From Chloroflexota bacterium (lineage in GTDB: Bacteria > Chloroflexota > Dehalococcoidia > Bin125): DNA of 64,000 nt. This document shows, one piece after another, positions 1 through 64,000 of this stretch. The notes under the pieces were generated by a model. It made no database searches. It was not told where the DNA came from and was given only the letters and a program-made list of their open reading frames with translations. The translations under genes and the position numbers were made by a program. The stretch lies in NCBI GenBank assembly GCA_009838735.1, contig VXQZ01000037.1, forward strand, positions 165,370 through 229,369. Reading direction: 5' to 3'. Positions within the stretch are counted from its first letter, which is position 1. Each line of letters starts with the position of its first letter.

Positions 1-3000
1 CGATCCAGCAGAGCGGTGCAGTCCAGTGCTGGGGCGCCCGCGGCGTTGGCCAGACCGATGTCCCATCCGGGCGATTCACGCAGATCAGCGTTGGCAATGG
101 ACGCTCGTGCGCGTTGCATGACGACGGCAAGGTTTCTTGCTGGGGATTCGGCAAGATTCGCCCACCTGACAGGGTGTCCGGTCGCTATCAACAAGTCAGC
201 GTGGGTAGCGGCCACGCCTGTGTTGTCACAGAAGCGGGGGGTCTCGAGTGCTGGGGTGGCGATTGGGATCGGCAACTGGAAGCGCCACCGGGGCGCTACA
301 CGCGGATCACGGCGAGCGAACGTCAAGACTGCGCACTTGATCCCGAAGGATCGTTGACCTGCTGGGGAGAGGAGTTCTTGCGTTTGCCGGACCCGCCCGA
401 TGGCCGCTTCACCAGCGTGAGCGCCAAATCTGCTCACGTATGCGCCGTGTACTCCGACGGCGGGCTGACCTGTTGGGGCATTGACAATGCTGGTCGGGAC
501 GACGTACCGGCCGGCCGCTATAGACAGGTCAGCAGCGGAACCCATCACAACTGCGCGATCAGTCTGCAGGACGAGTTGACATGTTGGGGGTCGAGCACTT
601 TTGGCCTGACGGACGCCCCATCGGGTCGTTTCTCGCAAGTCAGCACCGGGAGCATTCATTCCTGTGCGGTCGATTTCAGCGAACAGGTGCAATGTTGGGG
701 CTCAAACGCTCAAGGTCAGACAGAGGTACCCGGGGATGCCTACCGACAGGTGAGCGCCGGGGGCTTTCACACCTGCGCGATCGCGCGCAACGGAGAGCTC
801 GACTGTTGGGGCTCGAATCGATACGGACAGTTGCTGACTCCGTACGGGAGATTCACCGAAGTGAGCGCCGGACGGGAACACTCATGCGCTCTGAGCGACC
901 GTGGCGAGGCCGTGTGTTGGGGCAAGAACGACTTTGGTCAGGCCGATCCGCCCGGCGGCCAGTTCACGCAAATCCGCGCCGATCGCCTTCACACCTGCGC
1001 GCTGCGCCCGGATGGTGCGGTCACCTGCTGGGGCTCCGATCCGCTCTACGGCACGCCCCTGGCGCGAGGGCCCGTCACTTCATCTACCGAAGACGCAGAC
1101 TCAGTCGGGCGTGGGCGGGGAGACATCCCCGTAGCGGACGAGGCGGATCAGTCATTGCAGGGTCGTGTTGCAGTCCAACAGGCACGTCGACAAGACACCG
1201 ACGTGAGGACAGGAACCCGATTGATGCAAGTCTCTGTCGGAACCTGGATGATTTGCGTCTTGACCAACGCAGGTCGGCCCATATGCGGAGGAGACCTCGA
1301 CCACCACCTGCGGGGTGTATCGCAACTGACCTTCAGGCAGCTCAGCTCGGGTTACACCCACTCCTGTGGCCTCCTTGAAGACGCTTCCGTGATCTGCTGG
1401 GGCAGCAACGAGCACGGCCAGGCGGATGCTCCAGCCGGCCGTTTCAGTCAGGTCAACTCGGGTGGGTGGCACTCCTGTGCCCTCCGCGACGATGGAACGC
1501 TCGTCTGCTGGGGCCGCAGCGATCACGGCCAGACCGACACTCCATCGGGACAGTTCAGACAACTCGACGCTGGCCCGCGACACAATTGCGCTGTTGCGGT
1601 CGACGGCGGCATTTCGTGTTGGGGTGAAAACAACCACGGCCAAAGCGATCCGCCGAGCGGACGATTCATTCAGGTTGGTACAGGTCGTTGGCACAGCTGT
1701 GCCGTGGACGAGCATCAAGCATTGCACTGTTGGGGGCAGAATGGTCATGGCGAGACCGATTCGCCGCGAGGCAGGTTCACGTCCGTCAGCGCCGGAACCG
1801 ATGCCAGCTGCGCTGTGTCAGCTGATGGTCTGCTTCAGTGTTGGGGAAAGACGTGGTCAGGTAGAAGCAACCCCCCGGAAGGGCGCTACCTAACGGTGAG
1901 CACGGGGTTCAGCGAGAGCTGCGCCATCCGTGAGGACGGGGCGCTGAGCTGTTGGGGGGTTGGATGGAACGGTCAGGCGATAGCCCCGGAAGGACGCTAC
2001 ACGCAGGTCAGCGCCGGAAGGGAGCACAATTGCGCCCTGGGCGAGGACGGGCAATTGTCTTGCTGGGGGTGGGTTGGCCAGGAAGCAGCGAACGCGCCCG
2101 CCGGCCGTTACGTACAGGTCAGCGCGGGAGGATGGCATAGCTGCGCATTGGACACTGTTGGCGAGTTGCGCTGCTGGGGCGAGAACCTGTCAGGTGAGCT
2201 GGATGCTCCGCAGGGCGCCTTCAGAATGGTCGACTCAGGAAGGAATCATGCGTGTGCATTGAGCGAGGAGGAGACACTGAGTTGCTGGGGGCGCAGCGAG
2301 CACCAGGCGACCGATGCGCCGGAGGGCCGTTAAACGCACGTCAATGCGGGAGGTGGGTACAGCTGCGCCGTCGGCATCGATCGATTGGTCTCCTGCTGGG
2401 GCTGGAACGCCGTCGGCCAAACCGAATCGCCTCCCGGACCCTTCGCCAGGGTCGACGGTGGCAGCCGCGATACCTGCGCGTTGACTGAGAGTCGTGAGTT
2501 GATCTGTTGGGGCGCCCGCGGTGCTGGCAGCATCCCCAACGGCTATTTCGAGGACCTGAGTGTCGGCGATTCTCACGCGTGCGCCCTTTCTGACAGGAGT
2601 GAGATCGTTTGTTGGGGCAGTAACAGCTTCGGCCAGACCGATGCGCCGCCCGGACAGTTCGTGCAGATCAGCGCCGGCAAGGATCACAATTGCGCAGTGC
2701 GACAGGATGCAGCACTCGTCTGCTGGGGCGGCGATCAGTTCTACGGCACACCGTTGGCGCGCGACTATCCGGCTCGGATCGTTGCCCGGCTGTTGGAGAG
2801 TGGCACGATTGAGTTCGGCTTCCGACCTGTCGGCGCGGAGCCGATCCTGCCCAGGTCACGATTCTTTCCTCCAGGTGTGAGGGTCAATCGTTGGCTTATG
2901 TCATCTGACATCGACTACGGGGGCGAAGTCGTTGGGCGAATCGCAGCTCGTTTGCTTGAGAACGGACGCGTGGAGTTCGGATTCGTCTCTCTGGAGGGTG

Positions 3001-3092
3001 AGCGCATATTGCCGAACCAGCGAATGTTTCCAATCGGCGCCCAGGTTGACACCTGGCTGCCGAGTGGGTCGTTCAGACTTGATCGCCCGTAG
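1..3092 (+). pseudogene. RCC1-repeat (RCC1_2-like) secreted protein, 5' end outside window, interrupted by in-frame TAA at 2331-2333
   Basis: Frame 3 is open from the window start (IQQSGAVQCWGARGVGQTDVPSGRFTQISVG...) and the repeats G-R-[FY]-x-Q-V-S-A-G-x-x-H-[ST]-C-A-[LV]-x-x-D-G-x-L-x-CWG continue in the same frame on both sides of the TAA (ORFs 114..2333 and 2385..3092). About 24 repeats; C-terminal tail lacks RCC1 repeats. Confidence 0.85.
2770..3089 (+). other. Two tandem copies of an unnamed ~50-60 aa domain at the C-terminus of the RCC1 protein
   Basis: ARIVARLLESGTIEFGFRPVGAEPILPRSRFFPPGVRVNRWLMSS and GRIAARLLENGRVEFGFVSLEGERILPNQRMFPIGAQVDTWLPSG; same pattern as parts of the 7305 and 9279 minus-strand proteins. 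Confidence 0.7.
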
Positions 3093-3183
3093 GTCGCCCG
3101 GCAATCGACTGGCGACCGCAGCACGTCCTGATCCAGAGCGATGGCTATCCCGAAGGCCCCGGACTCCCGTAGGTTGACCCACC

Positions 3184-6100
3184 TCAAGGATGTTGAGCGC
3201 CTGACTTGCCAGAATGGGATTCTGCAGGGACATCCTTCGCAGCCGCGAGCAGCGGGTCAGAGGCCGGCAGCTGGGCCAGACGCAGATCAGGCGGCGGGGT
3301 GAGTTCCCATGAATCTCCCCAGCAGATCGCGTGCCCTCTGAGATCGAGAGCGCAGGCATGCAGGCCGCCCACGGTAACCCTGCGGTACAGGCCTGCCGGC
3401 GCCGAGAGGTCGACGTTGCCGCCGGAGAACAATTCGACGGACGAGCAAACGAGCACGCCCGAGCCGGCTATGCCGCAGGCATGCGTATAGCCGCTGGAGA
3501 ATTCACGGAACACTCCTCGCGGACCGGTCTCCCACGAGCTACCGTTGGCGTCCCAGCAAGTGGTCTCGCCGTCTTGGGTCAGCGCGCACAGGTGCGCTCC
3601 ACCGGCATGAATCTGCGCATACCGACCAGGCAGTTCGACATCTGAACCATATCGAGTCGATCCCCAGCACGAGATCTCACCTTGCTGATCGAGTGCGCAG
3701 CCATACCCTGCCGCGAGGCTGAGAGACTGGAATCGACCCTCGGGGGCCGATAACCGCTCCCATCCGGCATGTCCCCAGCAGACGATCTCATTGGCGAGGG
3801 TCAGTGCGCACGTGTGCCCCTCTCCTTCGTCCCGGGCGCTGTCGGCTTTACCGCCGGCGCTGATTTGCCGGTAGCGCCCTTTGGGAGGATCGGCCTGTTC
3901 ATTGTGGTTTCTGCCCCAGCAGGTTGCTGCGCCCTGTACGTTGAGGGCGCAGTTGTGGTCCAGTCCAGTGGTCATGGAAACGAATTGTCCCTCGGGTGGA
4001 TCGGATTCGCCCCAGGCGTTCCAGCCCCAGCACTCAATCATGCCGCCCTTGCGCAGTCCACACGTGTGCGCGAGTCCGGCGTGTAACTCAGAGAAGACGC
4101 CGTCCGGACCGTCGAGCTGGCTACCCCAATCTGCACCCCAGCAGACAAGGTCCCAATCGCGCGTCACACCGCATGAAAACCAGTCGCCGGAGTCGATGGC
4201 GATGAACTCCTCCTGCGGCGGCTCGTTCGCACCGGGCACGTTGTGTCCCCAGCAGACGGCCTGGCCAGTGTCCCGCAGCGCGCAGGTGTGCGAGCCGCCA
4301 GCGGACAGAGCCACAAACGTACCCTCGGGTGCGTTTGTGCGACCATCATCCTCTTTGCCCCAGCAGACCGCTTCGCCCACCTCGCTGAGCGCGCAAGTAT
4401 GGAGCCATCCAGCGCTGACGACGGAGAACGTTCCGTCCGGCGCGTCCGACTGGTCCAGCCAGTTGCTCCCCCAGCACTGCACGTCGCCAGTCCTGCTTAG
4501 AGCGCAGGCGTGCAGCGCGCCCGCGCTGATTTGAATGAACGTGCCTTCTGGCGGATCTTCCCGATCGATCAACTGCATGCGCCAACAGTCGATCTGACCA
4601 TCAACGGTGAGAGCGCAAGACACGTGCAAGCCGATGCTCACCGCCGATACCCGCGCCTTGGCGAGCTCTGGTTCGAGGTACGAGCCGAGGCCACAGTTCA
4701 GACGTCCGAACTCCGTGACCGCGCAAGTCTCAAATCCACCCGAGTCGATCGCCTGCAGACGTCCTTCCAGCCGCTCCGCGATTCTGTCCCCATGCCGTCC
4801 CCAGCACACAGGACGATCTTCAGCCGTGAGCGCGCAAGCGTGGCTGGTGCCCAGGCTCAGACGTCCGTCGAGCTCCCAGGGGTGGATTCCTCGTGCCTCC
4901 GCGTCCGCCTCAACATCATTCAATTCGTCATCGTCTGAACGCGCCAACTCAACCGGGACGTCCGTCGGGCGTTCATCGCCCCAACAGACGAGTTCGTGCC
5001 TCAAGGTAATGGCGCACCCGTGACGCTCGCCCACTGTGATCGATCGGTAGGGTCCAACATCGGCAATGACCTGACCATCGCTGTTCTGTCCCCAGCAATT
5101 GACCTGGCCCGGTACTTTGAGTGCGCAGGAGAACACATCGCCTGCAGCCGTCGAGCGGAAACCATGGCCGTGCGAATGCCAGTCGCGTTGGGGGTGAACT
5201 CCGCGACCCCAGCAGATCAGTTCGGTCTGCGTGGTGATCCCGCAAGCGTGGTTCCTGGCCACGCTGACCATGCTCCAACGCTTGCCCTCTGGAATGTCTT
5301 GAATCGGGCTGTCTCCCGAACCACCCCAACAGAGGAGCGTGTCGTCGGTGGTGATCCCGCAGGTTCCTTTGTTTCCGGCGCTGACTGTGGAAAACAGTGC
5401 GTCCGGTACATCAAGATGGGAGCCCTGGTTGCTCGAGTCGTCGCCCCAGCACAACAACTTGCCATCGGTGCGCACAGCGCAGGCGTGGTCAGCACCCATG
5501 CTCACCGAGCTGAACCTGCCCCCTGGAGCGGCCAACACGCGCGTCAACCTGCCCCATGCGAGGCCCCAGCAAACGACTTCACCATCGGAAGTCAGCGCGC
5601 AGGCGAGCCGGCCGTGAGCGGATATGGATGTATAGGGTCCTTCCGCTGAGTCCGACCGCTCAGAGGACTCCACGCCCCAACAGATAACCCGGCCGTCGAG
5701 CTGCTCCGCGCACGTCCGATCGCTCGCCGCGTCAACTGCGCGAAAGCGCCCAGGCGGCGCCGCAATCAGCGATTCGTCGCCTCCCCAACATGTCACGTTG
5801 CCGCTGAAGTCGCTGGCGCAGGCATGCTCGTAACCGGCGCTGAGCGTTGCAAACCGACCAGGCGGCGCATCCGTTTGCCCCTTGTCATTCCGGCCCCAGC
5901 AGATCAGCTGATCGATTACGCTCAGGGCGCAACTGAAATCTTCGCCCGCGCTGATTGCCCGAAACCGGCCGTCGGGCGGGTGAATCCGGCCGCCGCTGGC
6001 GCGTCCCCAGCAGATCACTTCGCCAACCTCGCTCAGCGCACACGCGTGTTGCTGGCCGGTCGTAACGGCGAGAAAGCGCCCCTCCGGCGGGTCGAGCGTG

Positions 6101-7305
6101 CCACTATGGTCGTACTCGCTGCCCCAGCACGTGAGCTGCCCGGTGGTCCTCAGTCCGCAGGTGTAGCCGTAGGCAGCGCTGACTGCCGAGTAACTCCCCG
6201 GTGGCGCATCAAGCTCACCGTCGTAGTTTTGGCCCCAACACGTAAGTTGCGAGTCGAGCCCGAGTGCGCAAGCGTGCGTGCCCGAGACAGCCAAGGTCTC
6301 GAATCGGCCTTCTGGCGCCCCGGTCGCGACCCTCCTCGAAGCGCTCCAGTACGAGCCTCCCCAGCAGTCGATCCGGCCGTCTTCATCGAGCGCACAGTTC
6401 ACAGAGCCGCCAGAATAGATTGATTGAAAATCTCCTTCACGCGTGCTGAACAGACCCTCTCGTCTGTTGCCCCAACAGACAACGTCGCCGTCTGTTGTCA
6501 ACGCGCAGCTGTGCGCGGACCCCGTGGCGACCTGCACTGCCGTGCCGCGCTCAAGAGCCGTAACTGCTCTGGGACGCAAGTCTGCCGGTTCGGTCCCAAT
6601 TGCCAGGAGTCCGCTACGGAACCACTGACCGGGACTCGCGCGGAGTTCTGACAGGGAGAAGTAACGGCGCTCCGCGTAGACATCGTCGTTCACGATGCCT
6701 CCGCGCAACCCGTAGGAGCGTCCCCAACCAGGCCGGACGGCGACTTCGACTCGCCCGCTGCTCTCTCCGCGGTGGTTGGCTTCGGCGCGCAGCCGAATCC
6801 ATGCTTCTACTCCCGTGTCAGAAGGTCGACCGCCGTTGACCGTGATGGCACTGCTCGTAATCCAGTTCCCTGCGGATTGTTCGACCTGACCGGCATTCAC
6901 TACCCGAAGCACAGGCAGCAGATCGATGGCATCGTTGTCTCTTCCTTCGAGAGGCCGGAAGCCGACTTCGATTCGCTCGCTTGAGTCACCGGCTGAGTTC
7001 GCCTGCATGCGAACGATGACCCAGCCGATCACCTGATTTCGAGTTGAGGAGCGCACGTCGTCATGGCGCACATCGTCATCGAATGTGGGAACACCGCCGG
7101 GTGGTTCATTGGCGTTGGCCGCAACGGCGGAAACGATAACCAGTCCGACTCCAGCCAGGATGCCGAGCCACCCGCAGACAGCACCAATGGACGGGTACAG
7201 GACTCTACCGGGGGCTCCGGAGCGCATCGAACGCCTCACTCGTTGCCCAAAGCGCCCCGGAAGTGAGCCTATTGGGGGCGTCGCTTTGTGCCCGATCCTA
7301 CCCAT
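3184..7305 (-). CDS. Giant RCC1-repeat membrane-anchored/secreted protein (1373 aa)
   Basis: N-terminal hydrophobic segment (SIGAVCGWLGILAGVGLVIVSAVAANANE), then two copies of the unnamed domain, then many CWG-containing RCC1-like repeats. Confidence 0.9.
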   Translation of the reverse strand: MGRIGHKATPPIGSLPGRFGQRVRRSMRSGAPGRVLYPSIGAVCGWLGILAGVGLVIVSAVAANANEPPGGVPTFDDDVRHDDVRSSTRNQVIGWVIVRMQANSAGDSSERIEVGFRPLEGRDNDAIDLLPVLRVVNAGQVEQSAGNWITSSAITVNGGRPSDTGVEAWIRLRAEANHRGESSGRVEVAVRPGWGRSYGLRGGIVNDDVYAERRYFSLSELRASPGQWFRSGLLAIGTEPADLRPRAVTALERGTAVQVATGSAHSCALTTDGDVVCWGNRREGLFSTREGDFQSIYSGGSVNCALDEDGRIDCWGGSYWSASRRVATGAPEGRFETLAVSGTHACALGLDSQLTCWGQNYDGELDAPPGSYSAVSAAYGYTCGLRTTGQLTCWGSEYDHSGTLDPPEGRFLAVTTGQQHACALSEVGEVICWGRASGGRIHPPDGRFRAISAGEDFSCALSVIDQLICWGRNDKGQTDAPPGRFATLSAGYEHACASDFSGNVTCWGGDESLIAAPPGRFRAVDAASDRTCAEQLDGRVICWGVESSERSDSAEGPYTSISAHGRLACALTSDGEVVCWGLAWGRLTRVLAAPGGRFSSVSMGADHACAVRTDGKLLCWGDDSSNQGSHLDVPDALFSTVSAGNKGTCGITTDDTLLCWGGSGDSPIQDIPEGKRWSMVSVARNHACGITTQTELICWGRGVHPQRDWHSHGHGFRSTAAGDVFSCALKVPGQVNCWGQNSDGQVIADVGPYRSITVGERHGCAITLRHELVCWGDERPTDVPVELARSDDDELNDVEADAEARGIHPWELDGRLSLGTSHACALTAEDRPVCWGRHGDRIAERLEGRLQAIDSGGFETCAVTEFGRLNCGLGSYLEPELAKARVSAVSIGLHVSCALTVDGQIDCWRMQLIDREDPPEGTFIQISAGALHACALSRTGDVQCWGSNWLDQSDAPDGTFSVVSAGWLHTCALSEVGEAVCWGKEDDGRTNAPEGTFVALSAGGSHTCALRDTGQAVCWGHNVPGANEPPQEEFIAIDSGDWFSCGVTRDWDLVCWGADWGSQLDGPDGVFSELHAGLAHTCGLRKGGMIECWGWNAWGESDPPEGQFVSMTTGLDHNCALNVQGAATCWGRNHNEQADPPKGRYRQISAGGKADSARDEGEGHTCALTLANEIVCWGHAGWERLSAPEGRFQSLSLAAGYGCALDQQGEISCWGSTRYGSDVELPGRYAQIHAGGAHLCALTQDGETTCWDANGSSWETGPRGVFREFSSGYTHACGIAGSGVLVCSSVELFSGGNVDLSAPAGLYRRVTVGGLHACALDLRGHAICWGDSWELTPPPDLRLAQLPASDPLLAAAKDVPAESHSGKSGAQHP
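6595..7035 (-). other. Two copies of the unnamed domain near the N-terminus of the giant RCC1 protein
   Basis: VIVRMQANSAGDSSERIEVGFRPLEG...LLPVLRVV...NWITSS and IRLRAEANHRGESSGRVEVAVRPGWG...AERRYFSLSELRASPGQWFRSG. Confidence 0.55.
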
Positions 7306-7707
7306 TGGGTAGCGCGCAACCCGGGGGTGTGGGTTCGCTCACGGATGCAGCCAATTCCCGTGCGGACCAAGACAGCCCCCGCGGTGCGCCCTGTCCGAGA
7401 CAATGTGGTGTGGCTTCGGCTTGGGTTAGGCGCCCTGTTTCGGACTGCCAGATTCAATGCAGGCGCCCCTGTCCCAGCGCGTTGGGCGTACCCGCAGCAG
7501 CCTCACGCGTCACTTGCAGCAGCGCGTGAATCTCGTTCACCGCTCAGGTACATCCGCCCAGGAGCCAATCGTCCAAGCGGCACTGCAACTCAACGGCTCT
7601 CGATTCTGTCCAGTTGGGTGGACCACCGGCTCCAGGGTGATCTCGCCGGGGCCGAGATCCGTGTAGCTGGAGGGACGGTACGGTCCCGTCACCGACGGTG
7701 CCCGCAG

Positions 7708-7737
7708 CGACGACCGATCGAGTAGCGATGGTCGTCG
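7708..7737. repeat. Intergenic hairpin, 12-bp stem with one bulged G
   Basis: CGACGACC(G)ATCG-AGTAG-CGATGGTCGTCG read directly from sequence; lies between two minus-strand genes; no adjacent T-run. Confidence 0.5.
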
Positions 7738-7938
7738 TGCTGGAGCTCGCCCACGTTGGCCGGCACGTTGGTCGGCAGCAACGTGCGCAATCATCAATGG
7801 GGGACTGGGTCTCCCGGCCCGAGGAGACGATCCTCCCGCCGTTGCGAGCCTCAGCGGCGTCGTTGCCGCTCCCTCACAGCTCCACGCTCACTCCTATCAG
7901 CGCGAATCGGGATAGTGGCTGATCTGAGCGGTGGGTCG

Positions 7939-9279
7939 CTATTCGCCGCTCTGGGCCGACTCATCTCGGATTGCGCGCTCGAGCGCATCGATCCACGCGG
8001 GGAGCGTCCCGCGGATGGCACTGTCGGCATCGAACATTGCCTGAACGGCCTCTGCAGTGACAACGGTCGGCAAAATGCTGATCTGCGTGGCTTCAGCGAA
8101 CAGACCCGTCTGCACAGGGAACGGTGTGCCGTGACCCCAGAGCAATGTCGTTGTCGTCAGGTATCCCTGCTCCAGCGCGTGTGACCAGAGCACAAACGAG
8201 AGCCGTCCGCTGTACAGCATCGCCAGCGGTGTCGGGAACTCCGCGGACACTGCGGCGAGCACGATGTCCGGTCTCGCCGCGCTGAGCGCTTCGGCCATCA
8301 AGTATGCGGTGTTGGAGTTGAGCGCGATCGCACCACCTACGTCATCGGTCGCATGTGCGGTGATCGTCGCCGACGAGTCGTCGGCGTCGCTGATTCGCAC
8401 TCTGATTACGGAGCCACCGTCATAAGAGATCTCGAGCGAGTCGCAACGCTCCTCAAGCCCCGTGTTGGAGGGCTCGTGAATGATGCACAGGAGATCACCA
8501 CTGACCTCCCGCTGGCGGAACTGCTCAGCGGCCGTCCGGCCGACAGCTGCTTCATCGATCGACACATGGGCGATCGACCCCACATCGGTAGCGCGTTCAG
8601 CGCCCGAGTTGAACGTCACGACCCGGACGCCGGCCTCCGATGCCTCCTGAAGCGCCGGTAGCAGCACGTCAGGCTCGGCGAGCGTCGTGGCAATCGCCGC
8701 GGCGCCGTCCTCGACGCAGCGACGAATGCCGTCGGCTTGATCGACGCCCTTGGTGTACATCTCAGCACGCAGGTTGATGTCGTTCCAGCGCCGGGCGTCA
8801 AGCAAGGCGCTGTACACCTGGAACCAGAAGAAGTCTTCCTGCACGCCATGCGTCAACACGCAGAACAGGGTGTCGCGGTCGAATGGGCGGCTCACCGTCG
8901 GCGTGCCGGAGATCTCAAACGGACCGATCTCAGCAACGCTGGGCGGGGCAGGTTCCTCGGATTCGATTGTCACAACGGAACTGGCGTACCAGCGGTTCAC
9001 GGTGGCGTCACCGGCCAAGAACCGAAACTCCGGCGACAATCGGTCGCCCCAGCCCGGGCTATCAAGGCCCTCCAACTGGGCTTGTGGATCGACCGGGCGC
9101 GTCTGCAGTGCGACCTCTACGCGACCGTCGTCCAGTTTGCGTGCGACGACCCGGACTTCCGCGGTACTGCCGCTGGTTGCCCAAATGAGCCCGGTGGCGC
9201 TCGCACCGATGATCAGACCGACTACGAGACCAACGAGTGTGTGCCGATGATCATTGATCATCTTCCATCCTCCTGACAT
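7939..9279 (-). CDS. Membrane-anchored periplasmic-binding-protein (Peripla_BP_4 / sugar-binding type) with N-terminal unnamed domain
   Basis: N-terminal TM LVGLVVGLIIGASATGLIWAT, then VRVVARKLDDGRVEVALQTR...RLSPEFRFLAGDATVNRWYASS, then binding-protein pattern (FCVLTHGVQEDFFWFQVYSALLDARR... GIRRCVEDGAAAIATTLAEPDVLLPALQEASEAGVRVVTFNSG). Confidence 0.75.
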   Translation of the reverse strand: MSGGWKMINDHRHTLVGLVVGLIIGASATGLIWATSGSTAEVRVVARKLDDGRVEVALQTRPVDPQAQLEGLDSPGWGDRLSPEFRFLAGDATVNRWYASSVVTIESEEPAPPSVAEIGPFEISGTPTVSRPFDRDTLFCVLTHGVQEDFFWFQVYSALLDARRWNDINLRAEMYTKGVDQADGIRRCVEDGAAAIATTLAEPDVLLPALQEASEAGVRVVTFNSGAERATDVGSIAHVSIDEAAVGRTAAEQFRQREVSGDLLCIIHEPSNTGLEERCDSLEISYDGGSVIRVRISDADDSSATITAHATDDVGGAIALNSNTAYLMAEALSAARPDIVLAAVSAEFPTPLAMLYSGRLSFVLWSHALEQGYLTTTTLLWGHGTPFPVQTGLFAEATQISILPTVVTAEAVQAMFDADSAIRGTLPAWIDALERAIRDESAQSGE

Positions 9280-9287
9280 ATCAGACT

Positions 9288-9315
9288 AATCTATATCGGT
9301 AGGTCTGAATAGATT
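9288..9315. promoter_or_regulatory. Candidate operator: AATCTAT-N14-ATAGATT inverted repeat upstream of the 7939..9279 gene
   Basis: Inverted repeat read directly; lies between a TTGTCA -35-like box and a TATAGA -10-like box on the minus strand. Confidence 0.4.
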
Positions 9316-9700
9316 GACAAAGTGCGCGGAAAAGGTCAAGGGTGTTCCAACACCTTGTTGTCTCAACACACGAGAGATGAATCCGACACAACGACCCGCA
9401 TCACCCACCGGCCCGCCCGTGGGTCAGCCGCTCACAACATTTGGACGGCAACGCCTCTAGCTGCCCGGACATCCTGCTTTTGGGTGCGGAACGGCGGACT
9501 CAACCTCCAGGCTCTTGTGTTCGACTGCCCCTCACTGCAGAGGGTCAAGACGACGCCAGCGTGGCGATTGGATGAGAGTCACCGGATCCGAGGTGCGGGG
9601 GTTGGTGACCGAACGGTGTCCGACGCGGAGCACCCTGGAAGCTCTCCTGGCCGGTGATTCTCAGCGAGGATCAGCGTTCGAGCGATGGACTCATTCAAGT

Positions 9701-10534
9701 TCACTCTTCAGTTGATGCCATCTGCGTGAGGTGCCCACTGACCGGACCGGCGATCCCTTCCCAGTAGCTGTGGAGGTAACCATGCACCGCGCGGATTGCG
9801 TAGCTGTATTCGATCGTCGTGTAGCCGGTCGCATCGAGGTGGGTGGTGTCCGAGCTGTTGGTATTGGCGACCAGGACCTCCCACTCGGGGTCAGGGTTAT
9901 CCGAGTGAGCAGTCTCGATTCTTCGAATTTCATATCCGGTCAGGCTCAGTGAGACCGATTGCCAGGAGAGATGACCGGCGCTCCAGGACAACTGGACGCC
10001 GTTGTCCGTCGAGGTGGCAGTGAGATCCACTGGCCGTGGCGGGTTGGGGATCGTGACATCGACAACATTTGAGTACCCGGACTCGGTTTGATCGTCGCCC
10101 TCGCCGCGGAGGGCGCTCACTCGGTACTCGTACTTCGCGCCATTGACATTGGCCGTGGCGTCCACGTACGAAGTGTCCGTCTGTCCGGTGTCCTCGGCGA
10201 CGGTCGTCCAAGTCGTCGCATATTCGAGGATCCGTTTGCGCGATACGCGGTATCCGCCGACCGTATCCGCGTCCAGGGTGGGCGCGGTCCAGCTCAGCGT
10301 TACCCCGGCTGGCTGAACGCTGGCCGCGAGCGAGGTGGGCGCCTCGGAGGGTGGAGCGGATGTGCTAGATGCGTCGGTTTGCGTGTCGGACTGGCCGAGC
10401 ACCGAACCCGAACAGAACAGGAGTAACGCGGCGGCGAGGACGGCGAGGGCGACGCTCTGGCAAGCGCGCGCTGGGAAGTGCGTCCGATGCATCACGACGA
10501 GTCTCCCTAGGCCATGCGTCGGCGCGGCTGACAT
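9701..10534 (-). CDS. Secreted fibronectin type III domain protein (277 aa)
   Basis: Hydrophobic N-terminal signal (SVALAVLAAALLLFCSGSVLGQS); FnIII pattern PAGVTLSWTAP...GYRVSRKR...TSYVDATANVNGAKYEYRVSAL. Confidence 0.75.
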   Translation of the reverse strand: MSAAPTHGLGRLVVMHRTHFPARACQSVALAVLAAALLLFCSGSVLGQSDTQTDASSTSAPPSEAPTSLAASVQPAGVTLSWTAPTLDADTVGGYRVSRKRILEYATTWTTVAEDTGQTDTSYVDATANVNGAKYEYRVSALRGEGDDQTESGYSNVVDVTIPNPPRPVDLTATSTDNGVQLSWSAGHLSWQSVSLSLTGYEIRRIETAHSDNPDPEWEVLVANTNSSDTTHLDATGYTTIEYSYAIRAVHGYLHSYWEGIAGPVSGHLTQMASTEE

Positions 10535-10659
10535 TGCGATCCGCGAGGTTGCTCTTCGGCACCCTCCACCGCCAGACGAAGAGGGTCAGGCCCGTCGAAT
10601 CGCATTCCCAGCCGCACATTGCGATAAGGATCAGGCCGATCTTCCATCGACCTGGCTCA

Positions 10660-10719
10660 TTGACATCATCATAAGAGATCAGATACATCTATCTATATGA
10701 CATTGCAGAACAGATAGAT
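10660..10719 (+). promoter_or_regulatory. Candidate promoter plus inverted-repeat operator upstream of the tandem-repeat surface protein
   Basis: TTGACA (10660-10665), 17-nt spacer, ATACAT (10683-10688); inverted repeat ATCTATCT (10687-10694)/AGATAGAT (10712-10719); AAAGGA ribosome-binding-like site before ATG 10752. Confidence 0.45.
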
Positions 10720-10751
10720 TCTATTCGTGGGTTCTGCGAAAGGAATGTGCG

Positions 10752-13700
10752 ATGACCGTTGAGGCTCTCGGACGCTCGATACGCCACAGTCCCCTTGCCG
10801 CGATATTCCGACGTGCGAAATCGCCCTTGATCATCGCCGGGCTGGCAGCGCTGCTGGCGCTGCTCGTCAGCTCGGCGAATGTCAGTCCCCAGTCGTCGTT
10901 CAGCGTCGTTTCGCTCTCATTCCAGGGCACTCCGAACGGCGATGTCTATGTGACGGGCGACCAGATCAGCATTCAGGTCGAGTTCAGCGCCATGCCGGAC
11001 TGCTGCAACACCACTTACCGGCCGACCCTGAAGGTGCAGATTGGCAGCAACGAGCGGACGTTCAACGGCGGATTCGATGGCGAAGTCGCCTACTTCCGGT
11101 ACACCGTCACAGACAGCGATCTCGACACTGACGGGGTCTCCGTGGCCGCCAACTCCCTGGACGGCAACGTTGTTGTGGATGGCGACACGATCGATCTCGA
11201 CACGCTCACCCACGATGCGCTCGACGGAGGGCAGGCGCACCGCGTCAGCCATCCACAGCCAACGATCGACTCGATCGCGTTTGACACCACACCGAGCGGC
11301 GACGTTTACGAGGCCGGCGACACGATCGAGGTCAAGCTGGGCTTCAGCGCCAACGTCAGCCGCGAATCGAGCGATCCGCTGAAGCTGAACCTGAAGGTGG
11401 GCGACAACGACCGTCCGATGCGCGCCAGCTACAGCGGCAGCGAGGTCACCTTCTCCTACACCACCAAGACCAGCGACTACGACACCGACGGTGTGTCGGT
11501 CGACGCCGACTCCCTGACCGGCAAGCTCAAGGTCGGCTCCGTAACCTTCGATGCGTCCGAGATTGACCATGACGCGCTTGACGGCGGGACCACGCACCTG
11601 GTCAACCGCGCCCCGCCGACGGTTGAGTCGATCGCGTTCGATTCGACGCCGGCGGACACCCTCTATCTGACCGGTGAGACGATCGAAGTCGAGGTCGAGT
11701 TCAGCGAGACCATCGGCGAGGACTCCAGCGATCCGTTGACCCTGGACCTACAGGTCGGCAGCAACACCCGTGCGATGTCCGCCAGCATCGACGACGACAC
11801 CGCCACCTTCAGCTACACCGTCACGAACGCCGACTCCGACGTCGACGGCGTGTCCGTCGCCGCCGACTCGCTGGACGGCACGATCGTCGTCGACTCGATC
11901 AGCCTGGCGGCGTCGTTGATCAGCCACGCCGCGCTCGACGGCGGCGATGGCCATCGCGTTAACCCGGCGGCGCCAACGATCGAGGACATGGAGTTTTCCA
12001 GCACCGGTCCCTACACGATTGGTGACACGATCAGCGTCGAAGTCGAATTCGACGCGACGGTCGACGGAGACTCAAGCGATCCGCTGACGCTGACCCTGCA
12101 AATCGGCGACGACCAGCGCACCGCTACCGGAATCTTCGAAGGCAGGTTGATCTACTTCCAGTACACCGTGGTCGCCGCCGATGTCGACACCGACGGCGCG
12201 TCCGTGGTCGCCAACTCGATGAGCGGCACGCTGGTCTACAACTCGATCTCTTACAGCGGTTCCGACATCGCCGTGTCCGCTCTGGACGGCGGCGCCAGCC
12301 ACAAGGTCAATCGCGCGCCGCCGACGGTCAGTTCGATCACCATCACGAGCACACCGACCGACGGCGTCTACGAGACCGGCGACCGCATCTCCGTGACCGT
12401 CGACTTCGGCGAGAACCTGACGGAACCCTCCGACGACCGCGTGACGCTGCAGTTGCAGGTCGGCACTCGCGTGCGCACATTGACCGGGAGCCTCGACGGC
12501 TCGGAAGCCTACCTGGGCTACCGGGTCGTGGCCGAGGACTACGACATCGACGGCGTGTCGGTGATTGCCGACTCACTGGACGGCACACTGAAGTCGGGTT
12601 CCTACAGCTGGGACGCCTCGACGCTCAGCAACGACGCCGTCGTCGGCGGTTCCGATCACATCGTCAACCCGAACCAGATCACGGTCGAACAGATTCGCTT
12701 CGAGGAGATCCCGGCCGACCACATCTACGACACCGGCGAGATTGTCGGTATTGAGGTCGAGTTCAGTTCTACGCCGGGCGAAGACTCCAGCGATCCGATC
12801 AAGCTGGCCGTGCAGATCGGCGACGAGGTCAAGTCGCTGACCGGAGGGTTCGACGGGGAGTCCGCCTACTTCCGATACACGGTCACCGCCGACGACTTCG
12901 ACCCCGACGGGGTCACCGTCGACGCGAACTCGTTGTCCGGCACGTTGATCGTCAACGGCAACCGGATCGACATGACCACGGTCGAACACGCGGCCCTCGA
13001 GGGCGGCGCGTCCCACCTGGTCAACCGACCAGCAACGCTCGCGCTCGAGTCGATGGCGATCACGTCTAGCCCAGACGGCGACTTCTACGTAGCGGGCGAC
13101 GTGATCGAAGTCACCATGACGTTCAACCAGACCGTTCACGAGGGTGACGACGACATCACGTTGATCCTGGACGTTGGCGGCGGCCAGCGCAGCATGGAAG
13201 CAAGCTTTGACGACAGCGCCACAGCGGTGTTCAGCTACACGGTTCTGAGAACCGACCTTGACGAGGACGGTGTTGAGGTTCGCGCGAGCTCCATGAGCGG
13301 CAACATCGCTTACGCCGGCGGCAACTACACGAGGGACGCCTCCGCGCTGACCTTCCCCACAGTCGAGGGAGGGCAGGTGCATCGCGTCAACGAATTCAAG
13401 CTGCTCTCGGTCGAATTCCGCGACGAAACAGGCACCCAGTCATACGTCACCGGTGACTTGATCAAGGTGTACACAATCTTCAATGGTCAGGTCGGCGTCA
13501 ACCATGCCAGTCCAAATGAACGGCTAACAATCCTAGTGGGGGACACCGAGCACGAAGTGCCAATGAAGGGGAGCGCTCCCAGCGACAGAGATAACGGTGA
13601 GTTCGGCATCTACTTCCAGTATCTCGTGCAGGAAGGCGACGCTGACTCCGACGGTGTTTCGCTGCCGGAGAACCCATTCTCTGGGCAGGTGTACGTGCTC

Positions 13701-15020
13701 ACCCAGTACCTGTACGAGTTCGCCAACGTCGTGAGCGAGAGCGTCAACTCGGGATTCCGCATCAACCCCGATGCCGACATCGAATCGGTTGAGATCACGT
13801 CCAGCCCGGAGAACGACACTGGATACACGGTCGGCGAGTCGATCGTGGTCAGGGTGAGCTTCTTCCAGGAAGTCGAGATTGGCGACATCAGCATCGACCA
13901 GATACCCGTCCTCGACCTCACGCTGCACGGTGATGGCGGCGACGACGACGACGACACTCGCGTCGTTCAAGCAATCGCGAGTGTCGAATCTAACGCACGA
14001 TACGAATGGATCGACTTCGTGTACTCGATCGATGAGGCCGATCTGGCGCTTGACGGCATCTCGATTGCCGCCAACTCGATCGATGCGAACGGCGTGTCAA
14101 TCACCCTCATCGAGGATGAAGTGGCAGCCAACCTCCGGCACGACGCCGTGGCGCAAGACACCAGCCAGCCCATCGACCCAAGGCTGCGGATCGTCTCGGT
14201 CAGCTTCAGCTCTGAGCCTGACGCCGATTCCTTCTACCTCCTCGATGATGAGATCACCGTCACTGTGACCTTCAGCGAGAATGCGCTGCTCGCCAGCAAC
14301 AACCCGCGCAGCGTCCCATCAATCACGGGTCTGGACTACGACGAGGACGACTCGACAAAGGCGCGAACGTTCGTCTACCAGAGCGGCGAACGGACCAACA
14401 CCTGGGTGTTCAAGAGCACGGTCGCGGCAGGAGACAATTCTTACAACGGGATCAGCCTCGACGCAATTGATGCGGACGACGATCTGAACGACCGGATCAA
14501 CTCGTGGTCCGGCGCCGACGTCCTGCTGACCTTCAACGGCCTGGACAAGGACTCGACGCAGCAGGCATACGGCGGTCCGATGGCCACCTCGGTCCTCGTC
14601 ACCTCGACGCCCGATTCCACCGACGGCTACGAGGAGGGCGAGAAGTTCACCTTCGAAGTGAGTTTCGACGATGAGCTGCTGGTCATCGAGACCGACCCGG
14701 AAATCGACATCAAGGTTGGCGACAACGTCCGGACCGCGGAGCTGATCAGCGGTCATGGCTACGTCAACATCGACAAGCTCCAGTTCGAGTACGAGTTCGA
14801 CGGTGACGATGAGGATTCCGACGGGATCGAAATCCTCGACACCTGGTTCATCGTCTCTGGTGATTTTGATCGCGGCTACTTCCTGACCGGCGACCCGTCC
14901 GACTCGAGCACGTACAGCCAGCCAATCTGGAAGTTCGTCAATCCGTCGGCCGGGACGCTTACCAGTCACAAGGTCCAGTCCTCAAGCTCGTCCGGAATCT
15001 CCTGGTTGCCGGGCGACTAG
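10752..15020 (+). CDS. Large tandem-repeat surface protein (1422 aa, roughly ten ~105-aa beta-rich repeats)
   Basis: N-terminal TM/signal LIIAGLAALLALLVSSANVSPQ; repeated units I-x-F-x-S-T-P-x-x-D-x-Y-x-x-G-[DE]-x-I-x-V-x-V-x-F-S ... DxDGVSVxANSLxG ... HxALDGGxxHxVN. Confidence 0.85.
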   Translation: MTVEALGRSIRHSPLAAIFRRAKSPLIIAGLAALLALLVSSANVSPQSSFSVVSLSFQGTPNGDVYVTGDQISIQVEFSAMPDCCNTTYRPTLKVQIGSNERTFNGGFDGEVAYFRYTVTDSDLDTDGVSVAANSLDGNVVVDGDTIDLDTLTHDALDGGQAHRVSHPQPTIDSIAFDTTPSGDVYEAGDTIEVKLGFSANVSRESSDPLKLNLKVGDNDRPMRASYSGSEVTFSYTTKTSDYDTDGVSVDADSLTGKLKVGSVTFDASEIDHDALDGGTTHLVNRAPPTVESIAFDSTPADTLYLTGETIEVEVEFSETIGEDSSDPLTLDLQVGSNTRAMSASIDDDTATFSYTVTNADSDVDGVSVAADSLDGTIVVDSISLAASLISHAALDGGDGHRVNPAAPTIEDMEFSSTGPYTIGDTISVEVEFDATVDGDSSDPLTLTLQIGDDQRTATGIFEGRLIYFQYTVVAADVDTDGASVVANSMSGTLVYNSISYSGSDIAVSALDGGASHKVNRAPPTVSSITITSTPTDGVYETGDRISVTVDFGENLTEPSDDRVTLQLQVGTRVRTLTGSLDGSEAYLGYRVVAEDYDIDGVSVIADSLDGTLKSGSYSWDASTLSNDAVVGGSDHIVNPNQITVEQIRFEEIPADHIYDTGEIVGIEVEFSSTPGEDSSDPIKLAVQIGDEVKSLTGGFDGESAYFRYTVTADDFDPDGVTVDANSLSGTLIVNGNRIDMTTVEHAALEGGASHLVNRPATLALESMAITSSPDGDFYVAGDVIEVTMTFNQTVHEGDDDITLILDVGGGQRSMEASFDDSATAVFSYTVLRTDLDEDGVEVRASSMSGNIAYAGGNYTRDASALTFPTVEGGQVHRVNEFKLLSVEFRDETGTQSYVTGDLIKVYTIFNGQVGVNHASPNERLTILVGDTEHEVPMKGSAPSDRDNGEFGIYFQYLVQEGDADSDGVSLPENPFSGQVYVLTQYLYEFANVVSESVNSGFRINPDADIESVEITSSPENDTGYTVGESIVVRVSFFQEVEIGDISIDQIPVLDLTLHGDGGDDDDDTRVVQAIASVESNARYEWIDFVYSIDEADLALDGISIAANSIDANGVSITLIEDEVAANLRHDAVAQDTSQPIDPRLRIVSVSFSSEPDADSFYLLDDEITVTVTFSENALLASNNPRSVPSITGLDYDEDDSTKARTFVYQSGERTNTWVFKSTVAAGDNSYNGISLDAIDADDDLNDRINSWSGADVLLTFNGLDKDSTQQAYGGPMATSVLVTSTPDSTDGYEEGEKFTFEVSFDDELLVIETDPEIDIKVGDNVRTAELISGHGYVNIDKLQFEYEFDGDDEDSDGIEILDTWFIVSGDFDRGYFLTGDPSDSSTYSQPIWKFVNPSAGTLTSHKVQSSSSSGISWLPGD

Positions 15021-15119
15021 CTCGGGCTGTGAACCGCCCAAGCGGGCCCAGGCCGTGTCCTGGGTCCGCCTGGCCTGAATCCCATACATCGCTGATTCAA
15101 TCTCGATCTGGAAGAACAA

Positions 15120-16463
15120 ATGCAATATCCAGCCCACACGATCCGTAAACACCTCGGCTTGTCCTTGCTCGTTGCAATCGGGGGCCTGCTGACCGCGATG
15201 GCAGTGTCCCTTTTGCCTGCGTCAGGGAACACGCTCCCGAAGCCGAGCGACGTCGAGGTGGAAGTCGTGTCCACTGGTATGAAAGTCACCTGGGAGGAGC
15301 CGGACACCTCGAACGCGACGCTGCCCGGTCAGCTCCTGAGCTACAAGGTCGAGCGCAAGGAAGGGCTGTCGGGCGAGTGGGAGAGCTTCATTGACGACAC
15401 AAAGAGCTCGGCCAGCACGTCGCTGATCGACACGACCGGCGGCACGAGCGGGCGCTTCCACGCGGGCAGGGCGTACTACTACCGCGTCTCCGCCATCTAC
15501 GACGACGGCAATGACGGTTCGACGACCAGCAACCCCTCGCACCACGGCGTGCGCGTCGCTCCCAGCTATCCGATGCCTACCGACCTCGACCGCGACGACA
15601 CGACCAACGGCACTGAGCTGGAATGGGTCCCGCCGGACCTGTCCTCTCCCTCGCTGGACGGCATCCCGGCCCTGAGCGGATACCAGGTGAACGTGAACGG
15701 CAGTTCCGGCTCGACTCACACGCTGGCCAGCACCGCCTCGACGTGGACGCACTCGAGCGGCGACTTCAAAGACGACTACGAGATCATCGCGATCTACGGC
15801 AAGTTCGAGTCACGTGAGGCGCGCTTCGACCAGGGCACTCCGCCCCCGGTGCCGGCGCCCACGAACCTGAGCGGTTCTGCCAAGAACCAGGGACTCGAAA
15901 TCACCTGGGACGCGCCGGACACGTCCGACATCGATCTGGACATCGATATCGTGGGCTACGAGATTCTGCGCCGCCGCGCGAAGCCCGCCTTCGAAACCCA
16001 CGACAGCAACACCAACAGCACCTCGACCACGTACCTCGACAACCTGACGGAATCGAACGGCTTCTTCATCGCCGGTCAGGAGTACAGCTACCAGGTGCGG
16101 GCCATCTACAAGGACGATGACCACTACGAGTACCGCAGCGATCCATCGGACTCAGCAACGGTCTCGGTTCCCAACTACCTGAAGCCGGACAACTTCTCCA
16201 GCGACGTCTCAGGCGGTGACATCGAGCTGGAGTGGGACGCGCCGACGATCAGTTGGAACGCGAACCGTCACGGCTTGACCGGATACCGGCTCACGATCAC
16301 CACGCCCAGCAACACGTCGACGACGGTCAGCCTCGGTACGGGCACCACTTCGTATACGTACGATCCCGGCGCAAACGGCACCTACACGTTCCAGATCGCG
16401 GCGATCTACTTCATCTTCAGCAGCGGATTCGATTCGACGCTTGAGTCCATCGGAAGCGAGTAG
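15120..16463 (+). CDS. Secreted multi-fibronectin type III protein (447 aa)
   Basis: Signal-like N-terminus; repeats PTNLSGSAKNQGLEITWDAPDTS...GYEILRRRA...Y.VRAIY. Confidence 0.8.
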   Translation: MQYPAHTIRKHLGLSLLVAIGGLLTAMAVSLLPASGNTLPKPSDVEVEVVSTGMKVTWEEPDTSNATLPGQLLSYKVERKEGLSGEWESFIDDTKSSASTSLIDTTGGTSGRFHAGRAYYYRVSAIYDDGNDGSTTSNPSHHGVRVAPSYPMPTDLDRDDTTNGTELEWVPPDLSSPSLDGIPALSGYQVNVNGSSGSTHTLASTASTWTHSSGDFKDDYEIIAIYGKFESREARFDQGTPPPVPAPTNLSGSAKNQGLEITWDAPDTSDIDLDIDIVGYEILRRRAKPAFETHDSNTNSTSTTYLDNLTESNGFFIAGQEYSYQVRAIYKDDDHYEYRSDPSDSATVSVPNYLKPDNFSSDVSGGDIELEWDAPTISWNANRHGLTGYRLTITTPSNTSTTVSLGTGTTSYTYDPGANGTYTFQIAAIYFIFSSGFDSTLESIGSE

Positions 16464-16611
16464 GTCCCTGCGTTCCGGCAATGAAACGACACCATGTGCA
16501 GGCGGACCCGGGTCTGCCTGCACTGTGGTCGACACGAGAGGGATAGCGAGCTAGTTCGAACGACGGAACGTCGGAGCGCACTGCGCGCAGAGGATCGAGA
16601 CGGAGTTTCCC

Positions 16612-17328
16612 ATGTCGAGCAACACACTGCTCACCGCGTTCACCAGCCGAAGAGTCCCGCTCATCCTCCTTGTGCTCGCCTCGATCGCCGCCCTGATCCT
16701 GGTGGCGGAGCGAGCGCAGGGCAGCTCCCTTCCTGCGCCCACGAACCTCAGCGGCGAGGCCGTGACGACCGGTCTCAAAATCAGCTGGGACGCGCCCGAC
16801 TCCACTGAGACGATCACTGGCTACGAGATCCAGCGACGCCGCGGCAGCGCCGACTACTCGGTGTTGGTCGACAGCACGGCCAGCACCAGCACGGAGTACA
16901 CCGACACCTCGGGCGAAGGCGTGGATTTCAGCTTCGTTGCCGGACGAGCATACGACTACAGGGTCAGAGCCATCTACTGGACCTCGTCCAGCGGTGAGAC
17001 GCGTAGCGATCCGACCGACGCCGTGACAGTCACGGTGCCCGACTACCTCGCCCCGACCAGTCTGACCGGCACTGATGTCGGCAAGGGACCGCTCCTGGAG
17101 TGGACGGCACCGACCATCTCGTGGGAGTCGAATCGCGCCGGGATCAGCGGCTACGTGCTCAGGATTATCCCGCCCACGCACGGCGCCAGGAGCGCCGCCA
17201 TCGACTCGGACGACACCTCGTATCACTACGGCGCGTCGGAGTCCGGCAGCCACGACTTCCAGCTCCGAGCCATATACGGCATCTTCAAGAGCGAGGCGGC
17301 GACTGTGACCGTGGACGTGTCCGATTAG
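16612..17328 (+). CDS. Secreted fibronectin type III protein (238 aa)
   Basis: Signal-like VPLILLVLASIAALILVAERAQGSS; APTNLSGEAVTTGLKISWDAPDSTETITGYEIQRRRG, paralogous to 15120..16463. Confidence 0.8.
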   Translation: MSSNTLLTAFTSRRVPLILLVLASIAALILVAERAQGSSLPAPTNLSGEAVTTGLKISWDAPDSTETITGYEIQRRRGSADYSVLVDSTASTSTEYTDTSGEGVDFSFVAGRAYDYRVRAIYWTSSSGETRSDPTDAVTVTVPDYLAPTSLTGTDVGKGPLLEWTAPTISWESNRAGISGYVLRIIPPTHGARSAAIDSDDTSYHYGASESGSHDFQLRAIYGIFKSEAATVTVDVSD

Positions 17329-17465
17329 AGCCCGACCCGATTGCATGGACTCCGCGTGGCTAACGACTTGCCCGTGGCGACGCGCTCATTGGGCGGCTCG
17401 CCGGCGCCTCAGCGGGCTCATCGCCATCGGTTCGTTGAGCTAATCCATCCATTGCGAGTGCTAAT

Positions 17466-18827
17466 GTGAGTCGGCAGACCAACAGGTTCCGGGAGACAGC
17501 CGACGACGCGGATACCTTCTGGCGCTCCCTCGTTCCCGAAGCCGACTGCGACCGCGACCAGGCGGCCCGCGATGCGGACAACAAGTACATGACGCGCCTG
17601 TTCTCCGGCATCGCCCAACACCTGAACGCATCGGTCCGGTTCAGCGCCGACGAACTCTGGACGCTGGCGAACATCTCGGCCTGGGCGCGCTGGTTCGTGA
17701 TTGCGGCGTCGTTCGGGCTGATCGGATTCCGCAACGACTACACGGACATCCAGTTCACCGTGATGATGACCGGGGTCGGCATCGAGATCGTCGTCAACAC
17801 GGTGTTTCACTACGCGGTCTGGAAGCGGAAGCGGCTGCGCTGGCAGTGGCTGCTCGCGATGGCCATTCTGGACGTCGCCCTCGCGACCCTGATGGTTGGC
17901 ATTCGCGGCGGACTCGATTCGTACTACTACGTGGTCTACTTTCCCATCCTCGCGGTGTTCGCCGTAGCCTTCACTTCATTCAGGATCGTGGCGACCTTCA
18001 CTGCACTGACCATCCTGGCGTATGTATTCACCACGCTGTTGACCGGCGACGGTATTCAGACCGAGCTCAGCGAGCATCGAGACCTCTACATCCGACTCGT
18101 CTTCCTGTTGCCGGTGGTCGTCTCGGTCAACGCTGTGGCCAAGTTTGAGCGCAGCGGACGCCGGGGCGCGCTGCAGCGTGAACAGGCGCTGCTCAACGAC
18201 CGGCTCGAGCTCTCGCAGACGATCCACGACACGGCCGCCCAGGCCGCATACATGATCGGCCTCGGCGTCAACGAAGCGATTCGAATCGCGGGAACGAGCA
18301 ACTCGGAACTCAATCAGACGCTGGAGGCCACTTCTTCCTTGACCAAGTCGGTGATGTGGGAGTTGCGACAACCGATCGACGCCGGCGCGCTCTTTGAAGG
18401 CGCCACGCTCAGTCGGGCCCTCCGTGCGCATGTCCTGACCTTCGACGCGATTTCGTCCATGACCACCGAGTTGGAGATCGTGGGCGAGGAGCCGCCTCTG
18501 CCTGTAGACACTCGGACGCGCCTGTTCTCGATCGCCCACAACTCGCTGGCCAATGCGCTGCGCCACTCTTCAGCAAGTCGCCTCACCATCCGGTTGCAAT
18601 TCGACGACGACGCGGTGCGCCTGACGGTCAGCGACGACGGCGTTGGACTGCCGGACGACTACGAATCTCGCGGCCGTGGGTTCAGCAACATGAGGCGCAA
18701 CGCTGAGCGAATTCGCGGGCAACTCCTAGTCGAGTCCTCTGGTAAGGACCAGGGCACGACCATTACTTGTACCATCCCGGCGAATCCGTCCGGGACGCCC
18801 GCTACGTCTGCCGAGTCGTCGACGTAA
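17466..18827 (+). CDS. NarL-type membrane sensor histidine kinase (GTG start)
   Basis: Several TM helices; H-box LSQTIHDTAAQAAYMIGLG; HATPase motifs LFSIAHNSLANALRHSSAS, VSDDGVGLPDD, RGRGFSNMRRNAERIRGQL. Confidence 0.85.
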   Translation: MSRQTNRFRETADDADTFWRSLVPEADCDRDQAARDADNKYMTRLFSGIAQHLNASVRFSADELWTLANISAWARWFVIAASFGLIGFRNDYTDIQFTVMMTGVGIEIVVNTVFHYAVWKRKRLRWQWLLAMAILDVALATLMVGIRGGLDSYYYVVYFPILAVFAVAFTSFRIVATFTALTILAYVFTTLLTGDGIQTELSEHRDLYIRLVFLLPVVVSVNAVAKFERSGRRGALQREQALLNDRLELSQTIHDTAAQAAYMIGLGVNEAIRIAGTSNSELNQTLEATSSLTKSVMWELRQPIDAGALFEGATLSRALRAHVLTFDAISSMTTELEIVGEEPPLPVDTRTRLFSIAHNSLANALRHSSASRLTIRLQFDDDAVRLTVSDDGVGLPDDYESRGRGFSNMRRNAERIRGQLLVESSGKDQGTTITCTIPANPSGTPATSAESST

Positions 18828-19154
18828 GGCGGCTCCACGAACGGGGATCCTGGAGGCCCACCGAAACGTCGGATCGGATCCGTGCCGGCTACAAACTCAG
18901 GAGATCACAAGTGCATCACCTGTTTCGACAAGTGCGGTGAACCATCACCATGTATGATCACTTTGGTATTAGGATCAGTCGGCTGAGGTACTCTGGATGG
19001 CGATCCTGTTTGGTATTCGTTAAGAGACCTCGAGCTTGGCGGCACAACTGGGGACGGGATGACGACTTCCCCGGGGGCTCGACACTCCGTCCGAGACGCC
19101 ATGTCAACGCGGTCCGCTGAGCGAGGCCCACTGTCAATCGTGGAGTAGGCAACG

Positions 19155-19895
19155 ATGTCGCTTGCAGCACCTTCGAGCCAACCGTCCTCAGAGTCGAGCG
19201 AACGGGTGGACCAAGCTACGCCGATACGCGTCATGCTGGTCGATGACCATTCCATCGTCCGTCAGGGGTTGAAGGAGATCCTCGACCGGACGGACGAGTA
19301 CGAAGTCGTGGGCGAAGCCGCAGACGGCGTGCAAGCGGTGGAACTCGCCAAGGCGATCGCGCCCGATGTGATTCTGATGGACCTGATCATGCCGAACAAA
19401 GACGGCGTCGAAGCGAGCCGGGAGATCCTCGAGGCCGTGCCAACGACGCACATTCTGGTCCTGACCGCGTCAACCGCAGACGACGCAGTGATCAACGCGC
19501 TGGCAGCGGGGGCCTCGGGTTATCTCCAGAAGGTCTGCGATCGCGAGGATCTGCTCGCTGCGATCAGCGACGCCGCTGAAGATCGTTCGAGTGTCTCTGT
19601 TGGCATGCTCCGCCGGGCGCTTGGCGCCGGCCAAGCCGCTCCAACGAGGGGAACGGGCACAGGGGGCAAGCTAACAGCGCGTGAGCGAAGCATCCTGACC
19701 CATTTCGCGAAAGGCAACTCCTACGCCGAGGTTGCCGAGATCATGGGCAACAGCGCGGTCACAGTGCGGAACACCATCTATCGAATCGAGCGGAAGTTGG
19801 GTGTGACCACCAAGCAGGAAATCGTCGCTTGGGCTGCACTGAACGGGTTGCTGGACGATCACCTTTCGGTTCGGAAGGCTTCCAGTCGCGAGTAG
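19155..19895 (+). CDS. NarL/FixJ (LuxR)-family response regulator
   Basis: Receiver VMLVDDHSIVRQGLKEIL...DVILMDLIMPNKDGVEA; HTH LTARERSILTHFAKGNSYAEVAEIMGNSAVTVRNTIYRIERKLGV. Confidence 0.9.
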   Translation: MSLAAPSSQPSSESSERVDQATPIRVMLVDDHSIVRQGLKEILDRTDEYEVVGEAADGVQAVELAKAIAPDVILMDLIMPNKDGVEASREILEAVPTTHILVLTASTADDAVINALAAGASGYLQKVCDREDLLAAISDAAEDRSSVSVGMLRRALGAGQAAPTRGTGTGGKLTARERSILTHFAKGNSYAEVAEIMGNSAVTVRNTIYRIERKLGVTTKQEIVAWAALNGLLDDHLSVRKASSRE

Positions 19896-20134
19896 AGAAG
19901 TCCGAGGCAACGCCCAGGGCGTCCTCTCAAGTTCCGGACCCGATCGACACGATCCTGTGCTCCTCACGACCGTGCTGTCAACCTTGCGATGCGACCTGAC
20001 CAACGCATGAGTTGCGGCGGGACGCAGGGTAAGGGCGTGTCGGGCTGTGCGACACCTCCTGCAGATGCGGCTCGGTGCATCACCGGCTCTGCGAGAGAAA
20101 CGGTACACATCGTCGACCGCTATGGCCAGCGCCC

Positions 20135-22228
20135 TCACTTGTCTGGATTGAGTGGAGCGACTGTGGGAGGCGGGCGATCGCGGTCACCGCTAATCCAGAT
20201 GATGGCGCCGCTCTGGATCGGGAAGTCTGTGCCAGGTTCCGGATGCGCGGGATCCGCCGGAGCATATGACAGCCAGCTGTGTTGGCCGTGCAGCCAGAGA
20301 TGGATCGCGCCGGCGCCTCGACTGGCGAGCTGCGGAAAGAGCGCCGAGGCCAGAATCTGGTTGGGCGCGGTCCAGACGGTGAGGTCGCCAACAACGATGC
20401 TGGTCAGACCGTTCAGCCCGGTGACGTTCTCGGCCGCGGCCACCACCCTGACAACATCGTGCAGCTCGGACGTTGACGCGAGAAGCAATCCCTTACCAGA
20501 ATCGCCGAGAACGAGGAACCTCGCGACGGCCACGCCGCGCACGATCTCATGCTCACGCGAACTGAGTTGGAGCATGTCCAACGAGCCCGCAGCATCGAAC
20601 GTCACACCGTCCCCGGGAACGGTCGGATCCGACGAGGCCACCAGCTCGCCGAACTGGTCACGCAGGACGACGGCCGCGATCAGGACTTCGCCAGCTGCCG
20701 CGATCAGTTCCGCCCTCTCACCCTGACCAGGGACGTAGAAGAGCAGTCCCTTCAAGCCCTGTCCGAAGGTGAGCTTGGCGCCGGGATCGCTCTCGCGATA
20801 GAGCTCGAGCGAGAGGAACACGGGGTGACCGACGACGATGATCTCGACAGCCGTGACGGCCGGCACCGGGATGCTGCTAAGCCTCAACTCGACTTGATAG
20901 TGACCGAGCGCTGCCTCCTTGCTCGACGTCGTCAACGAGACGACAACCTGATCTTCTTCACAATCGAGCGCCCAGATCGCGGCTAGCCGCCGCCGTTCCT
21001 CCTCGTCCGGTCCGTCCTCGTCGTCCTCGTCTTCTGGGTCGGGCGGATCGCACTGCTGTGGGCGCTCCGCTTCGATCAGCGACAGCTCCGCATCCTCAGG
21101 GCCGGCGACAACCTCAACTTCGACGTCTCGACGGTTCAATTCAGTGCGGTTGCCGACCGAGTCGAGCCCGGTGATCACGATGTTGACCGTCCCGCCTGCG
21201 GAGGCGAGGTTTCCGCTCGGTTCTCCCGCTCTGAGCCCAGCGGGATCGCCGGCGAAGTTCAGCTCGAGTGTGTTCGAACGAGCGTGGCCGTCCGCGCCGA
21301 TCACGATCGCGTAGACGTCGATGTGACTGGCGGCCTGGCTGACCGGCCGGAGCGTGAACTGGGTGAGCGCGTTGGCTGGATTCGTCGCCGCATCGTCACC
21401 GCCGTAACGCAGCGTGTGTCGATTGGTCTCGCTCGGACGGTCGGACTCGCGCCCCATGTCAGCCTGGGTCGCGACGATGATGATCGAACTCACGTCATAG
21501 TCGTTGGCCATATTGCCGAGCGAATTCTCGACCGACAGCTCGAGATAGGCCGTCTGGCTGCGCTTGAGCGAGGTCGAAATCCGCTTACCGCGCTTCGCGT
21601 GGTCTTCCCGGCCTGGACGCAGGACGGCTGAGCCGATCGGATCCCCCGGATCGCCGATCTTCAGGGTCGCCACGGCGATCGGCAACGGCTCGGCATCGTC
21701 GTCGACGGCAACCGAGGCCGAGAGCGTCGCCCGACCTTCGGCCGTCCCAAGCGGTATCGCGAGCCGCACGACGATCGGTCCAAGATCGCCTTCATCGTTT
21801 CGTGGACCGGCAAACTGGGTGCCAGCGAGGGCATTCCGTTCTAGCACGACCGGACCGCCGACCGCGTGGACGAAGCGCAGCGTGTACGACTTGCCACTGT
21901 CGGCGTCGCGGACCCAGATTTCAATCTCGACATCCGTGCCGGCCCCGACCAGGTCGTCCGAGTCACGGATAACGATGCCGACCTTGGGGGATGCTGCGTC
22001 GAGCTCGGACGGGTTGCCGATCTGCAGCGCTCCACAGAAGAAGATCCCTACGGAGATGACGGCCACTAGCCTTGCCAGTCGCTTGCGCCGTAGCCCCTCC
22101 CGATCCGCGTGCCCGCCCAGCGCATTGAGATGCAACTGGAACAGCGCGGCCGCGAAGGCAATGCTCGCTGCGACAAGAGTGAACCCGCGTGCAGGATGTG
22201 TTCTACGCATCGTCGCTTTCACGCCCAA
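20135..22228 (-). CDS. Ig-like/invasin-like surface protein with acidic linker (697 aa)
   Basis: N-terminal hydrophobic segment LVAVISVGIFFCGALQIG; beta-rich repeats; acidic insert PPDPEDEDDEDGPDEEERR; no enzymatic motif seen. Confidence 0.6.
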   Translation of the reverse strand: MGVKATMRRTHPARGFTLVAASIAFAAALFQLHLNALGGHADREGLRRKRLARLVAVISVGIFFCGALQIGNPSELDAASPKVGIVIRDSDDLVGAGTDVEIEIWVRDADSGKSYTLRFVHAVGGPVVLERNALAGTQFAGPRNDEGDLGPIVVRLAIPLGTAEGRATLSASVAVDDDAEPLPIAVATLKIGDPGDPIGSAVLRPGREDHAKRGKRISTSLKRSQTAYLELSVENSLGNMANDYDVSSIIIVATQADMGRESDRPSETNRHTLRYGGDDAATNPANALTQFTLRPVSQAASHIDVYAIVIGADGHARSNTLELNFAGDPAGLRAGEPSGNLASAGGTVNIVITGLDSVGNRTELNRRDVEVEVVAGPEDAELSLIEAERPQQCDPPDPEDEDDEDGPDEEERRRLAAIWALDCEEDQVVVSLTTSSKEAALGHYQVELRLSSIPVPAVTAVEIIVVGHPVFLSLELYRESDPGAKLTFGQGLKGLLFYVPGQGERAELIAAAGEVLIAAVVLRDQFGELVASSDPTVPGDGVTFDAAGSLDMLQLSSREHEIVRGVAVARFLVLGDSGKGLLLASTSELHDVVRVVAAAENVTGLNGLTSIVVGDLTVWTAPNQILASALFPQLASRGAGAIHLWLHGQHSWLSYAPADPAHPEPGTDFPIQSGAIIWISGDRDRPPPTVAPLNPDK

Positions 22229-23543
22229 TCGCCAAGGTCTTCCTGGCGCACCTCCTCCAGGTTGTCCCTCAAGAAGACAGCCTCAGCGCTGCAACTTATC
22301 GGTCACGACTAGTCCTAACGTCAGGATCTTGCGACAACTGATCAAAGAGAAAGTCTCAATAGATCGATTGCTTATGTGGAATCTGATCACACTGACTGAT
22401 GATATCTCAACTGATGTCCAATGCGATCATCCAGCTACCTGACGTTGGTCCGATCGATTGAGTCGGCGTTCACGGTCACTCGCCTCAGCTCCATCTCTTT
22501 CCCGTGAGCGTGAACCGCATGCTGGAGCCTGCCTACGCGATCGCCACAGCCGAATGAACCAGTCCTCGTTCTCCTGCTGGCTACCGTCACCGCAGAGATT
22601 GTTGTCAACAGGCTCAGCGACGATCGGACCGTTGCCGCAACAGCGGTGGTCGCTGGCGACATCCTCGACGATCGTCCGTATGCGACCTCAGGTTGGACAT
22701 ACCCCGTCCGCCGTCTTGTTCTACATCCAGTACTCGTACTCGCAGGATCGCGACGTGTCCACTGCCAATTTCGTCATTGCCTGGCTGCTCAATGCGGGCC
22801 GACGCGGCGAACTCGAAATGTGCTCCCTCACCTCTACCCTGCGCGAGGTAGCCAGGCCAATCTCCCCGACGGCGTGATGATTAACTCAGCGCGGCAAGCA
22901 TTGTGGAGCCTGCCCATCGATCGGAACCAGAATCGGACAATCCTATGCAAGCCCGCTAGCGCCAGATTTCTGTGCGGCTCGATCAGTTGCTTGGTGGGCG
23001 ATCTGATCCAACGCGCACAATCACATCGGATCAAGCGGCGGTCGGACCTGGCATGCCGAGTGACGAAGACAGCAGGTTCCGTTCCGAAGGACTGCTCGAA
23101 GGCATTCCCAAGGCGTGTCCCACCGGTTCCTCGCTCAAATCCAGACGAGGGCTACGCCGGGTGCTCTGTAGTCCGAACAGACACCCCGTAGGCCCCAGCT
23201 CTGTGGTGCATTCCGAGCCAGGACACGATGGTACGCACCCATCGTGCCCGTCGGTTCAACCACCTGTGAGCAAGCGAGCAGATGCCAGTCAGGACGCAAG
23301 CGGGTCGACCGCGGAGCTAGACATCCAACGTAACCCGCAATTCGAAGGTTCTCGATGTTGTCCAGTTTGGTTGGCCGTCGTGTACTGAACTGCGCACTTT
23401 TGAGTGGGAAGTTCCGATCTGAACACGTCTAGTGCTCCGTCGTCCGCTGTCGAACAGATCACGAGACAGTGCCGCTTGCCGTTGCCCGTCTCATGTCTAA
23501 TGGGCAGGATCCCCGTCCGAACGCCTCAAGGTCTCCGTGCTGG

Positions 23544-25313
23544 TTAGTCCACCGCGACGTTGCCCGACGTGGGTTGGGGCGAGGCGGCGGTGACTCGCCA
23601 GCCGGCGGCGCGGAGGCGTTCTTGCCAGAACGCGGCGTAGCGACCGTCCAACTCCAGCAGATCCGCGTGCGAGCCGCGCTCGACGATCCGTCCCTCGTCG
23701 AGCACGAGGATCTGGTCGGCGGCCTGGACGGTCTGCAGACGGTGGGCGACCACGACCAGGGTCTTGTCGTGGGTCAGGGCTTGCAGGGCCTGCTGTACGG
23801 CGCGTTCGTTGATCGGGTCGAGCGCGGCGGTGGCCTCGTCGAGCAGCACGATCGGCGAATCCTTGAGGATCGCCCGGGCGATGGAGACGCGCTGGCGTTC
23901 GCCGCCGGAGAGCCGCGCGCCGGCCTCGCCGACTCGCGCTTCCCAGCCTTCCGGCAGGCGTTCGGCGATCTCGTCGACCCGGGCCAGCGAGGCCGCCGCC
24001 CGGACTTCCGCGTCGGTCGCGTCGGGCCGGCCGAGGCGAATGTTCTCCTCGATCGTGCCGTCGAACAGGTAGACATCCTGGAAAACGACGGAAATCTGGC
24101 GCATCAGCACCTCGGTCGAGAGGTCGCGGACGTCGACGCCGCCAATCCGCACAGTTCCCAGGCTGGTATCCCAGAATCGCGCAATCAGGCGGAGAATCGT
24201 GGTCTTGCCGGCGCCGGAGGGTCCGACGACTGCGGTCATCGTGCGCTCGGGCGCGGTGAAGCTGATGTCGTCGAGAACCGTGTGGTCCTCGTAGGCGAAG
24301 CGGACCGAGTCGAACTCAATCGCCGCGCCCGCGGGTTCGGTCGACGACTCGGACTCCGGCAGCGGGTCGGTGGCGAACAACGTCTCCATGCGGTCCAGGC
24401 TGTTGCGGCTGATCCGCAGCGCGCCGCCGAGGTCGGCCGCTTCGATCATGGGATCGACGTAGCGGGCGGCGAGGACGAGGATGGCCAGCAGCTCGGCGAC
24501 TTCGATATCGCCGCCCAGCGCGAGGTCGAGTCCGAACAGGATCAAGACGGTGAACGCGATCTGCACCACGAGCACGAATCCGGCGAGTCCGGGCGCGGCG
24601 ATCAGCAACTGGGCGCGACCCGCGTCGCGTTGCTCTTGCAGGGCGTCGTCGAGCTGCTTGAAGCTGCGCGTCGCGTAGCCGAACCCGCGCAGCACGGTCT
24701 GCGCCTGCGAGAACTCGACCACGCGATTGGAGGCGTCGACCTTGGCGTCGTCGTGCCGGTGGTCGGTGCGGGCGACGAGGCCAGTCGACCAGCGATAGAC
24801 CAACCAGGCCAACGGCGCCGTGATCGCCGCGGCGAGGGCGAGTCGCCAGTCGAAGGCGAACATCACGATGATCACGGTGATCGGAGTCACGAACGCGTTG
24901 ACGACCGGGCGCAAGAGGTGGGCGGGGACGCCCATTACATCGATCACGCCCTGGCTGGTCAGGCGGCCCAGGCTGCCGACGCGCGTGACGTCGAACCAGC
25001 CCAGCGGCAACTGGGCGATCTTGTCGCCCAGGCGCTCGAACAGGCTCCTGGCCAGGTTGATGGCGGAGATGAACCCGAGCATCTGGGTGACCCAGCGCAC
25101 GATGCCATAGGCGGCGAGCACTCCGGCCATCGCGCCGAGCCAGACCCAGGCGGTGTCGTAGTCGCCGTCGAATGTGGCTCGCAGCAGCGGCACCAGCAAT
25201 GCGAAGCCGACCCCCATCAGGATCCCTTCGAGCGCGAGGCCGAAGATGTTGGCCCGAAGTGTGCGTCCGTGGGGCAGCGACGCTGGTAGCAGCTGCAGCA
25301 GTTTGAAGATCAT
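23544..25313 (-). CDS. ABC transporter, fused permease/ATPase half-exporter (IrtB/YbtQ-like)
   Basis: TM domain plus Walker A GPSGAGKTT, signature LSGGERQRVSIARAIL, Walker B IVLLDEAT; 4-bp overlap with upstream paralog. Confidence 0.9.
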   Translation of the reverse strand: MIFKLLQLLPASLPHGRTLRANIFGLALEGILMGVGFALLVPLLRATFDGDYDTAWVWLGAMAGVLAAYGIVRWVTQMLGFISAINLARSLFERLGDKIAQLPLGWFDVTRVGSLGRLTSQGVIDVMGVPAHLLRPVVNAFVTPITVIIVMFAFDWRLALAAAITAPLAWLVYRWSTGLVARTDHRHDDAKVDASNRVVEFSQAQTVLRGFGYATRSFKQLDDALQEQRDAGRAQLLIAAPGLAGFVLVVQIAFTVLILFGLDLALGGDIEVAELLAILVLAARYVDPMIEAADLGGALRISRNSLDRMETLFATDPLPESESSTEPAGAAIEFDSVRFAYEDHTVLDDISFTAPERTMTAVVGPSGAGKTTILRLIARFWDTSLGTVRIGGVDVRDLSTEVLMRQISVVFQDVYLFDGTIEENIRLGRPDATDAEVRAAASLARVDEIAERLPEGWEARVGEAGARLSGGERQRVSIARAILKDSPIVLLDEATAALDPINERAVQQALQALTHDKTLVVVAHRLQTVQAADQILVLDEGRIVERGSHADLLELDGRYAAFWQERLRAAGWRVTAASPQPTSGNVAVD

Positions 25314-27097
25314 CCGACTGCCTCCGCGACCCGGCTCGCTTCCCAGAGACGGCGGTACGTTGCTTCGAGCGCCAGCAACTGGTCGTGCGTGCCCTGCTCA
25401 ATGATCTGCCCGCGGTCCAACACGCAGATCTGGTCTGCGCCCACGATCGTGTGCAGGCGGTGCGCAATCACGAGCAGCGTGCGGCCGACGATCAGTTCGG
25501 AGATTGCGTCCTGGATCGATGCCTCGGCCTCAGGATCGGCGAAGGCGGTCGCCTCGTCGAGCACAAGGATCGGGGCGTCGGCGAGGATCACGCGGGCGAT
25601 TGAGACCCGCTGCGCCTCGCCGCCGGAGAGCAGCGCATCCTCGCCGGCGATGGAGTCGTAACCGCTCGGCAGCTCGAGGATTCGCTCGTGAATCTGCGCC
25701 GTCTCGGCCGCCGCCACGACTTCATCCAGCGGCGCGTCGGGCCTCGAGAGGGCAATGTTGTCTCGAATCGACATGCGCAACAACTGCACGTCCTGGAAGA
25801 CCAGACCGACATTGCGGTAGAGGTCGTTGCTACTGATTTCGTCGACCGGCACGCCGCCGATCGTGATCCGCCCCTCGGACGTGTCCCAGAAGCGGGGCAG
25901 CAGCCGGGCCAGTGTGCTCTTGCCCGAGCCCGACGGGCCGACCACGGCGGTGACGGTGCCGGGTTCAAGGGTGAGGTCGATGCCGCGGACCGCCTCATTT
26001 TCGCCGTCGTAGGAGAAGCTGACGTTCTCGAACGCGACGCGGGTGCCGACCGGCACGCGGGGATGCTCTGATTCGGGCAGGGACGGCGTGTCGAGCACGT
26101 CGGCAACCCGATCGGCGGCGCGATGGGCGAGCATCAGATCGTTCTGTGCAAAGGACAGCGTCAGGAAGGCGGCGGCCAGGCTCGGTCCAAGGATGATGAA
26201 GGGCAGCAGGTCGATCGCCTCAATCGCTCCGCCGGCGGTCATGCCCAGGCCGATCGCCAGGATGACGACCATGGCGAAGATCGGCGACATCACCGTGTTG
26301 CCGGCGGAGATCCAGGGAATTTGAACCCTGACCCACTCCCAGAAGTAGTCGACGAACCGGTTCGCGTGCTCGACGAACTGACGATACGAGCGCCGCGCCT
26401 GGCCGAATGTCTTGACCACGGCGATGCCCTGGACGAAGGCGACTGAGGAGGCGTTGACGTCCTCGAGCGCCTGGTCGTAGGCGACCATCTTCTCGCTGAA
26501 GCCGCGATACATGAAGGCGTAGAGAAAGACGCCACCGACAATCGGGATCAGCGCAACCAGCGCCATCCGCCAGTCGATGATGAACAGGTAGATCAGCGCG
26601 GTGACCGGCGTAACCATTGCGCCGACGATGTTGGTGTACGAGTGACCGACGATGTGATGCAGGGTTGAGACATCGTCCTCGAGCGCCTTCTTGACCGCGC
26701 CCGCGTTGCGGTCGTTGAACCAGCCCAGCGGCACCGTGCTGAGCTGAGCCGCCATGTTGCGTCGCAGGTAGAACTGGAAGTCGACATCGGCCAGGTGGGT
26801 GATCGCGCCCGAGGCCATTTTGAAGATGAACTGGAGCAGCATCGCGCCCGCGCAGAGCCCGGCGATCAGCCAGGCCTTGCCCTCGTCGGTCGGACCCTCC
26901 GCCAGCAGCACGCGGCCGATCTCAGCGACGGCGATGAATGGCATCACGCCAAACGCGGAGCTGATCGCCTGCAACAGACAAGCAGCGGCGATCGTCGGTG
27001 TCAACGGCGCAACCAGACGTCCAACCTGGGAGCCGGGAGACCTCGCCTGCCGTTCGATCCCTGCGAGTTCCGCGCTCGCTGCTTCTGCGGTGGTCAT
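25310..27097 (-). CDS. ABC transporter, fused permease/ATPase half-exporter (IrtA/YbtP-like)
   Basis: TM domain plus Walker A GPSGSGKST, signature LSGGEAQRVSIARVIL, Walker B ILVLDEAT. Confidence 0.9.
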   Translation of the reverse strand: MTTAEAASAELAGIERQARSPGSQVGRLVAPLTPTIAAACLLQAISSAFGVMPFIAVAEIGRVLLAEGPTDEGKAWLIAGLCAGAMLLQFIFKMASGAITHLADVDFQFYLRRNMAAQLSTVPLGWFNDRNAGAVKKALEDDVSTLHHIVGHSYTNIVGAMVTPVTALIYLFIIDWRMALVALIPIVGGVFLYAFMYRGFSEKMVAYDQALEDVNASSVAFVQGIAVVKTFGQARRSYRQFVEHANRFVDYFWEWVRVQIPWISAGNTVMSPIFAMVVILAIGLGMTAGGAIEAIDLLPFIILGPSLAAAFLTLSFAQNDLMLAHRAADRVADVLDTPSLPESEHPRVPVGTRVAFENVSFSYDGENEAVRGIDLTLEPGTVTAVVGPSGSGKSTLARLLPRFWDTSEGRITIGGVPVDEISSNDLYRNVGLVFQDVQLLRMSIRDNIALSRPDAPLDEVVAAAETAQIHERILELPSGYDSIAGEDALLSGGEAQRVSIARVILADAPILVLDEATAFADPEAEASIQDAISELIVGRTLLVIAHRLHTIVGADQICVLDRGQIIEQGTHDQLLALEATYRRLWEASRVAEAVG

Positions 27098-27107
27098 CGG
27101 CAGCTCC

Positions 27108-28178
27108 TCAGTCGATTGTGGCCGATGCTCGGCTCATCGTGCCGGATGCACGAGGGACTCCCTCGCCGGCCCTGAGCCGGGGCATGACATTGGCGGCGAA
27201 GCGGCGAATCGAGTCGAGCGTCGCCTGCGGTTCGCCTATGGGCTCCATGTACAGCGCGAAATTGCGCGCGCCTGTGGCGTCGATGAACTCGTCGAACCAC
27301 TCGATCACTCGCTGCGGCTGGCCGACCGGGCTCTGCCCGATCACGCTCTCAACAAGCGCGGGAGTCATCTCGGCACGCGCTGATAGATCCAGGTCGGGAT
27401 CCTGCAGACCTGGATGATTGCCGGTGTTGAACGACGCCAGCATCCCGGCCGACATGCGCTCTCGCGCGGATGCTTCGTCATCCTCAACCAGGCAGGGAAT
27501 GGCGTGCAGATGGTCGATGTCGCCGTCCCAGCCATGCTCCTGCGCGAAGCCTCGATATTGCTCGATCGTCTTGACCCGGCTCTCGGTGTCGGCCGCAAAG
27601 TAGAACTGCAGTGGCAGGCGCAGGCGGGCGGCGACCTCGACTGCCTCCGGCGTCGCGGTTGCGACGTGCACCGGCGGATGTGGCTGTGTCCGGGGCCGAG
27701 GGCGCACGGTCACCGACTGGTATGGGAACAACTCGTTCTCGCTGGTGACGCCGCGATTCGACAGGGCGTCGATCACCGCCGTCACGATTGCTTCGATGCC
27801 GACCGACCAGCGCTCGGTTGGAACCGAGAGCACGTCATAGTCGAGCGAGTATCCGCCGCGGCCCAGGCCGAGATCGAGCCGTCCTCCGCTGACCTGATCA
27901 AGAATTGCCGCCTGCTCTGCCAGCGTGATCGGGTGGACCAGTGGGGCCAGGACGACCGCTGTGCCAACTCGTATGCGCTGAGTCAGCCCCAGCAGATAGC
28001 CGGCCAGCGTCAGCGCCTGGGAGCACACCCCAAAGTCAATGAAATGGTGCTCGGTCACCCAGAGTCGGTCGTAGCCAAGCGATTCAGCCAGCCTGGCGGA
28101 ATCGACTGAGAGCTGTAACGCCGCGGCATCGTTGACGTGCTCGAACACGCCGTTGTTGAGAAACAGGCCGATCTGCAT
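27108..28178 (-). CDS. LLM-class flavin-dependent oxidoreductase (luciferase-like)
   Basis: GLFLNNGVFEH... YDRLWVTEHHF...GLTQRIRVGTAVVLAPLVHPITLAEQAAILDQVSGGRLDLGLGRGGYSLDYD. Confidence 0.9.
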   Translation of the reverse strand: MQIGLFLNNGVFEHVNDAAALQLSVDSARLAESLGYDRLWVTEHHFIDFGVCSQALTLAGYLLGLTQRIRVGTAVVLAPLVHPITLAEQAAILDQVSGGRLDLGLGRGGYSLDYDVLSVPTERWSVGIEAIVTAVIDALSNRGVTSENELFPYQSVTVRPRPRTQPHPPVHVATATPEAVEVAARLRLPLQFYFAADTESRVKTIEQYRGFAQEHGWDGDIDHLHAIPCLVEDDEASARERMSAGMLASFNTGNHPGLQDPDLDLSARAEMTPALVESVIGQSPVGQPQRVIEWFDEFIDATGARNFALYMEPIGEPQATLDSIRRFAANVMPRLRAGEGVPRASGTMSRASATID

Positions 28179-28190
28179 GTGCGTGTTCTC

Positions 28191-29249
28191 CTAGAAGCGG
28201 TGGGTGGTGTCTTCAATCGGTCGGTCACGACGTCCTGAGATGCGTAAGTGAGGCGCAACATCAGATGCGAAACGTCGGATCGACCGTAGGGTGCCGTCCG
28301 AATCACCCAGCGGCTCCATATGAAGCGCAATGTTGCGCGCGCCGGTGGCCCTGTGGAACGCTTCAAGCCACTCAATCACCACGTCAGGCGGCCCGATCGG
28401 GCTTTGATCGATCACCTGAGGCGCGAAGTCTGCGAGTTGGAGGGCGCGGGTCTCGAGATCGAGTTCGGGGTCATTCAACCTGGGATGGTTGCCGCTGTTG
28501 AGCCAACTGATCATTCCCGCCGACATGCGCTCACGGGCAGACGCCTCGTCGTCTTCGACCAGGCAGGGAATGACGTGGAGGTGGTCAACATCACCGTCCC
28601 AGCCGTGCTTTTGCGCGAAACCTCGGTACTGCTGGATCGTCTGCACACGGCTCTCGGTGTCGGCGTAGAAGTAGAACTGCAGCGGCAGGCGCAGCCGGGC
28701 GGCGACCTCGACGGCTTCGGCCGTCCCCGTCGCCACGTACACAGGCGGGTGAGGTTGCGTCTGCGGCCGTGGTCGTACACTCACGGACTCGTAGGGGAAC
28801 AGACTGTTTTCGCAGCTCACTGTCGCGTTGGACAGGGCGTCGACCACGGCCGCCACCGACGGTTCGACACCCTCAGTCCATCGCTCGGTGGGAACCGCGA
28901 ACACGTCGTAGTCGAGCGAGTATCCGCCCCGACCCAGTCCGAGATCGAGTCGTCCGCCACTGACCTGGTCCAGAATCGCCACCTGCTCGGCGAGCGTGAT
29001 TGGGTGGACAAGCGGCGCCAGTACGACAGCCGTACCGACACGGATGCGCTCTGTCCACCCCAGGAGGAAGGCGGCCAAGGTCAACGCCGACGAGCAAACG
29101 CTGGCATCCATGAAGTGATGCTCGGCGACCCAGAGATGTTCGTAGCCAAGCGATTCAGCGAGTTGGGCGGAGTCGAGCGAGAGCTGCAATGCTGCGGAGT
29201 CGTCGATGCCGTCGAACAAGCCGTTTGTCAGGAACAGTCCGAATCGCAC
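28191..29249 (-). CDS. LLM-class flavin-dependent oxidoreductase, close paralog of 27108..28178
   Basis: GLFLTNGLFDG...YEHLWVAEHHFMDASVCSSALTLAAFLLGWTERIRVGTAVVLAPLVHPITLAEQ. Confidence 0.9.
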   Translation of the reverse strand: MRFGLFLTNGLFDGIDDSAALQLSLDSAQLAESLGYEHLWVAEHHFMDASVCSSALTLAAFLLGWTERIRVGTAVVLAPLVHPITLAEQVAILDQVSGGRLDLGLGRGGYSLDYDVFAVPTERWTEGVEPSVAAVVDALSNATVSCENSLFPYESVSVRPRPQTQPHPPVYVATGTAEAVEVAARLRLPLQFYFYADTESRVQTIQQYRGFAQKHGWDGDVDHLHVIPCLVEDDEASARERMSAGMISWLNSGNHPRLNDPELDLETRALQLADFAPQVIDQSPIGPPDVVIEWLEAFHRATGARNIALHMEPLGDSDGTLRSIRRFASDVAPHLRISGRRDRPIEDTTHRF

Positions 29250-29264
29250 GGCAATCGACCCTAT

Positions 29265-30881
29265 CTAGGACGCAGCGACGGCAGGAAGGTCATCGTCAGA
29301 GTTCTGACGTGCCGCGAGCGTTCGGCTCAGCGACGATGCTGCGTCGAGCAACTCGCGCGACTCTGACGCCTGAGGGTGATTCACGAAGTCCGCCATCTCC
29401 GCGACCTCAACGAGTTTCCCTTCGCTGAGCACGCCGACCCGGTGGGCGAACTCGTGCGCCAGAGCCAGATCGTGCGTGATGAACACCAGGCTGATTCCGG
29501 TATCTCGCTGTATCTGCTGCAGCAGGTCAACGATCTGACTCTGGACGATGGTGTCCAGCGCGGTGGTGATTTCGTCGCAGACCAAGACCTCCGGTTCAGC
29601 CGCGAGCGCTCGTGCGATCGCCGCGCGCTGTTGTTCGCCACCCGACAGCTCGTGAGGCCGACGCCTCGCGAGGGCCGGTTCGAGTTGGACCTGTTCCAGG
29701 AGTTCCGCGAGACGTCCTGTGGCCGCCGAGCCGCTGAGGCCTCGTGTTTGGCGGATTGAGCGCAGGATGCCGTCGCCCACTGTTCGGCGAGGATTGAAGG
29801 ACTCCTCGGGATTCTGCGGCACGAGCTGAATCGCCGCGCGTTGCTTCCCGTCCCGCCGGCGCAATAGCGGAGGCAGCGAGAATCCGTTGAGCAGCACCTC
29901 TCCACTCTCAGGTGGATGCAGTCCGACCAGCACTCGGGCAATCGTCGATTTCCCGCTGCCAGAGCGGCCGATCAGCGCGAACGTTTCTCCGGGCGCCAGA
30001 TCGAAGGAGACATCCCGGGCGGCGCGAATCGTCCGCGCACCGCGTCCCCGACCGAGAACGAATTGGGCTGACAGACTTATGACTCGCAGCACCGGAGCCG
30101 GTTCATCAGTGTTCGGAGCAAGCGGAGGTTGGTCAACGGCGATGTCGGGTGATGCAGAGACCAGTGCTTTCGAGTAGGAGTCCACTGGCGAGTGGAGCAC
30201 CCGAAGCGCCGCTCCTCGTTCAACGATCTCGCCATGCCGGAGCACGACCACCTCGTCCGCCATCCGAGCCACCGACGCGAGGTCGTGGGAGATCAACAGC
30301 GTCGCTGCGCCGAGGTCGTCGCGGAGGCGTTCGACCAGTGACAGCATCAACCGCTGGGTCGTCGGATCGATCGAGCTGGTCGGTTCATCGAGGACGAGCA
30401 GCCGCGGCTGATTCGCAATCGCGCGCGCCATCGCCACCCGCTGTTGTTGGCCAATCGAAAGCTGGTGAGGAAACCGCCGGCGGAAAGACCGATCACTTGG
30501 GAGGTGGACCTGTTCCAGCAACTGGTTCGTAGGCTCGGATTTCGCCAGGCGCCGTTCTTCGACCAGGTCCTCGACCCGCATCGTGGGCGTCAGGGTCGAG
30601 GCTGGATTCTGGGGCAGATACGCGATCGACTCCCGCCGGAAGCGACGCAGCTCAGTCTCCGAGAGATCGAAGAGCTCCTGACCGCCATAGCGGACTTCCC
30701 CGCCGACCTTGCGCATGCCAGGCCGGACAAAACCAAGCAGGGCCAGACCAAGCGTCGTCTTGCCGGCCCCCGACCCTCCGACCGCTGCGAGGATCCGGCT
30801 TGATTCCAGGCAGACGCTCACCCCGCCAAGTATCTGCGCGTCATGACTGCCGCGAATCTCGAGGCTTCGCACTTCGATCAT
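29265..30881 (-). CDS. Dipeptide/oligopeptide-type ABC transporter, fused dual ATP-binding protein (DppDF-like)
   Basis: Two NBDs (GGSGAGKTT...LSIGQQQRVAMARAIA; GRSGSGKST...LSGGEQQRAAIARALA). Start set at MIEVRSLEIRGS (ATG 30881), which overlaps the permease stop by 4 bp. Confidence 0.9.
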   Translation of the reverse strand: MIEVRSLEIRGSHDAQILGGVSVCLESSRILAAVGGSGAGKTTLGLALLGFVRPGMRKVGGEVRYGGQELFDLSETELRRFRRESIAYLPQNPASTLTPTMRVEDLVEERRLAKSEPTNQLLEQVHLPSDRSFRRRFPHQLSIGQQQRVAMARAIANQPRLLVLDEPTSSIDPTTQRLMLSLVERLRDDLGAATLLISHDLASVARMADEVVVLRHGEIVERGAALRVLHSPVDSYSKALVSASPDIAVDQPPLAPNTDEPAPVLRVISLSAQFVLGRGRGARTIRAARDVSFDLAPGETFALIGRSGSGKSTIARVLVGLHPPESGEVLLNGFSLPPLLRRRDGKQRAAIQLVPQNPEESFNPRRTVGDGILRSIRQTRGLSGSAATGRLAELLEQVQLEPALARRRPHELSGGEQQRAAIARALAAEPEVLVCDEITTALDTIVQSQIVDLLQQIQRDTGISLVFITHDLALAHEFAHRVGVLSEGKLVEVAEMADFVNHPQASESRELLDAASSLSRTLAARQNSDDDLPAVAAS

Positions 30882-31717
30882 CGGGCGACCTGTCTCGCAA
30901 ACCGGTCGGCGAGCAGATTGACCGGGATAGTCAGGATGAGAACCATCAGCGAAGGCGCGATCGTGGCCCACGGATTGAGCCCGGCGCCGCCAATGTTCTC
31001 GGAAATCATCGAGCCCCAATCGGTCGAAGGCGGGGGCGGACCGAAGCCAAGGAATCCCGCCGCGGCGACCAGATATATCGCGCCGATGAAACGCAAGCCG
31101 GCGTCCGCCAGCAGGGGACGGGCGAGATTCGGTACGACATCGCGGACCATGATCGTTGCCGCCGATTCGCCAATCATGCGCGCCTGCTCAACGTACGCGC
31201 TGTGGATGATCGGGAACGCGGCAGCGCGAGCGTAGCGCGTTGTGAACGGAATCGAGACGATCACCACCGCAAGCGCCAGGACCCAGTGTTGCGCCCCAAA
31301 CCGGTGAAAGAGCACCAGGGCGACGAGGATCGATGGAATGACGGCGAACACGTCCATGACCCGCATGATCACATCATCCCGGCGCAAGGCCGCAGCCGCG
31401 ACTCCGAGCACTCCACCGAACAGCGTGGCCAGCGAGGTCGCCACCAGTGGAATGATGACGATCGGCCGCCCGCCGTGCAGGATGCGCGACAGCACATCGC
31501 GTCCGAGGTGGTCCGATCCGAAGAAACCGACAGCTGCGTCGAAGGGTAAGGACACGACCTCACCCCTGTCGTGTGATGCGATCATCGGACCGAACAAGGC
31601 CATGATCAGGACCGCCAACAACACGATCAACAGCGTGATTGTCACCGACGAAACGCGCGCCGGACGGGCGCGCCTCCAGCCCACGGCGAGGATCTGCTGA
31701 GCAGCGAGGAAGGTCAT
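30878..31717 (-). CDS. Dipeptide-type ABC transporter permease (DppC-like)
   Basis: Multi-TM with GSDHLGRDVLSRILHGGRP near the N-terminus, BPD_transp_1 style; 4-bp overlap with next permease. Confidence 0.9.
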   Translation of the reverse strand: MTFLAAQQILAVGWRRARPARVSSVTITLLIVLLAVLIMALFGPMIASHDRGEVVSLPFDAAVGFFGSDHLGRDVLSRILHGGRPIVIIPLVATSLATLFGGVLGVAAAALRRDDVIMRVMDVFAVIPSILVALVLFHRFGAQHWVLALAVVIVSIPFTTRYARAAAFPIIHSAYVEQARMIGESAATIMVRDVVPNLARPLLADAGLRFIGAIYLVAAAGFLGFGPPPPSTDWGSMISENIGGAGLNPWATIAPSLMVLILTIPVNLLADRFARQVAR

Positions 31718-32682
31718 CTCGCTGTCCTCCGCTCCGGCGACGCGAGGAATCCCACGACGTCAGCTACCTGGAATCCGACAATCACTGTTGCCGCCTGGAT
31801 CAGACCAATCGCTTCGATGACTGGAGCGTCGCGCAGCGCAATCCGGTCAACGAGCTGCGAGCCGAGGCCGGGGAAGGCGAAGATCCGCTCAACCACGACC
31901 GCGCCGCCGACAAGGAACGGCACCATGAAGGCAAGCACCTGCACCGATGGCGGAATTGCCGAGGGCAGCAGATGTCGAATGAGCACACGGGACTCGGTTA
32001 ATCCCGCGAGACGCGCGGCCTGTACGTGGGGCATCCGCGCCGCGTCGGCGACCGCCGCGCGGATCAATCGGGCCCCGTAGGCGCCACCGACGATGCTGAG
32101 CGATATCACCGGCAAGACAAGAATCTCTGGCCGCGACAGCGGAGTCCCCTCGCTGGGCACAAGCGATACGGCGGGTAACCAGCCCAGTTCAAGTCCGACG
32201 ACCGAGATCAAGATTCCAGCAATGATGAACTCCGGAACCGACACCGCGCTCAGCGTCGTCACAGAAACCAGGGTCGAGGTCTTCGTGCCGTCACGCATCC
32301 CGCCCAACGCGGCCAGGAACAGCGCGACCACCGTGATCGCGACGAACGCCACCAGCGCGAGCATGGCCGTGTTCAGCGCCGGCCGGGCGATGATCGCCGC
32401 GACCGATTGATTCGTGCGAACCGACTCACCGAGGTCGCCTTGCAGCGTCGACCAGAGCCATCGTCCATAGCGAACCGGAACGGGATCGTTGAGGTTGAGT
32501 TGCTCACGCAGGACGTCCAGGCGTTCCGGCGTCGCGTTGATGCCCAGGATTTGCTGCGCCGGATCGCCGGGCAGCCACTCAACCGCGGCAAACAGGATCA
32601 CGCTGACGGCGAGCAGGGTCGCGACGAGGGCCGTCAATCGCCAGATCGCGTAGCGCGCGGCGTTGTGCAGTCCTGCCGTCAT
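31714..32682 (-). CDS. Dipeptide-type ABC transporter permease (DppB-like)
   Basis: Multi-TM, WLPGDPAQQILGINATPERLDVLREQLNLNDPVPVRYGRWL, typical DppB N-terminus. Confidence 0.9.
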   Translation of the reverse strand: MTAGLHNAARYAIWRLTALVATLLAVSVILFAAVEWLPGDPAQQILGINATPERLDVLREQLNLNDPVPVRYGRWLWSTLQGDLGESVRTNQSVAAIIARPALNTAMLALVAFVAITVVALFLAALGGMRDGTKTSTLVSVTTLSAVSVPEFIIAGILISVVGLELGWLPAVSLVPSEGTPLSRPEILVLPVISLSIVGGAYGARLIRAAVADAARMPHVQAARLAGLTESRVLIRHLLPSAIPPSVQVLAFMVPFLVGGAVVVERIFAFPGLGSQLVDRIALRDAPVIEAIGLIQAATVIVGFQVADVVGFLASPERRTAR

Positions 32683-32703
32683 TCGCCGCTTCCGAACCAG
32701 GCT

Positions 32704-34494
32704 CTAGCTACTGAGGGCGATGTCCTGGAACTGGACCAAGCCCTCACCGGCCAGATTGACGTTGGTCACCCTCGGTGAGTGCGCCATAATCAACGGGCTG
32801 TAGCCCCAGACCAACATGCCGCCGTCATTCCACTCAATCTCCTGGGCACGGAGCAGATGCTCGGCGCGCTCGGCGTCATCGACCGTACTCTGCGCTGCGC
32901 TCAGCGCCTCATCGAACTCCGCCGCCGTGAAAGCGGTGAGATTCACTCCCGCGCCACTGCCGACGAAGCGCGGCAAATGCACGGCGGGCGGGTGATTGAT
33001 GAAGTAAACCGTTTGCAGCGGCGTCGAGATACGGGCGGCGAAGTCCTCGAAGAACGCGTCCGCGGGAATCTCATCGATCGTGAGCGCCACGCCAGCCTCC
33101 GCCAGGTGCTGCGCCAGCAGTTCTCCGGATGCGAGCAAGCCGGGCGCGACTTCCGACGCGACGAGGTCGAGCTCGCTGATGCCGGCGGCGGAGAAGAGCT
33201 CGGCAGCGCGAGCGACATCTCGGCTGCGCTGCGGCAGTCCGTCGTGATAGCCGGTCATGCCCAGCCCGACCAGATCGTTGCCGACTTCGCCCTGGCCGAG
33301 CAACACACCGTTGACCATCGCCTGCCGATCAATCGCGAGCCGCATCGCCTCGCGGACGCGCGGATCGTCGAATGGTGGGAGCGCGGTGTTCATGGTGAAG
33401 CACATGACCGCGCTGCCCGCATTGGTGCGCCTGACGACGATGTCGGGGTTGTCTTGCTCAGCGACACCAATCGTCGGCGTGAGCTGATAGGCAAAGTCGA
33501 TCTCGCCCGACTTCAGCGCATTAATCCGAGCGCTCGGATCGCTGATCGGAACTGTGACCACGCGGTCGAGGGAGGCCGGCTCGCCCCACCAGTCATCGTT
33601 GCGGATCAGCTCCACGCCGTCAGCGCCGTCGTTCGCTGCAACGCGAAATGGGCCGGAGCCATTGGGCAGGGTCCAGTCTTCGATGCCCTCGGGTACCACC
33701 GGCGCGTAGAGCGCCATCGATGCTTCGACGAAATCGGCACGCGGTCGCAACATTGGCAACTCGAGCGTCAGGTCGTCGATCGCGGCCACGTTCGGAAAGT
33801 CGACATCGGCCCACTGAGCGGCGTGCCGGGGGCTGTTCTCCCAATCGCCCATGAAGGCGATCGAGAAGGCGACATCCTGCGCGGTGAGCGCCTGACCGTC
33901 GTGGAACTGCACATCGGGGCGCAGCCTGATGGTCCACGAAGTGGCGTCCTCATTTGGCGTCATGCTCTCGGCCACACCCGGCACGATGCCGTCTTCCCCA
34001 TGCATCGCCAGGAAATCGAACGAGGCGGCCAGCGAGTGATAGGCGAGCATCGAGAAGATGTTGCGAGGATCAATAGCCCCGCCGACGCTGCCCAGGGCCG
34101 AGAATCGCAGCGTGCCTCCGGTCGTCTCGGCGACCATCGCTTGTTGCTGTTCTTGCTCTTGTTGCTGTTGTGCGGCGGCAGCCTGTTGTTGCTGTTGCTG
34201 AGCAGCAGGTTGCTCGGCGGCTGCCTGTTCCTGCTCCGGCTGCTCCTGGTCCACCGCTACAGTCTGCTGTTGGGGCCGTTCCTGCTGAGCCGGTTGCTGC
34301 GCCGCAGCCTGTTCTCCTTCCTGCTCCTGCTGCCGTTGGGCCGCAGATGGTTGGGGAGCGGGCTGATCGTCGTCATCGTCGCCGCAGCCGACCAGCGCCA
34401 TCGCTGTCGCTCCGACGCCGGCGGTCGTTGCGGCGCGGAGGAATCCGCGCCTCGTCAATCGGAGGTTCGAGAAGGGGGACATCAAGCGGTTCAA
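32704..34494 (-). CDS. ABC transporter substrate-binding lipoprotein (SBP_bac_5) with Tat motif and Gln-rich tether
   Basis: LTRRGFLRAATTAGVGATAMALVGCGDD (twin-Arg and lipobox), Q/A/E-rich linker, SBP_bac_5 body (WTIRLRPDVQFHDGQALTAQDVAFSIAFMGD). Confidence 0.9.
   Translation of the reverse strand: MNRLMSPFSNLRLTRRGFLRAATTAGVGATAMALVGCGDDDDDQPAPQPSAAQRQQEQEGEQAAAQQPAQQERPQQQTVAVDQEQPEQEQAAAEQPAAQQQQQQAAAAQQQQEQEQQQAMVAETTGGTLRFSALGSVGGAIDPRNIFSMLAYHSLAASFDFLAMHGEDGIVPGVAESMTPNEDATSWTIRLRPDVQFHDGQALTAQDVAFSIAFMGDWENSPRHAAQWADVDFPNVAAIDDLTLELPMLRPRADFVEASMALYAPVVPEGIEDWTLPNGSGPFRVAANDGADGVELIRNDDWWGEPASLDRVVTVPISDPSARINALKSGEIDFAYQLTPTIGVAEQDNPDIVVRRTNAGSAVMCFTMNTALPPFDDPRVREAMRLAIDRQAMVNGVLLGQGEVGNDLVGLGMTGYHDGLPQRSRDVARAAELFSAAGISELDLVASEVAPGLLASGELLAQHLAEAGVALTIDEIPADAFFEDFAARISTPLQTVYFINHPPAVHLPRFVGSGAGVNLTAFTAAEFDEALSAAQSTVDDAERAEHLLRAQEIEWNDGGMLVWGYSPLIMAHSPRVTNVNLAGEGLVQFQDIALSS
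34140..34330. repeat. Low-complexity CAG/CTG-type codon tract encoding a Gln/Ala/Glu-rich linker (SBP copy 1)
   Basis: Runs such as gcctgttgttgctgttgctgagcagcaggttgctcgg visible in the sequence. Confidence 0.8.
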
Positions 34495-34646
34495 TCTAGG
34501 GAACGCCGGTCTCCAGCCAGGCGTACCGATCCGGTGTTGCGAGTGACCCGAGCGGCCCGGACAATCCGGCGAAGCGCGTCAATCGACGCTGTCAGTCTTG
34601 ATGCGTCGCGTAGTTCGCCGGTCGTTCGCTCAATCTCACCCAGGCT

Positions 34647-36470
34647 CTAGCTGCTCAGCACGATGTCCTGGAACTTGACCAGTCCGTCGCTGACCAGGTT
34701 GACGTTGGTCACGTGGGGCGCGTAGGCCAGGATCATCGGGCTGTATCCCCATATGAGCGAGCCGCCTTCGGCCCACTCGATTTCCTGCGCGCGCAGCAGG
34801 TGTTCGTCGCGAGCGGCTTCGTCAATGGTTGATTGCGCGGCCGTCAGTGCCTCGTCGAACTCGGGCGTAGCGAACGCAGTCGGGTTGAAGGTGGCCGTGC
34901 TGCCCAGGAACGAAGGTAGATGCACCGTCGGCGGGCGGTTGACGAAGTACATGGTTTGCAGCGGCGTCGAGAGGATGCGCGCGAAATCGCTGAAGAACGC
35001 ATCGGGCGGGACTTCTTCGATGGTCAACGTTACGCCGGCTTCGGCCAGTTGGCCGACCAGCAACTCGCTGGCCGCCACCAGACCGGGCGCCACCTCTGAT
35101 GAGACCAAACTGAGCTCGGAGATACCGGCAGCGGCGAAGAGCGCGGTCGCCTGCTCCAGATCGCGGCTGCGTTGGGGCAGGCGGTCGTTGTAGCCGACCA
35201 TGCCCAGTCCCATCAGGTCGTTGCCAATCTCGCCCTGTCCGAGCAACACGCCGTTGACCATCTGCTGGCGATCGATTGCCAGCTTCATCGCCTCGCGCAG
35301 GCGGGGGTCGTCGAAGGGCGGGAACGACGTGTTCATCGAGAAGCCCAGGCCGGTCGAGCCGAGCGTCGAGCGCTCGACGATGATGTCGGGATTGTCCTGC
35401 TCGGCCAATCCGATCGCGGGCGTGAGCTGGTAGGCGAAGTCGATCTCGCCGGATTTGAGCGCATTGATTCGCGCGTTCGAGTCGTTGATCGGGATCGTGA
35501 CGGCGCCGTCGAGAGAGGGGGCCGGCCCCCACCAGTCCTCGTTACGGATCAGTTCGACGCCGTCGGCCTGGTCGTTGGAGGCGACCCGGAAGGGCCCCGA
35601 TCCATTGGGCAGGATGAGGTCGTCAATGCCATTGGGAATCACTGGCGTGTACAGCGCCAGAGCTGCGTCAAGGTAGTCGGCGCGCGGTCGGAACAACGGT
35701 ATCTCGAGCGTGTGGTCGTCGACCGCCGCCATGCTCTCGAAGTCGACATCGGCCCAGCCCGCTGCGAAGTATGGACTGGTCTCCCAGTCGCCCAAGAATC
35801 GGATTGAGAAGGCGATGTCCTCGGCGTGCAGCGGGCGTCCGTCGTGGAAGCGCACGTCGTCGCGCAGGTGGATCGTCCACTTGGTGGCGTCATCGTTCGG
35901 CGTCATGCTCTTGGCCACGCCCAGTTCGAGACCGTCCTCGCCATGGAGGGCGAGGAAGTCGAACGCGGAAGCCATCGAGTGATAGGCGAGCACGGAGTAG
36001 ATGTTGCGCGGATCGATGGCGCTGCCGCTGCCGCCCAACGCGGAGAAGCGCAGCGTGCCGCCGGTCGTCTCGGCGACCATTGATTGCTGCTCTTGTTGCT
36101 GCTGGGCCTGCTGCGCCGGGGCGGCCGCTTGCTGTTGAGCTTGTTGCTCTTGCTGGGCAATCGTCTGTTGCTGCTGTTGCTGCTGCTCGTCTGCCTCGGA
36201 GACCGCCTGCTGCTGCGCTTGAGCCTGTGTCTGTTGCTGCGCGGCGGCCGGTTGCTCTTGTTGGTCCTGCTGTTGATCCGTCGCTGCTGCGGGAGCCGGT
36301 TGGTCATCGTCATCGTCGCCACAGCCGACAAGCGCAAGCGCCGTCGCGCCGACACCGGCGGTCGCAGCGGCACGCAGAAACACGCGCCGCGAAACGCGTA
36401 GGTTGGAAAACTGGGTCAAGGGGGTGGGCCAATCCAGAGGCTTGTGTGAGGACGATAAGGTTTTCCGCAA
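34647..36470 (-). CDS. ABC transporter substrate-binding lipoprotein (SBP_bac_5), paralog of 32704..34494
   Basis: VSRRVFLRAAATAGVGATALALVGCGDD, Q-rich linker, WTIHLRDDVRFHDGRPLHAEDIAFSIRFLGD. Confidence 0.9.
   Translation of the reverse strand: MRKTLSSSHKPLDWPTPLTQFSNLRVSRRVFLRAAATAGVGATALALVGCGDDDDDQPAPAAATDQQQDQQEQPAAAQQQTQAQAQQQAVSEADEQQQQQQQTIAQQEQQAQQQAAAPAQQAQQQQEQQSMVAETTGGTLRFSALGGSGSAIDPRNIYSVLAYHSMASAFDFLALHGEDGLELGVAKSMTPNDDATKWTIHLRDDVRFHDGRPLHAEDIAFSIRFLGDWETSPYFAAGWADVDFESMAAVDDHTLEIPLFRPRADYLDAALALYTPVIPNGIDDLILPNGSGPFRVASNDQADGVELIRNEDWWGPAPSLDGAVTIPINDSNARINALKSGEIDFAYQLTPAIGLAEQDNPDIIVERSTLGSTGLGFSMNTSFPPFDDPRLREAMKLAIDRQQMVNGVLLGQGEIGNDLMGLGMVGYNDRLPQRSRDLEQATALFAAAGISELSLVSSEVAPGLVAASELLVGQLAEAGVTLTIEEVPPDAFFSDFARILSTPLQTMYFVNRPPTVHLPSFLGSTATFNPTAFATPEFDEALTAAQSTIDEAARDEHLLRAQEIEWAEGGSLIWGYSPMILAYAPHVTNVNLVSDGLVKFQDIVLSS
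36080..36300. repeat. Low-complexity tract encoding a Gln-rich linker (SBP copy 2)
   Basis: ttgctgctcttgttgctgctgggcctgctgcgcc...tgttgctgctgttgctgctgctcg. Confidence 0.8.
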
Positions 36471-36489
36471 CTACTGAAAGCAATGAAAG

Positions 36490-36729
36490 CTACAGAGACG
36501 ATTCGGCCTCTGCCTCCGTATCGACCTGCGATGGTTGGTTGGGTAACGCGTCTTCCAGCCGCCAGATCGGCCGGACGATGAACGACAGGATCGCGAAAGC
36601 GGCCAGCGTGAGCCCGGCGAGGATGTACATGAATCCCGTCCCGCGATCCTCGCCGACGCCGATGAACTCGCCGATGCTGTCCGCGAGCGCTCCGCCCTCG
36701 ACCAGAAGCGGCTCGAAGACGTCGTCGGC
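36490..36729 (-). pseudogene. C-terminal fragment of an MFS-type transporter, truncated at the recombinase boundary
   Basis: Minus-strand frame not in the ORF list (no start codon before the stop at 36730-36732): ADDVFEPLLVEGGALADSIGEFIGVGEDRGTGFMYILAGLTLAAFAILSFIVRPIWRLEDALPNQPSQVDTEAEAESSL*. Resembles the final TM helix and tail of MFS exporters (..VFEPLL..GALAGSVG..GVG..RGIGLMF...YPPLRNVEDELPD). Confidence 0.6.
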
Positions 36730-36775
36730 TCAGAGGGCCGCCGACTCGTGGAATCAATCTCGGTTGTGCGGTGAC

Positions 36776-38419
36776 TCACCCGAGGAAACGCAGCGGCTGA
36801 CGCAGGTAACGAATCGGCGAAACAGTTCGCAGTTCGGTACGTCGAGGTCCGAAAAGTGGGCCGGACTGTACGAAATCGAGAACCGGCGTGCGCTCCTTGG
36901 TAACGCCGTCCGATGGCATGGGGATCGTGTATGTCAGTATCGCGTCTCGGTCCTCGACCTCGATCGACTCGACGAAGTTGCGAATCAGCGCCTTGCGCTC
37001 GGGAATGCTGCCCTCAGCGAGGAACTCGCGGAAGTCGGCGACGTATTCGCCAATCTCCGCCGTGGTCGGCAGGTCGGCCCTGCGCTGCTGCAACTGACGC
37101 GCCGCATCTTCCTGCGCTGCTGCGAGTTGGTCCTCGCGCTGGCGCAGCTTGAGGATTCGCGGCGACAGCGCCTGCATCGTGAGCTCGGTCGTCTCCAGCG
37201 CCTCATAGAGTCGGTCGAGCCGACTGCGGACATCAGCCAGTTCGGCCTCGACCGCGTGTAGCTGGCCACCGAGTTCGCCGGCCAATGAGTCGATCTCCTC
37301 GGCGACCAGCACGACCAACTCCGTGATGGTCTGATCGTTGAGAATCCGCCCGCGAATGGTGTCGACGATGGAAGACTCCACCCGCTCCGCGTTCAGGTAG
37401 CGGGCGGTGCAGGACCCCGAACCCTCCCGCAGCAGGGTGCCGCAGACGTAGTAGGAGAACTTGCCGCTCTTCGCCCCCTGACCGGTGTAGGGCTTGCCGC
37501 AGACCCCGCAGCGCAGCAGACCGCTGAGCAGGAACTTGCTGCCGACGCGCGCAGGTTGCCGCTTCTTCGGCGCGCGCTCCTCCAGACCATTCTGGACCGC
37601 GTCGAACATCTCACGTGAGACCAGGGCCTCCCAAGCGCCTTCCGCTCGCACAGGTTCCGGCTCCTTGTCGCCGGTGGTGGTTCGTCCCCATACCGCCGTC
37701 CCCGTATACGCCTCGTTGGTCAGGACGTAGTGGAGTCCGGTGCGTTGCCAGCGCTTGCCCTTGTTGGTGACGCCGCGTTGGTTGAGATCGGCCGCGATTT
37801 CCTTCAAGCCGAGTCCGCGTAGCGACTTCTCGAAGATCTCCTTGACGATCGGACCGGTGTCCAGATCGACTTCCAATGTCGGCCGCTCCTTGGCGCCATC
37901 CTGGACCTTGATTCGTCGGTAGCCGAACGGTGCCTTCGAGCTCAGAAAGAACCCACGCGAGGCGGCTTCCCGCATTCCTCGAGTCACCTCCTGGGCGAGA
38001 TTCTCTGAGTAGAACTCGTCCACGCTCTCGATGATCGCCTCCATCAGCTTGCCGGTCGGCGTGTCGTCGGCGTGCTCGGTGATCGAGGTGACGCGGATCC
38101 CGCGCCGGCGCAGCATTGACTTGAAGGCGACCGCATGCTCGCGCTTCCGCGTGAAGCGCGAGAACTTCCAGACCAGAATTTCTTGGAAGGGCGCGTCAGG
38201 CAGTGCCGCTTCGTCCAACATCTTGCGAAACTGGGGCCGGTCGGCGACACGCCCACTTTCTGCCTCATCGATGTACTCGCGCACGACGAGGTAGCCGTTG
38301 CGCTCGGCGTAGTCGCGCAGGGCGCGGAGCTGCGCTGCCACCGAGAGATCGACATCCTGGCGGTCCGACGAGACGCGGGCGTAGAGCGCAGCGGGCGTGA
38401 TGTTGAGTGAGTCTTGCAT
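36776..38419 (-). CDS. Large serine recombinase / site-specific integrase
   Basis: Resolvase N-terminus AALYARVSSDRQDVDLSVAAQLRALRDYAERNGY; recombinase domain; Zn ribbon LLSGLLRCGVCGKPYTGQGAKSGKFSYYVCGTLLREGSGSCTARYL; coiled coil. Start set at MQDSLNITPAALYARVSS (38419). Confidence 0.93.
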   Translation of the reverse strand: MQDSLNITPAALYARVSSDRQDVDLSVAAQLRALRDYAERNGYLVVREYIDEAESGRVADRPQFRKMLDEAALPDAPFQEILVWKFSRFTRKREHAVAFKSMLRRRGIRVTSITEHADDTPTGKLMEAIIESVDEFYSENLAQEVTRGMREAASRGFFLSSKAPFGYRRIKVQDGAKERPTLEVDLDTGPIVKEIFEKSLRGLGLKEIAADLNQRGVTNKGKRWQRTGLHYVLTNEAYTGTAVWGRTTTGDKEPEPVRAEGAWEALVSREMFDAVQNGLEERAPKKRQPARVGSKFLLSGLLRCGVCGKPYTGQGAKSGKFSYYVCGTLLREGSGSCTARYLNAERVESSIVDTIRGRILNDQTITELVVLVAEEIDSLAGELGGQLHAVEAELADVRSRLDRLYEALETTELTMQALSPRILKLRQREDQLAAAQEDAARQLQQRRADLPTTAEIGEYVADFREFLAEGSIPERKALIRNFVESIEVEDRDAILTYTIPMPSDGVTKERTPVLDFVQSGPLFGPRRTELRTVSPIRYLRQPLRFLG

Positions 38420-38764
38420 TTGGGATTCCGTTCTCGAGTAAGTTCCCGTGGCGCCGTCATCTTCATGGGCGAGTTGGTTGGCCCGCAGACGGATTGGAAA
38501 ACGGCATTCCTTGTTCGAAACACCATATCCGATTCGAACTGATATAGGTTCACACGTGAACCACTGAAGCAGCGCTCTCCAGCTTTGCACCGGCGAGCCG
38601 CCCGTGGCTTCCGACATGCCAAATCGACTCGAAGCAGCCTGCAGCAGCACTGCCGGCGCATGGCCACAGGTGCTAGACGCCTACGGCATCTGCGAGGCCC
38701 GCCTGACGGCGTGCAAGATCAGGCTGCTCGGACGGCGACTCGGTCACACCGTTGAAGAGTCCGA

Positions 38765-40150
38765 CTATCTCTTGACCACCACCCGCAGTCGTCTCGCTAT
38801 CGCCTCTCGGTCCTTGATCAACTTAAGAGCGGAGACCGTGCTGCCCGTTACAACCGCCACGAAGTGAAAGATCAACAGCAGTTCGCACTGGTAAGTGAGG
38901 CGGATGAGTTCTGCACCTCTCGGGACGTCGTGGTCCTCAAGCGGAATGTGGTGGACGACGACGTTCCTCGTACGTGCCACCTTTCGACCAAACTCCTCGC
39001 TGGATTCTTCAAGCCCGAGATACTCAGCGAACGGTTCAGTCAACCTTTGGATTCGCTTGCGAAGCTTCCTCTTCGATCCGCCATTCAAGGCCTTGTCGAG
39101 GGTCTCGAGGGCCTCGGTCAGCTGCCGGAACTTCTCGTCGACGGTGGATGTTCTGCTGGAATCAGCCGCCGAGAAGTAAAGACGAAACGGCTGATAGTGC
39201 GCGGAGTACATATCGAACCATCGCGCGAGGCATACATGCAGATCGTCGTTCAGATCGCTCCGCTGAAACATCATCAGCGCACCTAGGAGATTGCGCTCCG
39301 CTTCTCCCTGATCTCGTTCCTCATAGATGATCTCTATCTCGCTTTCGCGCTCTCCGCCCCCCGGAGCTGGTTCGGTCACACCGCGTGAGTACCCGGTCAG
39401 GCCACTCACTGCAACGCTCTGATCCGTCGCAAGCCGGAGGAAGTCTCTGAACCACATGACCCGCCTGGTCGCCTCGTCGGCGGTCCAGAGATCGGCGGCC
39501 GACAGTTCCACGTATGCAAGCTGCGAGACTTGAGCCTCTTTCGTCTCTTTCCATGCTGACGGAATCGAAAAGCCGAACCCTATCTTGCCGCTCTCACGGT
39601 GCTGGAGTTCTGGAAGCGCTATGGCCTGGGGTGCTCGGAATGAGATTGTCGCGTGGCCTCCTCGTGCATCACCGTCAACACGAATGCCGGACATCGCCAG
39701 CCATTCATCGAGTCCTTCGACTGTGAAAGTGACGCGAGAAAAGCCAATGATCTCCTCTGGCTCGGACAGGAGCCCGGCAAACAGCCATGTCGCGCGATAT
39801 GTGCCGCCAACAAATGAGGCGCCTCTCGTCCTCGATTGCAATTTATTCTCTGTACGAAGGCAGCCATCGAGAGTCACGTAGCCGTGGTCCTTTGTGACTC
39901 CGAGGATTCGACGGGTGCTATGCGCATCGCTAGCGATGAAGGCAGAGGCGAGCGAGCGTGGCTCGTCGCCCATCAAACCGAAGGTCTCTAGCACGACAGC
40001 ACCTGACGGCGCTACCCTGAGAACTCCAGGCACTCGATGGTCCGCCTGCGCGTCTTCGGGGAGCCAGAAGAAGCCGTAGTCTTCCATCTCTTCTACGCGC
40101 ATCGGGTGCTGCCATTTCATCTGCTCGAATGGGTTAGCCGGATAACTCAA
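38765..40150 (-). CDS. apeA: ApeA-like anti-phage HEPN-domain protein
   Basis: N-terminal ApeA_NTD-like pattern (YGFFWLPEDAQADHRVPGVLRVAPSGAVVLETFG...) and C-terminal HEPN motif RNVVVH (Rx4H) in GRKVARTRNVVVHHIPLEDH. Confidence 0.7.
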   Translation of the reverse strand: MSYPANPFEQMKWQHPMRVEEMEDYGFFWLPEDAQADHRVPGVLRVAPSGAVVLETFGLMGDEPRSLASAFIASDAHSTRRILGVTKDHGYVTLDGCLRTENKLQSRTRGASFVGGTYRATWLFAGLLSEPEEIIGFSRVTFTVEGLDEWLAMSGIRVDGDARGGHATISFRAPQAIALPELQHRESGKIGFGFSIPSAWKETKEAQVSQLAYVELSAADLWTADEATRRVMWFRDFLRLATDQSVAVSGLTGYSRGVTEPAPGGGERESEIEIIYEERDQGEAERNLLGALMMFQRSDLNDDLHVCLARWFDMYSAHYQPFRLYFSAADSSRTSTVDEKFRQLTEALETLDKALNGGSKRKLRKRIQRLTEPFAEYLGLEESSEEFGRKVARTRNVVVHHIPLEDHDVPRGAELIRLTYQCELLLIFHFVAVVTGSTVSALKLIKDREAIARRLRVVVKR

Positions 40151-40195
40151 GGATACTTGCCACCCACCGTTCTAGATCGAGCAACCAGCGGATGT

Positions 40196-40540
40196 TTACA
40201 CCGTCAACGCACTGTCCATCTCATTCGACTCTCGGTCTCCGAGCCAATATTTGCGCGCCACGTTCCCGCCTCGCCGGATTCTCGACGCCTTGATCCAGAT
40301 GCCCCGGCAATTGATGCGATCGTTGAGATAGATGTCCACCGCGTCACCGTGACGCTCGACCTTGAGTTGGGTGGACTTTACGGCCAGGCAGGCTCCGAAA
40401 TGGACTCGGCCGGTGTTCAGGTACAAGTCGGCGTGTGGCATTGTTGGCCGGCAGTTTGCCTGGGGACGGGGATGTGTGCGTTGTCGGAGAGGGGGCCGAA
40501 GACTTCGGGCTCTGCGTCAGGGAGGCGAGGTGTTGAGATC
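40196..40540 (-). pseudogene. Decayed C-terminal fragment of a second PD-(D/E)XK/N6-MTase restriction-modification protein (frameshifted)
   Basis: HFGACLAVKSTQLKVERHGDAVDIYLND matches HFGANKAVMPGQGKIERRGDLVDVYLND of the 42507..45617 protein; upstream DAEPEVFGPLSDNAHIPVP (another frame) matches DTESDVADLLADNTHIAVP. Confidence 0.7.
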
Positions 40541-40946
40541 GCATAGATCGTCGCACAAGGTAGGGCGCAGCCCGAACGCAGACCGCAGGCCCAGAGTATG
40601 TGTCTGCCAGATTCGTCAATGAAGCCGATGCCTCGATGGTCTCAAATCATGCATTGAGGAGACGGCCGATCATCCGCAAGTGTCGGCCTCGTCCTTGAAG
40701 GTCCTCCGCGCCGGCAACGTGCCGATCACGAAGGAAGAAGCTGTGCGCCGGTCTCTTGCCGCTCGAGAACTCGCCTCGCTTTCGGATTCAACTGCAAGTT
40801 AGATGCGGGACGGCCCAAGTCGAACAGATCGTCAACCGTATAGGTGTCAATCGCCTCTAACGAGCGGTCAGACAGAACCGCCTTACGACACGCCGCACCT
40901 CGGTGAGTCGATTATCTTGCTGTGTCTCGAATCGCTCGACCTCTAG

Positions 40947-41413
40947 ATTGCCGACGCCGCCGCGCAAATTGAAGTCGACGAGGCATACTTGGCGGTGCTG
41001 TGCGAGGTTCACAGGACCGTCAATGTGGACCTGGCCATTCGTCTGGAACAGGCATTCGAGGAACCGCCGAAGTGTGGATGCGGATGCAAGCCTCCTAAGA
41101 CCTGGCCCAGACGCGATTGAAGTCGGGCCACATTCGGGTGAAGCCGTTCGAGTCAGCGGCCTGAATGTGTTGCGCGACAACCCACAACATCCCGGTGAGA
41201 CCATTCGAGACGACTGCGTCGAGGCGCTCGGCCTGACAATGGCAGAAGCGGCGGCGCATTTGCAGATCGAGGAGTCGACCCTGGCGGCTGTCTGCGCCTG
41301 CGAGGCGCCGATTACTGCCGACCTGGCCATCCGCTTCGAGCAAGCCCTCGGCAGCACCGCCGACACCTGGCTCCGCCTGCAGAACGCCTACAACCTTGCC
41401 AAGGGCCGCAAGA
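40947..41413 (+). pseudogene. Two degenerate tandem HigA-like (XRE) antitoxin fragments
   Basis: Frame 0: IADAAAQIEVDEAYLAVLCEVHRTVNVDLAIRLEQAFEE; frame 1: HPGETIRDDCVEALGLTMAEAAAHLQIEESTLAAVCACEAPITADLAIRFEQALGSTADTWLRLQNAYNLA. Confidence 0.6.
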
Positions 41414-41425
41414 GGACCTGTCAGA

Positions 41426-42514
41426 TCAAGAGGATCGAGTCTGCACTTTGGCTGCATCAGCGGGAATCGTCGGCTGCGTCAATGCGAGCCCGCGCCAGAC
41501 CAGAGGTTGCCGTGTCTTGCAGTCAACCACGCCTTGCAGATTGGGTGGATTATTGGGGTTGGCCCTTGCCGTGTCCAACTGAGCCTGGGTCAACCCGCAT
41601 GCTGGATGTTCTCCGTCTCCGGAGAAGTCAACGCCCGACACGTCAGTTCCGGTCAGATTCGCATCAGAGAATACAGATCCCTTGACCCGTGACGACGTGA
41701 GACTTGCATCGTGCAAATCTGCTTCCGAAAAGTCGGTATCCATCAACGTGGCGCCGACGATCGTCGCTCTGGCAAGGTTCGCATTCGAAAAGTTGGCCTT
41801 AAAGGAATAGATTCCCGACAAATCAGCATCGATAAGGAGTACCGTCTGGAAATTGCTAAAGCTGAACCTAGCCCTTCTGAGAACTACATCGTCCAGTTCC
41901 ACTAGACCATACTCATGCCGAAACACCGCCTTGTTTTGCAAGGCCTTCGCAGGTATTCGACTATCGGGTTCATTGCGTCGACCTATCGAGTCGACCGCAG
42001 CCTGGATATCATCACGCAGCCACGCTGACGAGCCTGCTCCCAAATGGTGTGTCGGGTACCGTATGAAAGTGGTCAACAGCCTGATCACGTCAGGGCGATA
42101 TCTCTCTGAATCGTCTTCGACGAGCCTATCAAGTGCGTGTATGCCGCCTAGTCTGGTAGAAACAGTTGAACTGCCGAGCATCTGAGCGGCCTGTTGGAAG
42201 CGCTCGTCGAGAAGTCTCCGTTGCGACACCTCTGTCTGGCGAAGCGCGGTATCTACCTGCTGTCGGGCTGCGTGGGCTTGTTGATTGGCCGAATGGGCCC
42301 GCCAACTCGCCACGCCGATGGCGATCACTCCGCCAATCAGAATCCCTGCAGTGGCGACACGCTCCATTCGGTCTGGCCATGAAGAGGCGAACTCCATCCC
42401 ATCGCGATGGATCGGTGCTGCGATATCTGAAGGCCACCAACCCACCGTATAACTGATCGCAGAGACCAGTCCGACTCCAGTGACGGCGAGGAGAACCGGC
42501 ACTCCCTTACTCAC
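41426..42514 (-). CDS. Pentapeptide-repeat protein with N-terminal membrane segments
   Basis: Two hydrophobic segments, then A[DN]LxxAxF pentapeptides (LIDADLSGIYSFKANFSNANLARATIVGATLMDTDFSEADLHDAS); start overlaps the upstream RM gene stop by 8 bp. Confidence 0.8.
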   Translation of the reverse strand: MSKGVPVLLAVTGVGLVSAISYTVGWWPSDIAAPIHRDGMEFASSWPDRMERVATAGILIGGVIAIGVASWRAHSANQQAHAARQQVDTALRQTEVSQRRLLDERFQQAAQMLGSSTVSTRLGGIHALDRLVEDDSERYRPDVIRLLTTFIRYPTHHLGAGSSAWLRDDIQAAVDSIGRRNEPDSRIPAKALQNKAVFRHEYGLVELDDVVLRRARFSFSNFQTVLLIDADLSGIYSFKANFSNANLARATIVGATLMDTDFSEADLHDASLTSSRVKGSVFSDANLTGTDVSGVDFSGDGEHPACGLTQAQLDTARANPNNPPNLQGVVDCKTRQPLVWRGLALTQPTIPADAAKVQTRSS

Positions 42515-45500
42515 GTGAAGCCTCCTGTACCCCTAGAAGAACCGCCACCCGCCGCGCAACCTCCGAAAACCAGCCGACCTCCGACACCTCCAGTCCCCGA
42601 TCCAGCACCTTCGACTCCCGGTAGCTCAGCCACTTCTTGAGGACCTGGTAGCCGCCGAGGCGGTAGCTCCAGACTTCGATGGGTATGTCCCGCCAATACG
42701 CGTTGTCGTTGAGGTAGACGTCGACCAAGTCTCCTCGTCGCTCGATCTTCCCCTGGCCGGGCATGACGGCTTTATTGGCTCCAAAGTGGCCCCAGCCGGC
42801 GGTGAGGTGGAAGTCGGCGGGTTGCATGGGGAGGCCGTCGACCGTGGTGGGGACGGCGATGTGGGTGTTGTCGGCGAGGAGGTCGGCGACGTCAGACTCG
42901 GTGTCGAGCAGGCGTGCGAGGCGGTGGCCTCGGGCGGCGGATTGGGCGAGCTCGGCAGGGTCGTCGGGCAGGGGGATGCGGGGCCAGCCCATGCGCAGTC
43001 CGCCGGCATTAGCCTCGCGGTAGGCGGGGTCGTGCAGCGTGGCGAGGACATGGTGGAAGAGATCCTCGGGCGTAGCGTCCATGGACTCGATAGAGGCCCG
43101 CGCCCGCTCACTCAGATTGGCGGTCCGTTTGACGCCGTCCACCTCCTCGCCGAACTGGTCGTCTCGGAGGTAGAGGGGGATGCACGTGGCGCCTCGGTCG
43201 AACAGATCGAGGCATCCGATAGGAGAGATCACTTGTGCCGGCGACCATTCGCGACGGGGCTTCTGTTGAGACACAATCGCCATGTTGCCGGCGAACACGT
43301 GCGGCTGATACTCCGGGCGCGGGCGATCTAACAGGCTTGACGTAGAGGACCAGTAGAGCCAGCGGACATCGAACGGACGGTAGGCGAAGCGGACGAAATC
43401 GGAATCGGTTGTCTCGACATGGTTACCGACTTGCTCCTTGAGCTGCTCCAAGTCGAGGCCAACGACAAGTGAATCGCGGCTCGTTTTCACGCCTGGGTAG
43501 TAGGCGGGAAAGAGACTTACCAAGGTCGGCCAATCGAACCAGTTCTCGCTCACCGCAATCGGAGCGAATGGCAACCCCAGCCCCTTCATCGGTCTCAGGT
43601 GGCGGTACTGCTCGGACGGATCGGGGTTAGCGTCTTCGTCTAGTTCACGGAGCTTGCCTGTCCCCCACAGTTCCCGCCAATCAACCCGCTCCGGAGACTT
43701 ATGCTTCTCTTTCCGCACCAACGTCGCAATCGCCGTACCGACCTGGATGCCGACCGGATCGTCCTTGGTTGAGAACACGCTCGGATCGGAGTCCCCTTCG
43801 GGCGTGAGCTTACCGGTGCGGTACTTGTCTCCGTTGAGGTTGTCGATGCGGATGATGTCGAAGGCGTCGAGGTAGCGCTGTCTCATGCCGGGGAAGGAGA
43901 GGCCGTCGAGCCAGGAGTAGTTGCTGATGAAGCAGACGATGCCCTTGCCGGTCTTCTCGGCGATCCGGCGCTCGGCCATGCGGAAGAAGCGCACGTAGAG
44001 GTCGTTGAGTCCCTGGCCCTGCGGCTTGGGCACGTCGGGTCCGGAGACTGGTTGTTTAACGGTGCGGTAGGCGTCCGACAGCGCCCGCTCCTCCGGCACG
44101 TCGGGCACGCCGGGGAAGCCGTTGTATGGCGGGTTGCCGAGCACGACCAGGATCGGACGCTGCTGCTTGACCTGGTTGGCGCTGCGGCGCTCCTGTTCCA
44201 GCTCGGGGAAGGGCAGCGGCTTGGTCGTGTGCGGTTCCCAGCCGGTCAGGGCGTTGGTCAGGAAGACGCCGGCGCGCTGGTTGGGCGAGAGTCCCGCGCC
44301 CAGGCGCTCCAGCGCGAGTCCGATTTCGAGGTGCGAGACGACCAACGGGGCGGGCATGATCTCGAAGCCGAAGACGCGGGTCGCAGCGGCCTGGCGGACC
44401 GACTCGGCCCAGGTCGCGCCGCCTGATGCTTGCTCGGTCTCGGCGATCCGCCGCAGCGTCTCGACCAGGAAGGCGCCCGTGCCGCAGCAAGGATCGAGCA
44501 CATAGACGCGTTCGTCGGCCAGTCCCTTGGCAATGCCGAGGTCGTCGCGCAGCGCCCGGTCGACGCGCGCCACCATGTAGCGCACGATCTCGCGCGGCGT
44601 GTACCAGACGCCTAGCGATTTGCGCAGTTCGGGGTCGAACGCCTCAAGGAACGGCTCGTAGAAATACTGCACCGCCTCGCCCTCGCTGAAGCTCTTGAGG
44701 AACGCCTCGCGGTCGACCCGTTCCAGCGCCGCCTCGACCCAGTCGAGCACCTCGTCCAGTCCCAGCCGCTCCAGCCGGCCTGGATCCGTGATTTGATGGA
44801 AGAGCATGCGCAGCACCGGCGCACGCAGTTCGTAGACCGTGTCTTTCCAGCCGAAGCGTCCCGGCTTCCCGGCCCGCGCCCAGAGCACCCAGGCGGCGAA
44901 GACGCCGTAGAACAGCGTCTGCACCAGCGTCGAACGGAAGAACCGGCCGCCGTCCTCGCTCTCGAAGGACATGCCCAGGGCCTGCTCGATCGCCTCGCGG
45001 ATCGTGGCCAGCGAATCCTCTTCCTCGGCCGCCTGCTCGACCCGCTGCAGCGCGTCGCGGGCGTATGAGGCGAGCAGCCGGGCGAGGTCGCGGGGCTCGG
45101 AGATGGTCGAGCGGTGCGACATCACGCGCAGCAGGTACTCGCCCAGCGAGACCCCGTGCCGGTTGGCGGCGCGCGTGGTGTGTTGGAGCAGTTCGTCGAA
45201 ACCGGCGACGGAGTCTGCGAGCGAATAGCGCTCCAGGGTCGCCATTGCGCCGCCGTTGTCCTGTCCAACCAGCGCGAACTCGCGCAGGTTGGTCACGAGG
45301 ACGAGCTTGCGGGCCTGCCAATACTGTTCGACCTGCTCGGAGGCGATCAACGCATCGAGGTCGGCGTCGGCGCCCTTGACCTCGACTACGCCGCGATCCG
45401 GGTCGGTGCTCTCGCCGGAGAAGAACCCGAGGTCGGGCTGGCCGGGATTGGTCTCGCTGTAGTGAACGACGGCGCGGACCTTCGGCGTCAGTTCGTCGCC

Positions 45501-45617
45501 GACGGCGTCGAAGAGGTTGTCAAGCGCGGTGTAGTGCGAGAGCTCCGGTGTCCCGACGCGGCTGACGGCCGAGATCGCGTCGAGGTACTGCTTGACAGCT
45601 TGGCGGATGTCACTCAC
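42507..45617 (-). CDS. Single-chain restriction-modification protein: N-terminal PD-(D/E)XK-like nuclease plus N6-adenine methylase plus specificity region (type ISP/IIG-like)
   Basis: PDLGFF...GVVEVKG nuclease-like motif; SAM motif VLDPCCGTGAFLVETLRRI; catalytic NPPY in VVLGNPPYNGFPGV. Confidence 0.85.
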   Translation of the reverse strand: MSDIRQAVKQYLDAISAVSRVGTPELSHYTALDNLFDAVGDELTPKVRAVVHYSETNPGQPDLGFFSGESTDPDRGVVEVKGADADLDALIASEQVEQYWQARKLVLVTNLREFALVGQDNGGAMATLERYSLADSVAGFDELLQHTTRAANRHGVSLGEYLLRVMSHRSTISEPRDLARLLASYARDALQRVEQAAEEEDSLATIREAIEQALGMSFESEDGGRFFRSTLVQTLFYGVFAAWVLWARAGKPGRFGWKDTVYELRAPVLRMLFHQITDPGRLERLGLDEVLDWVEAALERVDREAFLKSFSEGEAVQYFYEPFLEAFDPELRKSLGVWYTPREIVRYMVARVDRALRDDLGIAKGLADERVYVLDPCCGTGAFLVETLRRIAETEQASGGATWAESVRQAAATRVFGFEIMPAPLVVSHLEIGLALERLGAGLSPNQRAGVFLTNALTGWEPHTTKPLPFPELEQERRSANQVKQQRPILVVLGNPPYNGFPGVPDVPEERALSDAYRTVKQPVSGPDVPKPQGQGLNDLYVRFFRMAERRIAEKTGKGIVCFISNYSWLDGLSFPGMRQRYLDAFDIIRIDNLNGDKYRTGKLTPEGDSDPSVFSTKDDPVGIQVGTAIATLVRKEKHKSPERVDWRELWGTGKLRELDEDANPDPSEQYRHLRPMKGLGLPFAPIAVSENWFDWPTLVSLFPAYYPGVKTSRDSLVVGLDLEQLKEQVGNHVETTDSDFVRFAYRPFDVRWLYWSSTSSLLDRPRPEYQPHVFAGNMAIVSQQKPRREWSPAQVISPIGCLDLFDRGATCIPLYLRDDQFGEEVDGVKRTANLSERARASIESMDATPEDLFHHVLATLHDPAYREANAGGLRMGWPRIPLPDDPAELAQSAARGHRLARLLDTESDVADLLADNTHIAVPTTVDGLPMQPADFHLTAGWGHFGANKAVMPGQGKIERRGDLVDVYLNDNAYWRDIPIEVWSYRLGGYQVLKKWLSYRESKVLDRGLEVSEVGWFSEVARRVAVLLGVQEASRE

Positions 45618-45733
45618 TGATTGCCCAATTTCCTTACCGATGTTCTCCGCATTCTCGCTCAGATCAGCAAGAGCGGTCGAACGGCCGTTGATTCCCTGAC
45701 AAGAAGATCCGAGGTTGTCGCAATCGTGGCAAG

Positions 45734-45743
45734 TGTCTAGACA
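45734..45743. promoter_or_regulatory. Perfect 10-bp palindrome TGTCTAGACA in the divergent intergenic region
   Basis: Read directly; lies between the RM gene start (45617, minus) and toxin start (46038, plus). Confidence 0.25.
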
Positions 45744-46037
45744 AGGAACATCTAGTCACCCGCGAGGGTATTCGAGCACCACCTGAGGCAAGTGTCCGAT
45801 TTGCAGCGCCTGCGGTCGGCACTGAGCTGGTTCTCGGATTTGTGTCGACTCACAAGGCCAGGCAGTCGACTTCCGCACAGCGCACGTGCGACGCGCGGTG
45901 GTTGTGGTGGACTGGGCTGCCGCACCGCCAGACGGCAGAGGAATAGATCGCCGCAAACTGCGATCAGCCATATTCCGTGGTCCATCCGGAGGATCTCGCG
46001 AAAACCCCGAATATCGCATCCGTGCTATGATCTGGGC

Positions 46038-46400
46038 GTGCCGACCGTACGCTACTTCGAGGATGCAGACGGTTCGATTCCGGTCTTCGACTACATCGAC
46101 TCCTTGGATCAGGCGGGACGCGGCGCAGAGGCGGCGGGCATGCTCTCGGACATCGACCTGTTGGCGGCGATCGGCATGCCGGGCGCGCAGCAGAGGGGCT
46201 GGTCGTTCAGCCGACTCATCGATCCCGAACTCAGGATCTGGGAATTGCGGCCCGGCAACCATCGGATCGCATACGCCGCCATTGCGGGCGACCTCGTGCT
46301 TCTGCACGCCTGGCGGAAGCAGACGCAGAAACTCGATGCTAGGGCGTTGCGGCGCGCCCAACGCAACTACTGGCGCGCCGTGGACCGGATCGGCCAGTGA
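46038..46400 (+). CDS. RelE/HigB-type (Gp49-like) toxin
   Basis: VPTVRYFEDADGSIPVFDYIDSLDQAG...SFSRLIDPELRIWELRPGNHRIAYAAIAGDLVLLHAWRKQTQKLDARALRRAQRNY; likely GTG start. Confidence 0.8.
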   Translation: MPTVRYFEDADGSIPVFDYIDSLDQAGRGAEAAGMLSDIDLLAAIGMPGAQQRGWSFSRLIDPELRIWELRPGNHRIAYAAIAGDLVLLHAWRKQTQKLDARALRRAQRNYWRAVDRIGQ

Positions 46401-46419
46401 CTCCCCTCCGCGCGAAAGG

Positions 46420-47487
46420 ATGACGACCATGGCAACTCCGGCCGGACCCACCCACGAAGAGATGCGCGATCGCTTGCTCCAGAAAGGCAGCTCAGAGCTA
46501 CGAGAGGAATACGCCCGCCTCGGACCGCGACGAGACGCCATCGTCGCGTTGTTCCGCGCACGCCAACTGCGCAAGTTGACACAGTACGAACTCGCTCAGC
46601 GGGCGGGCGTCAGCCAGGGAGTGATCAGCCGACTTGAGAGCGGCGGACACAGTCCCAAACTAGAGACGCTTGAACGAATCGCCAGAGCGATGGACTTCCG
46701 CCTAGAGCTCAAGTTAGTGGACGACCGCGAGCGCGGCGCCGCCGCGAGCGGCACGGTCGCCGGGCGTCGACGCGAACGACCGGCGGCTGAGATGGTGGAT
46801 ACTCAGCCGACCGACGGACAGTCGAGTCGTGAGACGCGGTTGGCGGAGACCACTGCAGCCGGGTACGAACTCTTGAGGCAAACAGCAGATGCCTATCGAG
46901 ACCAGGGCTATGAGGTCTCAATTGAAGAGGAGCTCGATTTTCTGCCCGGGTTCCGAGCCGACCTGTTGGCGCGCAAGGGCGATCAGGTACGGGTGATCGA
47001 AATCAAACCTCGCTCCATTGTGGTCAACTCAGGCGCGCTGGACCAACTGGCGCGAGCGATTAAGGAGCAACCGGGCTGGAGTCTCGACGTGGTGCTGGGG
47101 GCCGAAACGGAGCAGCAGGAGCCGCCGCGCGCGGTGGACCCGTTCATTCGCGAGCATGTGCAGCGCCGGCTCGATGAAGCCGAGCAGGTGCTTGACGAAG
47201 GGCACCCCGAGTCGGCCTTTCTGCTGGCCTGTTTGGCGTTCGAAGCGAGGATCGGACGGCCATTTGACGACCGCGGCCGATTGCGTGAGCGATTCGCGGA
47301 ATTCGCCCGGATGTCGGAACCGGCGGCGATTCGGGGCATGTTCTCGGCGGAGGAGCGGGAAAGACTGATCCGTCTCTGGGAACTGCGAAATGCGATCGTC
47401 CACGGCTACCACGCGCCTGAGTTCAACGAGGCTTCGGTCAGGGAACTGATCGATGTTGTTCGAGAACTTGGTACTGCTGCCGCCTGA
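46420..47487 (+). CDS. XRE-HTH + PD-(D/E)XK nuclease-like + HEPN-like fusion (candidate multi-domain antitoxin/effector)
   Basis: HTH FRARQLRKLTQYELAQRAGVSQGVISRLESGGHSPKLETLERIARAM; nuclease-like FLPGFRADLLARKGDQVRVIEIKPRS; HEPN-like RLWELRNAIVHGY (Rx4H). Immediately downstream of the toxin. Confidence 0.75.
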   Translation: MTTMATPAGPTHEEMRDRLLQKGSSELREEYARLGPRRDAIVALFRARQLRKLTQYELAQRAGVSQGVISRLESGGHSPKLETLERIARAMDFRLELKLVDDRERGAAASGTVAGRRRERPAAEMVDTQPTDGQSSRETRLAETTAAGYELLRQTADAYRDQGYEVSIEEELDFLPGFRADLLARKGDQVRVIEIKPRSIVVNSGALDQLARAIKEQPGWSLDVVLGAETEQQEPPRAVDPFIREHVQRRLDEAEQVLDEGHPESAFLLACLAFEARIGRPFDDRGRLRERFAEFARMSEPAAIRGMFSAEERERLIRLWELRNAIVHGYHAPEFNEASVRELIDVVRELGTAAA

Positions 47488-47849
47488 CTGGGGTTGAGCT
47501 GCGATCGAATGCGACCTCGCAACGCTGCGGATTTTCCAGACCGTGCGGGTAGTGGCGAGCCGCAGCGTTTGCGAACCCCGGCACTAGCAGCTGAGGTTCA
47601 GGATCGGCGCGCCTTGCATCAGGTTCTGATGACAGTCGCTCTCTGCGGTGCTCCAACCAAGCACGCGACTTGGCCTGGAACAGCAAGCAGCTCACAGATA
47701 CGCCTGCGCTCTTGCTTCCTGCTCACCAAGATGCTGGCTAACACCACTCGAGGGAGTAGCCGCTCGCGTAGGGGGAAACTATGCCGATCCCGCGAGTAAG
47801 CTCAGCCAGATATCCGATGACAAACCACCACCGACGGCTTGGTCAGCGA

Positions 47850-49763
47850 CTACTCCACTAACTCCATCTCCTTCAGAAAGCGCGACGGAGCCCTTTTCCA
47901 TCCGAACACCTCCCGCGAGTAGGTCAGCGTGAGACTGCTTTCGGCACGTGTTATCGCCACAAAACAGTTGCGCCGCTCTTCCTGGATTTCCTGGCTTGCC
48001 GGCCCCTTCTTTACGGCCCAATAGCTAGGTAGCTGATCTTCAACCAGACCAACCAGGTACACGTGCTGAAACTCCGCCCCCTTGGCCCCGTGAATGGTGT
48101 AACAGGGAACAGCCTCTTTTGGGGGCCTAGGCGTCTTCGCGCGAAGATCCAGCCCTTGCAATAGCACGTTCAGCGTGACTTGATCCCTACCAACCTCACC
48201 GGCAACCTCTGCCACCAGCTCGTGCCAGGTGTCAAGTTCCTCACTGAACTCATCTTCATCGTTGTCTGGCGGTCCCACATCTGGCAACGCGTCAAACCAC
48301 TTCAGAGCCATCTGAATGAAGCTCCAAAAGTCCAATTGCTCGGAGATCATCGGGATGCCGTTTGTCAAGAGCTCCCTCGTAGCCGGGTCCAATCCGGGGT
48401 TGTTAGACGCAACGCGTCGCCAAGCACGAAGGTAGTCAGCATCAGCAGCTGCAGCGTCGGCCACGATGTCCCGAACTTGCAGATTAGCGCCCGCCAACTC
48501 AAAGAACGACTTGCAAATCCGACGAAGTTGCTCCCTGTCCTGTCTAGAGTTCGCCAATCTGAGGATAGAGTGCAACCAAATCAGCTGTTGGCTTGTAAAC
48601 TCATCCTTTCGCATGGCTATGTAAGCAGGAATCTCTTCGGTCGCCAGAGCCTCAAGGATTGGTTCTAGTAGTCTCCGAGTGCGAGCAAGCACTACGCAGT
48701 TGCGGCGTTCCTGAACAGATCGGCCTGCCAGATCCGCTGCGACCCACGCCGCCTCGTCCTCAAAGCTGTGGAAGTCCTCCACTCTAATGACGTTGTCTGC
48801 CTCCTCCACTTTGTGAGCGACCAGCATCGACTTTTCGAAGATCCGAGTTACGTTGCCGCGTATGAGCTTGTTGGCAACGTCCACGACCTGAGCAGGGCAG
48901 CGGTAGTTCTCTGGCAGCTGAAGTACGGTGACGCCGAAGTCGTCTCTCAGAGAGAGCAGTCGCTTTGGGTCCGCGCCATTCCATTGATAGATCATCTGAT
49001 CATCGTCGGCGACCACGAACAGGTTTCTCGTCGTGGGGTCAACGACGTTCACAAGCACGCGATACTGTGCCAGATTGGTGTCCTGAAACTCGTCGACACA
49101 AACATACGGGTAGATGCGATTAATCAGGCGGCGGATAGCTGCATTGCCTTCCATTAGGGCAATAGCCTCGGCGATCAGCGAGCCAAAGTCCAACTGGTTG
49201 TTTTCCACCATTAGTCGCCGGAAGGAAGAATAGACAGCCGCCAATGCCTCCGCATCTCCTAGATTGCGATGGCGAAGATCCTGTAGAGCACGATCCGGAG
49301 CCACACAATCGTCCAATAGGCGGTTGATCATCGGCAACAGTTGTTCTCCTCGGAGGGCGAAATCGGGAAACTGCTTGCCCGCATCCTGGATGGCCTCATC
49401 AAGTACGGACTCTCTATCCACGGTTTGGGACAAGATGGTGAAGTTGGGCTCTAGCCCTATGTGGTGTCCGTGCTGTCGCAGAATGTCCACACAGAAAGAA
49501 TGAAAGGTCGTTAGCCGTATCCGGTCTCCCGCGTTGGGTACAAGCTGCTCGATTCGCTCTCGCATCTCTGCCGCCGCCTTGTTGGTAAACGTGAGCCCGA
49601 GAAGTCGGAAAAACCTGTTTGGGTTCTCCTCCACTATCCTGGCAATGCGGTATGTGAGCACCCTCGTTTTGCCGGAACCTGGACCAGCCAGCACCAGAAG
49701 AGGACCGTCGCCCCAGTTCGCTGCTTCGAACTGGCTGGCATTCAATGAGGACAGGTCAACCAT
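47850..49763 (-). CDS. gajB: Gabija GajB-like UvrD/Rep-family helicase
   Basis: Walker A LVLAGPGSGKTRVLTYRIARIV, VDEFQDTNLAQYRVL, QLPENYRC, TIHGAKGAEFQHVYLVGL; 8-bp overlap with the upstream OLD nuclease. Confidence 0.88.
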   Translation of the reverse strand: MVDLSSLNASQFEAANWGDGPLLVLAGPGSGKTRVLTYRIARIVEENPNRFFRLLGLTFTNKAAAEMRERIEQLVPNAGDRIRLTTFHSFCVDILRQHGHHIGLEPNFTILSQTVDRESVLDEAIQDAGKQFPDFALRGEQLLPMINRLLDDCVAPDRALQDLRHRNLGDAEALAAVYSSFRRLMVENNQLDFGSLIAEAIALMEGNAAIRRLINRIYPYVCVDEFQDTNLAQYRVLVNVVDPTTRNLFVVADDDQMIYQWNGADPKRLLSLRDDFGVTVLQLPENYRCPAQVVDVANKLIRGNVTRIFEKSMLVAHKVEEADNVIRVEDFHSFEDEAAWVAADLAGRSVQERRNCVVLARTRRLLEPILEALATEEIPAYIAMRKDEFTSQQLIWLHSILRLANSRQDREQLRRICKSFFELAGANLQVRDIVADAAAADADYLRAWRRVASNNPGLDPATRELLTNGIPMISEQLDFWSFIQMALKWFDALPDVGPPDNDEDEFSEELDTWHELVAEVAGEVGRDQVTLNVLLQGLDLRAKTPRPPKEAVPCYTIHGAKGAEFQHVYLVGLVEDQLPSYWAVKKGPASQEIQEERRNCFVAITRAESSLTLTYSREVFGWKRAPSRFLKEMELVE

Positions 49764-51504
49764 TTCTGGCCTCCTCCGCCAAGTGTATCGCGCAGTTTAG
49801 GATGTCAGCCAGTTGCGAGGGAACGCCCGTGACGCCATTTCGCCTGATCTCGTTGGCCACCTCAACGGCAGCGGGAATCTTTGCTTTGTTGGCTTGGGAT
49901 CTGGACACCTGCTCCCAGTACTCGAGAGATCCTTGTGACGCAGTTACATTGCTGGCCTTGTTCTGCGAGATGTAACTCTTGTACACATAGCCATACCCTT
50001 CCACACTCAAGAACACTTCCAAGGTGCCATGCTGTAGTTGGCTGATGTGTTGTGTAGCTTGCCTGCCTGCGAGTTGTTTCTCGGCGGCCTTGACGTAGTC
50101 ATCGCCTGCTTTGTCATTGTCTGCAACGAGATGCCATTCTATGCCCATCGAATCGGCAAACGTGGTCAGCGCCTCAACCCCGACGCCGATCTGTCTGTAC
50201 TCGATGAAACTCACGCCTTCGTATGCGAGATTGCGATTCATTGCCTCGGCGCATCCCTCTAGAATCAACCGATCCGCTTCACCCTCTACTAACAGCCAAC
50301 AGCGAGCAAACAATACGCTTCCTCGGTTTGAACGAATGTGGTAGTTCACCTTCCTCATCTCGTCCTCGTCGAGAATACCTGTTGTCAGATGGTGAACGGT
50401 GATTTCGCCATTCTTGCGCCGCAAACGTCGCAAGGATGTAATCGAACAGGCCCCAACGAGATCGCCTGAATGAGAGGTGAGTAGCTTCTGGCCGCTGAGG
50501 CCCTGCAGGAGAGTAGCCACTGAGTGGATTGCTGCAGGGTGCAAGTGGGCCTCAGGCTCCTCGAGGGCCAGTATCGGCGTCGTGTCGTCCCGGTAGGTGT
50601 CTGTCATCCTGCTCTGCAGGAAGGCGTCGAACAGACAAACGACCGCCAAGCTCTGAGTCCCTTCCCCATGTCTGCCGATAGGCAGGCGAGCGCCGGTGAC
50701 TGATGAGAGCATCACCTGCGTCCGTGACAGAATGTCGAACACTCTTGAGGGGATTGCCTCAATGCCCACCGGGTCATCAGTCGCCAAAGGCACAATCGTC
50801 TTCGTGTTGCTCAGTCGCTCCTCGATGGCACCGAATGATTCGTTTGCATCGAGAACCCTCTGGTTCAGATGAGCGAGCTCCTCTTCCAATTCTTGTCTGA
50901 CGTCGGGTTCCATCTTCGAGAATCGAACGAAGGGCCTCCAGAACTGCCCCCGTGGCGTAAACTCCTGCGCGGAGTCGCGGAGCGCAGACAGGTAGAAGAC
51001 TGGCACCAGTTGTCGCAGGGCGTCTAGCAAGGCAGGATTCCGTGCGCCAACCAATTCGTCGCCGGCAGGATTCAGGAAGGTCCAAGCCGTGACGAAGTCG
51101 CCCAGGAGATCGTCGAACTGGCTTCGGACTCTAAAAGTCACTGCCTGTTTGTCGTCCGCCGATACCTGTACCGCTTCTCCCAGTGCTTGGACGACTTCGT
51201 CTGGCCATTCGCCTTCCGACCGTTCGAGGAATCGGAGAGTGATCTCAATCCCATCGCTGTCAGAGGGTTGACTGTCCTTGGTTGGAAGGCGATAGTCATA
51301 TTCTGAGAATGCGCCTCCTCGCCTCCCGAGCCTTCGGCTCAAACAGACCTCAAGGGCCGCAAGAATCGTGGACTTTCCGGTGTTGTTTTCGCCGATCAAG
51401 ACCGTGGTTTCGTCCAGCTTCAACTCGAGCCGACGGATGCCTCTGAAGTTCTTTATCTCGATCTGGTCCAAGAACACTGCGTGAGTCCTCCCTTGGTCAC
51501 TCAT
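49756..51504 (-). CDS. gajA: Gabija GajA-like OLD-family ATP-dependent nuclease (ATPase + TOPRIM)
   Basis: FLDQIEIKNFRGIRRLELKLDETTVLIGENNTGKSTIL; LALEEPEAHLHP; TOPRIM LLVEGEADRLILEGCAEAM...WHLVADNDKAGDDY. Start set at MSDQGRTHAVFLDQ (51504). Confidence 0.88.
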   Translation of the reverse strand: MSDQGRTHAVFLDQIEIKNFRGIRRLELKLDETTVLIGENNTGKSTILAALEVCLSRRLGRRGGAFSEYDYRLPTKDSQPSDSDGIEITLRFLERSEGEWPDEVVQALGEAVQVSADDKQAVTFRVRSQFDDLLGDFVTAWTFLNPAGDELVGARNPALLDALRQLVPVFYLSALRDSAQEFTPRGQFWRPFVRFSKMEPDVRQELEEELAHLNQRVLDANESFGAIEERLSNTKTIVPLATDDPVGIEAIPSRVFDILSRTQVMLSSVTGARLPIGRHGEGTQSLAVVCLFDAFLQSRMTDTYRDDTTPILALEEPEAHLHPAAIHSVATLLQGLSGQKLLTSHSGDLVGACSITSLRRLRRKNGEITVHHLTTGILDEDEMRKVNYHIRSNRGSVLFARCWLLVEGEADRLILEGCAEAMNRNLAYEGVSFIEYRQIGVGVEALTTFADSMGIEWHLVADNDKAGDDYVKAAEKQLAGRQATQHISQLQHGTLEVFLSVEGYGYVYKSYISQNKASNVTASQGSLEYWEQVSRSQANKAKIPAAVEVANEIRRNGVTGVPSQLADILNCAIHLAEEARNG

Positions 51505-51568
51505 CGACCACTGTAGGTGGCGATCTGAATGCGGCAAAGGCACGGAGCACGACCTACCTGGGACCAGC

Positions 51569-51840
51569 TCACATGGAAGGCACCATGACTTCCACGACCG
51601 CAAGGTGGATCCCGTTGAAGTGAGAAATGTCGCGCCAGTCGTATCGGGCGGCGATCCATCGGAAGCCCTTGAGACGCTTGACGAAGCACTCAACCTCGAT
51701 GCGACACAGTCACGACGGACATCGTAGGTCCGAAGTGGGTGCCGATTGGATGTGCGCAAATCGAGCGAGAGGTTGCCGAGCGATCACGGAGGCTCCGAAG
51801 TCGGTCGCCTTCGTCGGCACCACTCACGAGCAGAGCTGAG
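51569..51840 (-). pseudogene. IS5-family transposase remnant
   Basis: Minus-frame fragment CRIEVECFVKRLKGFRWIAARYDWRDISHFNGIHLAVVEVM* resembles the IS5 C-terminal R-IE-xF-xxLK-xFRRIATRYD motif; upstream pieces only in other frames. Confidence 0.55.
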
Positions 51841-52238
51841 CGAGGCGAGACCGGGCAGAGCCTGCGCAGCGATGCGCGTTTGACAGGTCCCGGGGCAGCC
51901 TGACCAGAGCAGAGCGTCCGCGTTGTAGGAACTCACTCGCCGCCCGCATTGGCTTGCAGGTTGTTGAGCAAGCCGCAGTTCGAGCGACAGTTGCCTTGTC
52001 GCCCCTCTTCTTGGGCGTTCCGCGTCCGAAATCGGTTTCAGAACCCCTCGGATGCAGACTCACCCGGGTCCTCTCGGTCCCGCACTCTGTGCATCAGGGG
52101 AACTCCAGGTGTGGAACGCACCCGGAGCATCCTCGCTTCCGCTGACGCTGAGCCGTTCTTCGAAACCAGCGTCTGACTTCGATGTTGGGCAGACCGGCAT
52201 ACCGGTACGCCAGGACGAGCAACGGCACACGGGGTCGG

Positions 52239-52580
52239 TCATCCTTTCTCCAGCAGATCAGAGACCTCGCGGATACGCACAGGAAAAGTGAGCGTGATCG
52301 TGCTCCAGTCACGGCGATTGTCGAGGCCGTCGTAGCGGTGGACGAGGACGGCTCGCACACCGATGACCGCGTTGTGCTCGGTGATGCGTGCGGCAAGCGA
52401 TTGGTCGCGAACCGACAATTGGGCCGTTGCTTCGCAGAGGATCGTCAGCTGATGCTCGACGGGCGAGCGGAGAAGGATGTCGTACTCGGCGAAGCTCTTG
52501 CCGTCCGCGAACTGGGTGACCAAGAGCGCGGCGTCAAGAATGTCGCGCAGGTACTTGTTGGCCCTGGGCCGTGTACAGGG
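52239..52580 (-). CDS. hepT: HepT-like HEPN toxin (start unclear)
   Basis: Frame reads KYLRDILDAALLVTQFADGKSFAEYDILLRSPVEHQLTILCEATAQLS...RITEHNAVIGVRAVLVHRYDGLD; HEPN motif RAVLVHRY (Rx4HxY). No ATG in frame at the expected position. Confidence 0.7.
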   Translation of the reverse strand, partial: PCTRPRANKYLRDILDAALLVTQFADGKSFAEYDILLRSPVEHQLTILCEATAQLSVRDQSLAARITEHNAVIGVRAVLVHRYDGLDNRRDWSTITLTFPVRIREVSDLLEKG

Positions 52581-52908
52581 ACGTCCTGATCTCTGCGACT
52601 GCCTTTGCGAAGTATGGGTTGCGAAATGGCTGATCGATCACGAGATCAACTGGGCGATCGAAGACTCTGACGAGGGCTGCCTGTAGCTCGAGGTGCTTGC
52701 TAAACCACGGATCCGGGTCGGCATCGGGCCGATAGGCGACTATGAAATCAAGGTCACTGCTCTCCGGATGGAACTCGCCGCTGGCGGCTGAGCCGAACAA
52801 GTCGAGCCGCTCCACCTGATACAAGCGGCACAGTTCGGCGACCTCGCCACTGTGGTCGGCGATCAGAGAGTTCACGGCAATTCCCTCGGCGCTCACTCGT
52901 TCCTCCAC
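52534..52908 (-). CDS. mntA: MntA-like minimal nucleotidyltransferase (HepT partner)
   Basis: LDLFGSAASGEFHPESSDLDFIVAY, the GSx10DxD nucleotidyltransferase motif, just upstream of the HepT-like gene. Confidence 0.8.
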   Translation of the reverse strand: MEERVSAEGIAVNSLIADHSGEVAELCRLYQVERLDLFGSAASGEFHPESSDLDFIVAYRPDADPDPWFSKHLELQAALVRVFDRPVDLVIDQPFRNPYFAKAVAEIRTSLYTAQGQQVPARHS

Positions 52909-53365
52909 GGGTTCAGCCTACCCAATCTCTGGGTGTCCGATATCTCTACTTTGGCCTACTGACAAGGGGCCTGGCTAATCCATTGCTCGGACGACACGCT
53001 GTCCTCACACTCACGGGCAAGACCCGGCTGGCCGATACAAGACTCCGACGACTGCCAACTGTTCTCAACGAGCTAGCCGCTCTTCTTCCTCTGCAGCTGG
53101 CTACATCCGCGCGCGGACCGTCAGCGGGCCGGCTCGCCGTTAGCCCAAACCGCCCAATCCGCTGTCCAGCCCTGAGCCAACCTTCGCTCATAGCCGACAT
53201 GCAGGAGTGGCCTGGCTATGTTTTCCTGTGTGGTGAACGATGTATTGGATACCATCGGCCAACGGTTCTGATCGCGCGAGAAACACCAGGCCCAGTGACT
53301 GCCAGCGCATCACCTTTCGGCCTGTTGTCCAGGAGCAAGAGCCCCCCAAATCGAATACCGTACAC

Positions 53366-54154
53366 ATGAGCAACACACAGTCGGGGCGGTTGATGTCCGT
53401 TCGCGTCTCGGGATTCGCCAAGGGCCTGGTCCGCTGCCTCGATTTCGAGTCGGTCTCGGTCGAGGAGCTAGATCGCGTGCTCGTGGACGTCGCCGAGACG
53501 CTGGAGATGGACTACATCGACCCATCGGCTGACTCCCCATTCATCCGCTCCGGTGCGCCTTTCGCGGACCTCGTCTTCGTCCAGCACGGCACGGCCGTGC
53601 CCTGGCAATCCCCGCACTCCGAACTCGCGGCACCGTTCCTGATCGGCGTGCACGAGTTCCTGATGGATGCGGAGCGCTGGGTGGCCAGCTACTCCGCAAT
53701 CACCGAAGCGGTCGTGGTGAGGATTCCGAAGGTTGTGATGGGGCGGGTCGTGGACGAGCTGCCGTCCGTGCGCGAGCGGATGCACGAACTGGTGATGCGC
53801 CGGCTGGCTCGCTACTACTGGATCTCCCTTGCGACCAGCGGCGCGCCCGGCTCTCGGGTAGCGGCGGCGCTGGTCTCCCGGCTGGCGCTGGATGACCGGG
53901 ACTACGGCGCCGATCGCCGGATCGCGGTGCGCCAGACGGACATCGCGCGGCTGACGACGATGTCGCGCTCGGGGGTGTCGGTCGGCCTGGCCGAGCTGGC
54001 CAGGGAGCAGGTGGTCGAGTGGGGCGACCGGCCGGGGGCGCGGTTCCGAGGCGAGGTGCTGGTCCCGGACGTGGATCTGCTCAAGGACTACGCCTTCCTC
54101 GACATGCGTACGCGCGAGATCCGCCCGCTTCTGACCGGTGAAGGCGGCGAGTGA
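53366..54154 (+). CDS. Crp/Fnr-like transcriptional regulator
   Basis: cNMP-binding-like N-terminus, C-terminal winged HTH VRQTDIARLTTMSRSGVSVGLAELAREQVVEW. Confidence 0.6.
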   Translation: MSNTQSGRLMSVRVSGFAKGLVRCLDFESVSVEELDRVLVDVAETLEMDYIDPSADSPFIRSGAPFADLVFVQHGTAVPWQSPHSELAAPFLIGVHEFLMDAERWVASYSAITEAVVVRIPKVVMGRVVDELPSVRERMHELVMRRLARYYWISLATSGAPGSRVAAALVSRLALDDRDYGADRRIAVRQTDIARLTTMSRSGVSVGLAELAREQVVEWGDRPGARFRGEVLVPDVDLLKDYAFLDMRTREIRPLLTGEGGE

Positions 54155-54431
54155 GGCGGTCGCCCAGCGCCGGATCCCGCTCCGCGCCTGAGTGGTCCAA
54201 CCGCGGGCTCAGAGCCGCCTGCGCGCGGCTTCCCTGGTAGCAATCAATACCCCGCGGCAGATCTGTCGCACCTTCACACGCAGCCGCATTGGTCCCGAAT
54301 CATCGCGATCGATTGCACACTCCGTCGCGGCCTTGGCGGGCCGCTGACCGGATACGCCGGCGGCCTGCATCGCAATGCGCACATCGCCGTATTAGGTTTT
54401 CCACAGCATCAGTGTTGTACTTCAACAGGCA

Positions 54432-54461
54432 TTGACAACGCTTGTAGAACAGCGATACCTT
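54432..54461 (+). promoter_or_regulatory. Candidate sigma-70-like promoter for the small HTH genes
   Basis: TTGACA, 18-nt spacer, TACCTT; preceded by small inverted repeat TGTTG-TACTT-CAACA (54413-54427). Confidence 0.35.
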
Positions 54462-54562
54462 CGACCTAACACAGAACACTTGTACCGCAGAAGAGATGTG
54501 CGCCATGACCCTGTCCGCCTCCGATCTGATTGAGATTCCGGTTGATATGAGAGACGGACGTA

Positions 54563-54748
54563 ATGCGTATGCGGGAGATGACGGAGGACGAGCAGCAAAC
54601 CCTGCGCGCTGGGCTGCGGATCGTTGCGCGGATGATCGCGCGGCGCCACCTGGCCCGGCAGGCGGCAGAGGGCGCCGAGGCAATGGAACCTGATGACGAC
54701 GCGGAGAGCGCCACCTCTGGCGGCGTTCAAAGCGGAGTCGAACGATGA
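54563..54748 (+). CDS. Small hypothetical protein (61 aa) ahead of two HTH genes
   Basis: MRMREMTEDEQQTLRAGLRIVARMIARRHLARQ...; 4-bp overlap with next gene. Confidence 0.5.
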   Translation: MRMREMTEDEQQTLRAGLRIVARMIARRHLARQAAEGAEAMEPDDDAESATSGGVQSGVER

Positions 54749-55041
54749 ACAGACGCGGAACGAGGAGACGACTGCAATTCGCGCCGGGCGAAGCCCAGCT
54801 GCCCGCCGATTTCGGCGAGCGGCTGACGGCGATCAAGCGGCGCGCCGGCCTGACCTGGGAGGAGATGGCCGAAGCGCTGGGCGTGGACGACCGCCAGCTC
54901 TTGCGCTGGCGGCGCGGGTCCTGCCCCTCGGGCGGCTCGATGTTCTCGCTGATCCGGCTGGCGTCACAGCTGCCCGGCGGCCTCAAGGAACTGCTAGGCG
55001 ACGACCCCAGCGCGGCCCCGCGGAAGGAGCGCTTCCGATGA
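54745..55041 (+). CDS. XRE-like HTH protein (98 aa)
   Basis: FGERLTAIKRRAGLTWEEMAEALGVDDRQLLRWRRG; ATGA overlap with the following gene. Confidence 0.75.
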   Translation: MNRRGTRRRLQFAPGEAQLPADFGERLTAIKRRAGLTWEEMAEALGVDDRQLLRWRRGSCPSGGSMFSLIRLASQLPGGLKELLGDDPSAAPRKERFR

Positions 55042-55403
55042 TCCAGGCGCGAGCTTATGACTACCGGCCCACGGGTGCCCGGTTTCCCGACGACTTCCCG
55101 CAGCGCCTCGAGCGCCTGCGGGCGGCGTCGGGTCTGACCTGGCGGCGGCTGGCGCGGGAACTGGGCGTGGGCGTGCGCTCGCTCTACCGCTGGCGGGCCG
55201 GAACGCGGCCGGACGCCGCTCACATGCTGGCGATCGTGGAGTTCGCCACGGAGCGGGAGCTATTGCAGTGTCTGTTGACCGGAACGGATGAGGGTGAGGC
55301 GGACGAGCGCCAGGCGCGGCTGTTCGGGGAGGATGTGTGGGCGGGGTTGTGCGGCGGCGGCGCGGCGAGCGACGGAGCCCAAGACACCAGGCGAGCGGCC
55401 TAG
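55038..55403 (+). CDS. XRE-like HTH protein (121 aa), paralog of the preceding gene
   Basis: FPQRLERLRAASGLTWRRLARELGVGVRSLYRWRAGTRPDAAHMLAIVEFA; ATG at 55038. Confidence 0.75.
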   Translation: MIQARAYDYRPTGARFPDDFPQRLERLRAASGLTWRRLARELGVGVRSLYRWRAGTRPDAAHMLAIVEFATERELLQCLLTGTDEGEADERQARLFGEDVWAGLCGGGAASDGAQDTRRAA

Positions 55404-55425
55404 CCGGACCGCCTCGAGCTGACGC

Positions 55426-57063
55426 TCAGTCCAGGCCGCGCGGCGCCCTGTGCTCGATCGAGCGCCAGGCGCGGCCCAGGGGACCGTGCTGTTCGAGCCT
55501 CAAGCGGTCGGAGACCAGCAGCGGCAGGGGCACCTCAGCCCGGGCGACGGCGTCTGCGGCGATGCGGAGGAAGTGATCGGCGGCCAGCTCGTCCTCGAAC
55601 ACCACCAGCACCCTGGGCAGGAGGCCATGGTCCTCGATCGGCCGAGCGGTGGCGTAGTAGCGCAGGTAGGGCGCGAGCCGGGCCGCCATCGTCGCCGGAC
55701 GCACGGCGCGCCGCTCCCATTCGAGGAAGAACCCCTGCTCGCCTGAGGGCGTCTCCACGAGCGCGTAGGCGTCAGGTTGGATCGAGCGCATGCGCTCAAA
55801 TGACCGGAAGTAGCGCGAGGCGCGGTGGGGCGGGTCGAGCTGGACCAGCCGGGCGCCCTGCTCGCGCGCCTGGCGGGCCAGCAGCGTGTTGAACCAGTGC
55901 ACCGACTCGGTGTGCTCGAGGTTGCGCAAGAGCTGGCGCGAGCAGATCCCTGCGACGTTGCGCCAGTCGAACGCCTCTCCCGCCCAGCGCGGTTCGGGGC
56001 TCCAGCGCTTGCGCGCGATGCCGACCGAGGTGCGGTCGCGGCGGGCCAGGTAGGCGAGGCCGCGGTCGGAGAGCGCGAGCCGCGGCACGCCCGCTCGGGT
56101 GAGTCTCGTAATCAGACCCAGTTCGTCCAGCCGCGCGAGCAACTGCGTCAGCCGGCGCCGGCCGACGCCGAGCAGCGCCGCCAAGTGGCCGGGCCTGAGC
56201 CAAGGCCAGTCGCCGACGAGGTCGAGCGCGCGTTTCTCGGCCGTGGTGAGCGCGGCGGGCAGCATCCACGAGGCGCGGGCGAACCCGGGATCCAGCGGTT
56301 CGGGCATCGAGACGCGGACCAGGGGCCGCTCCGACCGTTCGCCCGAGGCCGGCAGCGCGTAACCGAGCGCCTCGCGCAGGGTCAGTCGCGCCGCGCCGGT
56401 GGGACCGCGCCAGACGGCGGCCTCGGCGCCGGCCAGGGCGACATCGCGTTCGAGCGCGAGGAACGCAATCGCCGGCGGTCCCGCGACCAGCCGCCGCGCG
56501 TGGCGCAGGCGGGTCTCGTCGGGACAGAGTATGAGCACCGCGCCGTGGCCGGGGGTCTCCTTGAGCCGGCGGATGCGCTTGGCGAACCCGGTCCGGTCCG
56601 CCGTCCGGCCCTGGCGCACCACGGCCGCGCGGAGGTCACCTGGCAACTCCAGCAGGGCGTCCATCGGCGCGGCCCTGAGCCAGGGCAGATCCAAGGGGAA
56701 GGCAAACTGGGCGGCCTGCTCGGCCAGGCGGTAGATCACGGCGGCTAAGTCCAGTCGTTCGAGCAGCAGCCGGCGCCACTGCTCGGAGACGGGCCGAGTG
56801 CGCAACAGCTGGGTGACAGGCACGCCTTCCTCCGAGGCCAGCCGGCGCACACCCCTGGCGGTCAGGCAGAACCGGCGGGTCGGGGTGACCAGTTCCGAGG
56901 CCTGGCCGACCGACTCCACCAAGCCGGCCTCAGTGAAGCGGTCGATTCGCTGGTAGACGGCGGCGCGCGAACGGCCCGAGAGCGCGGCCAGCTCCAGCCG
57001 GTCGAGGAACGGCATCCGGGCCAGCGTCACGAGCAGCTCGACGTCTCCGGGGTAGAGCCTCAT
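55426..57063 (-). CDS. Winged-helix protein, replication-relaxation family-like, next to the conjugation genes
   Basis: N-terminal HTH LVTLARMPFLDRLELAALSGRSRAAVYQRIDRFTEAGLVESV, second HTH LRPGHLAALLGVGRRRLTQLLARLDELGLITRL; 4-bp overlap with the T4CP gene. Confidence 0.55.
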   Translation of the reverse strand: MRLYPGDVELLVTLARMPFLDRLELAALSGRSRAAVYQRIDRFTEAGLVESVGQASELVTPTRRFCLTARGVRRLASEEGVPVTQLLRTRPVSEQWRRLLLERLDLAAVIYRLAEQAAQFAFPLDLPWLRAAPMDALLELPGDLRAAVVRQGRTADRTGFAKRIRRLKETPGHGAVLILCPDETRLRHARRLVAGPPAIAFLALERDVALAGAEAAVWRGPTGAARLTLREALGYALPASGERSERPLVRVSMPEPLDPGFARASWMLPAALTTAEKRALDLVGDWPWLRPGHLAALLGVGRRRLTQLLARLDELGLITRLTRAGVPRLALSDRGLAYLARRDRTSVGIARKRWSPEPRWAGEAFDWRNVAGICSRQLLRNLEHTESVHWFNTLLARQAREQGARLVQLDPPHRASRYFRSFERMRSIQPDAYALVETPSGEQGFFLEWERRAVRPATMAARLAPYLRYYATARPIEDHGLLPRVLVVFEDELAADHFLRIAADAVARAEVPLPLLVSDRLRLEQHGPLGRAWRSIEHRAPRGLD

Positions 57064-59654
57064 TGTTCGGCTCCGTCCCGCTCGGCCGGCGTGGCCTCAC
57101 CGGGTTTCTTCCGGTCGCGCGTCTTCGGCTCGGGCCGCGCGGCCTTGGGCTTCTGCTGCTTCTTCTGCTGCTGTTGTGGCGTCTTGTCCGCTTCGCGCCA
57201 GGCTTCCATCTGCTCGCGGAACTCGGCCACCGCCCGCTGGCGCTCCGTCTGCTGCCGCTCCAACTCATGCGCCGAGGTGACGTAGGTCGAAGCGGCCTCG
57301 CGGATCCGTGCCGCCCGCAGCGGGTCGCCCGGATCGGGCTTGCGCACCGTCATCGAAAAGACCGGCATCCGCTGGGTGCCGACCGTGGCCCGCACGTAGC
57401 AGTGATGCACGGGCTGGGAGACCACATCTTCTTCAGAGACCCGCTCGCGGCCCAGCTCCCAGAGCAGGTCGCGGGCGTCCTCGCCCGAGACCTGGAAGAC
57501 GCAGAGACAGCCGACGTTGGCCATCAGCGTGTGACGCATCGTCGGCGAGAGGTCCTGGAGCTTGGCCAGACTCTGAGTGGCGAGCACGAATGAGGCGCCG
57601 TACTTGCCCAGTTCGGCCAGCATCGACTCGAACTCGACACCGGGAATGGCCTGCATCTCGTCGACCACGACCAGCGCGCCGCGGCGCTGGTGCTGCGGCA
57701 GCCGTTCCTGCTCGCGGATGACCGAGTCGACCAGGTTGAGCAGCGACGCCCCGACCAGGGCGGCCACATCGCGGCCGACCGAACCCTGGGCGGTCGAGAC
57801 CAGGAGGATGCCGCCTTCGAGGATCGTCTTGCGCAGGTCGATCGTCGACTGCGGCTGGCCCAGGATCGCGCGGGCGCGGCGGGAGGAGGCGTAGTAGCTG
57901 AGCCGGGTCTGGACCGGGGCCAGGGCCTCGGCCCGGTACTCGCGGCGCCAGCCGCCGAAGTCCCGTGCCCACCATTCCAAGAGGAAGGGGTCGGAGACCC
58001 GGGTCAGCACTTCGGCCCGGAACCCGTCGTCGGTGAGCAGCCTGAGCCCGTCCAGGATCGTGTGCTGGCGATCGGGCTCGGTCAGGGGATGGCTGTTGGC
58101 CTCGTGCAGCGTCTTGACGGTGTGTTCGAGGATCGATTGCATCCGCGGCCCCCACTGCTCCCACAGCCCGCGGGCGACCCGTACGACCGAGTCGGCGGTC
58201 CGGTCGCGGTCCGCGAACACGCGCGCGTCGAGCAGGTTGATCCCCGGCGCGCCCGTGGGGTCGGCGAGGTCGATCAGCCGGACCTGGTTGACCAGCTCCT
58301 CCGGCGTCTCCTCGAGGATCGCCTGGACCAGGTCGGCGTGCGGGTCGATCACGACGACGGCGTCCGAGTCGAGCCCCTCGGCCTTGCGCTTGAGCTTGTG
58401 CCCGACGATGTGGCGCATCAGGGTCGACTTGCCCATCCTGGTGCGGGCCACATAGAGGTGGTGGCGACCCAGCAGGTCGTCGGGGAAGTGGACCGGTTCG
58501 CGGTCGGCCTCGCTGGTCGTCCCGACCGCGGCCCCGCCGGCCAGTTCGCCGACCGCCGGCGGCAGCGCGCGGGCGCCGGCGCGGGCCACGAGCGGCGACT
58601 CGTCGGCGGCCGAGGGCGGATGCCAGAGCGCCGCCGCCTCGCGCACCCCGAGGATGCTGCGACGGCGGAACATTCTTGGAGGACGCGGATGCAGGCGCGG
58701 CAGCCCCGGTTCCAGGGGCCCGATCTTGCCTGCTTCGAACTGCGCCCCGGAAGGATGGTCGTAGTGGCGGTAGGCCCCAGCCAGCCGCTCCAGCAGCTCC
58801 TCCGCCCGCTCTTCCTGCGAGCCCTCCGGCAGCACCGCGACCAGCTCCAACTCGGCCTCGAACGCGCCGCGCGAGATCTTCTCCTTGACCAGTTGCGGAT
58901 CGAAGTAGCGATTGCGCGACTTCTTCCACCTGCGCCAGCCCCAGCCACCTCCAATCAAGACGACGGCCGCCCCCGCGCAGAGCGCGGCCAGGTGCCAGAT
59001 CTCGCCCGCCTGCAGCCAGCGGTAGCCCTGGAAGAACCCGAACGCGGCCAGGCCGAGCACGGTCAGGGCCAGCGGGTCGGGACCTGTTCCCGACGGCGGC
59101 GGCGCATTGGGTTTGGGCTGGCGCTGGAGATGAGCGGGCTGCGCCTTCTCCTGGTAGTGGCGCGACCACTGGGGGCCCAAGGAGCGCAGCAGCAGACGCG
59201 AGACCAGCCGCTCGCCCTCCTTGAGGCCGGTGAGCGCGCCCAGGGGGGCGAGCAGCGGGTCCGAGCCCGGGTCGACCAGGTCCTGGTCGCGGAACACGCG
59301 TAGGGGCGCGTACTCGGGGCCCGAGGCGCGCAGCACCAGCGACCAGGCCTGCTCATCCTCGTCCAGGCGCATGTAATCGCGCTCAGAGGGCACGTCGCGC
59401 ACGCGGGCCTGGGGGTAGTGGACGCCGACTTGGCCGCGCACGATCTGGTCGCCCGCGCAGCGGACATAGAGGCCGATTGAGCGTTCGTCGGCCGCCAGTT
59501 CCAGCGCGAACGGCTCGGGCGCCGCGATCGAGCCGAGCAGGTTCTCGACGCCCAAGAGCGTCCTTTGTCCGGTGCGCGGCGGCGTGACCGCCAGCAGCGC
59601 CGGGCCCGACGGTTTGGCCGAGCGCCTGAACCATCTGAGTGGGTTCAACTTCAT
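57060..59654 (-). CDS. Type IV coupling-protein-like ATPase (VirD4/TraD-like)
   Basis: HHLYVARTRMGKSTLMRHIVGHKL; VVVIDPHADLVQAILEE; GALVVVDEMQAIPGVEFESMLAELGKYGASFVLATQSLAKL; N-terminal TM region. Confidence 0.85.
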   Translation of the reverse strand: MKLNPLRWFRRSAKPSGPALLAVTPPRTGQRTLLGVENLLGSIAAPEPFALELAADERSIGLYVRCAGDQIVRGQVGVHYPQARVRDVPSERDYMRLDEDEQAWSLVLRASGPEYAPLRVFRDQDLVDPGSDPLLAPLGALTGLKEGERLVSRLLLRSLGPQWSRHYQEKAQPAHLQRQPKPNAPPPSGTGPDPLALTVLGLAAFGFFQGYRWLQAGEIWHLAALCAGAAVVLIGGGWGWRRWKKSRNRYFDPQLVKEKISRGAFEAELELVAVLPEGSQEERAEELLERLAGAYRHYDHPSGAQFEAGKIGPLEPGLPRLHPRPPRMFRRRSILGVREAAALWHPPSAADESPLVARAGARALPPAVGELAGGAAVGTTSEADREPVHFPDDLLGRHHLYVARTRMGKSTLMRHIVGHKLKRKAEGLDSDAVVVIDPHADLVQAILEETPEELVNQVRLIDLADPTGAPGINLLDARVFADRDRTADSVVRVARGLWEQWGPRMQSILEHTVKTLHEANSHPLTEPDRQHTILDGLRLLTDDGFRAEVLTRVSDPFLLEWWARDFGGWRREYRAEALAPVQTRLSYYASSRRARAILGQPQSTIDLRKTILEGGILLVSTAQGSVGRDVAALVGASLLNLVDSVIREQERLPQHQRRGALVVVDEMQAIPGVEFESMLAELGKYGASFVLATQSLAKLQDLSPTMRHTLMANVGCLCVFQVSGEDARDLLWELGRERVSEEDVVSQPVHHCYVRATVGTQRMPVFSMTVRKPDPGDPLRAARIREAASTYVTSAHELERQQTERQRAVAEFREQMEAWREADKTPQQQQKKQQKPKAARPEPKTRDRKKPGEATPAERDGAEQ

Positions 59655-59704
59655 CTGAGTGTCCTTTCGTTATGTCGGTCAGTGGGAGCGGGCCATCGGG
59701 CGGC

Positions 59705-61939
59705 TCAGTGCCGGCCCGGGCGCCACTCGATCAACTCGGTCTCCTCGGGCGTCGCCTCGATCCGGATGGGAAAGCGCTCGCCCTTGGCCAGCAGCAGCCC
59801 GTCCCCGCGGGGGCAAGAGACCAACCAGCGCTGCAGGTCCTCGGGCAGGTCGAAGGCATCGGCCACGGTCGAGATGGCGGCCGCGTCCTGCTGCAGCAGG
59901 AGCTTGAACGCGGCGTTCTGCAGCAGCGCTCTCCCTGAGTGCCCCGTGATAGTGCGCGAGTGGTCCTCGGACAGGAGATCCTGCACGTCCTGGGTGATGA
60001 ACTGCAGGCCCAGGCGGTGCTTGCGCGCCCGCTTGGCCATCGAGACCATGAACGCCGCGCCCTCGGGATGCTGCATGATCGACCAGACCTCGTCGACCAC
60101 CAAGAGGCGCGGTCGCGGGTCGCGGGCGGCCGCCGCCCAGACCGTCTCGGTACAGACCATCGCCGCCGCCGGCCGCAGCTCCGGTTCGAGCAGCCTGAGG
60201 TCGAAGACGGTGACCAGCGCCTCGTTGTGCAGCAGGTCGTCGCCCTCGTCGGAGAGCAGGTGGCGGAGACTGCCCGAGGCGAAGGGGCGCAGCAGCTTGG
60301 CCAGGCCCTCCGGGTCGTCTTCCTCGAGGAAGCGGTAGAAGTCTCGGAAGCCGGTGCGCTTCGAGGGCCGCGCGTAGTAGCTCGCCAGGGCGTGGTCCAG
60401 CGCGGCCCGCCGTTCGGCGCTCAGACGCTCGCCGATCATCACCTCAATCAGTCGGCGCAAAGAGCCGATCCGCTGGAGCAGCTCCTCGGGGTCCGAGCGA
60501 TCGAGCACGAACGGGTTCATGCCCTGTCCGGCCACGCCGGGCGAGACCACGCGCCCGCCGGCCGAGCGGGCCATGTCGGCGTACTCGCCCTCCGGGTCAA
60601 TCACATAGGCGACCACGCCCCGGCAGAGACCGCGCAGCACGCCCAGCTTGGTCGCGAACGACTTGCCGGAGCCCGAGCGGGCCAGCACGGCCGTGTTGGC
60701 GTTGAGATGGGTGCCGTCCCAGGGGTCGTAGACGATGGGCGCGCAGGCGCGCATGTCGATCCCGTAGAGCGCGCCCGAGCGGGTGTCGAGGTCGGGCGGC
60801 GAGAACGGGAAGCAACGGGCGACCGAGGACGTGTCCAATGTGCGCCAGGCGGCGACTGCGTTCAAGGACAGTGGCTGGGTCGAGAGCAGGCCCTCGCGCT
60901 GGCGGAAGGGCAAGGGGTCGAGCCGGCCCAGCGCGGCGGCGAAGTGGGCCGAGGCGCGCTGAGTCAGTTCGTCCAGGGTGTCGGGGTCGTCCGCGTGCAG
61001 GGTCAGCGAGAGCGAGGCGTGGAACAGCCGCTCGCGGCCGCGCTGCACGTCGTCCCTGAGCCGGCTCACGTCCTCCAGCGCGATCTCGGCCTCGGGCGAC
61101 ATCGTCTTGCCGCGCCTGAGCGAGAGCGAGCGGGCCGACTCGAAGCGCACCTTCTGCCACTCCAGCTGGCGGGCGGCCTGCTCCGAGGGGATCGGGCCCA
61201 GGTGCAGCGCGATGTCCATTGGCGCGCCGGTCGCCATCAGCTGCTGCAGGAAGCCGGGCGCGAGCGAACGCGGCCATTTCGCCAGGTGCAACGAGCGGGC
61301 CAACCGCCCTCCAAGTTGGATGTGACGCTGGTTGAGCTGGACCTCGACCGGTTCATCGCGGCCGCTTCGCGCGGGCGAGCCGCCCAGGGCCGCAGCGATC
61401 ACGAGGCGCTGGAGCGGTTCACCTTCTAGCGGATGGATCGAGAGGCCGGAGCGGGCCAGGAGGCCGCGCAACTCCTGGGCGTGCTCCTCCTCGCAGATCG
61501 CGTAGAAGCGGCGGTCCAAGATGCCTTCGCGCGACTCCAGTTCGGTCAAGAGCCGGCGCTGGGAGCGGGCCGCTTCGCGGGTCTGGTCGGGCAGGTCGCC
61601 GGGCTGGGCCTGTTCCAGTTCGCCCCGCATCCGTTCCAGGTCGGGCGGATGCTGGCGGACCAGCAGCTGCACGGGGAAGTCGCAGGCGTTGAGCAATCCC
61701 GCGAAGGCGCCCAGCTTGGGCCCGTCCAGTTCCAGCCCCATCAGCTCGGTCAGGGCGAGCTTGACCCCGTCCAGGCGCACCGGGCCGTCGGGCTCGACGT
61801 GCGAGAGCATGAAGCAGAGCGGCAGCTCGGGGAACTGCCTCTGTGGTTGTGGGTCCTCGGCTGGCTGCTCCGGCTCCTCGGCCTCGTCCGCATTGGGTGG
61901 TGCCTCCTGCACCGTCGGAATGGAAAACAGTCGTCTCAT
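59705..61939 (-). CDS. VirB4-like conjugation ATPase
   Basis: AVLARSGSGKSFATKLGVLRGLCRGVVAYVIDPEGEYADMARSAGG; PRLLVVDEVWSIMQHPEGAAFMVSMAKRARKHRLGLQFITQDVQDLL. Start set at MRRLFSIPTVQ (61939). Confidence 0.88.
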   Translation of the reverse strand: MRRLFSIPTVQEAPPNADEAEEPEQPAEDPQPQRQFPELPLCFMLSHVEPDGPVRLDGVKLALTELMGLELDGPKLGAFAGLLNACDFPVQLLVRQHPPDLERMRGELEQAQPGDLPDQTREAARSQRRLLTELESREGILDRRFYAICEEEHAQELRGLLARSGLSIHPLEGEPLQRLVIAAALGGSPARSGRDEPVEVQLNQRHIQLGGRLARSLHLAKWPRSLAPGFLQQLMATGAPMDIALHLGPIPSEQAARQLEWQKVRFESARSLSLRRGKTMSPEAEIALEDVSRLRDDVQRGRERLFHASLSLTLHADDPDTLDELTQRASAHFAAALGRLDPLPFRQREGLLSTQPLSLNAVAAWRTLDTSSVARCFPFSPPDLDTRSGALYGIDMRACAPIVYDPWDGTHLNANTAVLARSGSGKSFATKLGVLRGLCRGVVAYVIDPEGEYADMARSAGGRVVSPGVAGQGMNPFVLDRSDPEELLQRIGSLRRLIEVMIGERLSAERRAALDHALASYYARPSKRTGFRDFYRFLEEDDPEGLAKLLRPFASGSLRHLLSDEGDDLLHNEALVTVFDLRLLEPELRPAAAMVCTETVWAAAARDPRPRLLVVDEVWSIMQHPEGAAFMVSMAKRARKHRLGLQFITQDVQDLLSEDHSRTITGHSGRALLQNAAFKLLLQQDAAAISTVADAFDLPEDLQRWLVSCPRGDGLLLAKGERFPIRIEATPEETELIEWRPGRH

Positions 61940-61956
61940 GTTCGAGTTTCTTTCGT

Positions 61957-62283
61957 TCAGGAAAGCGGGATCGGGATCACGCCGGCCGAGATCAGCGCCG
62001 CCAGGCCCTTGGCCGAGAGCGCCACGCCGAGGCCCGCGATCGTGAGGAAGACGGCCGAGCGCCCACGGGCGCCGCGGCCCTCGGCGCCGTCGGCCATCAG
62101 CAGGAAGCCGGCCCAGACCATCCCGAACAGCGCTAGGCCGGAGGCGGCGTAGGCGACCGCGGTGAGCGCCGCGTCGAAGGCGTCGAGCATCGCCTGCTCG
62201 GATGCGTCCGCTTCGGGCGCGGCGGCGGTCGAGAGCAGCGCCGCCGCGCCCAGGGAGATGATCGAGATCAGTCGCCGCACCAT
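61957..62283 (-). CDS. VirB2/TrbC-like small two-TM pilin-like protein
   Basis: MVRRLISIISLGAAALLSTAAAPEADA...LTAVAYAASGLALFGMVWAGFLLMAD...AVFLTIAGLGVALSAKGLAALISAGV; position next to VirB4. Confidence 0.6.
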   Translation of the reverse strand: MVRRLISIISLGAAALLSTAAAPEADASEQAMLDAFDAALTAVAYAASGLALFGMVWAGFLLMADGAEGRGARGRSAVFLTIAGLGVALSAKGLAALISAGVIPIPLS

Positions 62284-64000
62284 TAGGGCCCCCAACCCAG
62301 GATCTGGAACAGCTCGTCCAGCTCCGCCTGCGAGAGCCGCGTCTGGATCGAAACGGGACGCTCTGGCTCCCGCTCCACGACCAGCGCGCGGTAGGCGTCG
62401 TCGGAGGCGATCGCGGATGCCAAGAGCAGCGACTCCGCACGCGTCTGACGCATCGCCGGGCGCTGGACCAGCTCGGCCCGCACGTGCTCGTCGTGAATGA
62501 TCTCGAGCATCACCTGCTTCTGCACCTGGGCCGCCGGGATCGAGAGCGTGGTGGAGATCGTCCAGGGGATCGGCTTGCCGTCCGCGTCGGCGACGATGAT
62601 CGTCTCGGAGACGGTCTGGCTCGTCCCCGGACGGGTCAGGGTGACGGTCTCCGTGCGCCGCTCAACCCGGCGCGGGCGGTGCGTCAGCTGGACCAGCGGC
62701 GGCAGCGCGATGCGCAAGTCGGCGCTCAGTTCCGTCGTGATCTCGACGGCCAGGATGCCGCTCTCAGCCGGCTGCGCCAGCGTTAAGCGGGTCTCGCCGT
62801 CGGGGACGAACACGGCCGTGGCCTCGTGTCCGCCGGCCGAGACCGTGAGCGTCCCGGACACGAGCGTGACCTGCGCCTCGAGCAGCGCCGTCTGGCTCAG
62901 TGCGCGGTGACCGGCTGCGGTCTGCAGCTCGACCTGCTCTTCGAGCGTCGCGACGCAGTCGGAGCGCACGCCGCCCTCGATCCGATCCGGACGCCAGACG
63001 AGCGAGACCAGTTGCAGGTCGCAGAGCTCACCCTCGACCGCTGGTAGTGGATAGGGCAGCTGATCGCCGGCGAGCGAGATCGCCCCGGCCTGGCCGTGCT
63101 CATCCCGCCAGGCGAAGGTGAACGAGGGCACCGGACCGTCCAAGGGCAGCAGGTAGCTCAACCGGCCACCCGTGCCCAGCGTGTTCTCGCGATGGAACTT
63201 GGGCTCGCGGCCGTCCGCGCCGCCGAAGGCGCGCACCTCGACCTCGAGGTTGGCCGCCGCCTTGAGCACGACCGTGGCCGCAGACGCAGTCACGGTCAGG
63301 CGCTCGATGAACAGCCGTCTGCCGGGGATCAGCGGCGACGGGTCGAACTCGATCTCGTCCGAGGTCCAGGTCTCCTCCTCGCCGTCGTCGGCCGAGGCCA
63401 GAGGCGGGCTGCAGACGACCACCGAGGCGACCACCGCCGCGGCGGCAGCCCCGCCCATGAGCCGCGGCCACCAAGCCGCTCGGTGTTCCCGTTGCTCCCG
63501 GGCGATGGTCTGCCTTGCCTCGTCGTACTCGTGCTTCGGTTGCTGCTTAGTGTCGCGCTTGCGGAACCAGTTGCGGGGCTTGAACGGCATCCGCTCGCCC
63601 CGCGTACGCGGCCGCGACGAGCGCTTGAGGTTGGCTAGCTTGCGCGCCCCGCGCCGGATCGGACCGGGTCGAGCTGCTGCCTTCTGGGTGGTGGTTTTCG
63701 CCGACACCTCTGCCACCGACAGGGCAACGCCGCCCACCGGTTCGTCGTCCGGCTGAGCCGGTTGACCCTTCACGGGAGGGGCTGGTGGTTGGGCCCGCAC
63801 CAGCTGAACCGGCGGACCCTGGAAGCGCCGCGGCCCGAAGCCGAAGCGCATCAGGTCTGCCGCCACCGCCGGCAGGCTGCGCCCACCGACCCGGCCCACG
63901 ATCAGCGCCACGCCGACCAGCGCGAAGACCAGACCGAGCCCCACTCGCACCGCCTCGGGACCGAACGGAGCGACCTGGTAGACGCCGTAGGCCAGCGCCG
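62283..64000 (-). CDS. Membrane-associated conjugation-module protein of unknown function, continues past the right edge
   Basis: Frame open to the window edge (ALAYGVYQVAPFGPEAVRVGLGLVFALVGVALIVGR...); TAATG-type overlap with the VirB2-like gene; beta-rich C-terminal half. Confidence 0.6.
   Translation of the reverse strand, partial: ALAYGVYQVAPFGPEAVRVGLGLVFALVGVALIVGRVGGRSLPAVAADLMRFGFGPRRFQGPPVQLVRAQPPAPPVKGQPAQPDDEPVGGVALSVAEVSAKTTTQKAAARPGPIRRGARKLANLKRSSRPRTRGERMPFKPRNWFRKRDTKQQPKHEYDEARQTIAREQREHRAAWWPRLMGGAAAAAVVASVVVCSPPLASADDGEEETWTSDEIEFDPSPLIPGRRLFIERLTVTASAATVVLKAAANLEVEVRAFGGADGREPKFHRENTLGTGGRLSYLLPLDGPVPSFTFAWRDEHGQAGAISLAGDQLPYPLPAVEGELCDLQLVSLVWRPDRIEGGVRSDCVATLEEQVELQTAAGHRALSQTALLEAQVTLVSGTLTVSAGGHEATAVFVPDGETRLTLAQPAESGILAVEITTELSADLRIALPPLVQLTHRPRRVERRTETVTLTRPGTSQTVSETIIVADADGKPIPWTISTTLSIPAAQVQKQVMLEIIHDEHVRAELVQRPAMRQTRAESLLLASAIASDDAYRALVVEREPERPVSIQTRLSQAELDELFQILGWGP

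Follow-up and report, generated by a model that had tools for sequence, protein, structure and literature searches.

The window (the whole 64,000-nucleotide stretch of DNA that was analysed), from a Chloroflexota bacterium, carries a HigBA toxin–antitoxin locus in which, as read from its sequence, the antitoxin gene runs in frame, end to end, into a captured whole gene for a predicted two-domain nuclease. The gene fusion is real and well formed, its domains were correctly recognised in the original prediction, and it represents a modified HigBA, not a novel type of system. It looks like a fusion caught soon after forming. Partner swapping and domain fusion are the presumed routes by which toxin–antitoxin (TA) modules evolve, but intermediates with both unfused parents at one site are rarely seen; here, two parents and their product share a single cargo slot within one element family, which makes the effect of fusion on each activity directly testable.

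A toxin gene at 46038-46400 and a 355 aa partner at 46420-47487 had been predicted, and both are confirmed, on the same strand, toxin first, with a gap of 19 nt between them. L022 and L021 below are loci of two congeners that carry the unfused parts.

46038-46400, plus strand: HigB toxin, GTG start, 120 aa, RelE/BECR fold (Gp49/PF05973)
46420-47487, plus strand: HigA-AHJR-HEPN fusion protein, ATG start, frame open across three domains
46420-46806, plus strand: HigA antitoxin part, residues 1-129 (~130), 72% identical to the complete 129 aa HigA of L022
46555-46704, plus strand: XRE/HTH_3 DNA-binding motif, residues 46-95 (Pfam HTH_3, 53.9 bits, 1.9e-14)
46792-46842, plus strand: fusion junction, from DNA alignments against L022 (ending at 46772) and L021 (starting at 46841)
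46849-47172, plus strand: AHJR-like (archaeal Holliday-junction-resolvase-like) PD-(D/E)XK nuclease domain, residues 144-251, with D181, E194 and K196 (PF18743)
47140-47487, plus strand: HEPN domain, residues ~241-354, with E275 and R323-N324-x3-H328, the motif R323NAIVH328 intact

The HigB toxin and HigA antitoxin

The toxin, originally called HigB/RelE-like, matches Gp49/PF05973 (30 bits above cut-off in Pfam), and its best and only significant PDB match in phmmer is Streptococcus pneumoniae HigB (6AF3, E 9.7e-11). In the alignment R71, R76 and K94 fall on the 6AF3 active-site residues R68, R73 and K92, whilst the pneumococcal F90 is W92 in the window toxin, an exchange of F for W. The antitoxin part has N-terminal helices (the presumed toxin contact), a strand at residues 94-101 and, between them, the helix-turn-helix (HTH) that had been read as XRE antitoxin-like, a reading which the HTH_3 match and the identity to the HigA of L022 bear out. 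This same L022 HigA matches pneumococcal HigA (6AF3_B, E 1.3e-6). That toxin and antitoxin are each best matched to pneumococcal HigBA among solved structures supports the type II HigB-HigA reading. A RosmerTA/ImmA-type antitoxin was considered and rejected: RmrA models match the HTH part only (residues ~44-104), with no protease domain in Pfam.

Nuclease and HEPN domains of the extension

The long extension of the antitoxin was predicted to hold a nuclease-like signature, 'ADLLARKGDQVRVIEIK', and a C-terminal HEPN domain ending in RNAIVH. For the former, the AHJR-like REase profile PF18743 scores 57.7 bits against a cut-off of 26.1 in Pfam. For the latter, the HepT-like profile falls below its cut-off on the fusion protein itself (residues 305-332, 13.8 bits against 23.5) and matches 9 of 10 homologues, the best at 3.3e-5. 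These 10 AHJR-HEPN homologues, the window protein included, come from Chloroflexota and Alphaproteobacteria and were aligned over their length: the D of the PD-(D/E)XK motif never varies, nine members retain the ExK glutamate, and the E of the second HEPN helix is invariant together with all fixed positions of R-N-x-x-x-H-G. HEPN domains are defined in PMC3710099, where the definition is given, by an Rx4-6H motif, a polar residue after the R and an acidic residue in helix 2, and the fusion protein has R323, H328, N324 and E275 at these places.

Structure supports the same assignments. The profile of the AHJR-HEPN family matches archaeal Hjc (2eo0, E 8.6e-4), and both a PD-(D/E)XK core and a HEPN fold, for which the original prediction had proposed a check, were predicted on the stand-alone L021 homologue (67% identical) in a model of moderate confidence (mean pLDDT 62.7). 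In the fold search this model matched a HEPN protein (2hsb, prob 1.00, TMt 0.69, E 8e-3), HepT (7bxo, prob 1.00) and Hjc resolvase (4tkk, prob 1.00), with E-values of 0.008-0.1, as well as the HEPN/MNT-type folds 6m6w and 7ae9. The full-length AlphaFold model of the fusion is of low confidence (mean pLDDT 49.8), and the best PDB matches of this poor model include a HEPN protein and one 6AF3 toxin–antitoxin chain. AlphaFold inputs were alignments of two or three rows, giving low to moderate confidence; the HEPN part is predicted as a five-helix bundle. An Agrobacterium homologue is independently annotated by NCBI as a HepT-like ribonuclease domain protein. The profiles, the conservation in homologues and the fold matches together indicate that 'ADLLARKGDQVRVIEIK' and RNAIVH are real active-site motifs, not chance.

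Both parents occur unfused in congeners

In one congener, G002 (L022, Chloroflexota MAG RHO3_bin_68), the order is a Type ISP restriction–modification (RM) gene on the minus strand, HigB and HigA, where HigA stops at 129 aa; this HigB is 80% identical to that of the window and the HigA is 72% identical to fusion residues 2-128. In the other, G004 (L021, MAG SB0664_bin_15), a Type ISP RM gene, again on the minus strand, is followed by RusA and a stand-alone AHJR-HEPN gene of 215 aa, which overlaps the RusA gene by one base and is 67% identical to fusion residues 141-355. More distant pairs of HigB with an HTH antitoxin are found in L004, L011 and L013.

The join itself is sharply bounded. Similarity to HigA fades past residue ~127 and DNA similarity to L022 ends at 46772, whilst DNA similarity to L021 starts at 46841, one base inside a TTG codon (46840) that in the alignment stands where the separate AHJR-HEPN gene has its ATG start; an ATG at 46792, in frame at the junction, is a possible internal start. 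These boundaries imply that a complete HigA was joined to a complete AHJR-HEPN via a short new linker. HigA relatives lack the extension, which begins at the start codon of an independent gene, and a plain long HigA family was rejected on these grounds.

The original prediction had named, as grounds against itself, a fusion never found with the toxin in other genomes, and within the search this is the case: samples of 393 genomes of the class and 400 of the phylum, together with plasmids, phages and viral contigs, gave no second copy, so that an established triple-fusion family was likewise rejected, and the fusion is known from a single example in a single metagenome-type draft assembly. Since AHJR is itself rare (PF18743 occurs in 8 of the 400 phylum genomes), the absence of further fusions is weak evidence on age. 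Elsewhere the parts are found apart, HigB-HigA with no cargo and AHJR-HEPN beside RusA; the fusion looks like two independent modules joined recently, not like an established effector–antitoxin class.

A variable cargo slot in a mobile element

The locus lies within an integrative/conjugative-type element, which also encodes a pentapeptide-repeat gene, a replication-relaxation protein and TrwB- and TraG-like ATPases.

36776-64000: integrative/conjugative-type element, with serine recombinase, ApeA-like, RM and TraG/TrwB-like ATPase genes
36776-38650: large serine recombinase
38765-40150: ApeA-like HEPN gene
42507-45617: Type ISP RM
47850-51759, minus strand: Gabija pair, directly 3' of the fusion gene
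53240-54154: Crp-type regulator

In the Gabija pair, GajB is a UvrD helicase (PADLOC 1.4e-258) and GajA an OLD-like ATPase/TOPRIM protein (1.1e-211). The element backbone is syntenic with that of G004 (G004:C38), at protein identities of 92% for TraG, 91% for TrwB and 90% each for the relaxation protein and the Crp-type regulator. Flanked by the Crp-type and RM genes, the slot holds cargo that varies between congeners: Gabija and HigB/HigA-AHJR-HEPN in the window, a PIN-domain gene and RusA/AHJR-HEPN in G004. In G002, HigBA adjoins the same Type ISP RM gene, and given these arrangements both parents of the fusion are known cargo beside this RM gene.

AHJR genes elsewhere follow RusA

RusA stands directly 5' of AHJR, on the same strand, in all 16 other assessable loci, across two phyla. 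Those counted in Chloroflexota are L021, L041, L045, L046, L048, L049, L050, L051, L110 and the decayed pair L042, and those on alphaproteobacterial plasmids L038, L039, L040, L068, L069 and L070; L047, which is cut by a contig end, was left out. The genes of a pair overlap or nearly so, for example:

L021, 5369-6669: RusA and AHJR(-HEPN) pair
L038, 4510-5609: RusA and AHJR(-HEPN) pair
L039, 4501-5600: RusA and AHJR(-HEPN) pair
L068, 2558-3654: RusA and AHJR(-HEPN) pair
L045, 6060-6736: AHJR without HEPN, ~100 aa, overlapping the upstream RusA
L110, 1474-2198: AHJR without HEPN, ~100 aa, overlapping the upstream RusA

The stand-alone AHJR genes are mostly preceded by GGAGG-like ribosome-binding sites. 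As L045 and L110 lack HEPN and the L050 protein has a different C-terminus, the partner of RusA is probably AHJR itself, with RusA-AHJR the core and HEPN a frequent addition. Housekeeping genes are frequent neighbours and defence genes occasional ones, for instance the AbiE-type and restriction genes of L038, as would suit a self-contained cassette. Decayed relatives were also seen: a broken RusA/AHJR-HEPN pair in G011 (L042:5109-6106), and, in G011 and G004, HEPN-like remnants whose motif has lost its arginine (LCSAIVHG; L043:5687-6148, L044:5069-5530).

No RusA match was found in the window genome (G000), and a RusA remnant at the fusion junction was looked for and rejected. In other genomes AHJR-HEPN follows RusA as the second gene of a conserved operon; with RusA absent here, HigA seems to have taken its place upstream of the nuclease. 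The RusA and AHJR pairs tested have no PADLOC model, and the literature search returned no paper with both RusA and HEPN, none for AHJR with HEPN and none for RusA with HepT. It is conceivable, though doubtful, that RusA and AHJR-HEPN form an undescribed self-contained TA-like or defence module in which RusA licenses or restrains the HEPN RNase, a role that HigA took over by fusion. If so, one protein would be the antitoxin to one RNase (HigB) and the carrier of a second (HEPN).

Proposed function and alternative explanations

The reading that we favour, at about an even chance, is that this element cargo is a HigB-HigA addiction module whose antitoxin gene is fused to an AHJR-HEPN nuclease gene, the product acting as a functional antitoxin and repressor with a second nuclease attached. 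The first ~100 residues most likely still neutralise HigB through the N-terminal helices, the HTH would repress the operon and the fusion would dimerise through strand 94-101. Pneumococcal HigA grips HigB with its helices 1-2 and N-terminal strand and dimerises via its C-terminal strand (PMC7984235), which makes a C-terminal fusion sterically plausible; as the cargo begins ~40 residues past strand 94-101, it should leave dimerisation and the binding of toxin and DNA intact. Placed on a linker of that length, the nuclease would be a dimerised cargo or second effector, with HigA dimerisation able to pair the HEPN domains. The original prediction had suggested that the antitoxin could itself be a second effector, released on sensing toxin or DNA. 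HEPN RNases generally act as dimers, a state that a HigA dimer would favour. At rest the fusion would serve as antitoxin and repressor, until branched or foreign DNA engaging AHJR, or degradation of the fusion, allowed the HEPN RNase, the freed HigB or both to stop growth. An operator palindrome common to the window and L022 upstream of HigB was not found.

Pairwise pN/pS is 0.30 for the toxin, 0.32 for HigA, 0.27 for AHJR and 0.46 for HEPN, which shows that every part has been under purifying selection along the branches compared, weakest on HEPN. Because this highest value coincides with a stretch at residues ~276-292 that diverges from all homologues, HEPN may be decaying, and both observations would suit a neutral or transient joining in which the protein serves as HigA alone and its tail is a passenger decaying since RusA was lost. 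Such a passenger would also fit a fusion seen in only one of the genomes searched, the loss here of the RusA present in every other assessable locus, and the decayed copies of the same gene in relatives (G011:C11, G011:C18, G004:C30). However, both nuclease domains retain every predicted catalytic residue, the 215-codon frame is open and the pN/pS of AHJR is the lowest measured, and on balance we regard a mere passenger as unlikely.

Two further explanations concern whether the fusion is what it seems. A single draft assembly, with both unfused versions at the same slot in congeners, is a setting where assemblers can switch variants, and the gene could be a chimera, or a rare variant, joining two versions of one cargo slot from a mixed population; yet the join is in frame and at natural gene boundaries, leaves both domains whole and has no apparent sequence common to the parents, and the protein sequences of the two halves differ by 28-35% from those of their known unfused counterparts, making this improbable. 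Internal initiation at ATG 46792 or TTG 46840 might instead give a free AHJR-HEPN beside the fusion, so that the locus still yields three proteins. In-frame start codons do lie at the junction, and TTG 46840 is a remnant of the nuclease start codon, but neither is preceded by a good ribosome-binding site of the kind that most stand-alone genes have, and we would be surprised if two products were made. A HigBA module with an antitoxin that carries a nuclease remains our preferred account.

Comparison with known systems

The AHJR-HEPN pair was already known: Anantharaman et al. 2013 list HEPN-M/DUF86 as occasionally fused to an archaeal Holliday junction resolvase-like REase (PMC3710099, Table 1), the same two-domain architecture with the conserved Rx4H. 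The main text of that paper mentions neither a fusion to an antitoxin HTH nor a linkage to RusA, and as far as the literature was searched both are undescribed; our comparison reveals a RusA and AHJR(-HEPN) gene pair common to Chloroflexota and Alphaproteobacteria. HepT/MntA (HEPN-MNT) modules are alike in placing a HEPN RNase second, behind a potentially controlling partner, and in fold (7bxo, 6m6w, 7ae9), but no MNT is present here, and the family's usual partner, RusA, gives way to HigA within a single chain. Multidomain HTH antitoxins such as RosmerTA (RmrA) likewise have an XRE-type HTH with a long C-terminal extension, which in the window is a nuclease, not an ImmA-type protease. The archaeal Holliday junction resolvase Hjc shares the fold and PD-(D/E)XK core, whereas AHJR is partnered with RusA or HigA and has HEPN appended. 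Also close is the type II HigBA of S. pneumoniae (6AF3/6AF4; PMC7984235). In both, the toxin gene comes first, HigB has the same fold and active-site residues, and HigA combines its HTH with helices at the N-terminus and a strand at the C-terminus; the window antitoxin differs in its 225 extra residues, which hold two predicted nuclease domains.
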